Part shown: piece after piece, positions 1 to 64,000 of the stretch
How the letters are laid out: every line of letters starts with the position of its first letter
How positions within the stretch are numbered: position 1 is the first letter of the stretch
DNA from: Haloarcula sp. DT43
GTDB lineage: Archaea > Halobacteriota > Halobacteria > Halobacteriales > Haloarculaceae
Direction of reading: 5' to 3'
Assembly: GCF_037078405.1 (NCBI RefSeq)
Contig: NZ_JAYMGZ010000001.1
Location: forward strand, 620,001-684,000
DNA: 64,000 nt
Program-made: the position numbers and the translations under genes
The notes under the pieces: model-generated
The model's database searches: none
What the model saw: the letters and a program-made list of their open reading frames with translations, nothing else
Told to the model about the DNA's origin: nothing

Positions 1-1
1 C

Positions 2-247
2 GAGCACACGCCGCCCCGCGTCGTCCACGACATGGGGCGGGCGATAATGGACCCGCTGGCGGCCCAGGTCGGCCAGTACCAGGAGCACGCGTTCATCATC
101 GACTCCCAGATGCGGACCGACGACATCGAGTTCCAGGCGGAGATTCACGCCCTGCCGAACGAGAAGGAACTGCGTGCCGCCCTCGACGATCTCGACGTCG
201 AGCGGGCGACCGAGACTGACGCGGACGTCGAACAGATATTCAAATAA
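2..247 (+). CDS. cheC: Chemotaxis protein CheC, C-terminal fragment
   Basis: The reading frame is open from the left edge of the window, so only about the last 81 residues are present. CheC proteins are CheY-phosphate phosphatases and partners of CheD. The visible part has the end of a CheC-like fold: a helix beginning GRAIMDPLAAQ, then a strand with FIIDSQMR, then an acidic tail. The identification rests on this C-terminal pattern together with the direct overlap with cheD: the TAA stop shares its last A with the cheD ATG, so the two are translationally coupled. The catalytic helices of CheC lie upstream of the window, so phosphatase activity cannot be judged. Confidence 0.75.
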   Translation, partial: EHTPPRVVHDMGRAIMDPLAAQVGQYQEHAFIIDSQMRTDDIEFQAEIHALPNEKELRAALDDLDVERATETDADVEQIFK

Positions 248-768
248 TGAAAGTATACGACGGCAGCCAAACGGAGAGTCCCGCACAGAGTACGCCGGAG
301 CGCATCAAAGTCGGCATCGCGGAGTACAAGGTCACGACGGAGCCGGCCCTGCTGACCACCAGCGGCTTGGGTTCCTGTATCGGTATCGGGATACACGACC
401 CCCGCAACGCGGTCGCCGGACTCGTCCACGTGATGCTCCCGTCGGCGGCTGACATCGACGGCGGGAACTCCGCGAAGTTCGCGGACACGGGCGTCGAAGC
501 GCTCATCGAGGCCATGGAGGACGCCGGCGCGGCGACGGACACGATGGAGGCCAAAATCGCCGGCGGGAGCGACATGCTCGACTTCTCCGAGAACGGGTCC
601 TCTATCGGCTCGCGCAACGCCGAGAAAGTCCGTGAGACACTCGACGCGTTCGGCGTCCCAGTCGTCGGCGAGGACCTCGGCGGCGACCACGGCCGGTCGG
701 TCAAGCTCGAAGCCGACACCGGCAACCTCATTGTCAAAAGCGCGAACACAGACTCGATAACGCTGTGA
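247..768 (+). CDS. cheD: Chemoreceptor glutamine deamidase CheD
   Basis: CheD deamidates glutamines on transducer proteins and binds CheC, tuning receptor sensitivity in the cytoplasm. The 173-residue protein has the CheD signature GLGSCIG, with the catalytic cysteine at residue 44, a histidine 17 residues later (H61, in LVHVMLP) and a threonine six residues before the cysteine (T38). This spacing matches the Cys-His-Thr triad known for the family. The N-terminal 17 residues are a polar extension. The start overlaps the cheC stop by one base. It ends the chemotaxis operon; the archaellum motor operon follows after an AT-rich gap, the usual haloarchaeal neighbourhood. Confidence 0.93.
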   Translation: MKVYDGSQTESPAQSTPERIKVGIAEYKVTTEPALLTTSGLGSCIGIGIHDPRNAVAGLVHVMLPSAADIDGGNSAKFADTGVEALIEAMEDAGAATDTMEAKIAGGSDMLDFSENGSSIGSRNAEKVRETLDAFGVPVVGEDLGGDHGRSVKLEADTGNLIVKSANTDSITL

Positions 769-1007
769 CGTGGGGGCCACCCGAAACGCATGAACCCGGC
801 GTCTGACGGCTGGCTGCCGCCCGTCTGCCGGGGGCGCGCCCACCGACTCCGTTTCACAAGTCCTCGACTGGAATTAATTTGAAATGTAACAGGCTAGTAC
901 TTGGAGTGTTAATTTACGCTATCTGAGCCAGGAAAATGGGATATTATTATCAAATATGATACGCTAAGGGGAATATTCAAGAGTAGAAACGGCCTGATAT
1001 ACAAGAG
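769..1007 (+). promoter_or_regulatory. AT-rich promoter region of the archaellum operon
   Basis: This 239-bp gap between cheD and arlCE has no convincing gene. From about 870 to 1005 it is much more AT-rich than its surroundings. An AATATT box at about 972-977 lies roughly 30 bp before the arlCE ATG and is the best TATA candidate. A second AT-rich cluster at 935-960 could be an upstream site. Assignment is by position and base composition only. Confidence 0.45.
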
Positions 1008-2642
1008 ATGAGTAGTCTCGCTCTCGTGCCGCTGGCTCCAGCCGTCTCGCCGGACCTGGTTGGACTGGCACCCGCCCTCTTCGTCTTGCTGACTGGCGGG
1101 TTGATCGGTATGAGCATCAAGAACATGTTCGACTCGATTCTGTCGGACGACGAGGGCGGGAACGCGAACGACGGCGGCGACGGCGACGAGATGGCCGACG
1201 GTGGCGGCCTGATGGCCGACGACGGCGGTGGCGGTGGTGACGACCTCGGCGGCCTCGGCGGCCTCGACGACGGCGGCGACGACATGGGCGGGTTCGGCGA
1301 CGACGAGTTCGGCGACATGGAGGACGCGAGCGGGCCCGACACCGACGAACTGGAACACCGCCTCGACGAACTGGAAAACGAGGTCGGCAGTCTCTCCTCG
1401 ACGGTCAACACGGTGCGGACGGAAAACGAGAGCATCTCCGAGTCTGTCGAGGAGACCGAGGAGAACGTCCGGAAACTGCTCGACATCTACGAGATGGTCA
1501 CCCGCGGCGTCAACCCCTTCGCCGACGACGTCGACGCCGGCATGGGCGGCATGGGTGAGGGCGGCGGGTCCTTCGGGCTGTTCGACGACGACGGAAGCGA
1601 CGACACCGAGGACGACATCGACGACGACGTCGCCAACGCCGACGCAGAGGGCTTTTTCGACGAGGAGCTCACGGAAGGCGGCGACGACATGTCGATGGAC
1701 GACGGCGGCGTCGACGACATGTTCCCCGACGACGGCGACGACATGTCGATGGACGACGGCGGGTCGTTCGACGAGGAGTTCGACGACTTCGACGATGCGG
1801 AGGACGACATGAGCATGGACGACGCGAGTACTGACGACGGAGACAGCGACGACGGAGACAGCGACGACGGTGACGGCGGCAAGTCGTTCGCAGAGCTCAA
1901 AGACGAGTACGAGTCCGGCGACGCCGAGTGGGCCGAGGGCGACGAATCCGAAGAGGGGGCCGACGAGGCCGAAGACCTCCTGGCCGACGACGACGAGGAC
2001 CTCTTGGCCGACGAGGAGGGGGACGACGGCAGCGGGCTGGAGGACGACGACCTCTTCGACGAGGTCATCGAGGACGACGGGCTCGACGACGCGGCGGCCG
2101 ACCCGGAGCCCGAACCGGAGCCAGCCGTCGACGACGCGGCGGCCGAACCGGAACCGGCTGTCGACCCGGAACCCGAGCCCGACCCGGAGCCCGAACCCGC
2201 CGCGACGGAACCCGAGACGGCGGCGGTGGGCGGGGACGCTGGCGCTGACAGCGACACCAGTTCGGACACCGACACCGACGCCGGGTCGGACGCGGACGGC
2301 GACGGGAAGCCCTACCTGTCGACGATGCCCGAGGGGTTCGCGGCGGACCTCATCGTCGTCGAGTGGCTGGAGTTCCTGGTCCAGCACTCGGGCTACCGCG
2401 AGACCGCGCGCGCCATCGACTACTACGAGACTATCGACTGGATAGACGAGTCCGTCGCGGACCAACTCAAGGCGTACCTCCGCGGCTTCGACGACGTGAA
2501 CGACACCGGGGATGGGTTGTCTATCGACCACCACACGGAGAGCCTGCGCTACATCTCACAGCTCGACAGTGACAGCGGCACCGACGCCGTCGCGCTCTCG
2601 AAACTGGTGGGTGGAGGTGGTTCCGATGGGATTCAGCGTTAG
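1008..2642 (+). CDS. arlCE: Archaellum accessory protein ArlC/E fusion (FlaCE)
   Basis: Part of the cytosolic ring of the archaellum motor, thought to link the motor to the chemotaxis adaptor. The 544-residue protein starts with a hydrophobic stretch (about residues 8-32). Residues 40-430 are an extremely Asp/Glu/Gly-rich linker containing heptad-like DELE segments near residue 105-165 and a repeated DDMSMDDGG unit. The C-terminal 100 residues form the conserved FlaD/FlaE-type domain (YLSTMPEGFAADLIVVEWLEFL and the segment RETARAIDYYETIDWI). Two 26-bp stretches at 1683-1708 and 1737-1762 are identical copies in the linker. Its 3' end overlaps arlF by 17 bp. No separate arlD follows. Confidence 0.88.
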   Translation: MSSLALVPLAPAVSPDLVGLAPALFVLLTGGLIGMSIKNMFDSILSDDEGGNANDGGDGDEMADGGGLMADDGGGGGDDLGGLGGLDDGGDDMGGFGDDEFGDMEDASGPDTDELEHRLDELENEVGSLSSTVNTVRTENESISESVEETEENVRKLLDIYEMVTRGVNPFADDVDAGMGGMGEGGGSFGLFDDDGSDDTEDDIDDDVANADAEGFFDEELTEGGDDMSMDDGGVDDMFPDDGDDMSMDDGGSFDEEFDDFDDAEDDMSMDDASTDDGDSDDGDSDDGDGGKSFAELKDEYESGDAEWAEGDESEEGADEAEDLLADDDEDLLADEEGDDGSGLEDDDLFDEVIEDDGLDDAAADPEPEPEPAVDDAAAEPEPAVDPEPEPDPEPEPAATEPETAAVGGDAGADSDTSSDTDTDAGSDADGDGKPYLSTMPEGFAADLIVVEWLEFLVQHSGYRETARAIDYYETIDWIDESVADQLKAYLRGFDDVNDTGDGLSIDHHTESLRYISQLDSDSGTDAVALSKLVGGGGSDGIQR

Positions 2643-3063
2643 CGGCTCGGCGGCCATCATCTTCGTGGCCGCCTTCATCGGCTTCGGGATGTTCTACTCG
2701 GCGGCCGCCAACGGCTTCGAGCGCGTCAACGACGCCCGCGAGGACCAGCGCGACCGGCTGCTCGACCAGCAGAACACCGACATCTCGGTTGCGTCGGCGA
2801 CGTGGAACGCCAGCGGCAACGAGAACCTCGTCGTGACCGTCGACAACACCGGGTCCGAGACGCTGTCGGTCGCGGCGACTGACCTGCTTGTCGACAACGA
2901 GTACCGCACCGGCTACGCCACGACCGTCGACGGCGACGGGTCGACGGACGTCTGGGCCCCACAGGAGCGGCTGACGATGACCGTCACCTCGCTCAACAGC
3001 CGGCCCGACCGGGTGAAAGTCGTCACGGAGAACGGCATCGCCGGGACGGCGGTGGTGAGCTAG
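2626..3063 (+). CDS. arlF: Archaellum stator protein ArlF (FlaF)
   Basis: ArlF sits in the pseudoperiplasm and, with ArlG, anchors the archaellum motor to the S-layer. The 145-residue protein has one N-terminal membrane segment (SGSAAIIFVAAFIGFGMFYSAA) followed by a beta-sandwich with the line NENLVVTVDNTGSETL, typical of FlaF/FlaG. The frame is open further upstream, but the ATG at 2626 is preferred because the membrane helix follows it at once and a GGTGGAGGTGG purine-rich stretch lies just upstream. It overlaps the end of arlCE by 17 bp and is followed one base later by arlG. Confidence 0.92.
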   Translation: MGFSVSGSAAIIFVAAFIGFGMFYSAAANGFERVNDAREDQRDRLLDQQNTDISVASATWNASGNENLVVTVDNTGSETLSVAATDLLVDNEYRTGYATTVDGDGSTDVWAPQERLTMTVTSLNSRPDRVKVVTENGIAGTAVVS

Positions 3064-3064
3064 C

Positions 3065-3511
3065 ATGGCCAGCGTCTCCGTCTCGCACCTGATACTGTTC
3101 ATCGCGTCGATGGCCATCGCCGCGAGCGTGGCCGGCGTCTTCACGAGTAGCATCGGCGAACTGAGCAACGCCGTCTCCGAGCAGGGCCTGGACGTCAGCA
3201 GCGACGTCCGGACCGACGTGGAGATAATCTCCGACAGCGGTAGCGACAACGTCTACGACAGCGGCACGATAACGATTCACGTCAAGAACACGGGGTCGGA
3301 GACGCTGGCCCCGGTCCCCGGACAGTTGGACCTGTTTGTCGACGGGGCGTTCGCCACCGATTACACGGTTACCCTAGAGCCCGACGGCGGGAACAGCTGG
3401 CGGCCCGGCGACGTCGTCCGAATCGACATCAACCACACCCTCAACGGCGGCGACCACCGTCTGAAGCTCGTCGTCAACGGCGACGAGGAGGTGTTCGAGT
3501 TCAACACATGA
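3065..3511 (+). CDS. arlG: Archaellum stator protein ArlG (FlaG)
   Basis: ArlG is the second stator-like component and forms a filament capped by ArlF between membrane and S-layer. The 148-residue protein has an N-terminal membrane helix ([20 protein letters not shown]), an [16 protein letters not shown] stalk and a beta-sandwich with [13 protein letters not shown], paralogous to the matching segment of ArlF. One base separates it from arlF, and its last four bases (ATGA) overlap the arlH start, so the genes are translationally coupled. Confidence 0.92.
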
Positions 3512-4269
3512 GTATCGCAAGCACTGACCTATTCTCGCTCGGCCTGGACGACCACGACCGACTGAACAAGGAACTGGGCGGCGGTATCCCACCCGGCAGC
3601 ATCATCCTCGTCGAGGGGGACTACGGGGCCGGCAAGTCCGCCATGAGCCAGCGGTTCACCTACGGCCTCTGCGAGGAGGGCCACGAGGTGACGTACCTCT
3701 CGACGGAGCTCACCGTCGGCAGCTTCCTCGATCAGATGCACTCGCTGTCCTACGACATGGTCGATCACATCCTCGACGAGGACGTGCTCTTCTTGCACGC
3801 CGACATCGGCGAGTCGAACGCGCTCACCGGCGGCGACGACCAGTCCGACCGGAAGGAACTCCTCAAGCGGCTGATGGAGGCCGAGGTGATGTGGGACGCG
3901 GACGTCATCGTCATCGACACGTTCGACGCTATCCTCCGGAACGACCCCAAGTTCGAAGCGCTCGTCCGCCAGAACGAGGAGCGCCAGGCTGCCCTGGAGG
4001 TCATCTCCTACTTCCGTGACGTCATCTCCCAGGGCAAGTGCATCATGCTCACCGTCGACCCGTCGACGCTGGACGAGGAGGCTATCGGCCCGTTCCGGGC
4101 CATCGCCGACGTGTTCATCGAACTGGAGATGATCGAGGTCGGCAACGACGTGCGCCGCCAGATTAACGTCCTCCGCTTTGCCGGCATGGGCGAACAGGTC
4201 GGTGACACCATCGGGTTCTCGGTGCGTTCGGGGACCGGCATCGTCATCGAATCGCGGAGCGTCGCGTAG
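3508..4269 (+). CDS. arlH: Archaellum motor regulator ArlH (FlaH), KaiC-like ATP-binding protein
   Basis: ArlH binds ATP and the motor ATPase ArlI inside the cytosolic motor ring. The 253-residue protein is a single RecA/KaiC-like domain. The Walker A motif GDYGAGKS is at residues 37-44, a Walker B-like strand [10 protein letters not shown] is near residues 132-141, and the segment [16 protein letters not shown] is typical of FlaH. The ATGA overlap with arlG fixes the start. It is 14 bp upstream of arlI, with a GAGGTGA ribosome-binding sequence in the gap. Confidence 0.95.
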
Positions 4270-4283
4270 AGGTGACATAAGAC

Positions 4284-5957
4284 ATGACAGACCACGGACG
4301 TGCGAAACCGTCGGACGAGCTTCGACAGATGGCAGCACGGCGGCCCCACCTCCGGGACCACCTGAAGAAGTTCAAGCAGATTACCGGTGAGTTCCCGATG
4401 CTCATCGACGAGGCCGACGACGAGTACGAGACCAACCGGCCGAACGTGCTCTACCCGGTCGGCGGCCCCATCTTCTGTCACATCTACGGCGACGTGGGCC
4501 AGGACATGAAGTACTACGCCATCGAGCCGGAGCTCGACGAGGACGAGCGGGCCGTCTTCGGAAAGGTCCGGAACCGCCTGCTCCAGCGCAGCGTCAACAA
4601 GCCCGCCCCCGAAAACGAGGCCCAGTTCGACGACCGCATCGAGGAACTGCTCCAGGAGACGACGAAAATCCGGGACGAGGACAGCGACAGCGGCGTCCTC
4701 ACGCGCCTGTCGAGCCTGACCGACGTGAGCAGCGTCGAGGTTACCCAGGAGACCTACGAGAACATCCTCTACCGGCTGAACCGCGACATCGTCGGCCTCG
4801 GCCCGCTCGAACCGGTCATGCGCGACCCGGCCAACGAGGACATCCACGTCATCGGCCGCAGCGAGTGCCACGTCGACCACGGGGTCTACGGGATGCTGGA
4901 GACCACTGTCGAGTGGGAGAGCGAGGAGGCCTTCGACCAGTGGCTCCGCAACATGGGCGAGCGGATGGGCGACCCGGTCTCCGACTCGGACCCCATCGTC
5001 GACTCGACGCTGCCGGACGGGTCGCGTCTGAACCTCATCTACTCCGACGACGTGAGCCTGAAAGGTCCCTCGCTCACCATCCGCCAGGGCGACGACGTGC
5101 CCCTCTCCATCTTCCAGATTACCAAGTGGATGACGCTGTCGCCGCAGCTGGCGGCGTACCTCTGGCTCTGTCTGGAGAACGAGCAGACGGTGTTCGTCGT
5201 CGGAGAGACGGCGTCCGGGAAGACGACGACGCTGAACGCCATCACTTCGTTCATTCCCGACGACGCCAAAATCTACACCGCGGAGGACACCGCCGAGGTG
5301 CTGCCCCCGCACAACACCTGGCAGCAGCTCCTGACTCGCGAGGGCGAGGACGAGGGGACCAGCATCGACATGTTCGACCTGGTCGCGGCCGCGCTGCGGT
5401 CCCGCCCCGACTACATCATCGTCGGGGAGGTTCGTGGCGAGGAGGGGCGGATGGCGTTCCAGGCCGCCCAGACCGGCCACCCGGTGATGCTGACCTTCCA
5501 CGCCAGCGACATCGTCTCGATGATTCAGCGCTTCACCGGCGAACCCATCAACGTCCCCGAGACGTTCATGGACGTGGCCGACGTGGCGCTGTTCCAGAAC
5601 CGCGTCAAGCAGGGCGACCAGGTCCTGCGCCGCGTGACCAGCGTCCAGGAGATTGAGGGGTACTCCAAGGAGATGGACGGCGTCGTCACCCGGCAGGTGT
5701 TCAACTGGGACCCCGTCGAGGACGAAATCATCTTCCAGGGGATGAACAACTCCTTCGTTCTCGAAGAGCAGATAGCGACGCTCTTGGGGTACGAGGACAC
5801 GCGTGACATCTACGACGACCTCCAGTTCCGCGCGGACCTCATCGAGCGGGCCATCCAGGAGGGTATTCTGGGCTACCACGAGGTCAACGACTTCATCTCC
5901 GACTTCCAGCGCGACGGCGTCGAGGGCATCCCGTTCAACATGGCCAGACCGGACTAA
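4284..5957 (+). CDS. arlI: Archaellum assembly and rotation ATPase ArlI (FlaI)
   Basis: ArlI is the hexameric type II/IV-secretion-family ATPase that powers both archaellum assembly and rotation. The 557-residue protein has an N-terminal domain of about 250 residues, then the ATPase core. Walker A (GETASGKT) is at about residues 307-314, the Asp-box region lies around AEDTAEVL, Walker B-like sequence DYIIVGEVRGEE is near residues 376-387, and the His-box region follows at TGHPVMLTFHAS. The start follows a GAGGTGA site. The gene is 2 bp from arlJ. Confidence 0.96.
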   Translation: MTDHGRAKPSDELRQMAARRPHLRDHLKKFKQITGEFPMLIDEADDEYETNRPNVLYPVGGPIFCHIYGDVGQDMKYYAIEPELDEDERAVFGKVRNRLLQRSVNKPAPENEAQFDDRIEELLQETTKIRDEDSDSGVLTRLSSLTDVSSVEVTQETYENILYRLNRDIVGLGPLEPVMRDPANEDIHVIGRSECHVDHGVYGMLETTVEWESEEAFDQWLRNMGERMGDPVSDSDPIVDSTLPDGSRLNLIYSDDVSLKGPSLTIRQGDDVPLSIFQITKWMTLSPQLAAYLWLCLENEQTVFVVGETASGKTTTLNAITSFIPDDAKIYTAEDTAEVLPPHNTWQQLLTREGEDEGTSIDMFDLVAAALRSRPDYIIVGEVRGEEGRMAFQAAQTGHPVMLTFHASDIVSMIQRFTGEPINVPETFMDVADVALFQNRVKQGDQVLRRVTSVQEIEGYSKEMDGVVTRQVFNWDPVEDEIIFQGMNNSFVLEEQIATLLGYEDTRDIYDDLQFRADLIERAIQEGILGYHEVNDFISDFQRDGVEGIPFNMARPD

Positions 5958-5959
5958 CG

Positions 5960-7708
5960 ATGGCACAGGGCGAAGCTGAGAGCGACCTCGACCTGACGAT
6001 TTCCGAGACGATACAGTCCCTCGTCGAGTCCTACCGCCAGATGTCGATTCCGCTGGAGCGGTACCTCTTTTTCATCCTGCTGCCGGCCGCCGCCTTCTTT
6101 GTCGTCTCCACGGTCGTCGCTGCTCTGGTCGACCTGCCGCTCGCCATCCGGGCCCCGATTCCCCTGCTTGGACTCCTGGTGATAGCGTCGGCGGTCTTCT
6201 ACCCCAAAATCCTGTTGAGCCAGCGCAAGCGCGAACTCAACAACCGGTTTCACCTGCTTATCACGCACATGACCGTGCTGGCGACGACGAAGATAGACCG
6301 GATGGAGGTGTTCCGGACGCTGGCCGAGGAAGACGAGTACGGCGAACTCGCCATGGAGATGCACCGCATCGTCCAGCTGGTCGACACCTGGAACCTGAGC
6401 CTCGACGACGCCTGTCGCCGCCGCGCCAAGCAGGTCCCGAGCCGCGCCGTCTCCGATTTCTTCGACCGCCTCGCGTACACGCTCGGGGCCGGCCAGGGAC
6501 TGGACGACTACCTCCTGACCGAACAGGAGCAGATAATCCAGCACTACTCGACGGTGTACACCAGCTCCCTCGACAGCCTGGAAGTGATGAAGGACCTCTA
6601 CCTGTCGATGATTCTGTCGATGACGTTCGCGCTGGTGTTCGCCGTCGTCCTCCCGGTGTTGACCGGGACGAACCCGACGATGACGGTCAGCGCCGTCATC
6701 GTGATGTTCGTGTTCGTCCAGACCGGCTTCTACCTCGCCATCCGCTCGATGGCCCCCTACGACCCGGTGTGGTTCCACCCGGAAGACTACCCGTCGCCGG
6801 TCGAGTCGAAGCTCAACAAGTCGATGGTCGCGGGCGTGTCGCTGTCGCTGGTGCTCGTCTTCATCACGATGGGCGGGATGCTCGGCGTCTCCCCGGTCAC
6901 GCTGAACGACCTCTTTTTCATGTTCGACTCGGTGCCGCTGCCCTTCTACGCCGCCGCGCCGATAACGCCGATGCTCATCCCCGGGCTCGTCTTCCGCCAG
7001 GAGGAACAGCGCATCAAGGACCGGGACTCGGAGTTCCCGAACTTCATCCGCGCGCTCGGGGCGACCGAGGGCGCGAAGCAGTCCACGACCGGCGCGGTGC
7101 TTCGCACCCTCCGGAAGAAGGACTTCGGCGCGCTCTCCCCGAACATCGACAACCTCTACAAGCGGCTGAACATGCGCATCGAGCCGACGGCCGCCTGGCG
7201 GTTTTTCACCGCCGACTGCCGTTCCTACCTCATCCAGACCTTCTCCGAGATGTACCTCATCGGCCGCGAGATGGGTGGGTCGCCCAAGCAACTGGGCGAA
7301 CTCATCTCCGAGAACATGAACGAGGTGTTGCAACTGCGCCAGAAGCGCAAGCAGGCGACGACGACGCTCGTCGGCCTGCTGTACGGGATGACCGCCGCCT
7401 CGACGTTCGCCTTCTTCATCGGTCTGCAGGTCGTCAACATCCTTGCCGACATGTCGCTCAATCTGAGCACCGGGAGCCGGCTCGACGCCGCCTCGCTCAT
7501 CAACACCAGCGTCTACAACATCCCGCTCATCGAGTTCCTGCTCATCATCATCATCATGTTCGGCGCGATGCTGTCGTCGCTGATGATACGGACTGTCGAC
7601 GGCGGCCACAACGCCAACACCTACATGCACTACGTCGTCCTCTCGTGGATTGGCGCGCTCACCGGGACGTTCACGAAGTGGCTGGTGTCGCAATTCCTTG
7701 CAATCTGA
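5960..7708 (+). CDS. arlJ: Archaellum membrane platform protein ArlJ (FlaJ)
   Basis: ArlJ is the polytopic platform (GspF/TadC-related) on which ArlI acts. The 582-residue protein has two copies of a T2SSF-like arrangement: paired membrane helices near residues 35-75, a cytosolic helical block, helices near 205-265, another pair near 280-345, a second cytosolic block, and C-terminal helices near 465-580. The length agrees with other euryarchaeal FlaJ proteins. It ends the arl operon. A T-rich stretch right after the stop suits an archaeal terminator. Confidence 0.95.
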   Translation: MAQGEAESDLDLTISETIQSLVESYRQMSIPLERYLFFILLPAAAFFVVSTVVAALVDLPLAIRAPIPLLGLLVIASAVFYPKILLSQRKRELNNRFHLLITHMTVLATTKIDRMEVFRTLAEEDEYGELAMEMHRIVQLVDTWNLSLDDACRRRAKQVPSRAVSDFFDRLAYTLGAGQGLDDYLLTEQEQIIQHYSTVYTSSLDSLEVMKDLYLSMILSMTFALVFAVVLPVLTGTNPTMTVSAVIVMFVFVQTGFYLAIRSMAPYDPVWFHPEDYPSPVESKLNKSMVAGVSLSLVLVFITMGGMLGVSPVTLNDLFFMFDSVPLPFYAAAPITPMLIPGLVFRQEEQRIKDRDSEFPNFIRALGATEGAKQSTTGAVLRTLRKKDFGALSPNIDNLYKRLNMRIEPTAAWRFFTADCRSYLIQTFSEMYLIGREMGGSPKQLGELISENMNEVLQLRQKRKQATTTLVGLLYGMTAASTFAFFIGLQVVNILADMSLNLSTGSRLDAASLINTSVYNIPLIEFLLIIIIMFGAMLSSLMIRTVDGGHNANTYMHYVVLSWIGALTGTFTKWLVSQFLAI

Positions 7709-7964
7709 AAGTACCTTTTTACTTCGTCGCCCTTCCTCGCGGCGCGTTGCGCCGCTGTGGGAGGGCTCCTCGCAATAATCTACGCTAAAAACGGCCTCCG
7801 AGTCGCGGCCGGTGGCCGCGCTCGGAGTGAAACCGCTCGCTCCGCTCGCGGTACATCGTCAGCACAGCCTCCGCATACCTGCCCTTCCCCGGGTCGCGCC
7901 ACGCAGGGCGCTCCCGGCCCACAGCAGCGCAATAGCCGTTCCCGGCCTACGGAATCGAGCTCTG
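7709..7964. other. Intergenic region with terminator-like T-tract and strong hairpins
   Basis: No gene is seen here. At 7709-7724 short arms AAGTA/TACTT flank CCTTTT just after the arlJ stop, a likely terminator. A GGCGC/GCGCC hairpin is at 7741-7753. The strongest structure is 7796-7827, where CTCCGAG and CGCGGCC pair with GGCCGCG and CTCGGAG around a 3-base loop with one bulged T. The gap separates the convergent arlJ and the M29 peptidase gene. Confidence 0.6.
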
Positions 7965-9062
7965 TTACCCCTCGAACCCGTCTTCCCACCGGAACAGCCC
8001 GTCTCGCTGGACGACCTCGCCGTCGACTTCGAGGCGCGACCCCTCGCCCATCGTCGTGATGAGGTCCTCGTGGACGGCGCTGTCGTTGCCGGACTCGCCG
8101 TCGGGCAGGCAGGCGTCGTACGCGCGCCCGAGCGCGAGGTGGACGGTCCCGCCCATCTTCTCGTCGAAGAGGATGTTGTCGGTGATTCGGTCGACGCCGC
8201 GGTTCATCCCGATGCCGAGTTCGCCCAGTTGGCGGGAGCCGCCGTCCGTCTGGATAATATCGTCGATGACCGCCTCGCCCTGCTCGGCCGACCAGTCGAC
8301 GACGACGCCGTCCTTGAACGTCATCTCGACGTTTCTCACCCGGCGGCCCTGGATGGTCATCGGCACGTCGAAGGTGACGACGCCGGCGGTGTCGTAGGGC
8401 GCGGTGAACACCTCGCCGGATGGGAGGTTGTGCGAGTCGTAGGCCACGCTGGCGGCGGAGTTGACGGCGATGCGGCCGTCGATGAACAGCGTCAGGTCCG
8501 TGCCATCGGCGACGATGCGGACCTGCTCGCCGTCGTCGAGAATCTCCTTCAGCCGGGCCTGTTCCTCCGCCAGCGCCTCCCAGTCCCGCAGCGTCGCGTC
8601 GTAGACGAAGTCGGCGTAGTCGGCGTAGGCCATGCCGGCCTGCTGGGCCATCGCCCGCGTCGGGTGCTGGGTCGACACCCAGTCGGTGTCCAGGCGGGCC
8701 TCCCGAATCGCCTGCCGTGCCGTCGAGTACGCCTGCCGACGGTCGCTGTCCACGCCGGCCGTCTCGGCGGTGTTTCGCGACCCCTTCAGGAACAGCACGC
8801 TGTCGGCCCGCTCGTACAGCGCCAGCTCGTACTCGGGGTTTGCCTCGAAATCGCCGTCGTGGGCCGACAGATAGGCCCGCGTGAGCTCGTCCGACTGGTA
8901 CGTCGACAGGAGGTTCGCGCCGCGCTCGCCGAGCTGTTCGGCCACGGCGACGGCGAGGTCGTGAGCACCGTCCTCGACGGCCACGACCACGTCGTCGCCC
9001 GCCTCGATGCGGGCGCTCCAGTCGACGAGAATCCGGGCGTGTTCGCGTATCCGGTCGTCCAT
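7965..9062 (-). CDS. Aminopeptidase, M29 (thermophilic leucyl aminopeptidase) family
   Basis: A cytosolic two-metal aminopeptidase that removes N-terminal residues from peptides. The 365-residue length suits M29 enzymes. C-terminal motifs carry the expected metal-binding and catalytic residues: the glutamate in PSGEVFTAP, the glutamate in LGELGIGMN, the histidine in GTVHLALG and the His-Glu-Asp of AVHEDLI. The N-terminal half has the family's Rossmann-like part (GDDVVVAVEDGAHDLAVAVAEQLGERGA). It is a single gene, transcribed toward the archaellum operon. Confidence 0.9.
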   Translation of the reverse strand: MDDRIREHARILVDWSARIEAGDDVVVAVEDGAHDLAVAVAEQLGERGANLLSTYQSDELTRAYLSAHDGDFEANPEYELALYERADSVLFLKGSRNTAETAGVDSDRRQAYSTARQAIREARLDTDWVSTQHPTRAMAQQAGMAYADYADFVYDATLRDWEALAEEQARLKEILDDGEQVRIVADGTDLTLFIDGRIAVNSAASVAYDSHNLPSGEVFTAPYDTAGVVTFDVPMTIQGRRVRNVEMTFKDGVVVDWSAEQGEAVIDDIIQTDGGSRQLGELGIGMNRGVDRITDNILFDEKMGGTVHLALGRAYDACLPDGESGNDSAVHEDLITTMGEGSRLEVDGEVVQRDGLFRWEDGFEG

Positions 9063-9387
9063 ATCTCCACCAGGCGCGGCCGGACCAAAACGACGGTGGT
9101 CCCCGGGATAAGGGATGATGTGTGTGCATTCCGTGGGCTTTTTGCGCTCCGGAGCGGGAATAGATAGTGCAGTACGGGGCGGCGTTCGCGGCGATTGTGC
9201 GGCCGCGACAGCCGGTTGGTGACGGGCACACGACTGACGACGGCACGGCTGGTGTTCGTGCCGCGGTTTTCGCGCTACTGTCGGGACACTACGACGTTGT
9301 CACCGCGGAGTAGCGAGCAGCTGTGCGAGGACAGCCGCCAGTACGACGAACCGCAACCCCTACCTGTTCGGTCGGCGACCCCCCGGT
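9063..9387. other. Intergenic region between divergent genes
   Basis: This 325-bp stretch separates the divergent M29 peptidase and gnd genes. It should contain both promoters. No clear TATA box is visible before gnd. On the reverse strand a CTTATCC stretch near 9107-9113 may serve the peptidase gene. Open frames crossing it have no recognisable sequence, and I see no RNA gene. Confidence 0.4.
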
Positions 9388-10287
9388 ATGGAACTTGGCG
9401 TCATCGGACTCGGACGCATGGGCCGCATCGTCGTCGACCGCGTACTCGAAGCCGGCCACGAGGTCGTCGTCTTCGACATCGACGAGGAGAGCGTCGCCGA
9501 CGCGGCCGACGCCGGGGCTCGACCGGCGTCGTCAATCGCGGACCTCGCCGACCGGCTCGGCTCGGAGAAACGCATCTGGCTGATGGTCCCGGCGGGCGAC
9601 CCGGTCGACGCCGCGCTGGACGAACTGGCCCCGTCGCTCGATTCCGACGACGTGGTCGCCGACGGCGGCAACTCCTACTTCGAGGACTCGGTGCGCCGCG
9701 CCGAGTCGACCGACGCGGCCTACCTCGACTGTGGCACCTCCGGCGGCCCCGCGGGCGCGGAACTGGGCTTCTCGCTGATGGTCGGCGGCCCGCAGTGGGC
9801 CTACGACGAACTGGTCCCCGTCTTCGACGCCGTCGCCACCGGGCCCGACGGCCACGACCGGATGGGACCGGCCGGCTCGGGCCACTACGTCAAGATGGTC
9901 CACAACGGCGTCGAGTACGCGCTCATGCAGACCTACGGCGAGGGCTTCGAGCTACTGGCGAACGGCCGGTACGACCTCGACCTCGAATCGGTCGCCAACA
10001 CGTGGAACAACGGCGCGGTCATCCGCTCGTGGCTGCTCGAACTCTGCGAGGAGGCGTTCCGCGAGGAGGGCAACGACCTCGGGACCGTCGCCGACCGCGT
10101 CGAGGGCGGGTCGACCGGCACCTGGACCGTCCAGGAGGCGCTCGAACAGGAGGTTCCGGTGCCGCTCATCTACCAGGCACTGGCCGAGCGGTTCGGCTCC
10201 CGGGCCGACGACGGCCGCTTCTCACGCCGCCTCGCCAACCGACTCCGGTACGGCTTCGGCCGTCACGACGTACCGCGCCGCGAGTAG
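9388..10287 (+). CDS. gnd: 6-phosphogluconate dehydrogenase (decarboxylating), short form
   Basis: Oxidatively decarboxylates 6-phosphogluconate to ribulose 5-phosphate, reducing NAD(P)+; in haloarchaea this belongs to an oxidative pentose phosphate route. The 299-residue protein is the short form. It begins with a Rossmann motif (GVIGLGRMG), has the VADGGNSYFEDS and DCGTSGGPAGAE motifs of the family, and the catalytic lysine region GHYVKMVHNGVEYA near residues 165-178. The C-terminal helical part is compact. It appears to be a single-gene unit. Confidence 0.93.
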   Translation: MELGVIGLGRMGRIVVDRVLEAGHEVVVFDIDEESVADAADAGARPASSIADLADRLGSEKRIWLMVPAGDPVDAALDELAPSLDSDDVVADGGNSYFEDSVRRAESTDAAYLDCGTSGGPAGAELGFSLMVGGPQWAYDELVPVFDAVATGPDGHDRMGPAGSGHYVKMVHNGVEYALMQTYGEGFELLANGRYDLDLESVANTWNNGAVIRSWLLELCEEAFREEGNDLGTVADRVEGGSTGTWTVQEALEQEVPVPLIYQALAERFGSRADDGRFSRRLANRLRYGFGRHDVPRRE

Positions 10288-10404
10288 GGCCGACTGGATT
10301 TCTGTCCGTCCGTGTCGTGCCGAGGGCCGCCCCGTCTAGCGGTGTCGGCGGTGCTCGCGCGCTGAAACAACAGCTAATTAAACCAGTATTCCATAGCCGT
10401 GCAC

Positions 10405-10989
10405 ATGGTAGAACTCGTTGGACTTGCCGCCGGGGCCACGCTCACCCTGCTCGTGGTCGCGCTCCACTACGCCAAAGGGACCGGGTGGGAGGCACCGGAA
10501 GACATCTCCCAGGAGGTCCTCGAGCAGCGGGCCGCGACAGTCCCCGAGACGGACTTCCCGGAACCGTACAACCGCTCTATCGGTGGTGGCGGGGCCGCAG
10601 CGATTCCGGCCGGCGAGGCCGAAGGCGAACTCGGCGAGGGCGAAGCGGCCGAGGAAGAGGACGAGGGCTTCGACCCCGACGACATCGCCGACGACGAGGT
10701 CGAGTACTACGAAATCGAATTCGCCAAGGAGGGCGAGACAATCGAGGTCGCCAACAACGAGACGATTCTCGACGCCGGCGAAGAGGAGGGCTGGGACCTC
10801 CCCTACGCCTGCCGCGAGGGCCAGTGTATCTCCTGTGCCGGTCACATCGAGGACGGCCCGGCCGAGGACTACATCCGCCACAGCAACAACGACTCGCTGA
10901 TGGACGACGACATGGAAGAGGGGTACTGCCTGACCTGCGTCGCCTATCCCACCAGCGAGTTCACTATCGAGACCGGCGAATCTCCCTGA
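10405..10989 (+). CDS. Membrane-anchored 2Fe-2S ferredoxin
   Basis: An electron carrier with a plant-type 2Fe-2S cluster. The C-terminal domain has the ligand pattern CREGQCISC, then a fourth cysteine in YCLTCVAYP about 35 residues on. Unlike the usual soluble haloarchaeal ferredoxin, this protein starts with a membrane helix ([19 protein letters not shown]) and a Glu-rich linker of about 60 residues, so the cluster domain is tethered to the membrane, probably on the cytosolic side. The ATG at 10405 is preferred over an in-frame GTG two codons upstream. Its redox partner is not evident from its neighbours. Confidence 0.88.
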
Positions 10990-11048
10990 CCGCGGTCTGT
11001 TCTCGGGTTCACAACCGTTAAGACGGCCTGTCGAATAGCCAGTATCGA

Positions 11049-11121
11049 GGGCGGCTAGTTCAGCGGACAGAACGCCTGGTTCCGGACCAGATGGTCGGGG
11101 GTTCAAATCCCTCGCCGCCCG
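11049..11121 (+). tRNA. tRNA-Arg (anticodon CCG)
   Basis: A complete 73-base cloverleaf. The acceptor stem GGGCGGC pairs with GCCGCCC and is followed by discriminator G73. The D-stem GTTC/GAAC is perfect, the anticodon loop TTCCGGA gives anticodon CCG reading CGG, and the T-arm is GGGGG-TTCAAAT-CCCTC. The outermost anticodon-stem pair is a C-A mismatch (positions 27 and 43). CCA is not encoded. No intron is present. Confidence 0.95.
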
Positions 11122-11161
11122 CTTTTCCTGCGAACAACGTGAGCAGTGAAACGCCACGCAA

Positions 11162-11220
11162 GAGGGTTTGAACCACGCGAGACGAGCGAGCGAGTCTCGC
11201 AGCCGGGTTCAAACCCCCTC
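11162..11220. repeat. Nested inverted repeat resembling tRNA T-arm sequence
   Basis: The left arm GAGGGTTTGAACC (11162-11174) pairs with GGTTCAAACCCCCTC (11206-11220), 11 bp perfect plus two bases past a bulge. Inside it GCGAGAC (11177-11183) pairs with GTCTCGC (11194-11200). The right arm resembles the T-arm of the tRNA-Arg gene 41 bp upstream (GGGGTTCAAATCCC). It may be a dispersed haloarchaeal repeat or the remnant of a tRNA-targeted insertion. Confidence 0.7.
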
Positions 11221-11299
11221 CCTACAGCGAGGCCGTGAGCGACATCGCCACTACCTTTTATCTCGTTCCTCCGCGACAGTCGACACTGGTGTTACAACG

Positions 11300-12079
11300 A
11301 TGTCACTTCTCGACGGCAAGACGGCCGTCATAACGGGCGGCAGTTCGGGAATCGGTCGCGGAATCGCTCGCGGGTTCGCAGACCACGGCGCGGCGGCGGT
11401 CGTCGTCGCCGATGTACGCGAGGACCCCAAAGAGGATGGGCGGCCGACGCATGAACTGCTCGAAGACGAGACGGACGCCGAGTCCGTGTTCGTGGAGTGT
11501 GACGTCACGAACAGAGCGGACCTGACCGAGGCGGTTGATGCCGCCGAAGCCGCCGGCGGTCTCGACGTCATGGTCAACAACGCGGGCATCTGGCGCGCCG
11601 AGGACTTCTTCGACGTGACCGAGGCGGACTACCAGCGGACGATGAACGTCAACCTCAAGGGCGCGTACTTCGGCTCGCAGGTCGCCGCGGAGCGGATGGT
11701 CGACCACGGAACCGGCGGGGCTATCATCAATGTCTCCAGCATCGCCGGGCTCTTCGGCAACGGGGACTGGCCGACCTACTCCGCGTCGAAGGGCGGACTG
11801 ACGACGCTGACCTACTCGCTCGCGCACAAGCTCGGCGAGCACGACGTCCGGGTGAACGCGGTTCATCCCGGCGGAATCGAGACGATGATAGGCGGCGAGC
11901 CGAGCGACCCGGAGGCCGCGGCCGAGCAGGCCGAGCAGTTCACGCAGCTGGTGCCGCTGGGCCGCTACGGCCAGCCCGAGGACATCGCCGGGGCGGCGAC
12001 GTTCCTCGCGAGCGACCTGGCGGGGTACGTGACCGGCGAATCGCTCGTCGTCGACGGCGGCTGGACAAGCTGGCGGTGA
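11300..12079 (+). CDS. Short-chain dehydrogenase/reductase (glucose/3-oxoacyl-type SDR)
   Basis: An NAD(P)-dependent oxidoreductase of the classical SDR family, 259 residues. The cofactor motif TGGSSGIG is near the N-terminus, NNAG follows, and the catalytic tyrosine-lysine motif is YSASK with an upstream serine in NVSSIAG. The C-terminus VTGESLVVDGGW is typical of classical SDRs. The frame is open further upstream, but a CTTTTATC TATA-like box at about 11255-11262 and the domain boundary support the ATG at 11300. Substrate cannot be told. It leads a group of four NAD(P)-linked genes. Confidence 0.9.
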   Translation: MSLLDGKTAVITGGSSGIGRGIARGFADHGAAAVVVADVREDPKEDGRPTHELLEDETDAESVFVECDVTNRADLTEAVDAAEAAGGLDVMVNNAGIWRAEDFFDVTEADYQRTMNVNLKGAYFGSQVAAERMVDHGTGGAIINVSSIAGLFGNGDWPTYSASKGGLTTLTYSLAHKLGEHDVRVNAVHPGGIETMIGGEPSDPEAAAEQAEQFTQLVPLGRYGQPEDIAGAATFLASDLAGYVTGESLVVDGGWTSWR

Positions 12080-12146
12080 CGGAGACCTGGTGTCTGCGCC
12101 CGGCTCCCCACAGCGTTATGTCGCACGTCACCGTCTGCCGTGGTGT

Positions 12147-13208
12147 ATGCGCGCAGCTGTGTTCACCGGACACGGAGAGCCGCTGGCGGTCAGGGAGGTC
12201 GACGAACCGGAGCCCGACGCCACGGGCGTCGTGGTCGAGACCGAGGCCTGTGGAGTCTGCCGGAGCGACTGGCACGCCTGGCAGGGCGACCCGCTCTGGG
12301 AGTCTCGGGGGTTCTCGGAGGGGCACGTGTTCGGCCACGAGCCCGCGGGCGTCGTGGTCGACGTCGGCGACGAGGTCGAGACGGTCCGCGAGGGCGACCG
12401 CGTGGCGGTCCCGTTCAACCTCGCCGACGGCACCTGCCCGTCCTGCCGCCGGGACCTGTCGAACCTCTGTGACGAGCGGATTCCGCTGGGACTCGCTCCC
12501 GAGGCACCCGGCGCGTTCGCCGAGCGGTTCCACGTCCCGTGGGCCGACTTCAACGCCGTCCACCTCCCGGAGGGCATCTCGCCGGTCGAGATGGCGGGGC
12601 TGGGCTGTCGGTTCATGACCTCCTTCCACGGCCTGGTCGACAGAGCCGACGTGAGCGGCGGAGACTGGGTGGCCGTCCACGGCTGCGGCGGCGTCGGCCT
12701 GTCCACCGTCCACATCGCCGACGCGCTGGGCGCGAACGTCGTCGCCGTCGACCTGTTCGACGAGAAACTGGGGCTCGCGGCCGACCTCGGGGCCGTCGAG
12801 ACGGTCAACGCCGAGCGGGTCGACGACGTGCCCGAGGCGGTGACGGCCGTCACCGACGGGGGTGCCCACGTGTCCGTCGACGCGCTCGGTATCGCCGAAA
12901 CCTGCCGGAACTCCGTCCGCTGTCTCCGAAAGCGCGGGCAGCACCTTCAGATTGGGCTGACGTCGAGCGCGGAGGGCGGCGAGGTGTCGCTCCCGACCGA
13001 CCTGATGGTCGCGAAGGAGCTCCAGTTCGCCGGGACGGTCGGGATGCCCCGGCCCCACTACGACGACATCTTCCGGATGATCGACCGCGGGAAGCTCGAC
13101 CCGACGGCCATCGTCTCCGAGACGGTGCCGCTCGACCGGACGCCGGAGTTGCTCGACGCCATGACCGAGTTCGAGACGACGGGTATCCCGGTCATCGACG
13201 AGTTCTGA
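12147..13208 (+). CDS. Zinc-dependent alcohol dehydrogenase (MDR family)
   Basis: A medium-chain zinc alcohol dehydrogenase, 353 residues. The catalytic zinc site is shown by ACGVCRSDWHAW and the GHEPAG motif. The structural zinc lobe is reduced to CPSCRRDLSNLC, with three cysteines visible in place of the usual four. The Rossmann motif is GCGGVGLSTVHIADALGANVVAVD. The start at MRAAVFTGHGEP is chosen because family members begin there, although the frame is open upstream. The substrate is unknown. Confidence 0.88.
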   Translation: MRAAVFTGHGEPLAVREVDEPEPDATGVVVETEACGVCRSDWHAWQGDPLWESRGFSEGHVFGHEPAGVVVDVGDEVETVREGDRVAVPFNLADGTCPSCRRDLSNLCDERIPLGLAPEAPGAFAERFHVPWADFNAVHLPEGISPVEMAGLGCRFMTSFHGLVDRADVSGGDWVAVHGCGGVGLSTVHIADALGANVVAVDLFDEKLGLAADLGAVETVNAERVDDVPEAVTAVTDGGAHVSVDALGIAETCRNSVRCLRKRGQHLQIGLTSSAEGGEVSLPTDLMVAKELQFAGTVGMPRPHYDDIFRMIDRGKLDPTAIVSETVPLDRTPELLDAMTEFETTGIPVIDEF

Positions 13209-13250
13209 CGGGCAAAACGACTTGGGGGTTCGAGACGACAGTACCGATAC

Positions 13251-14135
13251 ATGCGAGTGCTCGTCGTGGGTGCGACCGGATTCATCGGACAGCGTCTCGT
13301 CCGCGCCCTGAACGACGCGGGCCACGAGGTGGTGGCGTTCTCCCGGAGCGCGAGCGAGGAGTCCTTCCCGGAGGGGGTCGAGCCGTTCGAGGGCGACCTC
13401 GGCGAGCCCGACTCCCTCGACGATCTCTGTGACGGCGTCGACGTGGCGTACTACCTCATCCATTCGCTCACCTCCGAGAACTTCGCCGAACTGGACCGCG
13501 AGTACGCCCGGCGCTTCAGCGACATCGCGTCTGCGGCCGGCGTCGACCGGGTGGTGTACCTCAGCGGCATCAGCGGCGACGAGGCGAACCTCTCGCCGCA
13601 CCTGGCGTCGCGGCGCGAAGTCGAGTCCGTGCTGGCCGAGGGCACGTTCGACCTGACGGTGCTCCGGGCGGCGGTCATCATCGGCCCGGAGAGCGCGAGC
13701 TTCCGCATCGTCGACGACCTGACCGACCGCCTGCCGCTGATGCTCGTTCCGAAGTGGGTCCGGACGCCCTGCCAGCCCATCGGCGTCGACGACGCCATCG
13801 CGTATCTCGTGGCGCTGCTGGACGTCGAGGAGACCCGCGGCGAGACCTACGACATCGGCGGGCCGTCGGTGTGGTCCTACGAGTCGCTGCTGCGACTCAC
13901 CGCCGCGGAGAAGGGCAAACGGGTGTGTATCGTCCCGGTTCCCGTGATGACGCCCGGCCTCTCTTCGCACTGGCTCCGCCTGACGACCGACGTGCAGTAC
14001 GCCATCGCCCGGCCGCTGGCCGAGAGCATGCGGAACCCGGTCACGGTCGACCCCCGACTGGACCTCCAGAACGTCGTCCCAATCGACCAGACGCCCATCG
14101 AGGACGCCGTTCGGACGGCGCTCACTGCGGCGTGA
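13251..14135 (+). CDS. NAD(P)-binding atypical SDR (NDUFA9-like family)
   Basis: An atypical short-chain dehydrogenase, 294 residues, with the N-terminal Rossmann motif VGATGFIGQRLVRAL. The segment VDVAYYLIHSL and the later RAAVIIGPES are typical of the complex I NDUFA9-like and related NAD(P)H-binding proteins of haloarchaea. The classical YxxxK catalytic pair is absent, so it may bind nucleotide without acting as an ordinary reductase. It lies 42 bp after the alcohol dehydrogenase gene and 60 bp before the next epimerase-family gene, in the same direction. Confidence 0.82.
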   Translation: MRVLVVGATGFIGQRLVRALNDAGHEVVAFSRSASEESFPEGVEPFEGDLGEPDSLDDLCDGVDVAYYLIHSLTSENFAELDREYARRFSDIASAAGVDRVVYLSGISGDEANLSPHLASRREVESVLAEGTFDLTVLRAAVIIGPESASFRIVDDLTDRLPLMLVPKWVRTPCQPIGVDDAIAYLVALLDVEETRGETYDIGGPSVWSYESLLRLTAAEKGKRVCIVPVPVMTPGLSSHWLRLTTDVQYAIARPLAESMRNPVTVDPRLDLQNVVPIDQTPIEDAVRTALTAA

Positions 14136-14195
14136 GGTCCGGCCGCGACGCCGCTCGGCGGAACTGCTTTGGGCCTGTGTGCTGCAGCCACACGC

Positions 14196-15098
14196 ATGTC
14201 AGAATCGGTCGCCGTCACCGGCGGCAACGGCCGCCTCGGCCAGCACGTCCTCGAACACCTGTCCTCGGAGGGGGACCGAACGGTCAACCTCTCGCGGGGC
14301 GAGCGCGAGGAGGGGCACTCGGACGCGTACGTCGAGACGGACCTGCTCGCGACGGGTGACGTGTACGGCGCGCTCGCAAAGAGCGACGCCGACGCCGTCG
14401 TCCACCTCGGGACGGTGCCCACGCCCGACCACGCGCCGGGGCACCGGACCTACGAGAGCAACGTCATGACGACGTATCACGTGCTGGAGGCGGCCGGCGA
14501 ACTCGGTATCGACACGGTCGCGCTGGCGTCGAGTTTCAGCGCCATCGGCGGTGGGTTCGAGCCGGCCCCCATCACCGTCGATTACCTCCCGGTCGACGAG
14601 GCCCACCGTCTCACCCCGTCGAACCCGTACGCGATGGGCAAGCAGGCGCTCGAGGTCGCCGCTGACGGCTTCGCGCGCCGGGGCGAGGCCGCCCCGGACA
14701 CTATCACGTCGCTGCGGTTCCCCTGGGTCGTCGACGACGACCTGGCCCGCGAGACGTTCGTCGAGGCCGACCGGACGCTCGCGGGGTCGCGGGCGTCCGA
14801 GACCTTCCACACCCAGCGGAACACGCTGTATGCCTACGTCCACGCCAGCGACGCCGTCAGGCTCGTCGAAGCCGCCGTTTCGGCGTCGCACGACGGCCAC
14901 GAGCGGGTCTGGGTCTCGGCCCCGGACACGAGCGCCGAGACGCCGAGCGCCGAGCTCGCGGCGGAGCTGTACCCCGACGCGGAGTATCGGGGACCGGCGG
15001 CCGACGACGGGAACCCCTACGCTGCACTGGTGGACACGACGAAGGCCGAGCGGCTGTTCGACTGGGAGCCGACCTGGAGCTGGCGAGAACTGGTGTGA
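14196..15098 (+). CDS. NAD-dependent epimerase/dehydratase family protein
   Basis: An extended SDR of 300 residues. It has the N-terminal nucleotide motif VTGGNGRLGQHVLEHL and the catalytic segment NPYAMGKQALE, with the YxxxK pair. The region SLRFPWVVDDD and the late HASDAVRLVEAA also fit sugar-nucleotide epimerases, dehydratases or uronate dehydrogenases. The ATG at 14196 is preferred because the Rossmann motif begins a few residues later. It is the last gene of four oxidoreductases on this strand and may act on sugars, but the substrate is not shown. Confidence 0.85.
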   Translation: MSESVAVTGGNGRLGQHVLEHLSSEGDRTVNLSRGEREEGHSDAYVETDLLATGDVYGALAKSDADAVVHLGTVPTPDHAPGHRTYESNVMTTYHVLEAAGELGIDTVALASSFSAIGGGFEPAPITVDYLPVDEAHRLTPSNPYAMGKQALEVAADGFARRGEAAPDTITSLRFPWVVDDDLARETFVEADRTLAGSRASETFHTQRNTLYAYVHASDAVRLVEAAVSASHDGHERVWVSAPDTSAETPSAELAAELYPDAEYRGPAADDGNPYAALVDTTKAERLFDWEPTWSWRELV

Positions 15099-15112
15099 GA
15101 CGGTCGCGTCGC

Positions 15113-15346
15113 TTATGTGCGCCGCCCCGACAGCGCCTGCTGGAGTATCTGTCCCAGGAACCCGATGGACGGGACGACGAACACCGTCGCGTGCACCCAG
15201 GGGGCGTACGTGATGTCGCTCGGCTTGGTCGCGAGAAAGAGGCCGTAGAGGACGAGCATTACGACGACCCACAACACGGTGATGACGAGGAACGGCACGG
15301 CCTCCCGGACCGGTTCGGTGACCGTCGCTCGCAGTGTCTCCGACAT
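15113..15346 (-). CDS. Small two-helix membrane protein
   Basis: A 77-residue protein of unknown function. Two hydrophobic segments (FLVITVLWVVVMLVLYGLFLA and WVHATVFVVPSIGFLGQIL) are separated by a short loop (TKPSDITYAP), predicting two membrane helices. The ATG at 15346 is preferred over a longer open frame because the upstream residues are low-complexity and Arg-rich, as expected of non-coding GC-rich DNA. It is convergent with the epimerase-family gene, 14 bp apart. Confidence 0.7.
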   Translation of the reverse strand: MSETLRATVTEPVREAVPFLVITVLWVVVMLVLYGLFLATKPSDITYAPWVHATVFVVPSIGFLGQILQQALSGRRT

Positions 15347-15552
15347 ACCAGGGTCGTCAGGCTGAAGTGGGAAAAGGGTACCCGCTATCGCCCCGACTCC
15401 GTGCCCAGTCCGACGCTGGCGTCGTCGCCGCCAGCCGCTCCGGGACCGCCTCGGGCGCGACCCGTCTGGCGACGTCCCCTCGGACAACGTACCGGGGGCC
15501 GGCGCTACTGGGCACGCTGGGGATTTATACGCAGAACCGGCTATATCCGGAC

Positions 15553-15885
15553 ATGACCCTCCTCCCGGTGCTGGCCGCCCTGTTCGTGTCACCGGTCGCG
15601 GTCGCGCTGGTGTACGCCGACGCCGGCCGCCGCGACCTGTCCCGCCGGTACCGTACGGCCGCCGCCGCGGCCGTCGGCAGCGCCAGTTTCGGGGGGTTCC
15701 TCGTCGCCGCCGTCTACGGGAGCGGGCTCTTTTCGGCGTCCCACCGACTCCTGGGCCTGCCCGCGGTCGCCGTCACGCCACTGGATTTCCTCCTTTCCCT
15801 GCTCCTGTTCGGACTCGCCGGCACCGCACTGGCGGTCCTGGGGTACGGGGTCGCCAGCCGGCTCGGCCCGCTCGCGGCCTCGTAA
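15553..15885 (+). CDS. Small multi-spanning membrane protein
   Basis: A 110-residue hypothetical protein with three predicted membrane helices: PVLAALFVSPVAVALVYA, VGSASFGGFLVAAVYG and PLDFLLSLLLFGLAGTALAVLGYG. A basic loop (GRRDLSRRYR) follows the first helix, suggesting it faces the cytosol. A TTTATA box at about 15522-15527 lies some 26-31 bp upstream of the ATG, supporting this start. I do not recognise a family. Confidence 0.68.
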   Translation: MTLLPVLAALFVSPVAVALVYADAGRRDLSRRYRTAAAAAVGSASFGGFLVAAVYGSGLFSASHRLLGLPAVAVTPLDFLLSLLLFGLAGTALAVLGYGVASRLGPLAAS

Positions 15886-15944
15886 CCGCCCGACGGCCGG
15901 CGACGACCCCCAATTTCAAACCCGGCACGGCCCCACCGAGAGGT

Positions 15945-17273
15945 ATGGACGACATTGACTGGATCGGCGAGACCTTCACCAGCACGGTCGGGTGGGACCA
16001 CCTGGAGGCGCTGGTCGATATCGGGAACCGGATGGCCGGCAGCGACGGCGAACGGGCGGCCGCCGAGGCGACCCGGGACGCGCTGGCCGCGTACGCCAGC
16101 GACGCTCGGCTCTCCGAGTTCGCGATTCAGGGGTGGGAGCGGGGCGACAGCGCCGTCCGCGCCGACGGGTCGCCGGTCGCGGCGCAGGCTCACGAGTGCA
16201 TCGCCCTGCCCCGGTCGCCGGCCGGCGAGGCGACCGGCGAACTGGTCGACGTCGGCCACGGACTGCCAGAGGAGTTCGCTGACGCCGACTGCGAGGGGCG
16301 GGTCGTGATGGTCCGCTCGGACGTGCCCGACTGGTACGACCGGTACATCCACCGGCGGGAGAAGTACTACCACGCTGTCGAGGCCGGCGCGGTCGCGTTC
16401 CTCTACCGCAACCACGTGGAGGGCGTCCTGCCGCCGACCGGGAGCGTCGGAACGGCGGCGGCCCCCATCGGCGAGATTCCGGCGCTCGGCGTCGCCAGCG
16501 AGACGGGCGCGCGGCTGGCCCGTCGCCACGCCGGCGACGCGGTCACCGTCAGCGTCGACTGCGGGACGCCCGAGGCGACCAGTCAGAACGTCCACGCCGA
16601 ACTCGGGCCGGACACCGACGAGCGACTGCTGGTGACCAGCCACGTCGACGCTCACGACATCGCGGAGGGGGCGATGGACAACGGGGCCGGGACGGCGATA
16701 GTCGTCGAACTCGCCCGGGCGCTGTCCGGCCGCGAGCACGAACTCGACACCCGCGTGGAGTTCGTCGCCTTCGGCGCGGAGGAGGTCGGGCTGGTCGGTT
16801 CGAACCGGCTGGCCGGTCAGGTAGCACCCGACGACGTGACGGCCGTGCTCAATCTGGACGGCGTCGTCCAGGGCCGGACGCTGAAGTGTTTCACCCACGG
16901 GTTCGACGCGCTCGCGGCCGCCGCCGAGGACGTGGCCGACCGCTTCGACCACCCCATCTCGCTCACCCCCGAGCAGGGCCCCCACAGCGACCACTGGCCG
17001 TTCGTGCGCCGCGGCGTCCCCGGCTATCACGTGACCAGCGAAACCGGCGGCGAGGGCCGCGGCTGGGGCCACACCCACGCCGACACGCTGGACAAACTGG
17101 AACCCCGGACGTTCCGCGAGCAGGCCGTCCTGCTGACCGAACTCGCCGTGACGCTCGCCGATGGCTCGGTACGCGCCGACCGCAAGGATCCCGGGGAGAT
17201 AGCCGACGCCCTCGAAGCCCAGGGCCTCGCCGCGGGGATGCGGATTACGGGCGACTGGCCCTTCGACGACTGA
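15945..17273 (+). CDS. M28-family zinc aminopeptidase
   Basis: A metallopeptidase of 442 residues. Two-zinc site residues typical of M28 are visible: His and Asp in TSHVDAHDIAEGAMDNGAG, the Glu-Glu pair in FGAEEVGLVG, the Asp of LNLDGV and a C-terminal histidine in GHTHADTLDKL. A PA-like inserted domain lies around residues 85-200 (GRVVMVRSDVPDW, ALGVASETGARLA). There is no signal peptide, so it is probably cytosolic. It stands alone, with a long AT-rich gap downstream. Confidence 0.9.
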   Translation: MDDIDWIGETFTSTVGWDHLEALVDIGNRMAGSDGERAAAEATRDALAAYASDARLSEFAIQGWERGDSAVRADGSPVAAQAHECIALPRSPAGEATGELVDVGHGLPEEFADADCEGRVVMVRSDVPDWYDRYIHRREKYYHAVEAGAVAFLYRNHVEGVLPPTGSVGTAAAPIGEIPALGVASETGARLARRHAGDAVTVSVDCGTPEATSQNVHAELGPDTDERLLVTSHVDAHDIAEGAMDNGAGTAIVVELARALSGREHELDTRVEFVAFGAEEVGLVGSNRLAGQVAPDDVTAVLNLDGVVQGRTLKCFTHGFDALAAAAEDVADRFDHPISLTPEQGPHSDHWPFVRRGVPGYHVTSETGGEGRGWGHTHADTLDKLEPRTFREQAVLLTELAVTLADGSVRADRKDPGEIADALEAQGLAAGMRITGDWPFDD

Positions 17274-17694
17274 GACACGCTGTCACGACGGCTCTACGGC
17301 CGGTATCGAGTACATACCAGATTTCTAGTATATCGGTCGCCTCTCGTGTTCGGCGGTGCTGGTGTCTGACGACGGAGTACAACTATTTACTCGGTATAGA
17401 AGTAACATATTTCGTAGGTTATTTACCATGTGGGTACATGGAAACCGATGGCAGGTCGACTGGTCTACGTACTGTAGCCCGCACGTGAACGCCGTCACCG
17501 GCGTTCGCTGCCAAGCTCCCATGCTTTCGGTCCCGCGGAGTCCGGGACCGAGTCGACGTGAGAAACGCACCTGCCGTCGTCAGTCAACACCAACACCAAT
17601 ACCTGACACGACGGCCGTCCACGTGCCAAGACGGCCGACGTGTCCACTTTCGGCGTAATCTTCCGAGGAGCACCGCCCGGTAGCCGGTGCCGTA
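17274..17694. other. Intergenic region with two perfect hairpins, possible IS remnant
   Basis: This 421-bp gap is AT-rich in its first half (17320-17450) and then holds two perfect hairpins: GAACGCCG/CGGCGTTC with a 4-base loop at 17487-17506, and CGGTCCCG/CGGGACCG with a 7-base loop at 17528-17550. Closely spaced hairpins of this kind occur at ends of IS200/IS605-type elements, but no transposase gene is recognisable, so a decayed fragment is only a possibility. A short reverse open frame over the hairpins (17325-17570) is not convincing as a gene. Confidence 0.4.
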
Positions 17695-18459
17695 CTAACG
17701 GCGACCAGCGGCGTCACCGGCCGACGAGTCGTACGCCCGGTCAACGTCGGCTTTCGCCGCCGGAATGACCTGCTGCTCGGCCCGTCGCATCGACCGCAAC
17801 GCCTCGTCTGTGAACTCGACGGTGAGCGTGGGCAGGGCCCGCGCGAGACCGCCCAGCACCTCGCCGGGGTCGATGGTGAGTTCGAAGGCGTAGGCGCTCC
17901 GGTCCTCCCGCAGCGGGACGGAGAACTCGAAGTGCGTCTGGACGATGTCCGCCGCCGTCTCCCGGTCGTAGGCCTCGGTGACGGCCGTCCAGAAGTCGTC
18001 GCTGTCGGCGGCCACCAGCGGCGCGAGGTCGTCGCCGAACGCACGCTGGCGAGCCAACAACCGCTCCCGAATCCGGTCCCGGCGGTCGCCGCGAACGGTG
18101 GGGCGGAGCGCGTTCCAGTAGATGTCGCTGGCGAGCACGTCCTCGGCGTAGGCGTCGAACGCCGCGTCGGCGGCGGCGTAATCCAGCACCGGCTCTAGCT
18201 GGTCGAGTATCTGCTGCTGGTAGGACCGCAGTTTCGGTCGGACCACGTGGCGCTCCAGCGGGCGGCTGTTTTTCAGTAGTTTGCTGGCGACGCGGCCGCC
18301 GCCCCCGCCCGACCCCCGGAGCACGGCCGCCACGTCGAAGGCCGCGTACGTCTCGTCGACGAACTGCGAGAGGTAGCGCTCGAACGCCCGTTCGACGGCA
18401 CGTCGTGTCACACCACTCCCTGCGGACCGCAGTGACCTATCGCTTACGCCGGAGGCCAC
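17695..18459 (-). CDS. Hypothetical haloarchaeal protein
   Basis: A 254-residue protein I cannot assign to a family. It is mostly helical by composition, with no membrane segment or signal peptide. Features include a glycine run (GSGGGGGRVASKLL), a basic segment LERHVVRPKLRSYQQQILDQLEPVLDY and a later beta-rich part HFEFSVPLREDRSAYAFELTIDPGEVL. Codon composition is like that of its neighbours. The GTG at 18411, giving 238 residues, is an alternative start. It is divergent from the next small gene. Confidence 0.65.
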   Translation of the reverse strand: MASGVSDRSLRSAGSGVTRRAVERAFERYLSQFVDETYAAFDVAAVLRGSGGGGGRVASKLLKNSRPLERHVVRPKLRSYQQQILDQLEPVLDYAAADAAFDAYAEDVLASDIYWNALRPTVRGDRRDRIRERLLARQRAFGDDLAPLVAADSDDFWTAVTEAYDRETAADIVQTHFEFSVPLREDRSAYAFELTIDPGEVLGGLARALPTLTVEFTDEALRSMRRAEQQVIPAAKADVDRAYDSSAGDAAGRR

Positions 18460-18525
18460 GTCCGCGTGACGTCATCGCTGTGAGTCCACCACCGGCGTTA
18501 TCACCGCGTACGGCCAATCGCACGT

Positions 18526-18816
18526 GTGCCCGAGGACTTGCCCACCGACGTCCACGCGGTGCTGACACAACTCGTCGAGGCCGGGGAAACGGCCGTCGTC
18601 TCGGCGGAGTTCGACACGGCCCGGCGAACCGTTGCGACGGCCGAGACGGTCAGTCGGAACAAGCTCCCGGAGTCCGAGTTGCGGGCGCAGTTGCTCCACG
18701 GCTGCGAGCGCGCCCGTTCCACGCTGGCCGACGACCGTCCCGACGCTGCGGCCGAGTATCTGCGGGCGATGACCCGACGACTCGGGTCGGACGACCACGG
18801 GACCCCGTCCGGGTGA
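18526..18816 (+). CDS. Small hypothetical protein
   Basis: A 96-residue protein starting at GTG. It is predicted to be almost wholly helical (VHAVLTQLVEAGETAVVSAEFDTARRTVATAE and LRAQLLHGCERARSTLADD), with a polar tail. No family is recognised. It is supported by a normal haloarchaeal acidic composition and a clear position in the gap between divergent genes. A role cannot be proposed. Confidence 0.55.
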   Translation: MPEDLPTDVHAVLTQLVEAGETAVVSAEFDTARRTVATAETVSRNKLPESELRAQLLHGCERARSTLADDRPDAAAEYLRAMTRRLGSDDHGTPSG

Positions 18817-18911
18817 CGCGGGCATCGGCGTTGGGACGCCGACCTGTGGTACCGACACACTGACCGCCCAGCTCCCGTGAGAGTTAAGCCACCGACCGAT
18901 AATACCTGGAT

Positions 18912-19361
18912 ATGTCTCAGCGACTATCGAAGGCCGACGACGCGCTCGCCGACGCGGGCGAACGCGAACTCGTCGTCGGCGGCGACCGGCCGCTCCGTAT
19001 CTCTGCGGGCCACCGACTGCTCCACCACGACGGCAAGTGCTCGCGCCCGCACGGACACAACTACGAGGTCACCGTCCGCGTCACCGGCGACCTCACCGAC
19101 GAGGGGTGGGTCGTCGACAAGGGCGAAATCACCGACGTGGTCGAGGAGTGGGACCACCGCTTCCTGCTCGAAGCCGGCGACCCGCTGGTCGATACCTTCG
19201 ACGCCAGCGGCGACGGCGACGCCGTGGTCGTCCTCGACCACCCGCCGACGGCCGAGGTCATGGCCGCGATACTGGAACAGCGCCTCGCCGACCGGCTCCC
19301 GGGGACGGTGTCGGACGTCGCCGTCTCCGTCCGGGAGACGAGCGAACTCTGTGTCCGCTGA
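18912..19361 (+). CDS. queD: 6-carboxytetrahydropterin synthase QueD (6-PTPS family)
   Basis: Converts dihydroneopterin triphosphate to 6-carboxytetrahydropterin, an early step toward preQ0, the precursor of archaeosine in tRNA. The 149-residue protein has the zinc-binding histidines in SAGHRLLHHDGKCSRPHGHNYEV, with the catalytic cysteine in KCSRPHGH, and WDHRFLLE further on. The start follows a GAGTTAAG element about 27 bp upstream. The TGATG overlap with queE shows translational coupling. Together with queE and queC it makes a compact three-gene operon. Confidence 0.92.
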   Translation: MSQRLSKADDALADAGERELVVGGDRPLRISAGHRLLHHDGKCSRPHGHNYEVTVRVTGDLTDEGWVVDKGEITDVVEEWDHRFLLEAGDPLVDTFDASGDGDAVVVLDHPPTAEVMAAILEQRLADRLPGTVSDVAVSVRETSELCVR

Positions 19362-20143
19362 TGCCGGTCGCAAACGACGCGCCCGGGGTCGACATCCAGC
19401 GGACCGACGACGAGGCCGGGACGGGCGACCTCCCTATCAACGAACTGTTCCAGTCGCTCCAGGGCGAGGGCCGCCTGGCCGGCGTCCCGAGCGTGTTCGT
19501 CCGGACCAGCGGCTGTAATCTGCGGTGTTGGTTCTGTGACTCCTATCACACCTCCTGGGAGCCGACTCACGACTGGTTCGGCGTCGACGACGTGCTGGCC
19601 GCCATCGAGGAGTACGACGCGGCCCACGTCGTGCTCACCGGTGGCGAGCCGCTCGTGCACGACGCGAGCGCGGACCTGCTGGAGCGACTGGCCGACCGGG
19701 GCTACCACACGACGGTCGAGACGAACGGAACCGTCGTCCCCGACGCGCCCGTCGACCTCGCGAGCGTCAGCCCGAAACTGGCCTCCAGCACGCCGACGGC
19801 CGAGCGCGACCCCGCCGGCGACGGCGAGTGGGCCGACCGCCACGAGGACCGCCGACTCGACATCGGGGCGCTCGCCGAACTCGTCGAGACCTACGAGACG
19901 CAACTGAAGTTCGTCGTCACCGGCCGCGAGGACATGGCCGAAATCGAGCGGCTCCTCGACCGGCTCCGCGACGCCGCGTCCGCACGCGTGCGTGACGACG
20001 ACGTGTTACTGATGCCGGAGGGCCGGACGCGAGCGGAACTGAACGAGACGCGCGGGACGGTCGCGGACCTCGCGCTGGAGTACGGCTACCGGTACACGCC
20101 GCGGCTCCACGTCGACCTCTGGAACGACGCACCGGGAACGTAA
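19361..20143 (+). CDS. queE: 7-carboxy-7-deazaguanine synthase QueE (radical SAM)
   Basis: Radical-SAM ring contraction of 6-carboxytetrahydropterin to 7-carboxy-7-deazaguanine. The 260-residue protein has INELFQSLQGEG near its start, then the cluster motif CNLRCWFC (Cx3Cx2C), and the segments VLTGGEPLVH and HTTVETNGTV of radical-SAM enzymes. The ATG overlaps the queD stop by one base. An acidic insert around residues 150-170 is typical of haloarchaeal enzymes. queC follows 22 bp later. Confidence 0.93.
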   Translation: MPVANDAPGVDIQRTDDEAGTGDLPINELFQSLQGEGRLAGVPSVFVRTSGCNLRCWFCDSYHTSWEPTHDWFGVDDVLAAIEEYDAAHVVLTGGEPLVHDASADLLERLADRGYHTTVETNGTVVPDAPVDLASVSPKLASSTPTAERDPAGDGEWADRHEDRRLDIGALAELVETYETQLKFVVTGREDMAEIERLLDRLRDAASARVRDDDVLLMPEGRTRAELNETRGTVADLALEYGYRYTPRLHVDLWNDAPGT

Positions 20144-20165
20144 TCAACTGCAACACACTATCACG

Positions 20166-20864
20166 ATGACCGACGACACCCGCGCTGTCGTGCTCGCCTC
20201 CGGCGGCATGGACAGCGCCACGGCGGCCTACGAGGCACAGACCCGCGGGTACGACGATCTGTACCTGCTGCACACCAGCTACGGCCAGAACACCGAGGAC
20301 CGGGAGTACGAGTGCGCCAGTGCGCTGGCAGACCACGTCGATGCGGCGGACTTCCTCCACGTCGAGACCGGCCACCTCACCCAGATAGGCGACTCCTCGC
20401 TGACCGACGACGCGATGGACGTGGCGGACGCCGACACCGACAGCGACGAGATTCCGACCTCGTACGTCCCCTTCCGGAACGCGAACCTGCTGTCGATGGC
20501 GGTCTCCTACGCCGAGGCCAACGACTGCGGGGCCGTCTTCATCGGCGCACACAGCGAGGACTTCTCGGGATATCCGGACTGCCGGCCCGCCTTCTTCGAC
20601 GCCTTCCAGGGCGTCATCGACGCCGGCACGAAGCCCGAGACGGACATCGACCTCGTCGCGCCGTTCGTCGAGTGGTCGAAGACCGACATCGCCGAGCGCG
20701 GCGTCGAACTCGGCGTGCCCTACGGGGACACCTGGAGTTGTTACCGGGACGACGAGCCGGCCTGTGGGACCTGCGACGCCTGCACGTTCCGGCTGGGGGC
20801 GTTCCAGCGCATCGGCGAGCGGGACCCAATCGAGTACGCGGAGCGGCCCACGTACGCCGAGTAG
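20166..20864 (+). CDS. queC: 7-cyano-7-deazaguanine synthase QueC
   Basis: ATP-dependent conversion of 7-carboxy-7-deazaguanine to preQ0, which archaeal tRNA-guanine transglycosylase inserts at position 15. The 232-residue protein begins with the PP-loop motif VLASGGMDSATA. It ends with the zinc-binding cysteines SCYRDDEPACGTCDACTFRLGAF, as in other QueC proteins. The internal stretch TSYVPFRNANLLSMAVSYAE is also characteristic. It ends the queDEC operon and is convergent with mgsA, 16 bp away. Confidence 0.95.
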   Translation: MTDDTRAVVLASGGMDSATAAYEAQTRGYDDLYLLHTSYGQNTEDREYECASALADHVDAADFLHVETGHLTQIGDSSLTDDAMDVADADTDSDEIPTSYVPFRNANLLSMAVSYAEANDCGAVFIGAHSEDFSGYPDCRPAFFDAFQGVIDAGTKPETDIDLVAPFVEWSKTDIAERGVELGVPYGDTWSCYRDDEPACGTCDACTFRLGAFQRIGERDPIEYAERPTYAE

Positions 20865-20880
20865 CCGGCGGTTCCGACGG

Positions 20881-21264
20881 TTAGTCGTCTACTTCGTCCC
20901 GGGCCAGCCCTTCGAGGACGTACTCCGCCGAGGTCCGGGTCGTCGCCAGGGGCACGTCGTGGACGTCACAGATGCGCAGGAGCGCGGAGATGTCCGGCTC
21001 GTGGGGCTGTGCCGTCAGCGGGTCCCGGAGGAAGACGATGCCGTCCATCCGACCCTCGGCGACCTCCGCACCGATTTGCGTGTCGCCGCCCATCGGCCCG
21101 CTCTCCTTGCGCTCGACCGTGAGGTCGGTCTCGGCCATGATTCGCTTGCTCGTCGTGCCGGTGCCGACGAGGTCGAACGCCGACAGCGTGTCCTCGTAGC
21201 TCTGTGCCAGGTCTATCATCTCGGGTTTCTCGTCGTCGTGCGCGATGAGCGCGACGCGGGTCAT
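20881..21264 (-). CDS. mgsA: Methylglyoxal synthase
   Basis: Turns dihydroxyacetone phosphate into methylglyoxal and phosphate. The 127-residue protein carries the family's features: LVGTGTTSKRI near residue 32, the phosphate-binding and catalytic stretch SGPMGGDTQIGA, and FLRDPLTAQPHEPDI. Bacterial enzymes are about 150 residues, so this is a slightly short form. In haloarchaea it may relieve triose-phosphate build-up in sugar or glycerol catabolism. It is a single gene convergent with queC. Confidence 0.92.
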   Translation of the reverse strand: MTRVALIAHDDEKPEMIDLAQSYEDTLSAFDLVGTGTTSKRIMAETDLTVERKESGPMGGDTQIGAEVAEGRMDGIVFLRDPLTAQPHEPDISALLRICDVHDVPLATTRTSAEYVLEGLARDEVDD

Positions 21265-21315
21265 ACCAGTGGCTCTCCGGCCACCGTCTTATGTCATTGG
21301 GACGCCGCTATCGGG

Positions 21316-21594
21316 TCAGCCGTCGACTGCGACGTCCCCGTCGGCGGTAATCGTCACGTCGTGGCCTTCGACGGCGAACGTCAGCGATTCTGTCGTCCCC
21401 TCGGTGACGACCGCGCGGAGCGATTCGCCGTCGACGTAGGTCTCTATGGCGTCGATGTCGGCCGCATCCAGGTCCGTCGCGCCGACGACCGCATCGGCGA
21501 TGACGTCGCCGGCGGGTTCGGGGCTGACCCAGCCGTCGGACCGCTCCGCGGTCCGGTTCCGCAGCAGATACACGGTCCCGTCGTTCGAGCTCAT
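21316..21594 (-). CDS. Stand-alone HalOD1-like output-domain protein
   Basis: A 92-residue protein resembling the halobacterial output domain (HalOD1): a helix with VIADAVVGATDLDAADI followed by strands LRAVVTEG, SLTFAVEGHDVTITADGDVAV. In larger haloarchaeal proteins this domain follows sensory or receiver domains and is presumed to pass on signals. Here it has no partner domain. The similarity is by pattern and the function of the domain is poorly known. It lies downstream of the HTH_10 regulator on the same strand, 67 bp apart. Confidence 0.65.
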   Translation of the reverse strand: MSSNDGTVYLLRNRTAERSDGWVSPEPAGDVIADAVVGATDLDAADIDAIETYVDGESLRAVVTEGTTESLTFAVEGHDVTITADGDVAVDG

Positions 21595-21661
21595 ACAACC
21601 GTGTACGCGCTCTTCTTTTATAACAGCGGACGACCGGTTTCAGGGTCTGAAGTAGCCCCGT

Positions 21662-22321
21662 TCACTCCGGTGGCGAGCCGACGAGCGGCCGCTCGGGGGC
21701 CGCGAGCGTGTTCTGGACCAGCGTCCTGGTCCCGCGACGGAGCCGCTCCGAGGCGGCCTGACTGGAGATGCCCAGCTCGGTGGCGAGGTCCGAGAGAGAC
21801 GACTCCCGGGGCACGGTGAAGTACCCGCGGTTGAGCGCGAGCAACAGCACCTCCTTCTGGGGGTCGGTCACGCCGAACTGCGGGGAGGCTTCCGTGTCGT
21901 CGGTGATGGTCTGGATGTCGATGTTGATGTCGCTGGAGACGAGAGCGTCGCGAAACGACAGCACCGAGCTCTTCTCGGGGAAGCGGGCGCGGAACACCCA
22001 GTCGTCCCCGGTCTGTGCGGCACCGAGCAGGAACCCGTCCGCGTTCAACAGGGCCTGTCCGATTGCGTGGACCGTCGTATCAGTTGTATGTAGTGTGTAC
22101 CAGTGCCCGTCTCCTTCGGCTGCCACGTGGGCGTAGTCAGCAATACTCTCGTCCTGGGCCAGGTTCCCTTCGATGGCGGGGCGCTCTACGGGGCCTATCC
22201 AGGCGACGGCACGGCAGTCGCCGCTCTCGCAGTGGAGGCGCTGTATCCGTATCGCCGCTTTGCTCAGCGTCTCAGCTGTCCGCTGCAAGAGGGGAGCGTC
22301 GATGTGAAATTCTACTATCAT
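21662..22321 (-). CDS. HTH_10 (bacterio-opsin activator type) transcription regulator
   Basis: A 219-residue haloarchaeal regulator. The C-terminal HTH_10 domain is clear: VTDPQKEVLLLALNRGYFTVPRESSLSDLATELGISSQAASERLRRG at about residues 150-200. The N-terminal 140 residues form a sensor-like beta-rich domain starting MIVEFHIDAPLL, of unknown ligand. A reverse-strand TTTATC box near 22346-22352 lies about 25-30 bp upstream of the ATG and suggests a leaderless transcript. Targets cannot be read from the sequence. Confidence 0.88.
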   Translation of the reverse strand: MIVEFHIDAPLLQRTAETLSKAAIRIQRLHCESGDCRAVAWIGPVERPAIEGNLAQDESIADYAHVAAEGDGHWYTLHTTDTTVHAIGQALLNADGFLLGAAQTGDDWVFRARFPEKSSVLSFRDALVSSDINIDIQTITDDTEASPQFGVTDPQKEVLLLALNRGYFTVPRESSLSDLATELGISSQAASERLRRGTRTLVQNTLAAPERPLVGSPPE

Positions 22322-22542
22322 GTATCACTGTCACGTAGCAACAATGATAAACCCCGGTCAGACAGTTGTCGTACCTGAAAGCGGTGCTTGTCTAATTTAC
22401 GTGTACTGAAGGCTGATGACGGCATGGGCCGGGGTATAGTTGCTTCAAGCACCAATCGATAGGACTCGGGAAATCCACTTAAATTCCCGGCATGGCCTAC
22501 CATGTCCCGTCGGTCGGACGCGCTCCCGGCCGTGCCTCCGTC

Positions 22543-23004
22543 TCAGAGATTCTCGCCCTGATACGACCCCTCGTAGGTACCGTCGTGAGCGGCGTCGGCG
22601 AGCACGAGCTGGGCGACCCGCGCGCCCCGTTCGAGTTCTATCGGGTGGTGAACTTCCAGCAGGCCCTCGCCCCGTCCCTCGTAGCCGGCGTCCCAGACGG
22701 CCGTATCGAGCATACAGGAGTTCCGAAGCAGCGACGACCGCGGCAGGAGGAAGCCGACGTGGCCCTCCGGGATGACGACCCGGTCGGCGTACTCGACGAC
22801 GTAGCCGCCGCGGTCGAGGCGATAGACGCCGTCGTCGGCCTCGACTTCCCGCCGGTCGCCGACGGTCTTGCCGCCGCGCTCGATGCGCCCCGGTTCGACC
22901 TGTTCGTAGACCGAGCCGAGCGTGAGGTCGACGCCGTTCGGTTGCACCTGCGAGTCCCGCACGTCGCCGAGGGCGTCGGCGACGAACCGTCCGCTCTTGA
23001 ACAT
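22543..23004 (-). CDS. dUTPase / dCTP deaminase family protein
   Basis: A 153-residue nucleotide enzyme of the dCTP deaminase-dUTPase superfamily that keeps dUTP low or supplies dUMP. Motifs include VQPNGVDLTLGSVYEQ, the active-site line GFLLPRSSLLRN and the region AVWDAGYEGRGEGLLEVHHPI. At about 150 residues it is shorter than typical dCTP deaminases (about 190-200), which favours dUTPase, but I cannot settle this. The start at MFKSGRFVADALG is chosen by homology. It is divergent from aconitase. Confidence 0.82.
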   Translation of the reverse strand: MFKSGRFVADALGDVRDSQVQPNGVDLTLGSVYEQVEPGRIERGGKTVGDRREVEADDGVYRLDRGGYVVEYADRVVIPEGHVGFLLPRSSLLRNSCMLDTAVWDAGYEGRGEGLLEVHHPIELERGARVAQLVLADAAHDGTYEGSYQGENL

Positions 23005-23087
23005 ACGGGGCTGTGCGTGGGTGCCGTGGAAAGACCTGCCGGTCCGACCGGCCGGTTGACTCGCTTCCGAGTGACGGACGGCACGGG

Positions 23088-23128
23088 TTTTTATATGAAA
23101 AATACGACGGAATACGCGGGATTTATAC
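23088..23128 (+). promoter_or_regulatory. Tandem TATA boxes upstream of aconitase
   Basis: Two TATA-like elements precede acn: TTTTTATATG at 23088-23097 and TTTATAC at 23122-23128. The second is 27 bp before the ATG and would give a nearly leaderless transcript. The first would place the start near 23118-23122, with a leader of about 35 bases. Two alternative start points are plausible. Confidence 0.5.
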
Positions 23129-23154
23129 CGGCGCGCCATCCATTGACGCACGTT

Positions 23155-25128
23155 ATGGGACAGACGCTTACGGAAAAGATTCTCGACGAGCATCTCGTCG
23201 AAGGGGAGCTGACACCCGGCGAGGAGATCGGAATCGAGATCGACCAGGTGCTGACACAGGACACGACCGGGACGCTCGTCTGGCTGCAGTTCGAGGCGCT
23301 CGACCTCGACGAGGTCCAGACCGAGCTGGCCGCCCAGTACTGTGACCACCAGACCTATCAGTTCGACTTCAAAAACACGGACGACCACCGCTTCCTCCGT
23401 TCCGCCGCAGGGACGTTCGGGGCCCACTTCTCGCGGCCCGGCAACGGTATCTGTCACAACGTCCACAAGGAGAACTTCGCCGCGCCCGGCAAGACGATGC
23501 TCGGCTCGGACTCCCACACGCCGACCCCCGGTGGCCTCGGCGAACTCGCCATCGGTGCCGGCGGCCTCGACGTGGCCGTCGCCATGGGCGGCGGTGCCTA
23601 CTACATCGACATGCCGGAAGTCGTCAACGTCCGCCTCGAGGGCGAGCTGCCCGACTGGGCGACCGCCAAGGACGTCATCCTCGAGCTCCTGCGCCGCCTC
23701 TCCGTCAAGGGCGGCGTCGGCAAGGTGCTCGAGTACACCGGCCCCGGCGTCGAGACGCTGACCGTCCCCGAGCGGACGACCATCACCAACATGGGGACCG
23801 AGCTCGGTGCCACCTCGTCCATCTTCCCGACGGACGACCAGACCAAGGACTACCTCGAACGCCTCGGCCGCGAGGACGTCTTCGAGGACATCGGCCCCGA
23901 CGAGGACGCCGAGTACGCCGACGAAATCGTCGTCGACCTCTCGGACCTCGAACCGCTCATCGCCGAGCCGTCGATGCCCGACAACGTCGTGCCCGTCTCC
24001 GAGGTCGAGGGCGTCGACGTCGAGCAGGTCATGATCGGCTCCTGTACCAACGGCGCGTACGAGGACATCCTCCCGGCCGCGAAGATGCTGGAAGGGCGCA
24101 ACATCGACAAGAAGACCGAGATGATCGTCGCCCCCGGCTCCAAGCAGGCCTCCGAGATGCTGGCCCGCGAGGGCTGGACCGCGGAGATGATGGCGGCCGG
24201 CGTCAACTTCTCCGAGGCGACCTGCGGTGCGTGTATCGGTATCGGTCACGTGCCCGCCTCCGACTCCGTCTCCCTGCGGACCTTCAACCGCAACTTCGAG
24301 GGCCGCTCCGGCATCGAGGACGACAACGTCTACCTCTGCTCGCCGGAGGTCGCCACCGCGGCGGCCATCAAGGGCGAAATCGTGGACCCGCGCAACCTCG
24401 CCGACGAACTCGGCGACCTCGACGCGCCGGGTCTGGAGATGCCCGACTCCTACATCGGCAACTCCGAATCGGACCTCATCGCGCCGGACAACGCCGTCGA
24501 CGACGAGCTCATCAAGGGCCCGAACATCGGCGACGTGCCGCTGAAGGACCCGCTGGAGACCGAAGTCGGTGGCGAAGCCCTCCTGAAGATGGAGGACAAC
24601 ATCACGACGGACCACATCATCCCGGCTACGCAGGACATCCTGATGTACCGGTCCAACGTCCCGAAACTCTCCGAGTTCACGCTCTCGCGCGTCGACGACA
24701 CGTTCGCGGAGCGCGCACTCGAAGCCGACGGCGGCGTGCTCGTCGCCGGTGAGAACTACGGCCAGGGCTCCTCGCGCGAACACGCGGCCCTGTGCCCGAT
24801 GTACCTGGGTATCGAAACGGTCCTCGCACAGAGCTTCGCCCGCATCCACAAGGCGAACCTGTTCAACTTCGGGATCGTCCCGCTCACCATCGACGAGGAG
24901 ACCTACGAGAAGATCGAGCAGGGCGACGACATCGAGATCGTCGACGACGCAGCCGACGCTGTCAAGTCCGGCCAGGAAGAGTTCACCATCCGGGTCAACG
25001 ACGACTGGGAGGCGACCGGCCACCTCGACGCCTCCGACCGCGAGCGCGAGATCCTCGCCGCCGGTGGCAAGCTCTCGCACACGAAGATGCAACACGACGA
25101 GGGCGGCGCGGCTCCCGCGGACGACTAA
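23155..25128 (+). CDS. acn: Aconitate hydratase
   Basis: Citric-acid-cycle enzyme that isomerises citrate to isocitrate through a 4Fe-4S cluster. The 657-residue protein has GSDSHTPTPGGLGELAIGAGG, the cluster cysteines in IGSCTNGAYEDI and TCGACIGIGH, and the C-terminal swivel-domain motif GENYGQGSSREHAAL. This is the mitochondrial-like archaeal length. The frame is open for 660 bp upstream, but that part is antisense to the dUTPase-family gene and has no family sequence, and the two TATA boxes support ATG 23155. Confidence 0.96.
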   Translation: MGQTLTEKILDEHLVEGELTPGEEIGIEIDQVLTQDTTGTLVWLQFEALDLDEVQTELAAQYCDHQTYQFDFKNTDDHRFLRSAAGTFGAHFSRPGNGICHNVHKENFAAPGKTMLGSDSHTPTPGGLGELAIGAGGLDVAVAMGGGAYYIDMPEVVNVRLEGELPDWATAKDVILELLRRLSVKGGVGKVLEYTGPGVETLTVPERTTITNMGTELGATSSIFPTDDQTKDYLERLGREDVFEDIGPDEDAEYADEIVVDLSDLEPLIAEPSMPDNVVPVSEVEGVDVEQVMIGSCTNGAYEDILPAAKMLEGRNIDKKTEMIVAPGSKQASEMLAREGWTAEMMAAGVNFSEATCGACIGIGHVPASDSVSLRTFNRNFEGRSGIEDDNVYLCSPEVATAAAIKGEIVDPRNLADELGDLDAPGLEMPDSYIGNSESDLIAPDNAVDDELIKGPNIGDVPLKDPLETEVGGEALLKMEDNITTDHIIPATQDILMYRSNVPKLSEFTLSRVDDTFAERALEADGGVLVAGENYGQGSSREHAALCPMYLGIETVLAQSFARIHKANLFNFGIVPLTIDEETYEKIEQGDDIEIVDDAADAVKSGQEEFTIRVNDDWEATGHLDASDREREILAAGGKLSHTKMQHDEGGAAPADD

Positions 25129-25260
25129 CGCGAGGCTCCGAGGGAACCTCGATTTTTTGCGAGCGCGCACGTGAGTGGCACTGCCCAGCGACTGGGCTAC
25201 CGGACGCTGCGTTAGCAGCCAAGCTGTGGAACTAAGTCCCGACTCCGCCTACCAGTCGCT

Positions 25261-25464
25261 ATGACCGAGCCCTCTCTCCGCGAGTCGCTGGCGAACTGGC
25301 AGACCGGCGCGCTATTCATCATCGGTAGCGCCGCCGTCGGTCTCCTTGTCGTTTCGATCATCAGCGGGGCCGTTCCGAGGAGCGGGGTCGTCGGACTCCT
25401 CTCGTTCGCCGCCGGAGCCGTGCTGTTCTTTCTGGCCGCGTCGTACCTGCTGTACGGGCGGTGA
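25261..25464 (+). CDS. Small two-helix membrane protein
   Basis: A 67-residue protein with two predicted membrane helices (ALFIIGSAAVGLLVVSIISGA and VVGLLSFAAGAVLFFLAASYLLYG) joined by a short loop, after a polar N-terminus. No family is recognised. It starts 132 bp after aconitase, and that gap has no other gene. Small membrane proteins of this form are common in haloarchaea and mostly uncharacterised. Confidence 0.68.
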   Translation: MTEPSLRESLANWQTGALFIIGSAAVGLLVVSIISGAVPRSGVVGLLSFAAGAVLFFLAASYLLYGR

Positions 25465-25537
25465 GCGCGAGAACGGCGGTCGAACGACCTGCCCCGGACT
25501 GTGTCTCTCGAAGTGACGGCGGAAAGATACGGAAAGA

Positions 25538-25575
25538 GGGGTGGGGGTGGGGGTGGTGGCACCCAAAACGGGTGC
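25538..25575 (+). terminator. G-rich tract followed by short hairpin
   Basis: Runs of four, five and five guanines at 25538-25553, each separated by a single T, are followed by two GG pairs and then a GCACCC/GGGTGC hairpin with an AAAAC loop (25559-25575). The tract might fold as a G-quadruplex in the non-template strand or act with the hairpin in ending transcription of the small membrane-protein gene. This is inferred from sequence alone. Confidence 0.35.
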
Positions 25576-25736
25576 GGTCAAACGTAGACTCGTCAGGCTA
25601 AAGAACCTTCCGGCGTTCCGTCCCTGACTCGCTGGTATCGATGCATGAATTATCAGCACCTATCGACAAACAGTCAGATACCGGGGCATCTTCGGGCGGC
25701 GATAACACATATGTAGGTCCGCGCCGAAACACGGAC

Positions 25737-26228
25737 GTGACAACGGTCGCTCCCGACGGACCGGGGACGCCGGACGCACCGTCGGTCCGGCGCGCCGTCC
25801 GCGCGGACCTCATCGAGGTCCACCGCATCGAGCAGGCGTCGTTCCCACAGCCGTGGCCGTTCTCGGCGCTCGAGAGCTATCTCGGCGAGCCTGGGTTCCT
25901 CGTGGCCGAGACGGACACCGACGACCCGCCCGCCGTCGCGGGCTATGTCATCGCGGACACGGTGCCCAACCACGGCACGCCGCTGGGCCACATCAAAGAC
26001 CTCGCGGTCCGTCCGGCCTACCGACGACAGGGCGTCGCCAGCGCGCTGTTGCGCCACGCCATGGCGGTCATCGACGAGACGGGGGCCGGCTCGGTCAAAC
26101 TGGAGGTCCGGGCCGACAACGACGGGGCGAGACGCCTCTACCGGCGCTTCGGGTTCGAGCACCGCAAGACCATCCCGAACTACTACAGCAACGGCGAGGA
26201 CGCCCTGGTGATGGTCCGCCTGCTGTAA
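25737..26228 (+). CDS. rimI: GNAT N-acetyltransferase, RimI-like
   Basis: An acetyltransferase related to RimI, the ribosomal-protein/N-terminal acetyltransferase. With the GTG start chosen here it is 163 residues. The acetyl-CoA-binding motif A is IKDLAVRPAYRRQGVASALLRHAM, and a later LEVRADNDGARRLYRRFGFEHRKTIPNYYSNGEDALVM is strongly RimI-like. The frame is open to an ATG at 25641, but those extra 32 codons are low-complexity, and a TATA-like ACACATATG lies about 26-33 bp before the GTG. The gene is followed by two DUF genes. Confidence 0.88.
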   Translation: MTTVAPDGPGTPDAPSVRRAVRADLIEVHRIEQASFPQPWPFSALESYLGEPGFLVAETDTDDPPAVAGYVIADTVPNHGTPLGHIKDLAVRPAYRRQGVASALLRHAMAVIDETGAGSVKLEVRADNDGARRLYRRFGFEHRKTIPNYYSNGEDALVMVRLL

Positions 26229-26276
26229 CGCGGACCCCGATACCATATACGGCTCCGTGCCCTTCTCCCGATACCG

Positions 26277-26714
26277 ATGGGATACGCCTGTCCAGTGTGT
26301 GACGACCCGCAAGCCGACGACGTGCATCTGGCGAACCACCTCGCGTTCACGGCGATGACCGGCGGTGACGACCACGAGGCGTGGCTCGACGAGCACGTCC
26401 CCGGCTGGGGTCAGCTCGGGGAAGCCGAACTGTCCACCGAGGTCGTCGAGTACGCCGCGGAGACGGAGTTCCCGCAGGTGTTCGAGGACACCGTCGACCG
26501 CAGCGATGACGGCCACGAACACGACCACGGCACCGGTGACCTCCCTCAGGGTGCGGACCGCCACCGTGGGTCGAACGCGCTCAGCGACCACGACAGCGAG
26601 GTGCTGGCCGAAGCGCGGGACCTGACGCGGGAGATGTTGCGCGAGAGCGACGACACCGCTGACAGCGACGCGTCGTCATCCGACGCTGGCGAGTCCGGAG
26701 ACGAAACCGAGTAG
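26277..26714 (+). CDS. DUF5810-like haloarchaeal protein with N-terminal zinc-finger motif
   Basis: A 145-residue protein starting GYACPVCDDPQADDVHLANHLAFTAM, that is, a CxxC pair followed by two histidines, a zinc-finger-like arrangement in the first 25 residues. A conserved middle (WLDEHVPGWGQLGEAELSTEVVEYA) and a very acidic tail follow. From memory this matches the DUF5810 family, found next to DUF5809 genes in haloarchaea. Function is unknown. It is 23 bp upstream of the DUF5809-like gene, probably in one operon. Confidence 0.75.
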   Translation: MGYACPVCDDPQADDVHLANHLAFTAMTGGDDHEAWLDEHVPGWGQLGEAELSTEVVEYAAETEFPQVFEDTVDRSDDGHEHDHGTGDLPQGADRHRGSNALSDHDSEVLAEARDLTREMLRESDDTADSDASSSDAGESGDETE

Positions 26715-26737
26715 TCCCGCCGGCGGCAAGGGACCGT

Positions 26738-27151
26738 ATGGAAACTGAGGGGCAGTTCGCGCCGGCATCGGCAGCCGAGGCCCGAGAGCGATACGAGGCG
26801 CTGGGGCCGACGGCGCAGGTCGTCGTCAAGGAAGTCGCCAAGGCGATGGGGCTCGACGCCGAGACCTACGAGGAGCGGGTCACGAGCGAGGTCGTCGAGA
26901 CCGCCCGCGACGTGTTGTTCGCGGAGTCGCTCGCGGTCCAGGTCGGGACCATGGACGAGTTCGAGTCCTGGCGCGCGGACACGGACTGCGAGGTGACGCT
27001 GGTCGGCGCGGAGAACGTCGACCACGTCGTCTGGCACGCCGTCCCCTTCGCGGAGCAGGCCGTCGCGGCGACGTTCCAGAGCGAGCGCCGGGCCGCCGTC
27101 GGCACGCTCCGGCGGCAGGCCTTCGGTCGTATCTACCGCGAGGTCGTCTGA
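26738..27151 (+). CDS. DUF5809-like haloarchaeal protein
   Basis: A 137-residue soluble protein of unknown function. It has an N-terminal helical segment AAEARERYEALGPTAQVVVKEVAKAMGL and a C-terminal AFGRIYREVV. From memory it corresponds to DUF5809, the usual companion of the DUF5810 gene directly upstream. The stop overlaps the next ATG (TGATG), so the following membrane-protein gene is translationally coupled. Confidence 0.72.
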   Translation: METEGQFAPASAAEARERYEALGPTAQVVVKEVAKAMGLDAETYEERVTSEVVETARDVLFAESLAVQVGTMDEFESWRADTDCEVTLVGAENVDHVVWHAVPFAEQAVAATFQSERRAAVGTLRRQAFGRIYREVV

Positions 27152-27564
27152 TGCGCCCGGTCACGCGCAACACCCTGCTCGGCATCCTTGCCGTCGTCGT
27201 CCTGTTGCTGGCGCTGGGGGCGCTTCCGGGCCTGCTCAGGAGCGGCGACCCCTACTACACCGTCGCCACGCCGACCGACGGCGCGTACAGCGTCGAAAAC
27301 GGGACGGCTATCAACTGGAGTACCCAGTCCGAGCGGCGCTTCCCGTACACGACCGCGGCGCTGGCCGACGCGTCCCCGTCGACCGCGGGGCAGTCGGAGC
27401 CGTACTGGCGCGGCCCGGTCGGCTTCAAGGGGGCGTTCACCCACTCGCCGTTCGACGAGCGCGACGCCTTGCGACAGCAGTACGGCGGTGCGGTCGTCGG
27501 CGAGGGCGTCGTCGTCAGCCACAACGGCACGTTTTACCACGTCGCGGTCCGACAAGACGTATGA
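27151..27564 (+). CDS. Hypothetical protein with N-terminal membrane anchor
   Basis: A 137-residue protein with one N-terminal membrane helix (LLGILAVVVLLLALGALPGLL), after which the rest probably lies outside the cell. The outer part includes YYTVATPTDGAYSVENGTAINWST and ends VVVSHNGTFYHVAVRQDV. No family is recognised. It overlaps the DUF5809-like gene by one base and the NUDIX gene by four, so it sits in a tightly packed operon with both. Confidence 0.72.
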   Translation: MRPVTRNTLLGILAVVVLLLALGALPGLLRSGDPYYTVATPTDGAYSVENGTAINWSTQSERRFPYTTAALADASPSTAGQSEPYWRGPVGFKGAFTHSPFDERDALRQQYGGAVVGEGVVVSHNGTFYHVAVRQDV

Positions 27565-28103
27565 CCCGCGAACCGGCCCACGAGTGGCCCGTCGTCGAGA
27601 GCGAACGCGAGTACGAGACCGGCTGGTACACCGGCGGCTACGACCGGGTCCGCCAGCCTGACGGCTCCGAGAAGGACTACTACTGGGCCGAACTCCCCGA
27701 TGCGGCCGTCGTGGTCGCCACGACCGGCGACGAACTCGTCATGGTCGACCAGTACCGCCCGACCATCCGCGAGCAGTGCCTCGAACTCCCCGCCGGCATC
27801 GTCGAAGACGACGAGTCCTACACGACCGCCGGGGCGCGCGAACTCCGCGAGGAGACCGGCTTCGAGGCCGCCGGCGTCTCGCTCATCGAGGCGTTCTCGT
27901 GTTCGACCGGCGTGCTCCGGCACCGCCGCGGCATCGTCTTCGCCGAGGGCCTGGAACCGGTCGACCGGGACCTCGACGACAACGAGTTCCTCTCCGTGAC
28001 GACCGTCCCAATCGACGAGGCGCTGCAGGTCGCCCGCCGCGAGCCGGCCAACGACGCGACCATCGAGGGTATCTTGCTGGCGCAGGCCGACGGACTGTTG
28101 TAG
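27561..28103 (+). CDS. NUDIX hydrolase (ADP-ribose pyrophosphatase-like)
   Basis: Hydrolyses a nucleoside diphosphate linked to another group; the closest pattern is ADP-ribose pyrophosphatase. The 180-residue protein has the full NUDIX box, GIVEDDESYTTAGARELREETGF at about residues 80-102, preceded by MVDQYRPTIREQCLELPAG, the ADPRase-like lead-in. The substrate is inferred. The ATGA overlap with the membrane-protein gene couples its translation to that of the preceding operon. Confidence 0.88.
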   Translation: MTREPAHEWPVVESEREYETGWYTGGYDRVRQPDGSEKDYYWAELPDAAVVVATTGDELVMVDQYRPTIREQCLELPAGIVEDDESYTTAGARELREETGFEAAGVSLIEAFSCSTGVLRHRRGIVFAEGLEPVDRDLDDNEFLSVTTVPIDEALQVARREPANDATIEGILLAQADGLL

Positions 28104-28141
28104 TCGGTGAAGGTTTAGGCGTCGGCCGCTAGCGGCTGGAT

Positions 28142-28525
28142 ATGGACGGCGAAATCGACGCCGACGAGTTGCGGGCGAGACTCGAAGACGGGACGGTCCG
28201 GGTGGTCGACATCCGGTCGCCCGGTGCGTTCGAGCGGGGCCACATCCCCGGGAGCGAGAACGTCCCGTTCCCGTCGCTCGTCGACGAGGTCGAACGGTTC
28301 GAGGGCGACGACGAGGTGGTGACGGTCTGTCCCCACGGGAAATCGAGCGTCCAGGCCGCCCGCCTCATCGCTTCCTACGAGGGATTCGACGGCGACGCCG
28401 TGAGCCTCGCGCCCGGCCTCGACGGCTGGGACGGACCGCTGGAACAGGCTGACTCATCCGCGTCGGCGGGACCGACTGCTGCCGCCGACGACGGCTCCGA
28501 CGAGGGGCCCGACGCCCCGTTCTGA
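28142..28525 (+). CDS. Single-domain rhodanese-like protein
   Basis: A 127-residue rhodanese domain protein. The catalytic cysteine loop is TVCPHGKSSVQAA, and the typical lead-ins VRVVDIRSPGAFERGHIPGSENVPF are present. It may move sulfane sulfur or act in cyanide or thiosulfate metabolism. The C-terminal 30 residues are a polar, disordered tail. It follows the NUDIX gene by 38 bp. Confidence 0.85.
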   Translation: MDGEIDADELRARLEDGTVRVVDIRSPGAFERGHIPGSENVPFPSLVDEVERFEGDDEVVTVCPHGKSSVQAARLIASYEGFDGDAVSLAPGLDGWDGPLEQADSSASAGPTAAADDGSDEGPDAPF

Positions 28526-28612
28526 TGCCGCCGACTCGATAATCAGACAGTTGACCGCTCTCCATCCGCTACATCGGCAGAATAATCAGCCCACGCGGTT
28601 TTGAGAGAGCAC

Positions 28613-29938
28613 ATGAGCAGTTCACCGGATGACTTCGACACGGTTCGCCTCTTCTGGTCGGACATCCACGGTGTCGTGCGCGGCGTCTCAATGTCGGCCG
28701 ATGCCTTCGGGGCCGCCCGCGAGGAGGGGATGGGATTCGCCAACGGCGTCGCCGAACTCACGCTCGAACCGGGAATGCTCGACGACCCGCAGTTCGGCCC
28801 CGAGACTGGCGACATGCTCGCGGTGCCCTCGGTCGAGACGCTCGCACCGCTCTCCTGGCGCGACGGCGAGGGAGTGGTCTTCGCCGACCTCCGGACCGTC
28901 GACGGCCGGCCGTTCCCGCTCTGTGCTCGGACCGCGCTCCGCTCCGTCCTCGACGAGTACCGCGACGAGGGGTTCGAACCGTTCGCCGGTGTCGAGGTGG
29001 AGTTCTCGCTCTACGCCGACGAAGAGGGCCGAGAGCCGTTCAACACGCGGACCTCCTACGACATGGCCGCCATCGACCGGGCGGCTGAGGTCATCGACGA
29101 GTGGAACGACGCGATGGCCGCGGCGGGCCACGACCTCACGAGCGTCCACCAGGAGTCACAGCCGGGTCAGTACGAGGTGACCCTGGAGTACGGCGACCCG
29201 CTCTCGACGATGGACGGAACGGTGTTCCTCCGGCACGCGGTCGGCGCGCTCGCCCGCCGGCGCGGGATCGAGGCGACGTTCATGCCCCGACCGCGGGGCG
29301 GCGAGGCCGCGAACGGGACGCACTTCCACGTCAGCCTGTGGGACGAGGCCGGCGAGGAGAACCGCTTTGCGGGCCCGGCCGACGACGCGCTGCAGTTCCC
29401 CGCCGGCCACCGGCCCGCGGACGGGGGGCTCTCGGAGACGGCGCGGCACTTCGTCGGCGGCGTGCTGTCGCACGTCGACGCGCTCACGGCCCTCTGTGCG
29501 CCGACGGTAAACTCGTATAAGCGCCTCGTCCCGGACATCTGGGCCCCGACGACGGTCGGGTGGGGCCTCGACAATCGCTCGACCGTCCTCCGTATCCCGC
29601 CCGAACTCGGGGCCGGTGCCCGCGTCGAGCACCGACTCCCCGATTCGGCCTGTAACCCCTATCTCGCGATGGCGGCGACGCTCGCGGCCGGACTGGACGG
29701 GATTCGGTCCGAGACGGTACCCGACGACCCGATCGAGACGGGCACGGCACCCGATGGGAACCGACTCCCGCGGACGCTGTGGAGCGCGCTCGACGCGCTG
29801 GCGGCCGACGACGTGCTCCGAGACGCGCTGGGGGCGGACCTCGTCACCGAGTTCGTGAAGCTCAAGCGCGAGGAGTTCGACCGGTATCAAAACAGCGTCG
29901 GCGGCTGGGAGACCGACGAGTACTTCGACGCGTTCTAG
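28613..29938 (+). CDS. Glutamine synthetase-family ligase (possible gamma-glutamyl-amine ligase)
   Basis: A 441-residue glutamine-synthetase-like protein. The N-terminal beta-grasp part is FDTVRLFWSDIHGVVRGVSM. The catalytic barrel shows VEVEFSLYAD, ANGTHFHVSLWDE, APTVNSYKRLVPDIWAP and the arginine-rich end of the active site ARVEHRLPDSACNPYLAMAATLAAG. Divergent GS-like ligases glutamylate amines such as ethanolamine or polyamines, and this gene sits beside an ABC importer and ethanolamine lyase genes, so an amine substrate is inferred. A TTG four codons upstream is a less likely start. It overlaps the regulator gene tail to tail by 4 bp. Confidence 0.85.
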   Translation: MSSSPDDFDTVRLFWSDIHGVVRGVSMSADAFGAAREEGMGFANGVAELTLEPGMLDDPQFGPETGDMLAVPSVETLAPLSWRDGEGVVFADLRTVDGRPFPLCARTALRSVLDEYRDEGFEPFAGVEVEFSLYADEEGREPFNTRTSYDMAAIDRAAEVIDEWNDAMAAAGHDLTSVHQESQPGQYEVTLEYGDPLSTMDGTVFLRHAVGALARRRGIEATFMPRPRGGEAANGTHFHVSLWDEAGEENRFAGPADDALQFPAGHRPADGGLSETARHFVGGVLSHVDALTALCAPTVNSYKRLVPDIWAPTTVGWGLDNRSTVLRIPPELGAGARVEHRLPDSACNPYLAMAATLAAGLDGIRSETVPDDPIETGTAPDGNRLPRTLWSALDALAADDVLRDALGADLVTEFVKLKREEFDRYQNSVGGWETDEYFDAF

Positions 29939-30684
29939 TCGCTGTTGGCGGCGTTGGCCCGCGTGCCAGCCGACGGACCGGCCGCGTCGTCTCGCAGGAG
30001 CGAGCCGACGGCGTTGAGAATCTTCGCTTCCGAGCGCCGGAGGTGCTCGCCGACGGTCGAGGTATTGGCCGAGTCCGTCGCCGCGAGATCCTCGATCCCG
30101 CAGCTACGCGGCGAGTCGTAGTATCCGGCTTCGACCGCGCTGGCGAGAATCTCCTGCTGTCGGGGCGAGAGGTCGGCGATGGCCTCCTTGATCTCGGCCA
30201 ATCCGGTCAGGAACTGGTCGTGGTTCGGCGTCTTGAGCGAGTTCACCTCGACCGAGCCCAGCGACTGGAGTTCCTCGTGGGTCTGTGAGACGCTCTCGTG
30301 GTCGCTCGCCAGGACGTTCCAGTGTTCCGTGCCGTCGGTGACCGTCGGCGGAACGGTCGGGAAACACCGGTTCCGAAGGAGGACGTTCAGCACGGGCTCC
30401 GTGTCGGTGTCCGGGTCGTACTCCCCGGCGAGGCTGACGTAGGCCGTCTCCCGCCCGTCGTCGTAGCTGATGAGCCTGGCGGCGGTCATGATCGGGTGGT
30501 CCCCGAGCCACGCGACCAGCGGATCGACCCGGTCGGCCGACACGCCCGTCGCCTCGATCATCGTGATGCTGGTCCCGAACAGCTGGTACGAGTAGATGAT
30601 GGTCGCCGACACTTCGGGGAACGAGTCGTTCATCGTCTCCGTCCAGCAGTTTTCGTGGGTTATCTCGAAGGTGTACTCGATCAT
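29935..30684 (-). CDS. HTH_10 transcription regulator of the ethanolamine region
   Basis: A 249-residue haloarchaeal regulator with a C-terminal HTH_10 domain (LSPRQQEILASAVEAGYYDSPRSCGIEDLAATDSANTSTVGEHLRRSEAKIL). The N-terminal 150 residues are a sensor-like domain. The start MIEYTFEITHENCW is preferred over an upstream ATG at 30741 because a TATAAATA box on this strand (30723-30730) would otherwise lie inside the coding region. It sits between the glutamine-synthetase-like gene and the importer operon and is the obvious candidate regulator of both, though nothing in the sequence proves this. Confidence 0.87.
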   Translation of the reverse strand: MIEYTFEITHENCWTETMNDSFPEVSATIIYSYQLFGTSITMIEATGVSADRVDPLVAWLGDHPIMTAARLISYDDGRETAYVSLAGEYDPDTDTEPVLNVLLRNRCFPTVPPTVTDGTEHWNVLASDHESVSQTHEELQSLGSVEVNSLKTPNHDQFLTGLAEIKEAIADLSPRQQEILASAVEAGYYDSPRSCGIEDLAATDSANTSTVGEHLRRSEAKILNAVGSLLRDDAAGPSAGTRANAANSD

Positions 30685-30791
30685 TTCCGTCTCGCCGTTC
30701 GGTTGGAACGCCGCCGCTCTAGTATTTATACACTTCGTCAAAAGAGTGGGGAAAACTTAATGCAATATAAGGACAGCGGCTGAATTTGCGA

Positions 30792-30808
30792 CAGAACGTA
30801 TAATTCTG
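30792..30808 (-). terminator. Inverted repeat after the ABC importer operon
   Basis: CAGAA (30792-30796) and TTCTG (30804-30808) flank a seven-base AT-rich spacer just beyond the stop of the last permease gene. It may be a terminator of the importer operon or an operator for the regulator gene downstream on the same strand. The stem is short, so the call is tentative. Confidence 0.3.
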
Positions 30809-30816
30809 CCGACTAA

Positions 30817-31638
30817 TCACTCGTGTTCGCCAGTCCCGCTTTTGTTGTACTCGAAGAGCGCGACGACCACGACGAGCAGGACCGACGAGTAGAAGATCAG
30901 CGAGGAGACGGCCGGGACGGTCGGAGTGAACCCCTGGGTCATCTTCGCGTGGATCCACGTCGTGATGGTGCTCTGCGCGCCGGAGAGATACGAGACGATG
31001 TAGTAGTTGTTCCAGGCGAGGACGAACGCGAAGATCGCGCCCGAGACGATGCCGTCCGCGATGAGCGGCAGGACGACGTCCTTGTACAGCGTGACGGTGT
31101 CGGCCCCGAGGTCGCGCGCGGCCTCCTCGATGTCCGGATCGACGCCGAGCGCGGTGATGGAGACGACGAACATCACGATGGGTGAGATCCACACGAGTTC
31201 GCCGATGATCGACGGCACGATGCCGTAGCCGAGATTCGTGACGTTCGCCCACAGGGACATGCCGAGTCCGAGCAAGAGGAGCGGGAAGAAGATGGGCAAC
31301 AGCGCCAGGAGCTTGAACTGCTCCCGGAACGGGAACTCGTGGCGGGTGTAGGCAACGGCCCCGCCGGTGCCGATGACGGTGCTGAGAATCGTCACCGGGA
31401 CCGCGATCCGCGCCGTGTTCAGGAACGCAGACTGGATGCTGGTCGAGGCGAACGCGACCTCGTACCAGTGCAGCGTGAACGCGTAGTCCACGATGGAGAG
31501 GAACCGCCCGTCGTAAAACGAGGCGATGACCAGCGTGAACAGCGGCGTCATCAGGAACAGCGCGACGAGCAGGACGTAGCCGTACCACGCGCCGGCTCGG
31601 AGCCGCGGCGCGGACAGCCGCGGGGTGTTCGCGCTCAT
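30817..31638 (-). CDS. ABC transporter permease, PotC-like
   Basis: Inner-membrane permease of an importer, 273 residues, with about six predicted helices. The cytosolic EAA loop that docks on the ATPase is DIEEAARDLGADTVTLYKDVVLPLI near residues 168-192. It resembles PotC of the spermidine/putrescine systems. Its start overlaps the end of the PotB-like gene by four bases. It is the last gene of the four-gene importer operon, which runs binding protein, ATPase, permease, permease. Confidence 0.9.
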   Translation of the reverse strand: MSANTPRLSAPRLRAGAWYGYVLLVALFLMTPLFTLVIASFYDGRFLSIVDYAFTLHWYEVAFASTSIQSAFLNTARIAVPVTILSTVIGTGGAVAYTRHEFPFREQFKLLALLPIFFPLLLLGLGMSLWANVTNLGYGIVPSIIGELVWISPIVMFVVSITALGVDPDIEEAARDLGADTVTLYKDVVLPLIADGIVSGAIFAFVLAWNNYYIVSYLSGAQSTITTWIHAKMTQGFTPTVPAVSSLIFYSSVLLVVVVALFEYNKSGTGEHE

Positions 31639-32585
31639 CGGCTCTCACCTCGCGAGGCGATCTCCCGGAGGTCGAGCGACCGGAGGATGAGGACCCCCGC
31701 GACGATGGTGATGAGCAGCAGGCCGACTGCCTGTGCCGACCCGAGCGGCCAGTTCTGCGAGTAGCCAAAGGAGTAGTTGATGTTGCTCGCCATGGTGAAC
31801 ACGGAGCCGCCGCCGAGAATCTGGGCCTCGACGTCCGCGCCGAGGCTGAGGACGAACACGAACAGCGAGCCGATGACGACGCCCGGCATGCTCAGCGGGA
31901 AGACGATCTTCCGGAAGATGGTGAGCGGGCCCGCCCCGAGGTCCTGCGCCGCCTCGAACGTCACGTCGTCGATGGTCAGCAGGGAGAGGTAGATCGGGAA
32001 TAGCATGAACGGCAGGTAGACGTACGTCGTCCCGAACAGCACCGTGTATCGGTTGTACAGCAGCGACGGGTACTCGCCGACGCCGACCAGATTGAAGAGG
32101 CTGTGGAGCACGCCGTTCTCGACGAGGAACAGCGCCCAGCCGAACACGCGGACGTTCACGCTCGTGAACAGCGGGATGATGAGCAAGAGCAGGAACACGA
32201 CCTTGTACCGCTTGATCTTGCGCGCCAGCGCGTACGCCGCCGGGTACGAGACGACCAGCGTGGCGAGTACGGTCGCGGCGCTGACGAGGGCGGTATTGGC
32301 GAGGACCTGCCCGTAGACGCCGGTGCCGCTAATCATGCCGGTGATGATCTCGGCGTAGTGTGCGAGCGTCCAGCCCAGCGGGTTCGGGTCGATCGTGTTG
32401 CCGGACTGCAGCGAGAAGACGACGATGGCCAGCATCGGCCCGACGAACATGAACAACAGGAGGGCGACGATGGGTGCCATGAACAGCCACGGCGGTCGCA
32501 CAAGCGCGAACAGCGGGTTACTGCTGTTGCGGGTGTAGCCGGCCGCGCGGTCGAAGTGGCTCTTGAGGAGGTGTTTCGTGGACAT
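31635..32585 (-). CDS. ABC transporter permease, PotB-like
   Basis: First permease of the importer, 316 residues with the start chosen at MSTKHLLKSHF, which lies 2 bp after the ATPase stop; a longer frame exists. It has a long cytosolic N-terminus, then about six helices beginning WLFMAPIVALLLFMFVGPMLAIVVFSL. The EAA loop is TFEAAQDLGAGPLTIFRKIVFPLSMPGV. It pairs with the PotC-like permease, and overlapping start and stop codons suggest coordinated synthesis. Confidence 0.9.
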   Translation of the reverse strand: MSTKHLLKSHFDRAAGYTRNSSNPLFALVRPPWLFMAPIVALLLFMFVGPMLAIVVFSLQSGNTIDPNPLGWTLAHYAEIITGMISGTGVYGQVLANTALVSAATVLATLVVSYPAAYALARKIKRYKVVFLLLLIIPLFTSVNVRVFGWALFLVENGVLHSLFNLVGVGEYPSLLYNRYTVLFGTTYVYLPFMLFPIYLSLLTIDDVTFEAAQDLGAGPLTIFRKIVFPLSMPGVVIGSLFVFVLSLGADVEAQILGGGSVFTMASNINYSFGYSQNWPLGSAQAVGLLLITIVAGVLILRSLDLREIASRGESR

Positions 32586-32587
32586 TG

Positions 32588-33649
32588 TCACTCGGGAACG
32601 GGGATGGATTTCTCGGGCTCCCACTGGAAGTAGGCCGTGTCACCGATTTCGATGTCGACGTCCTGGAACCAGTCGAAGGGAACCTCGGCTACGTAGTCTT
32701 CCGACGCGTCGGCCGAGCACTCGATGAGAACCGTGTTGCCGCGGACGAGGATATTGTCGACGGTCACCTCGAGGCCGACGGACGTTTCGAGCGCCGGACG
32801 GACGACGCAGTCGTCGTAGCGCACGACGAGGTCGGTCGGTTCGCGCCCGTCGTGGCTGTCGTCGACGGTGACTTCGCCCCGGAAATCCTTGCTTGTGACG
32901 GCGAACGCGCCGTCGTCGGTGCGCTCGGCGTCGACGGCGAAGACGTTGGCGTCGCCCATGAAGTCCGCGATGAACGTCGACTTCGGCGACTGGTAGATGT
33001 CCTCCGGCGCGCCGGTCTGGGCGACCTGGCCCTCGTCGAGGACGAACAGCGTGTCGCTCATGACCAGCGCGGCTTCCAGTGAGTGGGTGACGTAGATGAA
33101 TGTCATGTCCAGTTCCCGGTTGAGGTCCGCGAGTTCGCGCTGGAGCTGTTTCTGCAGGGCGTAGTCGAGCGACGCCAGCGGCTCGTCGAGCAGGAGGATG
33201 TCCGGGTCGTAGGCGAGCGAGCGGGCGAGCGCGACGCGCTGTTTCTGCCCGCCCGAGAGCTCGCTCGCGCTCTTGTCGGCGTGCTCGTCGGGATCCAGAC
33301 GGACCAGTTCGAGCAGTTCCTCGACCGACCTGTCGAGGTTCCGGCCCGCGGTTTCGATGGGGAACTCGATGTTCTCCCGGACCGTCATGTGCGGGAACAG
33401 CGCCCACGTCTGAAAGACCAGGCTCGTCGGTCGGTCCTGCGGTCGCGTCGCCGTGATGTCCTCGCCGTCGAGGACGATACCGCCGGAGGTCGGTTCGAGG
33501 TGGCCGGCGAGCATCCGGAGCAGCGTCGTCTTGCCACAGCCGGAGGGGCCCACGATGGACGCGAACTCTCCGGTCTCGATTTCGATGTCGATGTCCTTGA
33601 CCGCCACTGTGCTTCCGTACTCTCGGCGTAGTGCTGACGTTTGTAGCAT
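32588..33649 (-). CDS. ABC transporter ATP-binding protein, PotA-like
   Basis: Energises the importer. The 353-residue protein has Walker A GPSGCGKTT, the signature LSGGQKQR, and Walker B DILLLDEPLASLD followed by THSLEAA. The C-terminal 110 residues form an OB-type (TOBE) regulatory domain typical of PotA/MalK-like ATPases. The start MLQTSALRREYG is chosen from the domain boundary; the frame continues upstream into sequence antisense to nothing meaningful. It lies 32 bp downstream of the binding-protein gene. Confidence 0.94.
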   Translation of the reverse strand: MLQTSALRREYGSTVAVKDIDIEIETGEFASIVGPSGCGKTTLLRMLAGHLEPTSGGIVLDGEDITATRPQDRPTSLVFQTWALFPHMTVRENIEFPIETAGRNLDRSVEELLELVRLDPDEHADKSASELSGGQKQRVALARSLAYDPDILLLDEPLASLDYALQKQLQRELADLNRELDMTFIYVTHSLEAALVMSDTLFVLDEGQVAQTGAPEDIYQSPKSTFIADFMGDANVFAVDAERTDDGAFAVTSKDFRGEVTVDDSHDGREPTDLVVRYDDCVVRPALETSVGLEVTVDNILVRGNTVLIECSADASEDYVAEVPFDWFQDVDIEIGDTAYFQWEPEKSIPVPE

Positions 33650-33681
33650 TGAGGTGTGTCTCGTCGGTCGAACTCGGTCCG

Positions 33682-34941
33682 TCAGATCCTGGTCTTGGCC
33701 TCGCGCCAGATGGGCTCGAACTTGTCCAGGTCGGGCACGCCCGTGTAGAAGACGCTCCGGTCGAGGATGTCTGGGATGTCGTCGACCCGGAGGACCTCGC
33801 GCTGGAAGTCGTCGTACTCGTCCCAGGCCGTCGCGTGCGGGACGACGTTGGTCCCGCCGGAGGTCGGCCACGAGAGGTTCAGCGCGGTCTCGCCGCGCTG
33901 CATGTGCGCCAGATAGTTGTCCGAGACGGTCGGCTGCTCGCCCTTGACGAACGTGGTCGTCTCGACCCAGATGACGCCGCCCTCCTCGGGGACGTGAGCC
34001 TCGAACTGGAGGTTCTCGCCGCGGCGCAGCGTCCCGTTGATCCAGTTTCCAGAGATGAACCCGATGTCGATCTCGCCCGACTTGAGGGCCTGGTTCATCG
34101 ACGCGAAGTCCGGCAGCAGCGTCTTGGCGTTGTCGAAGAGGTCGAACGTCGCCTGTCGGACCTGCTCGACTTCCTCTTCGGTGTGTTCTTTGTACGGGTC
34201 GATGCCCTCCCGGAGCATGATGATCTGGATGCCCCAGAACATCAGGTCGTAGACGCCCACGTCGTAGTCTTCCGACCAGGCGGCGTCGTAGCTGCTGTAG
34301 TCCGAGGAGGAAACGGTGTCGGTGTTGACGACGAACGAGGCCCACCCGAACCGCTGGGGCGCGCCGTACATCGTGCCGTCCACGTCGAAGGAGTAGTCGT
34401 CTTCGTTGAGGAAGGCGTACTTGTACCCGTTCTCGGGCTTGAAGATGTCGATGTACTTATCGAACGTGTACTCCTTCCAGTCCTCGTAGTCGATCGGGCG
34501 GATCAGTTCCGCCTCGGCCAGGTTCGGGAGCCAGGCCATGTCGAAGGTCGCCTGGTGGAACTGCTGCCACTCCCCAGAGTTGAGGCGGTTGAAGGCCTTC
34601 GGATTCGAGGTGAAGAGGTCCAGTTGCGTGTTGGCCTCGAACTGCTCGCGGAACGGGTCCTGGACGTTCGAGGCGTCGTAGCCGGTCCAGGTGAGGTGGT
34701 TCACCGTTTCCCCGGACTGCTCGTCGTCCCCGTTCGTATACAGTTCGTCGTAGGACTCAGCCGGAACGGTGGCGAGCTCCTGGGTCCGCCACGAGGCCGT
34801 TTCGGTTTCTCCCGACCCGGTGCCGGAGCCGGATTCGGACCCGGAACTGTCTCCGAGACACCCGGCTGACGCGCCGGTTGCAGCGAGGCTGGCCGCACTG
34901 ACTGCGAGTAACTTTCGACGTGAAATTTCGTGTTGCGTCAT
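33682..34941 (-). CDS. ABC transporter substrate-binding lipoprotein, PotD-like
   Basis: Extracellular substrate-binding lipoprotein, 419 residues. The N-terminus has a Tat motif (SRRKLLAVSAASLAATG) and a lipobox ending in ASAGC, then a Ser/Gly-rich linker. The mature part resembles polyamine-type binding proteins (NHLTWTGYDASNVQDPFREQFE, YGAPQRFGWASFVVNTDTV). The ligand is unknown; neighbouring ethanolamine lyase genes make ethanolamine or a related amine the leading guess. Its promoter carries the same 30-bp element as the eut operon. Confidence 0.92.
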   Translation of the reverse strand: MTQHEISRRKLLAVSAASLAATGASAGCLGDSSGSESGSGTGSGETETASWRTQELATVPAESYDELYTNGDDEQSGETVNHLTWTGYDASNVQDPFREQFEANTQLDLFTSNPKAFNRLNSGEWQQFHQATFDMAWLPNLAEAELIRPIDYEDWKEYTFDKYIDIFKPENGYKYAFLNEDDYSFDVDGTMYGAPQRFGWASFVVNTDTVSSSDYSSYDAAWSEDYDVGVYDLMFWGIQIIMLREGIDPYKEHTEEEVEQVRQATFDLFDNAKTLLPDFASMNQALKSGEIDIGFISGNWINGTLRRGENLQFEAHVPEEGGVIWVETTTFVKGEQPTVSDNYLAHMQRGETALNLSWPTSGGTNVVPHATAWDEYDDFQREVLRVDDIPDILDRSVFYTGVPDLDKFEPIWREAKTRI

Positions 34942-35047
34942 GGATGCGTGAAATGATGGCTCGGTCTGATCCGCTCACGACCCGTCGGGGTGCGAGCGTC
35001 GTCTGGGCGCATCATATACAGTTACTTTTCCGAATAGGGGCATTACA

Positions 35048-35077
35048 ATTCTGCCAGCTATTTCCGGTCGTTTATAA
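35048..35077 (-). promoter_or_regulatory. Conserved promoter element of the ABC importer operon
   Basis: Read on the reverse strand, a TATA box (TTATAAA) runs directly into CGACCGGAAAT and, after a short variable gap, GGCAGAAT. It matches the element before eutB at 22 of 30 positions with identical spacing. A TATA box here would put the transcription start near CAGAAT, leaving a leader of about 105 bases before the binding-protein gene. The shared part between TATA box and start is where a repressor or activator could act. Confidence 0.6.
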
Positions 35078-35175
35078 CAACAACTCTCCGCATTGTGGAC
35101 GAACTAGTAGTCAATGATTGTTCATCCACTGGATTGTAAAACAATTACTGTCGCGGACGGTCTCCGCTCTCGTCG

Positions 35176-36615
35176 CTACTCGTCGAACACCAGCGTCTTG
35201 AGGGTGGCCGGGACCGCGGTCCCGTTCGCGACTGGCGCGCCGAGATCGACGTATCTCGCGTCGTCGAGTTCGAGTTCGTCGACCAGTATCGTCGGCCGCG
35301 ACCCGACGCTCGCCGCGAGCGTCTGTCCGAGCACCTTCGCGCAGTTCTGCCCGGTCAGCGCGACGAGCGGGGCGTCCGCTTCGACTGCGGCCGCGTACGC
35401 CGTCGCGATCCCCTCCGCGACCACGGACACCCTGTCGTAGGTGAGCGGGCCGATCGACGGGAGCCACAGCGCGAACTCGCCGACTGCGTCGCCCTCCCGA
35501 GCCGTTTCGATCGCCTGCAGCGTTCGCTGTCGGACGGACGCCGCCGATTCCGCCGCGTCGAGCCCCCCGACCGTGACGACCGGGAGGTCCCTGACCGGGA
35601 GGACGCTCGCGTCCACGGCGATCGTCCGGCCCGAGAACGTCGTCGTGTGCGTCCCGACGCCGATGACGGTCGCTCTGATGTCCGTCGCCGACTCCCGGAC
35701 CGGGAGCGCGTCGAAGCGGTGGTGCTCCCGGAGCGCCGCGGCGAGCCTGACGCCCATGTCGTCGAAGGCGTATGGATCACGTTTCGCGACCTCGCCGTCG
35801 GCGACGAGTCTGCCGACCCCGCCCGTGAAAACGACCTCGTCGAGCGGCGGTGCCTTCGAGGGTAGCGAGCCGATGGCGAGCGCCTCGGTCGTCGGGTCGA
35901 ACGGCGGCCCCTCGACGCAGTCGACGATGCGCTCGGCCTGCCACGCGGCGAGCCGCCGATGTGTCGCCGGTGCGTCAGACAGCGCATCGACCGCGTCGTA
36001 GTGATCGCGAACCGAGTCCGCGACGGACGCGACCGTCCCGGTCGGCTCGAACTGCACGTCGCGCCCGCCGACGTCGAGACACCGGGTCTGCCGGGCCGTC
36101 CCGTCGACGAAGACCGCGACATTCGTCGTCCCGCCGCCGATGTCCACCGTCGCAACGGTCGTTCCCTCGGTTCGGCTCCGCGTGGCCGCACCCGCGCCGC
36201 GGCCCGCGAGCACGGCCTCGAAGGCCGCACCCGCCGTCGCGACGACGAACTCGCCCGAGCGCTCGGCCAGGCGGTCGACCAGCGGCTCGGCGTTGCGCGT
36301 CTTCGCCGCTTCGCCGGTGGCGATGACCGCGCCCGTGTCGATGTCGGCCGGCGAGCGCCCCGCACTCCGGAGCTCCCGGTCGACGAACGCGAGGACTGCG
36401 TCCGTGTCGATCGTCGATCCGTCGGCGTACGGCGTCTCGCGAATCGGGCTCCGGTAGCGGACAGTTCGGTCCAGAACCTCGACCGACGCGGCCCCGTCGA
36501 CCGCGGGCGTCTGCAGCGTCAGGTCGCTGACCACGACCTGCGTCGTGGTGGTTCCCACGTCGATGCCGACGCTGCACAGGGTCTCGGCGGCGTCTCGCAC
36601 CATCGCTTCGCTCAC
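35176..36615 (-). CDS. eutA: Ethanolamine ammonia-lyase reactivating factor EutA
   Basis: EutA restores inactivated ethanolamine ammonia-lyase by exchanging damaged cobalamin for fresh adenosylcobalamin at the cost of ATP. The 479-residue protein has the actin-like fold motifs seen in bacterial EutA: LCSVGIDVGTTTTQVVVSDL near the start, AVIATGEAAKTRNAEPLV, VATVDIGGGTTNVAVF and FTGGVGRL, then VRATVIGVGTHTTTFSG-like sequence. Similarity to the Escherichia coli protein is obvious along the length. It overlaps eutC by four bases and ends the eutBCA operon. Confidence 0.93.
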   Translation of the reverse strand: MSEAMVRDAAETLCSVGIDVGTTTTQVVVSDLTLQTPAVDGAASVEVLDRTVRYRSPIRETPYADGSTIDTDAVLAFVDRELRSAGRSPADIDTGAVIATGEAAKTRNAEPLVDRLAERSGEFVVATAGAAFEAVLAGRGAGAATRSRTEGTTVATVDIGGGTTNVAVFVDGTARQTRCLDVGGRDVQFEPTGTVASVADSVRDHYDAVDALSDAPATHRRLAAWQAERIVDCVEGPPFDPTTEALAIGSLPSKAPPLDEVVFTGGVGRLVADGEVAKRDPYAFDDMGVRLAAALREHHRFDALPVRESATDIRATVIGVGTHTTTFSGRTIAVDASVLPVRDLPVVTVGGLDAAESAASVRQRTLQAIETAREGDAVGEFALWLPSIGPLTYDRVSVVAEGIATAYAAAVEADAPLVALTGQNCAKVLGQTLAASVGSRPTILVDELELDDARYVDLGAPVANGTAVPATLKTLVFDE

Positions 36616-37373
36616 CGCTCACCGCGGTCGATCCCGCTGCGCTCGGCCTCGTGGATCTCGTCGAGCACGGCCGCGACCTCGGCACCGGCCTCGACCGGCG
36701 GCAGCCCGTTCCGGTGGATGTTCGAGATGACGGACTTCTTCGCCGTCGACTTCCCCCGTTCGGGACCGTAGACGAAGTAGGCGCTCAGGCTCTCGTTGGT
36801 CGCGAGCCCGGGGCGCTCGCCGATGAGATTGACGCAGCACTCGGCGTCGAGCACCTCGCCGACGGCGTCCATCACGTCTACCCGGCCGTACTCGACGAAG
36901 ACGGGCGTGCCCACGTCGAGCCCGCGCGCGTCCAGCCCGTCGAGGAGCGCGGGCAGCAGCTCCGGAACGTTCGCCTCGACGGCGGTCGAGCTGAGGCCGT
37001 CGCTGACGACGATCTGGACGTCGGGGGCCGGCGCACACGCTTCGCGGAGGCGCGAGGCCGCCTCCTCGGGGAGGTCTCGGCCCTTGTCGGGGTCGGCGAG
37101 GAACTCCTCCTTACTCGTCGCCCGCGACCGGACGGCGACGAGGTCGAGGCCCGCCAGCACGTCGTCGTCGACGTGCGTCGTGACCGCGTCGCGGGCCTCG
37201 CCGTGGTCGGCGCGGAATTCGAGGAGGGTCTGCGTCCGTGGACGCGGTCCCGCGCGGCCGACCCCGACCCGCGACGGGTGTGACTCGGCCAGTCGTTCGA
37301 GCTTCGATTCGTTGGTCGGTCGATCGACGCCGCCCGCCGCGTCGTCGCTCGGTGCGTTGTCGTTGGTCGTCAT
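36612..37373 (-). CDS. eutC: Ethanolamine ammonia-lyase small subunit EutC
   Basis: Small subunit of the adenosylcobalamin-dependent lyase that splits ethanolamine into acetaldehyde and ammonia. The 253-residue protein shows SRVGVGRAGPRPRTQTLLEFRADHGEARDAV, VVSDGLSSTAVEAN, CVNLIGERPGLATNESLSAYFVY and VISNIHRNGLPPVEAGAEV, all hallmarks of EutC. The N-terminal 30 residues are a polar extension. It begins 6 bp after the eutB stop and overlaps eutA by 4 bp, so the three are one transcription unit. Confidence 0.95.
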   Translation of the reverse strand: MTTNDNAPSDDAAGGVDRPTNESKLERLAESHPSRVGVGRAGPRPRTQTLLEFRADHGEARDAVTTHVDDDVLAGLDLVAVRSRATSKEEFLADPDKGRDLPEEAASRLREACAPAPDVQIVVSDGLSSTAVEANVPELLPALLDGLDARGLDVGTPVFVEYGRVDVMDAVGEVLDAECCVNLIGERPGLATNESLSAYFVYGPERGKSTAKKSVISNIHRNGLPPVEAGAEVAAVLDEIHEAERSGIDRGER

Positions 37374-37379
37374 AGCCGG

Positions 37380-38741
37380 TCAGGTGAATACCGTCGGATC
37401 CCCCGCCTTCGCCGTGAGGGCGCTCCCGTCCGCGATTCCACGCGCTTCGAGCCAGGCCTGGAACTCCGGGGCCGCCTCCAGGTCGAACAGTTGCCGGAGC
37501 GTCGCGCCGTCGTGGAAGCTGTTCGACTGGTAGTTCAGCATCACGTCGTCGCCCATCGGCACCGTGATGAAGAAGTTCGCGCCGGCGGCGGTCAGCAGGA
37601 CCGAGAGGTTCTCGATGTCGTTCTGGTCCGCCTTCGTGTGGTTCGTGTAGCACGCGTCGATGCCCATCGGCAGGCCGTGGAGCTTCCCCATGAACACGTC
37701 TTCGAGGCCTGCGCGGATCACCTGCTTTCCGTCGTAGAGGTACTCGGGGCCGATGAAGCCCACGACCGTGTTCACGAGGAACGGGTCGTACTGCCTCGCG
37801 AGGCCGTAACACCGCGCCTCGAGGGTGAGCTGGTCGACGCCTGCGTGGGCCTCGTTCGACAGCTCCGACCCCTGTCCCGTCTCGAAGTACATGACGTTCG
37901 GGCCGTCCGCGGTACACTCGCGCTGGCCCAGTTCGTGGGCGTCCCCGAGCAAGGCGCTGTCGACACCGAACTCGCGGTTGCCAGCTTCGGTGCCGGCGAT
38001 GCTCTGAAACAGCAGGTCGGCCGGCGCGCCGGCCTCGACGGCCTCCATCTGCGTCGTGAGGTGGGCGAGCACGCAGTTCTGGGTCGGCACGTCCCAGTCA
38101 CGCATGAACTCCTTCGTCGCCTGGAGGATCTCCGTCGTCCGCGCCACGCTGTCCGTCACCGGATTGATGCCGATGACGGCGTCGCCCATGCCGTAGGCGA
38201 GCCCCTCGCGCACGCCGTCGACGATGTTCTCGACGTCGTCGGTCGGATCGTTGGGCTGGAGGCGAAACGACACCGTCCCGTCGGTCCCGATCGTGTTGTT
38301 ACACCGGGCCGTCGTCGTCATCTTCGACGCGGCCAAGACGAGGTCCATGTTGGACATCGTCTTGGTGACCGCCGCGATCATTTCGCTCGTCAGCCCGTCC
38401 CGTATCGCCCGGATGTCTTCGTCGGTCGTCCCCACGTCGAGCAGGAACTCCCGGAGGTCGCTGACCGTCCACGTCCGGACCTGGTCGTACGCCCGCTCGC
38501 TCAGCCCCTCGCGGATCGTCCGCGTGACCTCGTCCTCCGCCGGCGGAACCGCCGGATTCTCGTACAACGTCTCCAGCGTCAGTTCGCTCACCGCCGTCTT
38601 CGCCGCGACGCGCTCCGCGTCCGAGTCGGCCGCGATGCCCGCCAGTTCGTCGCCCGTCTTCTGTTCGTTCGCCGTCGCTAGCAGGTCGCGTATCGAGTCG
38701 AACTCGTAGTCCGTTCGACCGAGCGTGGCTGAGTACGACAT
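37380..38741 (-). CDS. eutB: Ethanolamine ammonia-lyase large subunit EutB
   Basis: Catalytic subunit of cytosolic ethanolamine ammonia-lyase, 453 residues from the chosen start. Residues known to be catalytic in enterobacterial EutB are present in their motifs: the Arg and Gln of SFRLQPND, the Glu of YFETGQGS and the Asp of DACYTNH. Long identical stretches include LARQYDPFLVNTVVGFIGPEYLY. The frame runs 27 codons further upstream, but MSYSATLGRTDYEF aligns with the first residue of the bacterial protein. It leads the operon eutB-eutC-eutA. Confidence 0.97.
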   Translation of the reverse strand: MSYSATLGRTDYEFDSIRDLLATANEQKTGDELAGIAADSDAERVAAKTAVSELTLETLYENPAVPPAEDEVTRTIREGLSERAYDQVRTWTVSDLREFLLDVGTTDEDIRAIRDGLTSEMIAAVTKTMSNMDLVLAASKMTTTARCNNTIGTDGTVSFRLQPNDPTDDVENIVDGVREGLAYGMGDAVIGINPVTDSVARTTEILQATKEFMRDWDVPTQNCVLAHLTTQMEAVEAGAPADLLFQSIAGTEAGNREFGVDSALLGDAHELGQRECTADGPNVMYFETGQGSELSNEAHAGVDQLTLEARCYGLARQYDPFLVNTVVGFIGPEYLYDGKQVIRAGLEDVFMGKLHGLPMGIDACYTNHTKADQNDIENLSVLLTAAGANFFITVPMGDDVMLNYQSNSFHDGATLRQLFDLEAAPEFQAWLEARGIADGSALTAKAGDPTVFT

Positions 38742-39298
38742 GGTCACGAGCGCTCGGCAGACGCCGTCTCGGAGGGCCTGTCGGCTCCCGTCCGGTGTGT
38801 CCGGGGCGGCCCGCCGGGACACTGCTGTCTAGTCACTCTCATCTACCGTACAGTGTTCCACGCCGACACTGTGGATTCTGGCGCTCATTTGCGGTCGTTT
38901 AAATGAAACGAGGTGGTGAACCCGAACTTTCCGGCCGGACGTTCATTTCTGTGGCGTGCAGCGACTCCTGGCAGCGGCGCTGCTATCCTGGCGTGAACGG
39001 TGGCTCGGGAAAGGTCGTCGTCACAAGGGGCTCAGCGGGGGTAACAGTTCGTCATCGCCACCAGGCTACGGTACTCCGTCGCCAGTGAAAAGTTCGTCCT
39101 TTGTCGGGCCCGTCTGAAACCGGCGCGATACCCCGTCCCGTCGAACGGAGCGGTTCATCAGCCCTTCAGACTTCCAGGTCTGGCGGCTGTCCCACAGTGT
39201 CTCACGCCGTCCTCTCCGTCGTGAATATGTCAAAATATTGTGTAAGTTGACATTTCAATACTGATACGCTTATGTACCACTAACAGTAGATTGTTCAC
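38742..39298. other. Intergenic region between divergent eutB and glycosyltransferase loci
   Basis: This 557-bp gap has no convincing gene. Near eutB it holds the conserved promoter element at 38875-38904 and an inverted repeat ACAGTG/CACTGT (38850-38855 and 38867-38872). The right end (39225-39298) is AT-rich and carries the promoter of the forward-strand genes, with a CTTATGTA box around 39269-39276. I looked for a cobalamin riboswitch before eutB and saw none. The middle part holds nothing I recognise. Confidence 0.55.
38875..38904 (-). promoter_or_regulatory. Conserved promoter element of the eutBCA operon
   Basis: On the reverse strand a TTTAAA TATA box is joined to CGACCGCAAAT and then CCAGAAT, the same order and spacing as in the importer promoter at 35048-35077 (22 of 30 bases identical). 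The expected transcription start is near 38873, giving a leader of about 130 bases. The inverted repeat ACAGTG/CACTGT at 38850-38872 would overlap or follow the start point and could be a second operator. Confidence 0.6.
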
Positions 39299-39565
39299 AT
39301 GGCGTGGGAGAGAAACTGCCAGATAGTACCCAGTATTCAGCCGTCCCACGACGTGAGCGCCTGGTTCGACTGGTACCGACTGGCACTAGCGACGGTGCCT
39401 GCGCTCCTTTTGCTCCCCGTAGCGGTGGCTGAGCCGGTCGGCCGCACGGGCTGGGACAACAGGTCCAGCCCAGGATTCGTTCGGACGCTCGCGTATCTCG
39501 AAGAGTGGTGTGTCGTCCGCACCGGGCAAGAACTGGCGCTCGACCGAGGAGAGGGACGACGATGA
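39299..39565 (+). CDS. Possible small leaderless membrane protein
   Basis: An 88-residue open frame with its ATG about 25-30 bp after a CTTATGTA box in strongly AT-rich DNA, the spacing of a leaderless haloarchaeal transcript. It encodes one hydrophobic segment (RLALATVPALLLLPVAVAEPV) and a basic end. It overlaps the start of the glycosyltransferase gene by 56 bp in another frame. It may be a true small protein, an upstream open frame controlling the large gene, or chance. No family is recognised. Confidence 0.4.
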   Translation: MAWERNCQIVPSIQPSHDVSAWFDWYRLALATVPALLLLPVAVAEPVGRTGWDNRSSPGFVRTLAYLEEWCVVRTGQELALDRGEGRR

Positions 39566-42500
39566 GTCGGCACTCGCCACCGCTGCGACACTGTTCCGGG
39601 TGGCGCTGGTCCCGATGACGGTGCCGCTACAGGTCGCGCTGGCGATACGGGACCTCGTCTTCGCGCTCACAATCCTCCCGATACTGACTGTTTGGCTGGT
39701 GGTGAACGCGTATCTCTACTACCCGGTCTGTCTGGCGCTTCTCAAACGGCACTGGCGGACTGTACGGCGGGGCTGGCAGCGGCGGGTGCGGCGAACTGAC
39801 AGTACGGTGGCGAGCGAATCCGCGTACAGCGTCAGTGTTGGGGCGGGGGCACACGAATCGCTCGCCGACGAATCGCTACCGACGATGGCCGTGTTGCTCC
39901 CCGCGTACGAGGAGTCGGCCGTTATCGAGCAGTCTATCAGGTCCGTTCAGGCATCGAACTACCCGCCGTCGAAGCTCCAACTGTACGTCCTCACCGAACC
40001 CGGCGACGACGAAACGAGCGAAGTGCTGGCGCCGCTGTCGGAGCGGTACGACTTCGTCAATCTCGTCGTCCCGGCCGGGTACCCGAACGAACCCACCAAG
40101 CCACGGGCGCTGAACTACGGGTTCGAGCATTCGGACGAGGAGCTCGTCTGTGTCATCGACGCCGAAGACATCGTCGACCCGGAGCTGTTCAGAACCGCCG
40201 CGGCCGAGATACTGGTGGGAGACGTCGACTACGCGCAGGCGAAACTGGACATGATAAACGAGGACGACGGCTGGCTGAACACCATGTTCCGGGCCGACTA
40301 CGCCTACTGGTTTCGCTCGGTACTACCCGCTTTCGCGGACGCCGGCTACCCGATGCCGCTGGGCGGGACGAGCAACTTCTTCCGACGGTCGACGCTGACC
40401 GAGATGCACGACCGCCGGCTGGCCGAGTACGGCGACCGCTGGACCGAACCCGACTGGGAGTGGGTCCGCACGCACGGGCTGGCGGGGCTCCGTCCGTGGG
40501 ACCCACAGAACGTCACCGAGGATTTCGAACTCGGGCTGTTCCTGTGGAAGGAGGGCAAGACGTTCAGTTACATCGACCTCGTGACCCGAGAGGAGTCGCC
40601 GCTCACGCTCGACGGGTGGATAAAACAGCGGACGCGCTGGAAGAAGGGAAAGCTCTACACGTACCTGCAGTACCGAGCGACGCCGCCCGAACAGCCGCGG
40701 GCCAGATTCCACCTGTTCCTCCAGTCGATGCTGCCCCACACTGGCCCCATCAACATCGCCGGAATCGTCATCACGCTGATGTTAGCGAACTTCGCCGGCT
40801 ACGGGCCCGGGAGCCTGCTGACCGCGGGGACGTTCGTTGGCCTCGGGTTCGTTCTCTTTGCGATGTGGCTCCACGCCCGGGGCTACTGGAGCGTTTCCGA
40901 GAAGCCGCCGCGCGTCCGTCTCCAGCGCGCCATCAAAACGGCGCTCACGCTGCCGTTCTACTGGCTGCTCCAGTGGGGCGCAGACATCCGGGCGATTTAC
41001 CAGACCTACTACGGGGACTTCGACGGCTGGGAACGGACAGAACACTTCGGGCGGAACAACCAATCCGAGCCCGACGGCGGGATACCTCGCGGGCGGCGGT
41101 TGATGCCCGACGAATCGGCGACCCGTTCGACGACACTGGTGAACGAGATATGGGTCGTGCCCGTGCTCTCGACGATTGTCCTGGTCGCCATGGCGACCCG
41201 GCTGTTCGACATCACCGCGTGGAGCCTCTCCGGGAGCGAAATCCACTGGCTCAATCGGGCGAGCGGGCCGCTGTGGGGCGCTCTGATTTCGCCGGCGGAC
41301 CCACACCCGCCGCTGTACGCGCTGACACTCCGCGGGTGGGTGACGGCGTTTGGCACCGGCGACGTAGCGGTTCGAGGGCTCTCGGTGCTGTTCGCTCTCG
41401 TCACGATACTGGCGCTGTTCGTACTCACCCGAAAGCTGTACGACAACGCTACTGCCCTCGTTGCGGCCGGCCTGTTCTCCGTCGGTATCACGCAAATCCA
41501 CCTCGCTCGCACGGTCGGCCCCGCTACGATGGCGGCTTGCCTGACGGCTCTCTCGTGGCTTTACTTCTACCGCCTCGGCACGCGACGGCGTGTCGGAATC
41601 GTCTACGTGCTGGCCACCGTCGCACTCGTCTACACGCATTTCGCCGGCATCGCTGTCGTGCTCGCACAGTGGCTGTACACCGGGCTATCCGAGAGCCCGC
41701 TAAACGCCGGGTCGCGTCGGATACGACGGCCGCTGATGGCCAGTACGGCCATGGCACTCCCCTGGTGTGTCGTCGCACTCCGACCGTGGTACGGTGAGGC
41801 CACGCTCACGGGCTCGCTCGCGTACGGCTGGCTCACGACCCTCTCGCTCACGCAGATTCGAACCACGCTACTGACCCTCGTCGGGCATCCAGACGTCTAT
41901 CCGCTACTGGCCGGGAACATCATCACTTGGGTCGTCGCGAGCGCCGTGGCCACGATATTCGCAATCACCAGCGTCTTCGCCGTCTTCACCTTCCGAGACG
42001 ACGGTGGGTTCCAGTTCGTCCTCGTCGACGAGACACAGGCCGCAACACTGTCGTCCCTGCTGTTTATGTCACTGGCCGTTCCGTTCGGCGTCTCGATTCT
42101 CGACCCGTCCGTGTTCGTCGCGCAGTTCACCGCTCTCGCGGCGATTCCGCTGTACATCCTCGTCGCACGGGGACTGACGAACCTGGACCAGCGACACGTC
42201 CAGACCGGACTCGTCGTGTCACTACTGCTCGCCTCGGCAGTCTTCGGCGCGTTCTACGCCGACAGCAGCTCACAGGAGAACTGGCGCAGTCCGGCACAAC
42301 AGGTGGCGCTGTCGGCCGACGGCGGCGATATACTCGTCTTCCAGCCGGGGGCGGCCGAGGCCGGCTTCCGGCACTACTACGACGGCCCCGACATCGAAAC
42401 CGTCTCCGTGGCACGGGGGAGCGCCCTCAACGAGAGCCAGGTGCGGTACGTGCGTGCCCGGATACGCGGACACGACCGCGTTTGGTTGCTCCGCTACCGC

Positions 42501-42611
42501 GCTGCCGAGTCGGGTCCGCTCCTCCGCGTACTGCAGGACGCGCGCGGCGACACCAGTGTCTCCAGATACGGCGTCGTCGAACTGTACGAGTTCCGGGCCT
42601 CGTCTAGCTAA
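39510..42611 (+). CDS. Membrane glycosyltransferase fusing GT2 (BcsA-like) and GT-C (ArnT-like) halves
   Basis: A 1033-residue protein beginning at GTG. After two N-terminal membrane helices (residues 30-80), a family-2 glycosyltransferase domain shows PAYEES (131-136), the Asp-x-x-Asp site DAED (217-220), TED (336-338) and QRTRW (373-377), the pattern of processive enzymes such as cellulose synthase. More helices follow. From about residue 545 a second half has features of membrane GT-C transferases, with PADPHPPLYALTLRGW and some ten helices. It probably builds or transfers a surface sugar chain. Neither sugar nor acceptor is known. Confidence 0.85.
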   Translation: MSSAPGKNWRSTEERDDDESALATAATLFRVALVPMTVPLQVALAIRDLVFALTILPILTVWLVVNAYLYYPVCLALLKRHWRTVRRGWQRRVRRTDSTVASESAYSVSVGAGAHESLADESLPTMAVLLPAYEESAVIEQSIRSVQASNYPPSKLQLYVLTEPGDDETSEVLAPLSERYDFVNLVVPAGYPNEPTKPRALNYGFEHSDEELVCVIDAEDIVDPELFRTAAAEILVGDVDYAQAKLDMINEDDGWLNTMFRADYAYWFRSVLPAFADAGYPMPLGGTSNFFRRSTLTEMHDRRLAEYGDRWTEPDWEWVRTHGLAGLRPWDPQNVTEDFELGLFLWKEGKTFSYIDLVTREESPLTLDGWIKQRTRWKKGKLYTYLQYRATPPEQPRARFHLFLQSMLPHTGPINIAGIVITLMLANFAGYGPGSLLTAGTFVGLGFVLFAMWLHARGYWSVSEKPPRVRLQRAIKTALTLPFYWLLQWGADIRAIYQTYYGDFDGWERTEHFGRNNQSEPDGGIPRGRRLMPDESATRSTTLVNEIWVVPVLSTIVLVAMATRLFDITAWSLSGSEIHWLNRASGPLWGALISPADPHPPLYALTLRGWVTAFGTGDVAVRGLSVLFALVTILALFVLTRKLYDNATALVAAGLFSVGITQIHLARTVGPATMAACLTALSWLYFYRLGTRRRVGIVYVLATVALVYTHFAGIAVVLAQWLYTGLSESPLNAGSRRIRRPLMASTAMALPWCVVALRPWYGEATLTGSLAYGWLTTLSLTQIRTTLLTLVGHPDVYPLLAGNIITWVVASAVATIFAITSVFAVFTFRDDGGFQFVLVDETQAATLSSLLFMSLAVPFGVSILDPSVFVAQFTALAAIPLYILVARGLTNLDQRHVQTGLVVSLLLASAVFGAFYADSSSQENWRSPAQQVALSADGGDILVFQPGAAEAGFRHYYDGPDIETVSVARGSALNESQVRYVRARIRGHDRVWLLRYRAAESGPLLRVLQDARGDTSVSRYGVVELYEFRASSS

Positions 42612-42775
42612 GGCCACAGAGCGGCGCGACGCCGAGAACGGGTCCTCCCGGGACGGGTTCCTGGCAGGTCCGTACCGCCGGTTCTGGCCCTCCCGTCGCT
42701 GCCGTTGTCCTGTCCGGAATGCCCGCGGCCGGTCGCGGTACAGCCGCCTATATAGAGAACATATAAAATACCTAT

Positions 42776-43588
42776 ATGACGACAGTCGACGGTTCGGCCG
42801 AGTGTTCCGTGACTGAGACGAGCCAGCCGCGAATCGAGCAGGCGCTCGCTACCGTTCGGCGAGAGATAGACTGCGTCGAGGCCGAACTGACGGCTTTCAG
42901 GCGCTTCCGGACCACCCTCGTGTCCATCGAGCCGACGGTCGGGGCCGCGGGCACCGTCGACGCGTCGGCGGGCGGGCTGTCGGCGCTCGGGGCCCGGCAG
43001 GCGAAACCCGACGCCGGCCTCCGCGCCGTCCGGGAGGCCTACCGCGAGACGGTCATGGCCGTGCCACACTTCGAGGCCGAGTACGACGACTCGCTGGAAG
43101 CGAACCTGTCGACGGAGTTCGGACCGGAGCTGGGCACGCAAATCGCGACGGCCACGCGCCTGACGCCGCAGTTGTACGAGGCGCTGTTGACTGCGAGCGC
43201 GGGGGCCCGCGACGAGCGCGAGACGCTGCTTCCGGCGCTCGAACGCGAGCGCGAGTCGCTGGAGTCGGTCCGGGAGACGCTCGACGACTGCGAGCGCCGC
43301 GGGGCCGCCCTCGGAGCGAACGCGCGCCGGACGACCGACCCGGCCCGCCTCGACGACATCGACGACGAACTGGCCGACATCGAAGCGGACTGCGAGGCGG
43401 CTGCGACGGCCCGCCAACAGCGACTCCACGGCCGGTCAGCCGCAGCCCTCTCCGGTATCGACGGGACCAGCCTCGTCCGGTACCTGTACGGCGACCGTTC
43501 GGTGACGTGCCCGGCGCTCGCCGACATCGTCGCCTGTCTCGACACCATCAGACGCCACCGTCGCCACTGCCTGGTCTCGACGGCCTGA
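42776..43588 (+). CDS. DUF7260-like coiled-coil protein
   Basis: A 270-residue soluble haloarchaeal protein, mostly helical with coiled-coil stretches (RIEQALATVRREIDCVEAELTAFRRFR near the start and LPALERERESLESVRETLDDCERRG later). The middle RAVREAYRETVMAVPHFEAEYDDSL and the C-terminal LVRYLYGDRSVTCPALADIVACLDTIRRH recall DUF7260. Function is unknown. An AT-rich stretch TATATAGAGAACATATAA just before it should be its promoter. It is convergent with the AbrB-PhoU gene, 9 bp apart. Confidence 0.72.
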   Translation: MTTVDGSAECSVTETSQPRIEQALATVRREIDCVEAELTAFRRFRTTLVSIEPTVGAAGTVDASAGGLSALGARQAKPDAGLRAVREAYRETVMAVPHFEAEYDDSLEANLSTEFGPELGTQIATATRLTPQLYEALLTASAGARDERETLLPALERERESLESVRETLDDCERRGAALGANARRTTDPARLDDIDDELADIEADCEAAATARQQRLHGRSAAALSGIDGTSLVRYLYGDRSVTCPALADIVACLDTIRRHRRHCLVSTA

Positions 43589-43597
43589 GTGGTGGGG

Positions 43598-44602
43598 TTA
43601 GGACTGGGGTCGCGGTGCGGCTTTCTGGAGCGCGCTCTCGGCGATGTTGCCGCCGTAGTCGGCGGTCCGGGACAGGGAGTCGACGACGAGCCCGAGCACC
43701 TGCGCGCTCTGTGGGTCGAACTCGCGTATCTCGCTGTCGACTTCGCGGGCGGTCTCGTCGACGTCGGGCATGCGGCTCCGGGCCGCGTTCGCAAGCTCGA
43801 CGGCCTCGTCGGCGTCTTCGGTCAGCAGGGCGTCCATGGCGGTCTCGGGGACGGCGGTGGCTTCGGCTTCCAGCTGGTCGAGGAGGTCGGCGGTCTCGCC
43901 GGTTATCTCGCCGATTTCCTGCGAGAGACCGGCGATTTTGGTCGCGTGGTCGGCGATGCGCTCCAGTTGCCGGGCGCTGGACTGGAAATCGAAGACGGTC
44001 TCGCGGGGGAAGCCGATTTCGTCGGCCGCCGTCGGGTTCCGGAGGACGGTCCGGAACACGCGCGAAATCATGTACCAGAGGCGGTCCACGTCGTCGTCGC
44101 GCTGCATCACGTCGGCCGCGAGGTCGTCGTCGTCCTGGATGAGCGCCTCGACGGCGTCGGAGAGCATCGTCAGGGAGACCAGCCGCATGCGCGTAATCGC
44201 GTTGTGGACCGACAGCTCCGAGGAGTCGAGCAGGTCCTGCAGGACGACCCGGTCGGTCGTCTCCTCTATCATCTCCAGGCCGACCAGCCCCTGCGTCGCG
44301 TCGCGGATGATGCGCCGCTGCTCGGCCGTGATGCGCGAGGCCTCCAGCCGGATGATGTCGAAGCCGCTGACGTACATCGTCATCACCGCCCGCGTGAGTT
44401 CGTGCCTGTTTTCGAGCCCGGTCACGTCCAGCGTCCCCTCCACGCGGCCGTCGTCCCGTTGCGGAGCGAGCAACAGCAGGTCCCGTTCGGCGTGGAACTC
44501 GACGACGCTGCCCGCGCTCACGTCGTTCTCTGTCGCCCACTCTTTGGGTAATGAGACGGTGTATGTCGACCCGCCCGTCACCTGGACCTTGCGTGTCTCC
44601 AT
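43598..44602 (-). CDS. Phosphate uptake regulator with AbrB and PhoU domains
   Basis: A 334-residue protein with an N-terminal SpoVT/AbrB DNA-binding swapped-hairpin (METRKVQVTGGSTYTVSLPKEWATENDV) joined to two PhoU-like helical repeats (RLVSLTMLSDAVEALIQDD, QLERIADHATKIAGL, RTADYGGNIAESAL). Such fusions are thought to sense phosphate status and bind DNA in archaea. It is divergent from pst, with the promoters of both in the gap. A TTTATA box on this strand near 44627-44634 suggests a leaderless transcript. Confidence 0.9.
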   Translation of the reverse strand: METRKVQVTGGSTYTVSLPKEWATENDVSAGSVVEFHAERDLLLLAPQRDDGRVEGTLDVTGLENRHELTRAVMTMYVSGFDIIRLEASRITAEQRRIIRDATQGLVGLEMIEETTDRVVLQDLLDSSELSVHNAITRMRLVSLTMLSDAVEALIQDDDDLAADVMQRDDDVDRLWYMISRVFRTVLRNPTAADEIGFPRETVFDFQSSARQLERIADHATKIAGLSQEIGEITGETADLLDQLEAEATAVPETAMDALLTEDADEAVELANAARSRMPDVDETAREVDSEIREFDPQSAQVLGLVVDSLSRTADYGGNIAESALQKAAPRPQS

Positions 44603-44933
44603 GTGACTGGCACTCGTTCACGGGATGATATAAATCCATTCATATCTATATACTATATCGGAGTTCTAATATTTGGGGACGTATCCGCCGTTTCGGCGGC
44701 GGTTCTACGACGATATCCGACCGAACTGGCGGGGTAAACGGCAGAATAGTCCGGTTCGACGCGTGCGCCGGAAAAGAGACAATTCGGGCCACTCAGGCGC
44801 TGATGGCCGAGAATATATCGATATATGTCCGATTGTTTGCGGGTGTTTAGCACACCAGTTCTATATAGTAATATTACAAACGATATAGTTCTCTTAGCAG
44901 ATTACTTATTAGCTGTCCCGCTGGGTTCTGGTG
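44603..44933. promoter_or_regulatory. Divergent promoter region of the phosphate locus with AT palindromes
   Basis: This 331-bp gap separates the AbrB-PhoU gene from pstS. Three AT-rich perfect palindromes lie on the pst side: ATATATCGATATAT (44813-44826), CTATATAG (44861-44868) and GTAATATTAC (44868-44877). A TACTTATTA box at 44903-44911 lies 23-31 bp before the pstS ATG. A TTTATA box near 44627-44634 serves the opposite gene. The palindromes are candidate sites for a phosphate-responsive regulator, possibly the AbrB-PhoU proteins. Confidence 0.55.
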
Positions 44934-46088
44934 ATGGCGCACGACCCAGACGGGCTGTCAGAGTACGTATCGCGGCGGAAATTCATCGCAACGACAGGTG
45001 CGACCGGCATCGCTGCAATCGCTGGCTGTTCCAGCGGCAGCGACGGGTCCGATTCTGACGGAAGCTCCGGCGGGAGCGCGGACACCGAGGCGGCGTCGAC
45101 GGAGATGGACTCGGCGGAGACGGAAGCGACCGAAGGCTCCAGCCAGGAGAGCATCGGCCCGCTCGAGTCGGGCGGCTCCTCGACGGTGTACCCCATCGCC
45201 AACACGGCAGCGTCCTACTGGAACGCCAACCGCCCGGCCAGCGACACCGAGTACTGGCCTCACGGCGAGTACGACATCGACACGGACCAGAACCTCGCCG
45301 ATTACTGGGCCGGGCTCTACGGCTTCGAGGCCGGCGGCGAGGACGGACCGCCGTTCCAGTTCACCGTCGGCCTCTCCCACTCCGGGACCGGCGTCGAGAA
45401 GGTCATGAACGGTCAGAACGACATCGGCAACTCCTCCGGGAACGTCGAGGACGAGCTCCCGGACCGCGACTCCTACGAGCAGTTCGTCGACCACGTCGTT
45501 GGCGTCGACGGCCAGCCGCTCGTCGTCTCCCAGGAAATCGCCGACGCCGGCGTCGAGCAGATAACCGGCGACCAGCTCAAGGACCTCTACAAGGGTCGGC
45601 TCACCAACTGGAGCGAACTCGGCGGTCCGGACCGCGAGATTCAGGTGCTGGGTCGCGTCAAGGGGTCGGGAACGCGGACCTCCTTCGTCTCCAACGTCTT
45701 CGGCAACCCCGAGGAGGACACCACCGTCGCCAACCGCTACGGCCAGAACCAGCGCCTCGCGCAGGCCATCGCACAGGCCGACAACGCCATCAGCTACCTC
45801 GCGCTGGCGTTTATCGACACCGACGGGCTGGCCCCCATCGCCCTGGAGTGGGAAGGGACGACCTACAGCTACCAGGACGACCAGAACGGCCTGGACTCGA
45901 AGGCCTACCCCCTCTCGCGTGACCTCCACATGTACACGTGGGAAGGCACCTCGATGAAGGAAGCCGCGGTCATCAACATGATTCTGTCCGACTTTGGCCA
46001 GGACACGTTCGTCGCGCCGAACAACTACTTCAAGCTCGGCGCTCGCCGCCAGGAAGAACAGCGCGCGAAGCTCCCCGACCAGGTGTAA
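44934..46088 (+). CDS. pstS: Phosphate-binding lipoprotein PstS
   Basis: Extracellular phosphate-binding component of the Pst importer, 384 residues. A Tat motif SRRKFIATTGATG is followed by a lipobox IAGC, then an acidic Ser/Asp/Glu linker of about 50 residues. The binding domain has GGSSTVYPIANTAASYW, GLSHSGTGVEKVMNGQNDIGNSSG and GRVKGSGTRTSF, the residues expected to coordinate phosphate. The ATG at 44934 is preferred over a GTG directly before it. It leads the pst operon. Confidence 0.95.
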   Translation: MAHDPDGLSEYVSRRKFIATTGATGIAAIAGCSSGSDGSDSDGSSGGSADTEAASTEMDSAETEATEGSSQESIGPLESGGSSTVYPIANTAASYWNANRPASDTEYWPHGEYDIDTDQNLADYWAGLYGFEAGGEDGPPFQFTVGLSHSGTGVEKVMNGQNDIGNSSGNVEDELPDRDSYEQFVDHVVGVDGQPLVVSQEIADAGVEQITGDQLKDLYKGRLTNWSELGGPDREIQVLGRVKGSGTRTSFVSNVFGNPEEDTTVANRYGQNQRLAQAIAQADNAISYLALAFIDTDGLAPIALEWEGTTYSYQDDQNGLDSKAYPLSRDLHMYTWEGTSMKEAAVINMILSDFGQDTFVAPNNYFKLGARRQEEQRAKLPDQV

Positions 46089-46146
46089 CCGGTCCCGGTT
46101 CGGGTAGCCCGACGACTGTCGACCGTGTCGGTCGGTTTTCCATACT

Positions 46147-47268
46147 ATGACAGAGGACATATCAACGACGGAGGGAGAGTCAGTGTCGCGCGGGAGCAGC
46201 GTCGACGGGTCGACGCTCACTGTCGGCGCGATAGCGACGACGCTGGTGGCGACAATCCTCATGTTCCTGTTTCGACCGGGGATGGCGCTGCCGCTGTTGC
46301 TCGCGTTCGTGTTCGCTACGGCGCTTGGCTGGGTGACCTACCAGGCTGAGGTCGCCCGCCTGCTGACGCTGGTCGCGACAGTACTGACCGTTCTGACCGT
46401 CGCGTTCATCACGTTCTTCCTGTTCGTGAGCGCGCTGCCGGCGTTTCTGGAACACGGGCTCGGGCTGTTGCTGATTCCCGAGCAGGGCGGGGCGGCCCGC
46501 TGGTTCTTCTGGCTCGAAACCGTGTTGCCGTCGGACGCGACGTACTGGAACCCGCTCAGCGGGGCCTACTCGCTGATACCGATGATATGGGCGACGGTGG
46601 TCGTCACCGTCATCGCGGGCGCAGTGGCCGGCCCGCTGGGCCTGTTCGGCGCGCTGTTCATCGCCGAAGTCGCCAGCGACCGCCTGCGCGAGTTCATCAA
46701 ACCGGGCGTCGAAATCCTGGCCGGCATCCCCTCTATCGTCTACGGGTTCATCGGCTTCCAGGTGCTGAACGGCTTCATTCAGACGAACTTCCTCGACGAC
46801 GGCGCGAGCTTCCTCATCGCCGGGGTCGTCGTGGGCGTGATGGCGCTGCCGACGGTCGTCTCCGTCGGCGAGGACGCCCTCTCCAGCGTCCCCCAGTCGA
46901 TGGGTGACGGCTCCGTCGCCATGGGCGCGACCGAGTGGCAGACGATGAAGAGCATCTCTATCCCGGCGGCGTTCTCGGGCATCTCCGCGGCCGTCATCCT
47001 CGGGCTGGGCCGGGCTATCGGGGAGACGATGGCCGTCGCCGCCATCATGGCCTCGGGGACGCAGTTCGCCGACCCGCTGTTCGACATCTTCGACGCCAAC
47101 GCGACGCTGACCAGCCTGATAGCGACCCAGTACGGCAGCGCCTCGGAGAGCACCGTCGACGTGCTGTTCGTCGCCGGCGTCATGCTGTTCGTCATCGTCG
47201 CCGGCATGAGCATCGTCTCGCAGTACATCGAACGACGCATGCGGCGGAAACTGAAGGGGCAACAATGA
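46147..47268 (+). CDS. pstC: Phosphate ABC transporter permease PstC
   Basis: One of two permeases of the phosphate importer, 373 residues. It has about eight predicted helices; two extra ones (MFLFRPGMALPLLLAFVFATALGW-like sequence) precede the usual domain. Canonical permease motifs include EFIKPGVEILAGIPSIVYGFIGFQVL, and the cytosolic loop GATEWQTMKSISIPAAFSGISAAVILGLGRAIGETMAV. It overlaps pstA by four bases (ATGA). Confidence 0.94.
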   Translation: MTEDISTTEGESVSRGSSVDGSTLTVGAIATTLVATILMFLFRPGMALPLLLAFVFATALGWVTYQAEVARLLTLVATVLTVLTVAFITFFLFVSALPAFLEHGLGLLLIPEQGGAARWFFWLETVLPSDATYWNPLSGAYSLIPMIWATVVVTVIAGAVAGPLGLFGALFIAEVASDRLREFIKPGVEILAGIPSIVYGFIGFQVLNGFIQTNFLDDGASFLIAGVVVGVMALPTVVSVGEDALSSVPQSMGDGSVAMGATEWQTMKSISIPAAFSGISAAVILGLGRAIGETMAVAAIMASGTQFADPLFDIFDANATLTSLIATQYGSASESTVDVLFVAGVMLFVIVAGMSIVSQYIERRMRRKLKGQQ

Positions 47269-49919
47269 GCGACGCCTACGCGACGACCGACCGACTCGTC
47301 AGTGCCGACTCGAACGTCTACGACCGCGGGCTCGACGCGGCAATCGCGCTCAGCGTCGTCGGCTTCACCCTCGGGCTCGTCACGCTCGTGAACCTGGTTC
47401 CGCCCGGTGCCAGCGGCACCCCCCTCACCACGGCCCTCGGAACGCTGCTGGCCGTGGTCGTCGGGGCGGTCGGGATAACCGGCCTCGCCTCCTACACCAA
47501 CGTCGTCCCGGTCACCTCACAGCGGGTCCGCGGCATCGGGCTCGGCCTCGTCGTCTCGACGGTCGGCTTGACCGTCCTCGCGGCGGCGCTGCCGGTGACG
47601 ATGGCGACGCTCCTGGGGACCGTGTTGCTGGTCGAGGCGCTCGCGGTCACCGCCGCCGGTGTCACCTCCCGGCTCGAACTCGTGGACACGGAGCCGAACA
47701 TGAGCGCCGGACTGCTCTCCGGGGTCGCCTTCGGCGTGCTCGGCCTCGCCATGGGGGCCGCCGTCGGCGGCTCCCTCGCCGGGTTCGGCTCGCTCCTGTG
47801 GCTCGCCGTCGCCGCCGTCGCCGGCGTCAGCCTGTTCCTGCTGGCGATTCTCCCCCGCGAGGACCTCGGCTCGACGCTCCCGACGGCGGTCGTCGTCGGC
47901 GCGCTCGGGCTGACCATCGTGACCGGCACCATCGGCGTCGGCTGGCAGTGGAGTCCGCAGGCCCTCTCCGGCGGCTTCACCGGCGGCGCGGTCATCCCCG
48001 TGTTCCTCCTCGTCGGGACGCTCCTGTCGGCCTGGTCGGCCGCGAAGTGCCGGGCCGGGTTCGGGGCCCGGGGCCGCGAGTACGGGGCCTTCCTCGTCAT
48101 CAACCTCAACGCCTTCCTGATGGTGGCCGTGATGGCGACAATCGTCGTGTTCGTGACGCTCAAGGGCGTCAGCTACGCCGTCCACGGTCTCACGGTCGGC
48201 GCGCTGACCGCGCTGGTCCTCCTGACGCCGGCCCTCCTCGCCGCGCTCCAGTTCGCCCGCACCCCCGCGGGCACGAGCGACTGGAACACCGGTGCTCGAC
48301 AGCTGTTCCGGCTCCTCCCGCTGGCGGCGGTCGGTTCGCTCGCCGCGGTGTTCGCGGGCGTGCTCGTCACCGGCACCCCGCTGCGCTACGCCTACCAGTA
48401 CACCGTCCAGGTCAACCGACAGGGACGCCCCCTCGACACGGCGGTCGCGGTGACGCCCGACACGACAGTCGGGACGCTACTACTGGTCGCTCCGGCGCTG
48501 GTGCTCGCGGTCACGTTCTTCCGTTCGTTCGGCTCGCTGCGGCAGGTCGGGACACAGTCCGAACGCACCGGGGCGATTCGACAGGCCGTCCCGACGGCGG
48601 TGCTCGGGCTGGTCGTCCTCATCGGCCTCTTCCTCGTGCTCGGTCCCGTCCCGATGGGCCTGCCGCTCGGCGGGACGGTCGGGCTCGCTGCCGTCGTTCT
48701 CGGGGCGGTCGCCGCGGGCGGCCTCGCGGTCTACCCGCTGGTCGGCGTGCTCGCGAGCGACGGGCCGACGCTGGCGGACCGCGCCCAGCGCGAGGCCCCG
48801 CGGTTCACGCTGGGCGTGTTCGGCGGGCTCGGGCTGTTGCTGGCCGTCCTCGTGCTCCAGCCCGTCGCCGGCGTCAATCCCCGGGTCGGCCCGGTGAACC
48901 TCGTGCCGGCAGTCGCGCTCGGGGCGGCCGTGGCCTCGCTCGCGCTGGCGGCGCTCACCACGGCCGCAAAGCGGGCCAGCGAGGCGACGATTACCCGCCG
49001 CCTGCTGACCGAGGAGACGCGGCTCGGACTCGTCGGTGCCGCCGGCTTCACCGCGCTGGTGGGCCTGCACGTGGCCGTGACCGGCGTCTCATTCACCGTT
49101 CTCGGGGCCAGCATCTCGAACGAGGGGAGCCTCTCCTGGCCCATGGTGATGCAGGCCTACATCCCGCTGGGGGCCGAACCCGGCGGCATCATGCCGGCCA
49201 TCGTCGGCACGGTGTGGCTGGTCATCGGCGCGACGCTGTTCGCCGTCCCGCTGGGGGTCGGTGCGGCCGTCTTCCTCACCGAGTACGCCGAGCAGGGCCG
49301 GTTCACCGCGCTGGTCGAGGTCGCGACCAACGCGCTGTGGTCCACGCCGAGCATCGTCTTCGGCCTGTTCGGCGCGGCGTTCCTGATACCCCGGCTGGGC
49401 GGCGACGAGTCGCTGCTTGCCGGGATGCTCGTGCTGGGGTTCATGCTCCTGCCGCTGGTGCTCATCACCTCGCGGGAGTCCATCAAAGCCGTCCCCGACG
49501 AGTACCGGGACGCCAGCGCGGCGCTGGGCGTGACCCAGTGGGAGACCATCAGAAGCGTCGTCCTGCCGGCGGCGATGCCGGGCGTCATCACCGGTGTCAT
49601 CCTCGGCGTCGGCCGCATCGCCGGCGAGACGGCCCCGCTCATCCTCGTCCTCGGGTCGACCCTGAACGCGACGACGGCCGTCGACGTCCTCGACGGCTTC
49701 CGCTTCGTCTCGGGGCCGCCGTTCGTCGCCAACGACGCCCTGCTGACGGCCTCGGCGTCGCTCCCGACGCAGGTGTGGGCCGTCATCGCGGCCGGGGTGT
49801 CGGGGTCGCCACAGATGGGCTGGGCGACGGCGTTCATCCTGCTGATGGTCGTCCTGACGTTCTACGCGGTCGGTATCACGGCGCGGACCTACTTCCGGAG
49901 GAAACTCAACTATGAGTGA
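47265..49919 (+). CDS. pstA: Phosphate ABC transporter permease PstA with long N-terminal membrane extension
   Basis: An 884-residue protein, against about 290 for a usual PstA. Residues from about 600 on form the normal PstA permease, with [23 protein letters not shown] and the coupling loop [37 protein letters not shown]. The first 600 residues are a chain of about 14 hydrophobic segments without a recognised domain. The ATG at 47265 overlaps the pstC stop, and the frame stays open upstream only over pstC. No frameshift is visible. Confidence 0.92.
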
Positions 49920-50853
49920 TAGCATCAACACGGAGCCGAGCACGGACACGCAAACGAACGGCGGGCGGACGGTCGAAACCGCCTCGCCGGCCACCGAGAC
50001 GACGGCCGGCGAGAGCGACGAGCGCGTCCGCGAGGAGTGGCGGCAGTACGACTTCGACGGCGACGCGAAGCTCTCGGTCGAGAACCTCGACGTCTGGTAC
50101 GGCGACGACCACGCGCTCAAGGACGTCTCGATGGAGATTCCGGAGAACAGCGTCACGGCGCTCATCGGCCCCTCGGGCTGTGGGAAGTCGACGTATCTGC
50201 GGTGTCTCAACCGCATGAACGACCGCATCAAGGCCGCACGCGTCGACGGCTCGGTCGAACTCGAAGGCACCGAGATTTACGACCCCAACGCCAACCTCGT
50301 GGAACTGCGCAAGCGCATCGGGATGGTGTTCCAGTCGCCCAACCCTTTCCCGAAGTCCATCCGGGAGAACATCTCCTACGGCCCGCGAAAGCACGGCGAC
50401 ATCAACAAGGGCCTGCTCGCGCGGCTGTTCGGCCGCGACGACACGGAGGCCGAGGCCGAACTCGTCGAGCGCTCGCTGAAACAGGCCGCGCTGTGGGACG
50501 AGGTCAGCGACCGCCTCGACGACAACGCGCTCGGCCTCTCGGGCGGCCAGCAACAGCGCCTCTGCATCGCCCGCTGTCTCGCGGTCGACCCCGAGGTCAT
50601 CCTGATGGACGAGCCGGCCTCGGCGCTGGACCCCATCGCCACCTCGAAAATCGAGGACCTGGTCGAGGAGCTCTCGAAGGACTACACGGTCGTCATCGTC
50701 ACCCACAACATGCAGCAGGCGGCCCGCATCTCCGACCAGACCGCCGTCTTCCTCACCGGCGGCGAGCTCGTGGAGTACGACGACACCGACAAGATATTCG
50801 AGAACCCAGAGAGCCAGCGCGTCGAGGACTACATCACCGGTAAGTTCGGGTAA
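49912..50853 (+). CDS. pstB: Phosphate ABC transporter ATP-binding protein PstB
   Basis: ATPase of the phosphate importer, 313 residues, with a polar N-terminal extension of about 55 residues. Walker A GPSGCGKS is at about residues 86-93, the segment [10 protein letters not shown] follows as in PstB, the ABC signature [33 protein letters not shown] leads into Walker B, and [18 protein letters not shown] is the H-loop. Its start overlaps pstA by eight bases. phoU starts 3 bp downstream. Confidence 0.96.
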
Positions 50854-50856
50854 CCC

Positions 50857-51534
50857 ATGTCGCGCGAGTCGTACCAGCAACAACTGGACGAACTCCGGGA
50901 CGGCGTGGTCGGGATGGGCGACCTCGTCGTCGAGCGGCTCGACGCGGCGCTCGCGGCCCTCCGGACGGTCGACCCGGAGCTGGCACAGTCGGTCATCGAC
51001 GGCGACGACGAGATAAACGAGCTGTACCTGGCGCTGGAAGCCGACTGCATCGACCTCTTTGCCCTCCAGCAGCCGGTCGCCACCGACCTGCGCTTCGTCG
51101 CCGCCTCGTTCAAAATCATCACCGACCTCGAACGCGTCGCGGACCTCGCCACGAACCTCGCAGCGTACGCGCAGTCGGCCGACCGTCGGCTCGCGCCCGA
51201 CGTCGACGTCGACGCCATCGGCCGCGAGGCCACCGAGATGGTCGAGCGGAGCGTCGACGCGTACAGGCGGGATGACATCGAGGCCTGCCGCGCCATCGCG
51301 GCCGACGACGACGCCCTCGACGCGCTCTGTCAGCGGGCCAGCGAGACCGTCGCGCGGGACCTCATCGAACGGGAGGCCGACGGCGACGACGGCTGGGCGG
51401 TCGAGCAACTCCTCGACGACGTGTCACGGCTCCTGTTGACCGTCCGTGACCTCGAACGCGTCGGCGACCACGCGGTCAACATCGCGGCACGCACGCTGTA
51501 CATGGTCGAAACCGACTCGGAGCTTATTTACTAA
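50857..51534 (+). CDS. phoU: Phosphate transport regulator PhoU
   Basis: A 225-residue PhoU with two three-helix repeats. The metal-binding motifs are in FKIITDLERVADLATNLA and VRDLERVGDHAVNIAARTLYM, one per repeat. PhoU dampens phosphate uptake in response to intracellular phosphate, working with PstB. It sits 3 bp after pstB and 2 bp before the AbrB-PhoU fusion gene, in one operon. Confidence 0.95.
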   Translation: MSRESYQQQLDELRDGVVGMGDLVVERLDAALAALRTVDPELAQSVIDGDDEINELYLALEADCIDLFALQQPVATDLRFVAASFKIITDLERVADLATNLAAYAQSADRRLAPDVDVDAIGREATEMVERSVDAYRRDDIEACRAIAADDDALDALCQRASETVARDLIEREADGDDGWAVEQLLDDVSRLLLTVRDLERVGDHAVNIAARTLYMVETDSELIY

Positions 51535-51536
51535 CT

Positions 51537-52598
51537 ATGGAAACCCGAAAGATACAGACCGTCGGCGGCGGGACCTACACCGTGTCACTGCCCAAGGAGT
51601 GGGCCGAATCGGAAGGCTGCACGGCCGGGGCGACGGTCAACCTCCACACGCACATCGACGGCCTGCTCGTGATTCAGACCCCCGAGTCCCAGTCGACGGC
51701 GCGGAACCGCGTCACGCTGTCGGTCGGGAACGACGACCCGGCGGAGATAGAGCAGTTGCTCCGGGCGGCCTACGCGGCCGGCCTCGAATCCGTCGTCCTC
51801 GAAGCGCCCGACGGCTACACCGACGAGCAACACCGGGCGGTCGAACGCGTCACCCGGAACCTGACCGGCGTGACCGTCGTCGAGGCGACCGAGTCACAGG
51901 TCACGGTCCGAACGATGCTCGATGCCGGCGAGGTGTCCGTCAGCCAGTCGGTCCGCCAGCTCCAGTTCGTCGCCCTGTCGATGCACCGGGACGCGATGGC
52001 CGCACTCACGACCGGGACGACCGGCGACCGGTGGGCCGACCGCGACGAGCAGGCCGACCGGCTGTACGCCATGATAGACCGCTACTTCGAGCGCGGGCTA
52101 GCCCGCCTCGACGAGATAGACGCGCTCGGGCTGACGCGCCCGGAACTGTTCACGCTCTGGGGCACCGCGAACGAACTCGAACGCGTTGCCGACCACGCCG
52201 AGCGCATCGGCACCGTCGCCGACCGCCTCGACGGAGAGCCCGACGCGTCCATCGCCGCGGCGCTCGACGACATCGCCCGGGACGTCCACGCCGTCGTCGA
52301 GGACGCCGTTCGCGTCGTCATCGGCGACGCCTGCGTCGCGACCGCCCGGCAGACGCTCGCCGACCGCCGGGACGTGCGCGAGCGGATAACCGGCCTCGAC
52401 CGCCGGTTGTTCGAGTCCGGCGACGCCGACTACCGGCTCACTCGCGCCCTCGATAGCCTCGCCAGGACGGCCGAACACGGCGGCAACATCGCCGAGCTGG
52501 GGCTCCGGATGGCCGTCCGCGACGGCGCGCTCGCCGAGTCGACGGCCGGTACCGACGACGCGAACGCGTCGGGGTCGGCGGCCGAGTCGGAGTCCTAG
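51537..52598 (+). CDS. Second AbrB-PhoU fusion regulator of the phosphate locus
   Basis: A 353-residue paralogue of the divergent regulator at 43598-44602. The N-terminal SpoVT/AbrB hairpin (METRKIQTVGGGTYTVSLPKEW) is nearly the same, then two PhoU-like repeats follow (RQLQFVALSMHRDAMAAL, ELERVADHAERIGTVADRL, RTAEHGGNIAELGLRM). It ends the pst operon, 2 bp after phoU. Together with phoU and the divergent gene it makes three PhoU-domain proteins around one transporter. Confidence 0.92.
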   Translation: METRKIQTVGGGTYTVSLPKEWAESEGCTAGATVNLHTHIDGLLVIQTPESQSTARNRVTLSVGNDDPAEIEQLLRAAYAAGLESVVLEAPDGYTDEQHRAVERVTRNLTGVTVVEATESQVTVRTMLDAGEVSVSQSVRQLQFVALSMHRDAMAALTTGTTGDRWADRDEQADRLYAMIDRYFERGLARLDEIDALGLTRPELFTLWGTANELERVADHAERIGTVADRLDGEPDASIAAALDDIARDVHAVVEDAVRVVIGDACVATARQTLADRRDVRERITGLDRRLFESGDADYRLTRALDSLARTAEHGGNIAELGLRMAVRDGALAESTAGTDDANASGSAAESES

Positions 52599-52629
52599 CA
52601 TCCAAGACCCGTCGGCTCCGAACCCCGCT

Positions 52630-53265
52630 ATGGTCGACTGGGACGTGTACCTCGTCACGCAGGCGTCGCTCTCGGCGGGCCGGACGACAGACGACATCGT
52701 CGCGGCCGCAATCGACGGCGGCGTCGGCGTCGTCCAGCTCCGCGAGAAGGACCGCTCGGCGCGTGAACGCTACGAACTTGGCCAGCGAGTGCGGGCGCTG
52801 ACCCGCGAGGCCGGCGTCGCCTTCGTCGTCAACGACCGCGTCGACCTCGCGCAGGCGCTCGACGCCGACGGGGTCCACCTCGGCGACGACGACCTCCCCG
52901 TTCCGGTCGCGCGGGACCTGCTGGGCGAGGACGCGCTCATCGGACGTTCGGTCTCGACCGTCGACGCCGCCCGGGCGGCGGAGGCGGCCGGCGCGGACTA
53001 CCTCGGCGTCGGCGCGGTGTTCGCCACCGGGTCCAAAGACGACATCGACGACGAGGAGCACGCCGTCGGCACCGACCGCGTCGCCGCTATCGCCGAAGCC
53101 GTCGACGTGCCGCTCGTCGGTATCGGCGGCATCACGGCCGACAACGCCACCGACGTCGTCGAGGCCGGGGCCGACGGCGTGGCCGTCATCACGGCGATTA
53201 CGCGGGCCGACGACCCGGCGGCGGCGACGGAAGCGTTGCACAGCGCCGTCGAGCAGGGGCGGTAA
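52630..53265 (+). CDS. thiE: Thiamine-phosphate synthase ThiE
   Basis: Joins the pyrimidine and thiazole phosphate halves of thiamine. The 211-residue TIM-barrel protein has VVQLREKDRSARERYELG, FVVNDRVDLAQALDADGVHLGDDDLPV, IGRSVST and YLGVGAVFATGSKDD, with the phosphate-binding end LVGIGGITADNATDVVEAGADGVAVITAI. All are features of ThiE. It is a single gene 31 bp after the phosphate operon. Confidence 0.95.
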   Translation: MVDWDVYLVTQASLSAGRTTDDIVAAAIDGGVGVVQLREKDRSARERYELGQRVRALTREAGVAFVVNDRVDLAQALDADGVHLGDDDLPVPVARDLLGEDALIGRSVSTVDAARAAEAAGADYLGVGAVFATGSKDDIDDEEHAVGTDRVAAIAEAVDVPLVGIGGITADNATDVVEAGADGVAVITAITRADDPAAATEALHSAVEQGR

Positions 53266-53305
53266 CACCGGCAGGCTCGGGGTGGCCGTCGGGACGCCCC
53301 GGCGC

Positions 53306-53605
53306 TCAGCCACTCACGAGGTCGGGTGCAGCCAGAGCCGCGACGACGAGACAGAGGAACACGAGAAGCGCCACGGCCCGCAGGACCCCGGCAACCTGTC
53401 GCCTGCGTTTCGGGAGCGACTCCGCGACGCCCGCCAGGCCGGTTCCGACGGCCATGGCGAGCAACCAGTTCGCCGGGGCAGTCCCCTCGGCGAGCCAGGC
53501 GGACGCGTAGAGTCCGGCGAAGACGAGCGACCCGGCGAAGTGCACGAGCGCAATCCGGGGTCCGGACGGCTCGCTGAACACGATGTCGCGGATACTGGCG
53601 ACCAT
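53306..53605 (-). CDS. Small three-helix membrane protein
   Basis: A 99-residue hypothetical protein with three predicted membrane helices: IALVHFAGSLVFAGLYASAWLAE, ANWLLAMAVGTGLAGVAESLP and VLRAVALLVFLCLVVAALAAP. A basic loop (KRRRQ) between the second and third suggests that it lies in the cytosol. The start MVASIRDIVFSEPSG is chosen over a longer frame with low-complexity sequence. No family is recognised. Confidence 0.65.
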   Translation of the reverse strand: MVASIRDIVFSEPSGPRIALVHFAGSLVFAGLYASAWLAEGTAPANWLLAMAVGTGLAGVAESLPKRRRQVAGVLRAVALLVFLCLVVAALAAPDLVSG

Positions 53606-53654
53606 CGCCGGTAGCGTGGTTCCCGGACGCAATAAATGGCGGTGCTGAGCCCGG

Positions 53655-53909
53655 CTACGACGACTTCCGGAGCTTCTCTCGTAGCTCCCGCTCGGCGACG
53701 CGGTACTTGAACGCCGGCGTCCCGTCGAGGAGGACGTAGGGCACGCGCTCGCCGTACGCCTCGCGGAGGTCGGGGTCGTCGTCGACGTCGACGAGGTCCA
53801 GCGCGACGGCGACCCCCTCGTCGTCGGCGACCCGCTCGATTGTCTCGACGGCTTCCTCACAGAGGTGGCAGTCCTCCCGCGTGTAGACGGTGACCGAAAC
53901 GTCGCTCAT
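53655..53909 (-). CDS. Glutaredoxin-like thioredoxin-fold protein
   Basis: An 84-residue thioredoxin-fold protein of the glutaredoxin-like (DUF836-type) group. The redox motif CHLC sits near residue 14 in VTVYTREDCHLCEEAVETIERVA, and the cis-proline strand is ERVPYVLLDG. It probably reduces disulfides or carries glutathione-like reactions in the cytosol; haloarchaea use gamma-glutamylcysteine as thiol. It lies 49 bp upstream of the small membrane-protein gene on the same strand. Confidence 0.87.
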   Translation of the reverse strand: MSDVSVTVYTREDCHLCEEAVETIERVADDEGVAVALDLVDVDDDPDLREAYGERVPYVLLDGTPAFKYRVAERELREKLRKSS

Positions 53910-53992
53910 CGTCGTGGCTAGGGGACCGGCGGCATAAGACTCTCACCCTCGCCGGCGATGGGTTTCAGTGTCTCGCGCCCGTACCGTCGCCA

Positions 53993-54934
53993 ATGACCGG
54001 CTGGACTGTCGAAGACATGCCCCCGCTGACGGACCGAACCGTGGTCGTGACCGGCGCGAACAGCGGACTGGGACTGGAAGGCTCGAAGGCGTTCGCCCGC
54101 AAGGGCGCGACGGTGGTGATGGCCTGCCGGAGCGGCGACCGCGGCGAGACGGCCGCCCGGGACATCCGCGACGCCGTCCCCGAGGCGACCCTGGACGTCC
54201 GCGAGTGTGACCTCGCGGACCTGTCGAACGTCGCATCCTTCGCCGAGGGCCTCCGGGACGAGTACGACGCCGTCGACGTCCTCTGTAACAACGCCGGCGT
54301 CATGGCGATTCCCCGCAGCGAGACGGCCGACGGCTTCGAGACGCAGTTCGGCGTCAACCACCTGGGGCATTTCGCCCTGACCGGCCGCCTGCTCCCCCTG
54401 CTCCGGGCCGCCGACGGCGAGGCGCGGGTCGTCACGCAGTCAAGCGGTGCCCACGAGATGGGCGACATCGACTTCGAGGACCTGCAGGGCGAGCGCTCCT
54501 ACGGGAAGTGGTCGGCCTACGGCCAGAGCAAACTCGCCAACCTCCTCTTCGCCTACGAACTCCAGCGCCGGCTGGGCAACCACGGCTGGGACGACGTGCT
54601 AAGCGTCGCCTGCCACCCCGGCTACGCCGACACCGACCTCCAGTTCCGCGGGCCCCGGGAGATGGGGTCGACGCTGCGAACCGCGGCCATGGGCCTCGCC
54701 AATGCCGTGCTCGCCCAGTCCGCCGAGCAGGGCGCGCTCCCGATGCTGTACGCCGCCACCGCCGACGACGTCATCGGCGGCGAGTACGTCGGCCCCGGCG
54801 GCCTGTTCGACATGCGCGGCCCGCCCGAGTTCCAGCAGTCCAACGCGGCTTCCCGCGACGAAGCGACCGCCGAGCGGCTCTGGGCGGTGTCGACCGACCT
54901 CACCGGCGTCGAGTACGACTTCGAGCGCGCGTGA
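53993..54934 (+). CDS. Short-chain dehydrogenase (retinol dehydrogenase-like SDR)
   Basis: A 313-residue SDR. It shows the cofactor motif VTGANSGLGLEGSKAFARKGATVVMACRS, the NNAG motif in LCNNAGVMAIP, VNHLGHFALTGRLLPLL and the catalytic YGQSK. These features, with the Arg after VMAC, suggest NADP(H) preference and closeness to retinol-dehydrogenase/WWOX-like members. The substrate is unknown. The start has an ATG at the beginning of a TGW-type polar N-terminus. Confidence 0.9.
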   Translation: MTGWTVEDMPPLTDRTVVVTGANSGLGLEGSKAFARKGATVVMACRSGDRGETAARDIRDAVPEATLDVRECDLADLSNVASFAEGLRDEYDAVDVLCNNAGVMAIPRSETADGFETQFGVNHLGHFALTGRLLPLLRAADGEARVVTQSSGAHEMGDIDFEDLQGERSYGKWSAYGQSKLANLLFAYELQRRLGNHGWDDVLSVACHPGYADTDLQFRGPREMGSTLRTAAMGLANAVLAQSAEQGALPMLYAATADDVIGGEYVGPGGLFDMRGPPEFQQSNAASRDEATAERLWAVSTDLTGVEYDFERA

Positions 54935-54965
54935 GCGTTTTCCCGCTCCGGGGTGAAGGTGTCCT

Positions 54966-55172
54966 ATGCCAGTCGTCTTCGGTCCCTACCTCCGCAAGGT
55001 CGCAGAGCGCGCTCCGGTCCCGACGCCGAGACAGAGCGACGACCCCGACGAGGCGTCGGCCGACGCCGGTGAGTCGTCCGGCCCTCGCCGCCTGGTCCTC
55101 GTGGTGCTAGCCGGCGCTGCCACACTGGCCGTCAGTCGCTGGCTCGCCCGCCGTGGGGGGAACGACGGCTGA
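54966..55172 (+). CDS. Small hypothetical protein with C-terminal membrane helix
   Basis: A 68-residue protein. The first 42 residues are polar and acidic with several prolines (APVPTPRQSDDPDEASADAGE). The end has one hydrophobic segment (RLVLVVLAGAATLAVSRWLARRGG), flanked by arginines, suggesting tail anchoring. No family is recognised, and small size makes the call less certain. It is 31 bp after the SDR gene. Confidence 0.55.
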   Translation: MPVVFGPYLRKVAERAPVPTPRQSDDPDEASADAGESSGPRRLVLVVLAGAATLAVSRWLARRGGNDG

Positions 55173-55220
55173 CGCGATGTCACCACGCTTTCCTGTCCGG
55201 CTGGTGAACCTCGCCGATAC

Positions 55221-56297
55221 ATGCAACCAGTCGAAATCGCGGCCAGGCTGCTTGCAGGACTCGCCCTGATCCTCGCAAACGGCTTCTTCGTCGCCATCGA
55301 GTTCGCGCTGACGAGGGCCAGACAGTACGCCGAATCGGAGTTCGACGAGCCCGGCCTCCGTCGGGCCTGGGAGATGACCGACGACCTCGAAATCTACCTG
55401 ACGAGCTGTCAGGTCGGTATCACCGCCTCCAGCATCGCGGTCGGTATCGTCGCCGAGCCGGCGCTGGCGGCCATCTTCGAGCCGTACTTCCAGTCCTCCG
55501 CGCTGGCCGGGGTCGGGGCCGGCGCGGCCATCGCCTTCCTCATCATCAACCTCGTCCACCTGACCCACGGCGAGCAGACGCCGACCTATCTCGGCGTCGA
55601 GCGCGCGAAGTTCGTCTGCCGGTACGGCGCGACGCCGCTGTACTACTTCGCGTGGGTCATCTCGCCGATTATCACGGTCGGCGACAGCGTCGCCAAGTGG
55701 ACGCTGGGGCTGTTCGGCGTCGAGATGTCCGGCGCGTGGCTCGAAGCGGAAGTCGACAGCATCGAGTCCCGCGGGGAACTGCGAAACGAACTCGGGTCGG
55801 TTCTCGACCGTGGCGACGTGTCCGACGAGCGCCGCGAGGAGGTGCTGGCGGCGTTTCAGGTCGGCGACCGCGAACTCGGCGACGTGATGGTGCCACGCGA
55901 TGACATCGTCGCGCTGTCGCCGACAGATGACGACGCGACCAACGCCGAACGCATCGCCGAGACGCCCCACACCCGCTACCCGCTCGTCGGCGAGACGCTC
56001 GAAGACTTCCTCGGCATCGTCTACATCCCGGCGCTCGTCGACGAGCGCGAGGAACAGGACGGGGCGGGCGGTCTGCTCGACGGCATCGACCTCGAAGCCG
56101 TTGCCTCGCCGCCGATGACGATGTCGCCGGACACCACCGTCAGCGACGCCATCGACCAGTTCCAGGCCGAGCGCCAGGAACTGGCCTTCGTGCTCGAAGA
56201 CGGCGCGGTCGTCGGGCTGGTGACGGTCACGGACCTGCTGGAGGAGGTCGTCGGCGACATCCAGGACCCGATGGACGCCGAAGCCGGCGTCGAGTGA
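55221..56297 (+). CDS. CNNM/CorC (hemolysin C)-family membrane protein with CBS pair
   Basis: A 358-residue membrane protein. Residues 1-140 form a CNNM-type membrane domain (ILANGFFVAIEFALTRAR, SCQVGITASSIAVGIVAEPALA, FLIINLVHLTHGEQTPTYLGVERA). Residues 190-350 are a CBS-domain pair with VGDRELGDVMVPRDDIVALS and VLEDGAVVGLVTVTDLLEEVVGDI. The family is linked to magnesium or cobalt export. The terminal CorC-like transporter domain found in longer homologues is missing. Confidence 0.9.
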   Translation: MQPVEIAARLLAGLALILANGFFVAIEFALTRARQYAESEFDEPGLRRAWEMTDDLEIYLTSCQVGITASSIAVGIVAEPALAAIFEPYFQSSALAGVGAGAAIAFLIINLVHLTHGEQTPTYLGVERAKFVCRYGATPLYYFAWVISPIITVGDSVAKWTLGLFGVEMSGAWLEAEVDSIESRGELRNELGSVLDRGDVSDERREEVLAAFQVGDRELGDVMVPRDDIVALSPTDDDATNAERIAETPHTRYPLVGETLEDFLGIVYIPALVDEREEQDGAGGLLDGIDLEAVASPPMTMSPDTTVSDAIDQFQAERQELAFVLEDGAVVGLVTVTDLLEEVVGDIQDPMDAEAGVE

Positions 56298-56336
56298 CGC
56301 TGAAAGCATTTACCGGTCGGCCGGCAATCGACGCTC

Positions 56337-57101
56337 ATGCCCTCCCGCCGAACCCTCCTCGGCACCGTCGCCTGTACGCTCGTTGCCGGCTGTGGTGACA
56401 CCGCCTCGGAGACAGCCACGCCGACCCCGACTCCCGTGGTCCTGTCGCCGGTTGACGCCGGCACAGTGCCCGACACGGCGACCGTCGGCATCTTTTCCGA
56501 GACTGTCGAGGACCTCGACACGGCTACTCGTGACGCCTCGGTGGATGTCACGGACCGCGAGTGGGCGCACGTCCTCCACGAGTTCGACTGTTTCGCGTTC
56601 GACGGGACGACGTACGCAGTCGTCGAGCGGACCAGCGGGTCCGGCGGCTACGTCAACGAGTACAGCGTGAGCGAAGTCGACGGGCCCGGGAACGAGTCGA
56701 CGGTCCGTGTCGCCGACCTCCCGGACAGCGACCGCCGCGCCGTCGTCGACGCGATAGCGACGGGCGAGCACACCTACGACTCCGACGCGGGCGGCTTCGA
56801 GCCGAACGACTCGGTGTACGCCTACAACGGCTCGTACTACGCCTTCTCGCTGGAGGTCCACGGCGACAAGCCGGTCGCCGTCACGTACACGGTAGAGGCG
56901 ACCGACGCGGACCGGTGTGTCACGCTCGACCCGCTCCCGCTCACTGCCGCCGACGCGGGGGTCGACACGACTCGCCCGGACGAGGCGGCCACCGTCACCG
57001 GTGACCCGGCTCGCACGCTCGCCGCGTCGGACGCGGCGTTCGTCGTCCGGGGCGGGACCTGCTACGAACTGTCCGCCCAAGCGGACGGCACCGAGACCTG
57101 A
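56337..57101 (+). CDS. Exported lipoprotein, hypothetical
   Basis: A 254-residue surface lipoprotein. The N-terminus has a Tat-like pair (SRRTLLGTVACTLVAGC) with the lipobox cysteine at residue 19. A Thr/Pro-rich linker follows. The rest has repeated acidic beta-type stretches such as DREWAHVLHEFDCFAFDGTTYAVVER and VYAYNGSYYAFSLEVHGDKPVAVTYTVEA, possibly a duplicated domain. No family is recognised. It stands alone, convergent with the cupin gene by 5 bp. Confidence 0.75.
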   Translation: MPSRRTLLGTVACTLVAGCGDTASETATPTPTPVVLSPVDAGTVPDTATVGIFSETVEDLDTATRDASVDVTDREWAHVLHEFDCFAFDGTTYAVVERTSGSGGYVNEYSVSEVDGPGNESTVRVADLPDSDRRAVVDAIATGEHTYDSDAGGFEPNDSVYAYNGSYYAFSLEVHGDKPVAVTYTVEATDADRCVTLDPLPLTAADAGVDTTRPDEAATVTGDPARTLAASDAAFVVRGGTCYELSAQADGTET

Positions 57102-57106
57102 GACGC

Positions 57107-57409
57107 CTACCGCGGCGGCGTGTAGAAGTTGACCGTCTCCAGGGGCTCGTCGCCGTCGTTCTCGATGCCGTGGCGCTCGCCGGCTTCGATGCGGACGAGG
57201 TCGCCGGCCGTCACCCGGTGGCTGTCACCGTCGACGGTGACGAGGCCGGTGCCGCCGGCCACGAACAGCCACTGGTCGCTGTCGGCGTGGTAGTTCTCCG
57301 GCCCGCCGACGCTCCGGCCCGGCTCGACGGTCATCTCCGCGGCCTGTGCCTCGTCTGTCTCCATGACTACCTCGAAGTAGCGGTCGAAGTCGAGGCGCGT
57401 TCGCTCCAT
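57107..57409 (-). CDS. Cupin-domain protein
   Basis: A 100-residue single cupin barrel. The two metal-binding motifs are visible as GPENYHADSDQWLFVAGGTGLVTVDG and the second as GDLVRIEAGERHGIENDGDEPLETVNFY; the first lacks one of the usual histidines, having HADSDQW. Small cupins have many roles and none can be named here. It is divergent from nothing close; an unknown membrane protein lies upstream on the same strand. Confidence 0.82.
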   Translation of the reverse strand: MERTRLDFDRYFEVVMETDEAQAAEMTVEPGRSVGGPENYHADSDQWLFVAGGTGLVTVDGDSHRVTAGDLVRIEAGERHGIENDGDEPLETVNFYTPPR

Positions 57410-57450
57410 ACGTCCCCGTCTGTCCGTACCGTGGTGTCACTTTCGGGGCC

Positions 57451-58683
57451 TCAGTCCCCGCCTGCGAGCCGTCCGACCCGGCCGGTGAGCCGGGCCGCGA
57501 TACCTTCGAAGTGGGCGGTGCTCCAGCCCGCGACGACGAGCGCGCCGACCGTGTTGAACACGAGGTCGTTCACGATGTCCCCCGTGCCGTACTGTGCCAG
57601 GACCGCCTCGCCGCCGACTACCGACGCGAGGCCGCCGCTGGCGAACTCCAGTATCTCCCACCCGACGCCCACCGCGAGGACGAACAGGACGACGAAGGTG
57701 GCGCGGAACCCGCGGTTGAAATCGACCGCCCGGGAGTGGCGTTCGACCGCCCGCGCGACCGCGTACCCCACGCCGGCGACGAGCGACGCCGAGACGGCGT
57801 GGGCCAGGCTGTCGTACCAGCCGAACGCCTGGTACAGTTCGAGCGCGCCGGCCCCGTGCAGCGTCGACGCCACGGTGACCCACAGCACGAGCCCGGTGTC
57901 CATCGCGTAGCCGTACTCCCGACGGAACAGCGCCGGGAGAAACGTTATCGCCAGCGGGCCGCCGCTGTTGACGAACAGCGACACGTTCCCCCGGACGAGC
58001 GCGAACGCGGCGATTGCGCCCAGGACCGCCTGGAGCCCCCGGACCGCGATTCGATGGTGCCGGCCGTCGCCGGGCAGTGACGCACCCGACCGGCCGGCCG
58101 CCGAAGGGGCCGACGCCGAGGCCCGCAGCCGGGCGATGCGCGCCGACCGGTCGAAGTACAGTTCGAACACGACGCCGGCGACGATACCGGCGGCCGTCGC
58201 AGTGACGAGGTCCCACATCAGCTCGGTCTGCCCATCGAGGAACGCGGTTCCCAGCAGCGTATCGGCCGCGTAGATGCCGACCGCCCAGACGCCGGCGACG
58301 GCCATCGTCACGACGACCACGAACACGGTCGCGAACCGCGGCGTCATCGTCAGCGACGTGAAGGCGTCGAGAACGACGGCCAGCAACAGCGCGACCCCCG
58401 CGACCACGAGAAACGGCGTGAGCTGTGGGAAGCCGCCGAACGCCCGGACGAGCACCGGCACCGCGACAAGGCCGAGTACCTCCGCGGGCACCGTCGTTTC
58501 GAGGTCCCGCGCGGCGAGTGGCACCGCCACCGCGACGGCGACCAGCGTCGCCGTGAGTACCGCCCAATCGAACGCGCCGCCGGCCGCGAACCGCCCGACG
58601 ACGCCGACCAGAATCGCGGTGACGACCCACGCGCCGAGCGCGTCGAGCCGGTGTGAGCCGATGAGAGACTGTAGTGATACCAT
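57451..58683 (-). CDS. Multi-spanning membrane protein of unknown function
   Basis: A 410-residue protein with about ten predicted membrane helices. The C-terminal half contains YGYAMDTGLVLWVTVASTLHGAGALELYQAFGWYDSLAHAVSASLVAGVGYAVARA, a pattern with a histidine-bearing helix similar to DUF2238-type membrane proteins, and GWEILEF with GDIVNDLVFNTVGALVVA, resembling VanZ-like or DUF2238 ends. I cannot assign a function. It is a single gene, 42 bp upstream of the cupin gene on the same strand. Confidence 0.78.
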   Translation of the reverse strand: MVSLQSLIGSHRLDALGAWVVTAILVGVVGRFAAGGAFDWAVLTATLVAVAVAVPLAARDLETTVPAEVLGLVAVPVLVRAFGGFPQLTPFLVVAGVALLLAVVLDAFTSLTMTPRFATVFVVVVTMAVAGVWAVGIYAADTLLGTAFLDGQTELMWDLVTATAAGIVAGVVFELYFDRSARIARLRASASAPSAAGRSGASLPGDGRHHRIAVRGLQAVLGAIAAFALVRGNVSLFVNSGGPLAITFLPALFRREYGYAMDTGLVLWVTVASTLHGAGALELYQAFGWYDSLAHAVSASLVAGVGYAVARAVERHSRAVDFNRGFRATFVVLFVLAVGVGWEILEFASGGLASVVGGEAVLAQYGTGDIVNDLVFNTVGALVVAGWSTAHFEGIAARLTGRVGRLAGGD

Positions 58684-58817
58684 CGCCGGCCGCGGCTACG
58701 CCCGGCGGCGTAATCAAACCACGGCGACCCTCCCCGTCCGGCCGCGCCCGTCACGCGGCTGACTGACGACCGTCTGACGAGGATATATTTCGCTGGCGGT
58801 CCGACTCCCCGTAATCA

Positions 58818-58997
58818 ATGGACGAAGCGTTTCTGGACCTCGAATCCATCGAGGTCGAACTGGACGAGGAACTGCTCGACGCTATCGACGACAAGGCGTT
58901 CGCCGACCACCGCGACAACCGGGACGCGGCAATCCGGGACCTGCTCGACGAGTGGCTGAAACAGCGTGCCGCCGAAGATACGGACGAGAGCGACTGA
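58818..58997 (+). CDS. Small ribbon-helix-helix-like protein
   Basis: A 59-residue protein. The pattern is a short strand (SIEVELDEELLDAIDDKAF) followed by two helices (DNRDAAIRDLLDEWLKQRAA), as in CopG/RHH DNA-binding proteins, which usually act as dimers. A GATATATTT box at 58782-58790 lies about 28-36 bp upstream of the ATG, supporting a nearly leaderless transcript. The acidic tail is typical of halophiles. It is convergent with the beta-CASP nuclease gene, 9 bp away. The RHH assignment is by pattern. Confidence 0.72.
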   Translation: MDEAFLDLESIEVELDEELLDAIDDKAFADHRDNRDAAIRDLLDEWLKQRAAEDTDESD

Positions 58998-59006
58998 CCG
59001 ACTCTC

Positions 59007-60239
59007 CTACATGGCGATTGTCGCGCCCAGGTCGGGCGCTGTCGCGTCGTAGCCGTCCTCGCGGAGCGTGGCCGCGAAGTCCTCACAGCGGTCGCCGTGG
59101 TTCACCAGTACCGGCGTGTCACGGTAGGCATCGAGGAAGTCACACAGCCCGCCGCGGTCGGCGTGTGCCGAGAAGTCGTACTGCTCGACCCGCGCGCTGA
59201 CCGGCATGATTCGGCCGTCTATCTCGGCGCTGCCGGTCTCCACCAGGTCCCGACCCGGCGTCCCCTCGACCTGATAGCCGGTCATGGTTATCTTGTTCAT
59301 CGGGTTCGCCCGGACTTCCGGGATGTAGGTCATCGCCGGGCCGCCCGAGAGCATGCCGCTGGTGGTGACGATGGCCGCCTTCTGGTCGGTGATGCGCTTT
59401 CGCTGGCCGTTCTTTCCCGTGACGAACCGCGCGTGCGATTTCGCTCGCCGGAACGCGTCGGCGTCCCGGAGGAACTCGGGGTACTGGGCGAGCATCTCGG
59501 TCACTTCCTTGCCCATCCCGTCGACGTAGCAGGGGATGTCGTGTGCCTCGCAGACGAGCAACATCTCCTGTGTCCGCCCGATGGCGAAGGCGGGCACGAC
59601 GACGGTGCCGCCCTCCCAAAGCGTCGTCTCGACGCTCTCGACGAACCGCGCCTCGACCGTCTCCCGTGGATCGTGGTCGACGTCGGCGTAGGTGCTCTCA
59701 CAGATGACCGCGTCCGCGTCCGGGCGGGCCGTCGTCCCCGAGACGAGGCGCTGGTCGTCGGTGTGGAAGTCGCCCGTGTACAGCAGTCGCGTCTCGCCGT
59801 CGTCGACGAGGACGTGCGCGCTTCCGGGGATGTGGCCGGCGTTATAGAACGTCACCTCGTAGCCGGCGGCCTCGAACGCCTCCCGGTAGCCGTGTGTCTC
59901 AGACACTTGCGTCACTCGCCTGACGTTGGTCTCGGTGAAGGGGCAGTTGACCGTCCCGCCGTGGAGTTTGAGCGTGTCCCGTGCCAGCGTCATCGCCAGT
60001 TCGTACGTCGGCGGCGTCCAGTGAATCGGTGGCCGCGCGTCCCCCGACACCAGCGCCGGGACGGTCCCGACGTGGTCCAGGTGGCCGTGCGAGACGACGA
60101 CGGCGTCCGGCGAGGGCGTCCGCACCGGGAACTGCGGCGGCGAGTCGGTCAACATCCCGAAATCCAGCAGCAGCGAGCCGTCGACGAGGACGGCGCTTCG
60201 GCCGACTTCACCCGCGCCGCCGAGGAACTGGACGTCCAT
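59007..60239 (-). CDS. Beta-CASP metallo-beta-lactamase fold ribonuclease-like protein
   Basis: A 410-residue RNA-processing-type metallo-beta-lactamase, related to archaeal RNase J and CPSF-like proteins. It has the metal-binding motif SHGHLDHVG, then HIPGSAH, TGDFH, the beta-CASP region GGTVVVPAFAIGRTQEMLLV and VTTSGMLSGGPAMTY, and C-terminal SAHADRGG and VNHGD. The start MDVQFLGGAGEVGRS is chosen because the fold begins there; an extra 50 codons upstream have no family sequence. No KH domains precede it, unlike aCPSF1. Confidence 0.9.
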   Translation of the reverse strand: MDVQFLGGAGEVGRSAVLVDGSLLLDFGMLTDSPPQFPVRTPSPDAVVVSHGHLDHVGTVPALVSGDARPPIHWTPPTYELAMTLARDTLKLHGGTVNCPFTETNVRRVTQVSETHGYREAFEAAGYEVTFYNAGHIPGSAHVLVDDGETRLLYTGDFHTDDQRLVSGTTARPDADAVICESTYADVDHDPRETVEARFVESVETTLWEGGTVVVPAFAIGRTQEMLLVCEAHDIPCYVDGMGKEVTEMLAQYPEFLRDADAFRRAKSHARFVTGKNGQRKRITDQKAAIVTTSGMLSGGPAMTYIPEVRANPMNKITMTGYQVEGTPGRDLVETGSAEIDGRIMPVSARVEQYDFSAHADRGGLCDFLDAYRDTPVLVNHGDRCEDFAATLREDGYDATAPDLGATIAM

Positions 60240-60482
60240 CGTCGGGACGAACGTGGCCCGTCGGTTTCCGTCCGTCGGTTTCCGTCCGACCGGTGTCACC
60301 GGCTCGCCAGCGAACGGAATATCTTCGGCCCGGAACACGACGCTATCTGTGCTGACGTGGTCTATCAGCCGCCAACGGGACACTTTCACGTGGGGTATTG
60401 TGTGGAGCTAACACGTCGGGTGGGCAATGGTATCACCCTAGCATAAACAATTATTATACTCCGGTCCGATAGCTCAATTGTC

Positions 60483-60602
60483 ATGGCGACACGCCAGCAA
60501 ACCCCGTCGACGTACCACACGTGCAGTTGCGGTGAGGAGTTCGACACGACGGAGGAACTCCTCGACCACGCACGAGAGGCACACGGGCTCAGCGTACACT
60601 GA
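60483..60602 (+). CDS. Very small C2H2-type zinc-finger protein
   Basis: A 39-residue open frame. It encodes a zinc-finger-like unit with cysteines 14 and 16 (CSC), then EEFDTTEELLDHAREAH, giving histidines 29 and 34. The CxC spacing differs from the classical CxxC. A TTATTATA box at 60451-60458 is 25-32 bp before the ATG, so a leaderless transcript is expected. Haloarchaea encode many zinc-finger proteins below 70 residues, often missed by annotation and known to affect motility or biofilm in some cases. Function here is unknown. Confidence 0.78.
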   Translation: MATRQQTPSTYHTCSCGEEFDTTEELLDHAREAHGLSVH

Positions 60603-60632
60603 CTGGCGTCACGTCGTTTTTTCGCTGTCGGG

Positions 60633-60980
60633 TCAAGAGGTCGTATCGATGTCGGGTCGCACGCTGAATCGCGCGTATCCACCGTGTGAGAGGTCGAGCG
60701 CGCCCAGCCACCAGTTCCATCGCTCGGCGAGGCTGTAGTCGTCCGGCGCGTCCGCGAGGTTCTCGACGACGTCCCCCACCGTTAGCTCCGCCCCGAAGTC
60801 CGTCACGAACTGGTCCGACTCCGAGAGGTCGCGGGCCTGTCTGGCGACGACCGTGACGACGTCGGCGTCGGCGTCGAAGGCGTCGCGGAGTTCCCGTTCG
60901 AGTTCCTTTCGGTCCACGTGCGGGTTAGGATGCGCATCTGCCTTGAATGTACGGTTGGGGACGAGTCCGTGTCTCGGCAT
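60633..60980 (-). CDS. Small hypothetical protein
   Basis: A 115-residue soluble protein, or 94 residues if the GTG at 60917 is the true start. The core VDRKELERELRDAFDADADVVTVVARQARDLSESDQF looks natural, as does the end DDYSLAERWNWWLGALDLSHGGYARFSV. The shorter form is attractive because the first 20 residues are low-information. No family is recognised. It lies convergent with the tiny zinc-finger gene, 30 bp apart. Confidence 0.62.
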   Translation of the reverse strand: MPRHGLVPNRTFKADAHPNPHVDRKELERELRDAFDADADVVTVVARQARDLSESDQFVTDFGAELTVGDVVENLADAPDDYSLAERWNWWLGALDLSHGGYARFSVRPDIDTTS

Positions 60981-61132
60981 CCGCCGGTCGTCCCCCGGCG
61001 ACGCTGTCGCTCACCGACTCGCGGCAGAAAAATTCGGGCGGCAGTCCAGTTTCGCCGTCGCTTACTCGGCCTCGCGCTTCTCCGCGGGTCGCATCCGCTC
61101 CCCGCTCCGATTCGCGGGCTCTTTCACGCTGT

Positions 61133-61993
61133 TCAGTCGCCCGCGCCCTTCTCGATGGGCGCGCCGACCAGGTTGCCCCACTCGGTCCAGGAGCCGTCGT
61201 AGTTGATGGTGTCGTCGTAGCCCAGCAGTTCGTGCAGGGCGAACCAGGCGACCGAGGAGCGCTCGCCGATGCGGCAGTAGGCGACCGTCGTGGAGTCGCC
61301 GTCGATGCCGTACTCTGCGTAGAGCTCTTCGAGGTCGTCGTAGTCCTTGAAGGTGCCGTCGTCGTTGGTGACGGCCGCCCAGGAGATGTTCTGTGCGCCG
61401 GGGATGTGGCCGCCGCGCTGGGCGGTCTCCTGGAGTCCCGGAGGTGCGAGGATTTCGCCGGAGTACTCCTCGGGCGAGCGAACGTCGACCAGTGGCAGTT
61501 CGCGCTCGATGGCGTTCTCGACGTCCTCGCGGTAGGCGCGGATGGACTCGCGCGGGCCGGAGGCCTCGTAGTCGACTTCGGCGAACTCGGGGACCTCGTC
61601 GGTGAGTTCGTAGTCGTTCTCGACCCAGTACTCGCGGCCGCCGTCGAGCAGCTTCACGTCGTCGTGGCCGTAGTACTTGAACTGCCAGTAGGTGTAGGCG
61701 GCGAACCAGTTGGAGTTGTCACCGTAGAGGACGACCGTCGAGTCCTCGCTGATGCCGTGACTGCCCAGCAGGTCCTCGAAGTCCTCCTTGTCGAGGATGT
61801 CGCGTGTGGTCTGGTCCTGGAGCTGTGTCTCCCAGTTGAAGCCGATTGCGCCGGGTGCGTGGCTCTCGTCGTACAGTTCCGTGTCCACGTCAACCTCTAC
61901 GAGTCGGTGGGACGGGTCGTCGCTCTGGAACTCCTCCAGGTGCTCGCTGACCCAGTCGGCCGAGACGAGCACGTCGTTAGCGTATTCGGTCAT
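61133..61993 (-). CDS. Two-domain sulfurtransferase (rhodanese)
   Basis: A 286-residue thiosulfate or 3-mercaptopyruvate sulfurtransferase with two rhodanese domains. The N-terminal domain is inactive-like (LVEVDVDTELYDESHAPGAIGFNWET). The C-terminal domain has LVDVRSPEEYSG and the active cysteine loop VAYCRIGERSSVAW. The ATG at 61993 fits the domain start. It is divergent from a second two-domain sulfurtransferase gene across a 264-bp gap that is AT-rich near this start (TACATATATTA at about 62020-62030). Confidence 0.92.
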   Translation of the reverse strand: MTEYANDVLVSADWVSEHLEEFQSDDPSHRLVEVDVDTELYDESHAPGAIGFNWETQLQDQTTRDILDKEDFEDLLGSHGISEDSTVVLYGDNSNWFAAYTYWQFKYYGHDDVKLLDGGREYWVENDYELTDEVPEFAEVDYEASGPRESIRAYREDVENAIERELPLVDVRSPEEYSGEILAPPGLQETAQRGGHIPGAQNISWAAVTNDDGTFKDYDDLEELYAEYGIDGDSTTVAYCRIGERSSVAWFALHELLGYDDTINYDGSWTEWGNLVGAPIEKGAGD

Positions 61994-62257
61994 AATGCAT
62001 CGTAGCGTAAGTCTACCATACATATATTACCACGACTTTCGGCATGTTCGGCCACTCGTCCACCGTCTCGACATATGTTGCCGCTACTATCTCACGAAGA
62101 GCGTCCGGCCGTCGACAGCTCAGCGGACACGCCCCATGGCGTGCCATGTCCGGCCCCGAGTCGAGTCGCCCGCTTCCGAGAGTCGGCAGTATTTGCAACG
62201 ACCTTCGACCGGCCGTGATGGGAGTTTTCAAGCGGGCGGAGCAGTAACGCCAGGACG

Positions 62258-63052
62258 ATGACTGATTTCGTCTCTGCGGAGTGGGTGTCGAGCCGAGGTG
62301 CGGACCTCCGGGTGGTCGACGTGCGCGACGCCTGGGAGTACGACGGCCTCGGACACCTTCCGGGCGCGGTGAACGTGCCCTTCGACTCGTTCCGGGCGGA
62401 CGAACACGGCGCGGAGACAGACGCCGGCGAGGGGATGCTCCCCGAGGAGGACGAGTGGGCGGCACTGCTCTCGGCGGCCGGCATCGACCGGGAGAGCGAG
62501 GTCGTCGCCTACGACGACCACCACGGCGTCTTCGCCGCCCGCTTCCTGGTCACCGCGGAACTGTTCGGCCACGACCCCGACCGGCTCCACCTCCTCGACG
62601 GCGACTTCTCCAGCTGGCAACTCGAACGGGAGACGTCGAGCGAGACGCCCGACGTCGCACCGACCGAGTACGCCGTCGAGCGGCCGGCGTCGACGCCGCT
62701 GGTCGGGCCCGACGAGGTCGCCGACGCGGCGGACGACCCCGACGCGGTGCTGGTCGACACCCGCGAGGACGAGGAGTACGACGCCGGCCACATCCCCGGC
62801 GCGGTCCTGCTGGACTGGCGGGACCTCGTCGACGACGAGACCCGCGGGCTGCTCCCCCGGCAAGAGGCGCTGTCGGTCCTCGAATCGGTCGGCATCGTCC
62901 CCGAGAAGCGCGTCGTCCTCTACTGTAACACGGCCCGGCGCATCAGCCACACGTACGTCGTCCTCCGCCACCTCGGCTTCGAGCGGGTGGATTTCTACGA
63001 GGGGAGCCTCACCGAGTGGGAGGCACAGGGGCGGCCCCTGGAGACGAACTGA
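62258..63052 (+). CDS. Two-domain sulfurtransferase (rhodanese), divergent paralogue
   Basis: A 264-residue protein with two rhodanese domains. The first has LRVVDVRDAWEYDGLGHLPGAVNVPF. The second has VLVDTREDEEYDAGHIPGAVLLDW and the catalytic loop VLYCNTARRISHTYVVL. The active loop CNTARRIS is different from CRIGERSS in the neighbour, so the two may prefer different sulfur donors. They are a divergent pair that probably shares a control region. It ends 9 bp before the convergent permease gene. Confidence 0.91.
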   Translation: MTDFVSAEWVSSRGADLRVVDVRDAWEYDGLGHLPGAVNVPFDSFRADEHGAETDAGEGMLPEEDEWAALLSAAGIDRESEVVAYDDHHGVFAARFLVTAELFGHDPDRLHLLDGDFSSWQLERETSSETPDVAPTEYAVERPASTPLVGPDEVADAADDPDAVLVDTREDEEYDAGHIPGAVLLDWRDLVDDETRGLLPRQEALSVLESVGIVPEKRVVLYCNTARRISHTYVVLRHLGFERVDFYEGSLTEWEAQGRPLETN

Positions 63053-63061
63053 CCGCGCGGC

Positions 63062-64000
63062 TCAGGTCAACTGCTGCTGGTCCCCGTTTCGCTCGCTCGT
63101 CAGCAGCGACGACAGTTCGACCAGTAGCGCGATAGCGACCGGGCCGGCGATGAAACCGATGATGCCAAGGGTCAACACCCCGCCGGTGAACCCGACGAAG
63201 TAGAGGCTGGCCGGCAGCCCCGTCGTGTAGCGGGCGAGCTTCGGTCTGATGACCGCATCGGGGAGGAAGCCGACGAGGACGAGTCCGAACACGGTCACCA
63301 GCACGGCCCCGGCGATGTCGCCGTTGACGGCCTCCGCGACAGCCATGGCGAGGACGACGACGCTGGGGCCGACGACGGGGACGAACTGCAGGACGCCGGC
63401 GGCCACCGCCAGCGCGAACGCGCCCTGGTACCCCAGCAGCCAGAACACGGCCCACGCCACGAGGAAGGTGCCAAAGGCCGTCGCCGCTTGGAGGACGTAA
63501 ATCGCGTACAGCGTCCCCCGGAGCCGCTGGTGAAGCCGGTCGGCGACGTCGTGATACGACGCCGGGACCGTCCGGTAGACGGCCTTCTTCGGTGCCTGTG
63601 GCTGCCAGAGCATCGCGTAGACGAGAATCGCGAACAGCACGGCCTTCAGCGCGAGGACCGGCGACTCCGAGGCCAGGTCGACCGCGACCGCCGTGAGCGC
63701 CTCCCGGCCGGCCGTCAGCGTGGGGTCTATCTCTATCGCGTAGCTGAACTCGCCGAACTCGACGGTCACCGCCGACGGGAGCTGCTGGAAGAACGCAAAC
63801 AGGTCACGGCGGCGCAGATACAGCACGGCCCCGAGCGGGATGACGACGAGCGTTCCGCTGACGAAGGCGACCCCGGTGGTCACCGCCGCCGAGAGCCGTC
63901 TGTTGAGCCCGTGGCGGCCGAGCCACTCCGAGACCGGGAACAGCACGTACGCGACCGTGATTGCGAAGAAAATCGTCGACAGCACGCGCGCGAGCAGGAC
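63062..64000 (-). CDS. AI-2E-family transporter, C-terminal part (runs off the window)
   Basis: The last 312 residues of a membrane protein whose frame remains open at the right edge, so the start lies outside the window. About six predicted helices are present. The pattern LLGYQGAFALAVAAGVLQFVPVVGPSVVVLAMAVAEA with the later PKLARYTTGLPASLYFVGFTGGVLTLGIIGFIAGPVAIAL is typical of the AI-2E (YdiK/PerM) family, some members of which export small molecules or Na+/Li+. The substrate is unknown. Confidence 0.88.
   Translation of the reverse strand, partial: VLLARVLSTIFFAITVAYVLFPVSEWLGRHGLNRRLSAAVTTGVAFVSGTLVVIPLGAVLYLRRRDLFAFFQQLPSAVTVEFGEFSYAIEIDPTLTAGREALTAVAVDLASESPVLALKAVLFAILVYAMLWQPQAPKKAVYRTVPASYHDVADRLHQRLRGTLYAIYVLQAATAFGTFLVAWAVFWLLGYQGAFALAVAAGVLQFVPVVGPSVVVLAMAVAEAVNGDIAGAVLVTVFGLVLVGFLPDAVIRPKLARYTTGLPASLYFVGFTGGVLTLGIIGFIAGPVAIALLVELSSLLTSERNGDQQQLT

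What the first reader, a model, noticed from the sequence alone, without database searches (positions are those of the whole stretch)
35048..38904. Same 30-bp promoter element in front of the eut operon and the importer operon
Reverse-strand elements at 38875-38904 and 35048-35077 match at 22 of 30 positions with no gap: TATA box, then CGACCG-S-AAAT, then (after a variable stretch) CAGAAT. The conserved part extends well past a TATA box and ends where the start of transcription is expected. Such placement fits an operator read by a regulator that controls both operons. The nearby HTH_10 protein (29935-30684) is the natural candidate. The glutamine-synthetase-like gene has only the CGGCAGAAT part (28575-28583), so its control may differ.
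Basis: partly seen in the sequence, partly recalled or inferred. Interest (0 to 1): 0.75.

Follow-up and report, generated by a model that had tools for sequence, protein, structure and literature searches.

The report
Shared switch for archaeal ethanolamine genes
A short DNA signal next to the start of transcription links a predicted ethanolamine-breakdown operon and its importer in salt-loving archaea; the same signal recurs wherever one particular neighbouring regulator gene is found, even when the breakdown enzymes have been swapped for a different set, so it is very probably that regulator's binding site.

Summary
The two 30-mers match at 22/30 without gaps, are the only two such sites in the 3.75 Mb genome, and form a conservation island (TATA box to start point) between flanks that are random across species. 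In relatives with the same cluster both promoters keep the element; none of 41 eutBCA loci without the HTH_10 gene has it beside a TATA box. The HTH_10 gene is the only regulator gene seen in all these clusters. Best reading: a 14-bp dyad operator (about CCGCA-N4-TGCGG) between TATA box and start, bound by the HTH_10 protein, probably as a repressor released by ethanolamine or a product. Binding, sign and inducer are inferred. The regulon comes in two exclusive forms: coenzyme-B12 lyase (eutBCA) or a predicted gamma-glutamyl-ethanolamide route. A new member of a known kind.

The parts
38875..38904 (-). operator/promoter element of the eutBCA operon (TATA box plus dyad plus CAGAAT)
   Evidence: found by an importer-derived profile at 19.3 bits versus a maximum of 10.4 in 100 shuffles; conserved in relatives with the cluster
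35048..35077 (-). operator/promoter element of the ABC importer operon
   Evidence: conserved island in 14 species, flanks random
28575..28583 (+). CGGCAGAAT half element before the GS-like gene; no TATA box or first half-site at the usual distance
   Evidence: conserved in the window, Haloarcula salina and Halobellus (one base different); full element not detected (best score -3 bits)
29935..30684 (-). HTH_10 regulator gene, candidate reader of the element
   Evidence: Pfam PF04967 E 3.9e-13; orthologue in 17 of 391 class genomes
37380..38741 (-). eutB, ethanolamine ammonia-lyase large subunit
   Evidence: Pfam PF06751 E 1e-203
36612..37373 (-). eutC, ethanolamine ammonia-lyase small subunit
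   Evidence: Pfam PF05985 E 6e-79
35176..36615 (-). eutA, reactivating factor
   Evidence: Pfam PF06277 E 5e-124
33682..34941 (-). solute-binding protein of the ABC importer
   Evidence: lipoprotein-like N-terminus; no Pfam or PDB sequence match; first gene of a conserved operon in 15 carrier genomes
32588..33649 (-). ABC ATPase of the importer (start approximate)
   Evidence: Pfam PF00005 E 7e-37
31635..32585 (-). importer permease A (start approximate)
   Evidence: Pfam PF00528
30817..31638 (-). importer permease B
   Evidence: Pfam PF00528 E 1e-14
28601..29938 (+). glutamine-synthetase-like gene of the gamma-glutamyl-amide ligase type, convergent with the HTH_10 gene
   Evidence: best NCBIfam models gamma-glutamylputrescine synthetase and type III ligase, both under cut-off; best PDB match glutamate-methylamine ligase

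Best explanation
The element is the core promoter plus operator of a small local regulon for ethanolamine uptake and breakdown in haloarchaea. [quoted passage not shown] The HTH_10 protein encoded in the same cluster binds it, probably as a dimer, and when bound keeps RNA polymerase from starting. Ethanolamine, or something made from it, releases the protein, so importer and catabolic genes come on together. Shown here: the element, its conservation, its confinement to cluster promoters, and its co-occurrence with the HTH_10 orthologue. Inferred: binding by HTH_10, repression rather than activation, the inducer, and the importer's substrate.
For: (1) Importer promoters of 14 species: pairwise identity 26-28% upstream of the element, 74% in the TATA box, 64% in the 22 bases after it, 37% in the next 30, 27% beyond. 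(2) A profile from importer promoters alone finds the eutB element right behind the TATA box in 6 of 7 cluster carriers, and beside a TATA box in none of 41 eutBCA loci that lack the HTH_10 gene. (3) The HTH_10 orthologue (17 of 391 genomes) and the importer occur in the same genomes; two importer homologues found without it (G099, G161) have no element before them. (4) In 195 genomes of the order, profile hits at E<=0.01 fall in 5 of 5 known carriers and 1 of 190 others (carriers contributed to the profile). (5) Promoters not used for the profile: with a profile from importer and eutB sites only, Fe-ADH, GS-like and ALDH promoters rank 1-7 of 39,744 positions in ten eutB-less loci; without the TATA columns ADH scores exceed all 135 control TATA sites in 10 of 10 and GS in 9 of 10. 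(6) Genome G330, left out of the profile: the top two of 20,100 positions are the permease that replaces the ABC importer and eutB, next score 0.1; its EutB belongs to another well-supported clade, so eutB came under this element at least twice. (7) Genome-wide profile searches in the 17 carriers find almost only cluster promoters. (8) Complementarity is highest, 0.45 against about 0.23, for a dyad centred at position 16.5 (0-based).
Against: No binding, expression or start-site data. The TATA-to-start distance is inferred. All conservation arguments use related species, and the tests on ALDH promoters are weaker (core score in the top 0-4.4% of controls). No element is seen before the HTH_10 gene in the window, so autoregulation, common in local repressors, is not shown. 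Genome G074 has two good TATA-adjacent matches before unrelated genes without an orthologue.
Confidence: 0.68

Rival explanations
1. Same operator and same HTH_10 reader, but the protein is an activator, as the family's best known member Bat is, contacting the transcription machinery from a site downstream of the TATA box.
For: Bat activates the bop operon (PMC3184054); the family is known for activation.
Against: The conserved block lies between TATA box and start, where a bound protein would block polymerase; nothing is conserved in the 60 bases upstream of the TATA box (information 0.0-0.14 bits), where archaeal activator sites are expected (established knowledge; compare CsmR, PMC13286277).
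Confidence: 0.2
2. The element is read by a different, perhaps global, regulator and the HTH_10 gene is a bystander.
For: No direct binding evidence; haloarchaea have many HTH_10 and other regulators (15 HTH_10-like matches in this genome).
Against: The element is confined to cluster promoters and tracks the HTH_10 orthologue through gain and loss of importer, eutBCA and the dehydrogenases; a global regulator would have sites elsewhere.
Confidence: 0.08
3. The likeness is only that of two strong haloarchaeal promoters, or a recent copy of one promoter, without a regulator.
For: TATA boxes alone give part of the match; core-only ranks are lower than full ranks.
Against: 135 other TATA-like sites in the same loci score far lower in the core (maximum 0.2); flanks are unrelated between promoters and species; the motif persists in promoters of non-homologous genes.
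Confidence: 0.02
4. The conserved stretch works in the RNA, as a leader structure or riboswitch at the 5' end of a long leader.
For: Leaders of about 105-135 nt are expected downstream of both elements.
Against: The element lies mostly upstream of the expected start; no Rfam match; leaders fold no better than shuffles (z -0.81, -0.14, 0.69, -0.30) and are not conserved in sequence.
Confidence: 0.02

Closest known systems
Bat / HTH_10 regulators of Halobacterium (bop operon)
   Same: C-terminal HTH_10-type DNA-binding domain; haloarchaeal local co-regulation of several operons through a shared promoter element
   Different: Bat has GAF and PAS domains and acts through an upstream activator sequence (PMC3184054); here Pfam sees only HTH_10 and the element is downstream of the TATA box
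Bacterial eut operons (eutBCA with EutR or EutVW control)
   Same: EutB, EutC, EutA enzymes
   Different: Different control: an archaeal promoter element and an HTH_10 gene in the cluster; ABC importer rather than Eat or EutH
Gamma-glutamyl-ethanolamide pathway: Streptomyces GlnA4 with repressor EpuRI (PMC6529630); Phaeobacter and Chromohalobacter ethanolamine genes (PMC10132767)
   Same: GS-like ligase, alcohol and aldehyde dehydrogenases, amidohydrolase, dedicated regulator in one cluster, as in the eutB-less haloarchaeal clusters
   Different: Hydrolase candidate here is an M81/MlrC-like protein (absent in G275), importer is ABC type, regulator is HTH_10; activity untested. In the window itself the dehydrogenases and M81 are absent
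Archaeal repressors whose operators lie between TATA box and start
   Same: Position of the element relative to the TATA box
   Different: Those best known to me are not HTH_10 proteins (own knowledge)

Membership tests
HTH_10 (Bat-type) regulator | C-terminal HTH_10 domain PF04967 | tested here: met
   E 3.9e-13, 49.4 bits, cut-off 23.1
HTH_10 (Bat-type) regulator | GAF/PAS sensor domains as in Bat itself | tested here: not met
   only HTH_10 found by Pfam; N-terminal model shows alternating strands and helices at low confidence, pLDDT 57.5, no reliable fold match
HTH_10 (Bat-type) regulator | activator sequence upstream of the TATA box | tested here: not met
   no conservation in the 60 bases upstream of the element in 14 species
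Coordinately controlled regulon | same site before several operons of one pathway, conserved across species, rare elsewhere | tested here: met
Coordinately controlled regulon | regulator binds the site | not testable with these tools
   needs gel shift or ChIP
Ethanolamine ammonia-lyase (eut) operon | EutB, EutC and EutA homologues in one operon | tested here: met
Ethanolamine ammonia-lyase (eut) operon | microcompartment shell genes of long eut operons | not tested
   none among the ten cluster proteins scanned; rest of the genome not scanned for them
Gamma-glutamyl-ethanolamide pathway (eutB-less relatives) | GS-like ligase plus alcohol dehydrogenase, aldehyde dehydrogenase and amidohydrolase in one cluster | tested here: inconclusive
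   ligase, Fe-ADH and ALDH present; hydrolase candidate is M81, absent in G275; substrates unknown

The most novel reading that the evidence does not exclude
A single HTH_10 repressor and its operator have governed ethanolamine use across haloarchaea while everything downstream changed: two mutually exclusive breakdown routes (B12-dependent lyase or gamma-glutamyl-ethanolamide route) and different importers were captured under the same operator, with eutBCA captured at least twice. This would be the first described archaeal ethanolamine regulon and an HTH_10 protein that acts as a repressor from a site downstream of the TATA box.
Probability: 0.5. Interest if true: 0.65.

Novelty: new member of a known kind. 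Interest (0 to 1): 0.5.

Why it matters
Few archaeal operators are assigned to a regulator, and, as far as I know, very few to the abundant HTH_10 family. This one gives a testable 14-bp site, a named protein, an inducer guess and about 50 natural variants in 18 genomes. It also predicts the substrate of an otherwise unannotated importer and of the GS-like ligase, and suggests a second ethanolamine route in haloarchaea. Text searches of the open library found no description of ethanolamine catabolism genes in haloarchaea.

Tried and rejected
Rfam search of 28000-39600: nothing. Leader RNA folding: no better than shuffles. The inverted repeat ACAGTGT...ACACTGT in the eutB leader is not kept in Haloarcula salina. 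A Bat-like ACTAGTT upstream of the importer TATA box is shared only with Haloarcula salina, so not used. CGGCAGAATTATA about 100 bases before the HTH_10 gene is not kept in Haloarcula salina. Profile hits in G277:C34, G421:C22 and G175 lie inside a transposase-like coding sequence and were discarded. The HTH_10 structure model was too uncertain for fold comparison. Bacterial eut loci were not compared for the element.

Full report
CHECK. The two reverse-strand elements are as described: ATTTAAACGACCGCAAATGAGCGCCAGAAT (38904 to 38875) and TTATAAACGACCGGAAATAGCTGGCAGAAT (35077 to 35048), 22/30 identical without gaps; the next best match to either in the window is 18-19/30. Given that both hold a TATA box, 16 of the other 23 positions still agree (p 9e-6 to 1e-4). 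The window lies in a 3.75 Mb haloarchaeal genome near Haloarcula salina (EutB 95% identical). A genome-wide pattern search finds only these two places without mismatch.

SETTING. The reverse strand holds eutB, eutC, eutA, then an ABC importer (solute-binding protein, ATPase, two permeases), then the HTH_10 gene; a GS-like gene on the forward strand ends against the HTH_10 gene. The GS-like protein is closer to gamma-glutamyl-amide ligases (gamma-glutamylputrescine synthetase model, glutamate-methylamine ligase structure) than to ordinary glutamine synthetase.

RELATIVES. EutB occurs in 40 of 391 genomes sampled from the class. Most of these loci have eutBCA alone. The HTH_10 gene adjoins eutBCA in the window, Haloarcula salina (L007), Halobellus (L008), Natronorubrum thiooxidans (L009/L169), Natrinema versiforme (L010/L170), G385 (L124/L171) and, without the ABC importer, G330 (L118). 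A profile built from importer promoters alone finds the eutB element directly behind a TATA box in six of these seven, the window's at 19.3 bits against a maximum of 10.4 in 100 shuffles; for L008 the score is weak (6.8 bits, p about 0.05) but the place is right. In L118 this importer-only profile picked another place. Of 41 eutBCA loci without the HTH_10 gene, none has a match beside a TATA box and none stands out from shuffles after allowing for 41 tests.

THE ISLAND. With 14 importer promoters aligned on the element without gaps, information is near zero for 60 bases upstream, 0.9-1.2 bits per base through the 30-base element, 0.6 in the next ten, and falls to background after that; pairwise identity is 26-28% upstream, 74% in the TATA box, 64% in the rest of the element. 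This is what an operator between TATA box and start looks like, and not what chance or general promoter likeness gives.

BEYOND EUT. Eleven further genomes have the HTH_10 gene and the GS-like gene but no eutBCA at the locus; instead they hold an aldehyde dehydrogenase, an iron-dependent alcohol dehydrogenase and, except G275, an M81/MlrC-like protein and the ABC importer. Their importer promoters carry the element. A profile made only from importer and eutB sites, with the genome in question left out, was scanned over both strands of each 20-kb locus (ten of the eleven). The promoters of the alcohol dehydrogenase, GS-like gene and aldehyde dehydrogenase rank between 1 and 7 of 39,744 positions (no aldehyde dehydrogenase site was scored in L158). 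Because TATA boxes help such ranks, the 22 bases after the TATA box were also scored alone against 135 other TATA-like sites of the same loci: alcohol dehydrogenase sites beat all controls in 10 of 10 loci, GS in 9 of 10, aldehyde dehydrogenase sites lie in the top 0-4.4%. In G330, never used in that profile, the top two of 20,100 positions are the promoter of an amino-acid-type permease, in the place of the missing ABC importer, and that of eutB; the next score is 0.1. The permease is nearest to general amino acid transporters, with ethanolamine permease among the sub-threshold matches. The EutB of G330 belongs to a different well-supported clade from that of the other carriers, so eutB came under this element at least twice.

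THE REGULATOR. A close HTH_10 orthologue was found in 17 of 391 genomes; the importer in 14 of the same genomes in another sample, plus two distant homologues elsewhere. The latter two genomes have only distant HTH_10 paralogues and no element before the importer homologue. In 195 genomes of the order the profile rings at E<=0.01 in all five known carriers and in one of 190 others, G074, whose two sites lie before unrelated genes; the carriers' own sites are in the profile, so only the rarity elsewhere is independent evidence. In the 17 carriers nearly every hit at E<=1 with the wider profile is at a cluster promoter. The HTH_10 gene is the only regulator gene seen common to all these clusters. 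The orthologues are 61-96% identical to the window's, with the DNA-binding region almost invariant.

MECHANISM. Shown: a conserved site with a dyad centred at element position 16.5, counted from 0 (complementarity 0.45, background about 0.23), fixed distance from the TATA box, several operons, local confinement. Inferred: the HTH_10 protein binds as a dimer; because the site lies between TATA box and start and nothing upstream is conserved, repression is more likely than activation (about 3 to 1); the inducer is ethanolamine or a product. The known member Bat is an activator with an upstream site (PMC3184054), so the sign must be tested.

TWO ROUTES. eutBCA and the M81/alcohol/aldehyde dehydrogenase set do not occur together in any of these clusters, and M81 (PF07364) is absent genome-wide from all six carriers with eutBCA that were searched and present in 10 of 11 without. 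The second set resembles the route proposed for Streptomyces GlnA4, ethanolamine to gamma-glutamyl-ethanolamide to gamma-glutamylglycine to glycine (PMC6529630), and the ethanolamine genes of marine bacteria (PMC10132767); in G203 and G246 gcvT and gcvH for glycine cleavage follow the alcohol dehydrogenase. This supports ethanolamine as the common substrate but is not proof.

THE GS-LIKE GENE OF THE WINDOW. Only CGGCAGAAT is present, conserved in Haloarcula salina and, with one change, Halobellus, without TATA box or first half-site at the usual distance.

VERDICT. Observation confirmed, interpretation supported, extended to a regulon with exchangeable pathways. A good new example of a known kind of thing; its special interest lies in the HTH_10 family and in the swap of pathways under one operator.

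Noticed in passing
L222:8820-14886, L223: In G203 and G246 the Fe-alcohol dehydrogenase with the element is followed by gcvT and gcvH, as expected if the eutB-less pathway ends in glycine.
   Followed up: partly
genomes G114, G173, G188, G203, G246, G283, G320, G322, G332, G421: An M81/MlrC-like protein (PF07364) is found once in each, always in this cluster, and in none of the eutBCA carriers; possible gamma-glutamylglycine hydrolase.
   Followed up: partly
L229 and L232 (G074): Two good TATA-adjacent matches to the element before unrelated genes in a genome without the HTH_10 orthologue; perhaps a paralogue with a similar site.
   Followed up: partly
window 38846-38871 (-): Inverted repeat ACAGTGT...ACACTGT just after the eutB element, not kept in Haloarcula salina.
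   Followed up: partly
window 33682-34941 (-): The solute-binding protein matches no Pfam family and no solved structure by sequence although it heads a conserved ABC operon.
   Followed up: partly
L118:1804-3267 (-): Amino-acid-type permease in the place of the ABC importer in G330; candidate ethanolamine permease.
   Followed up: partly
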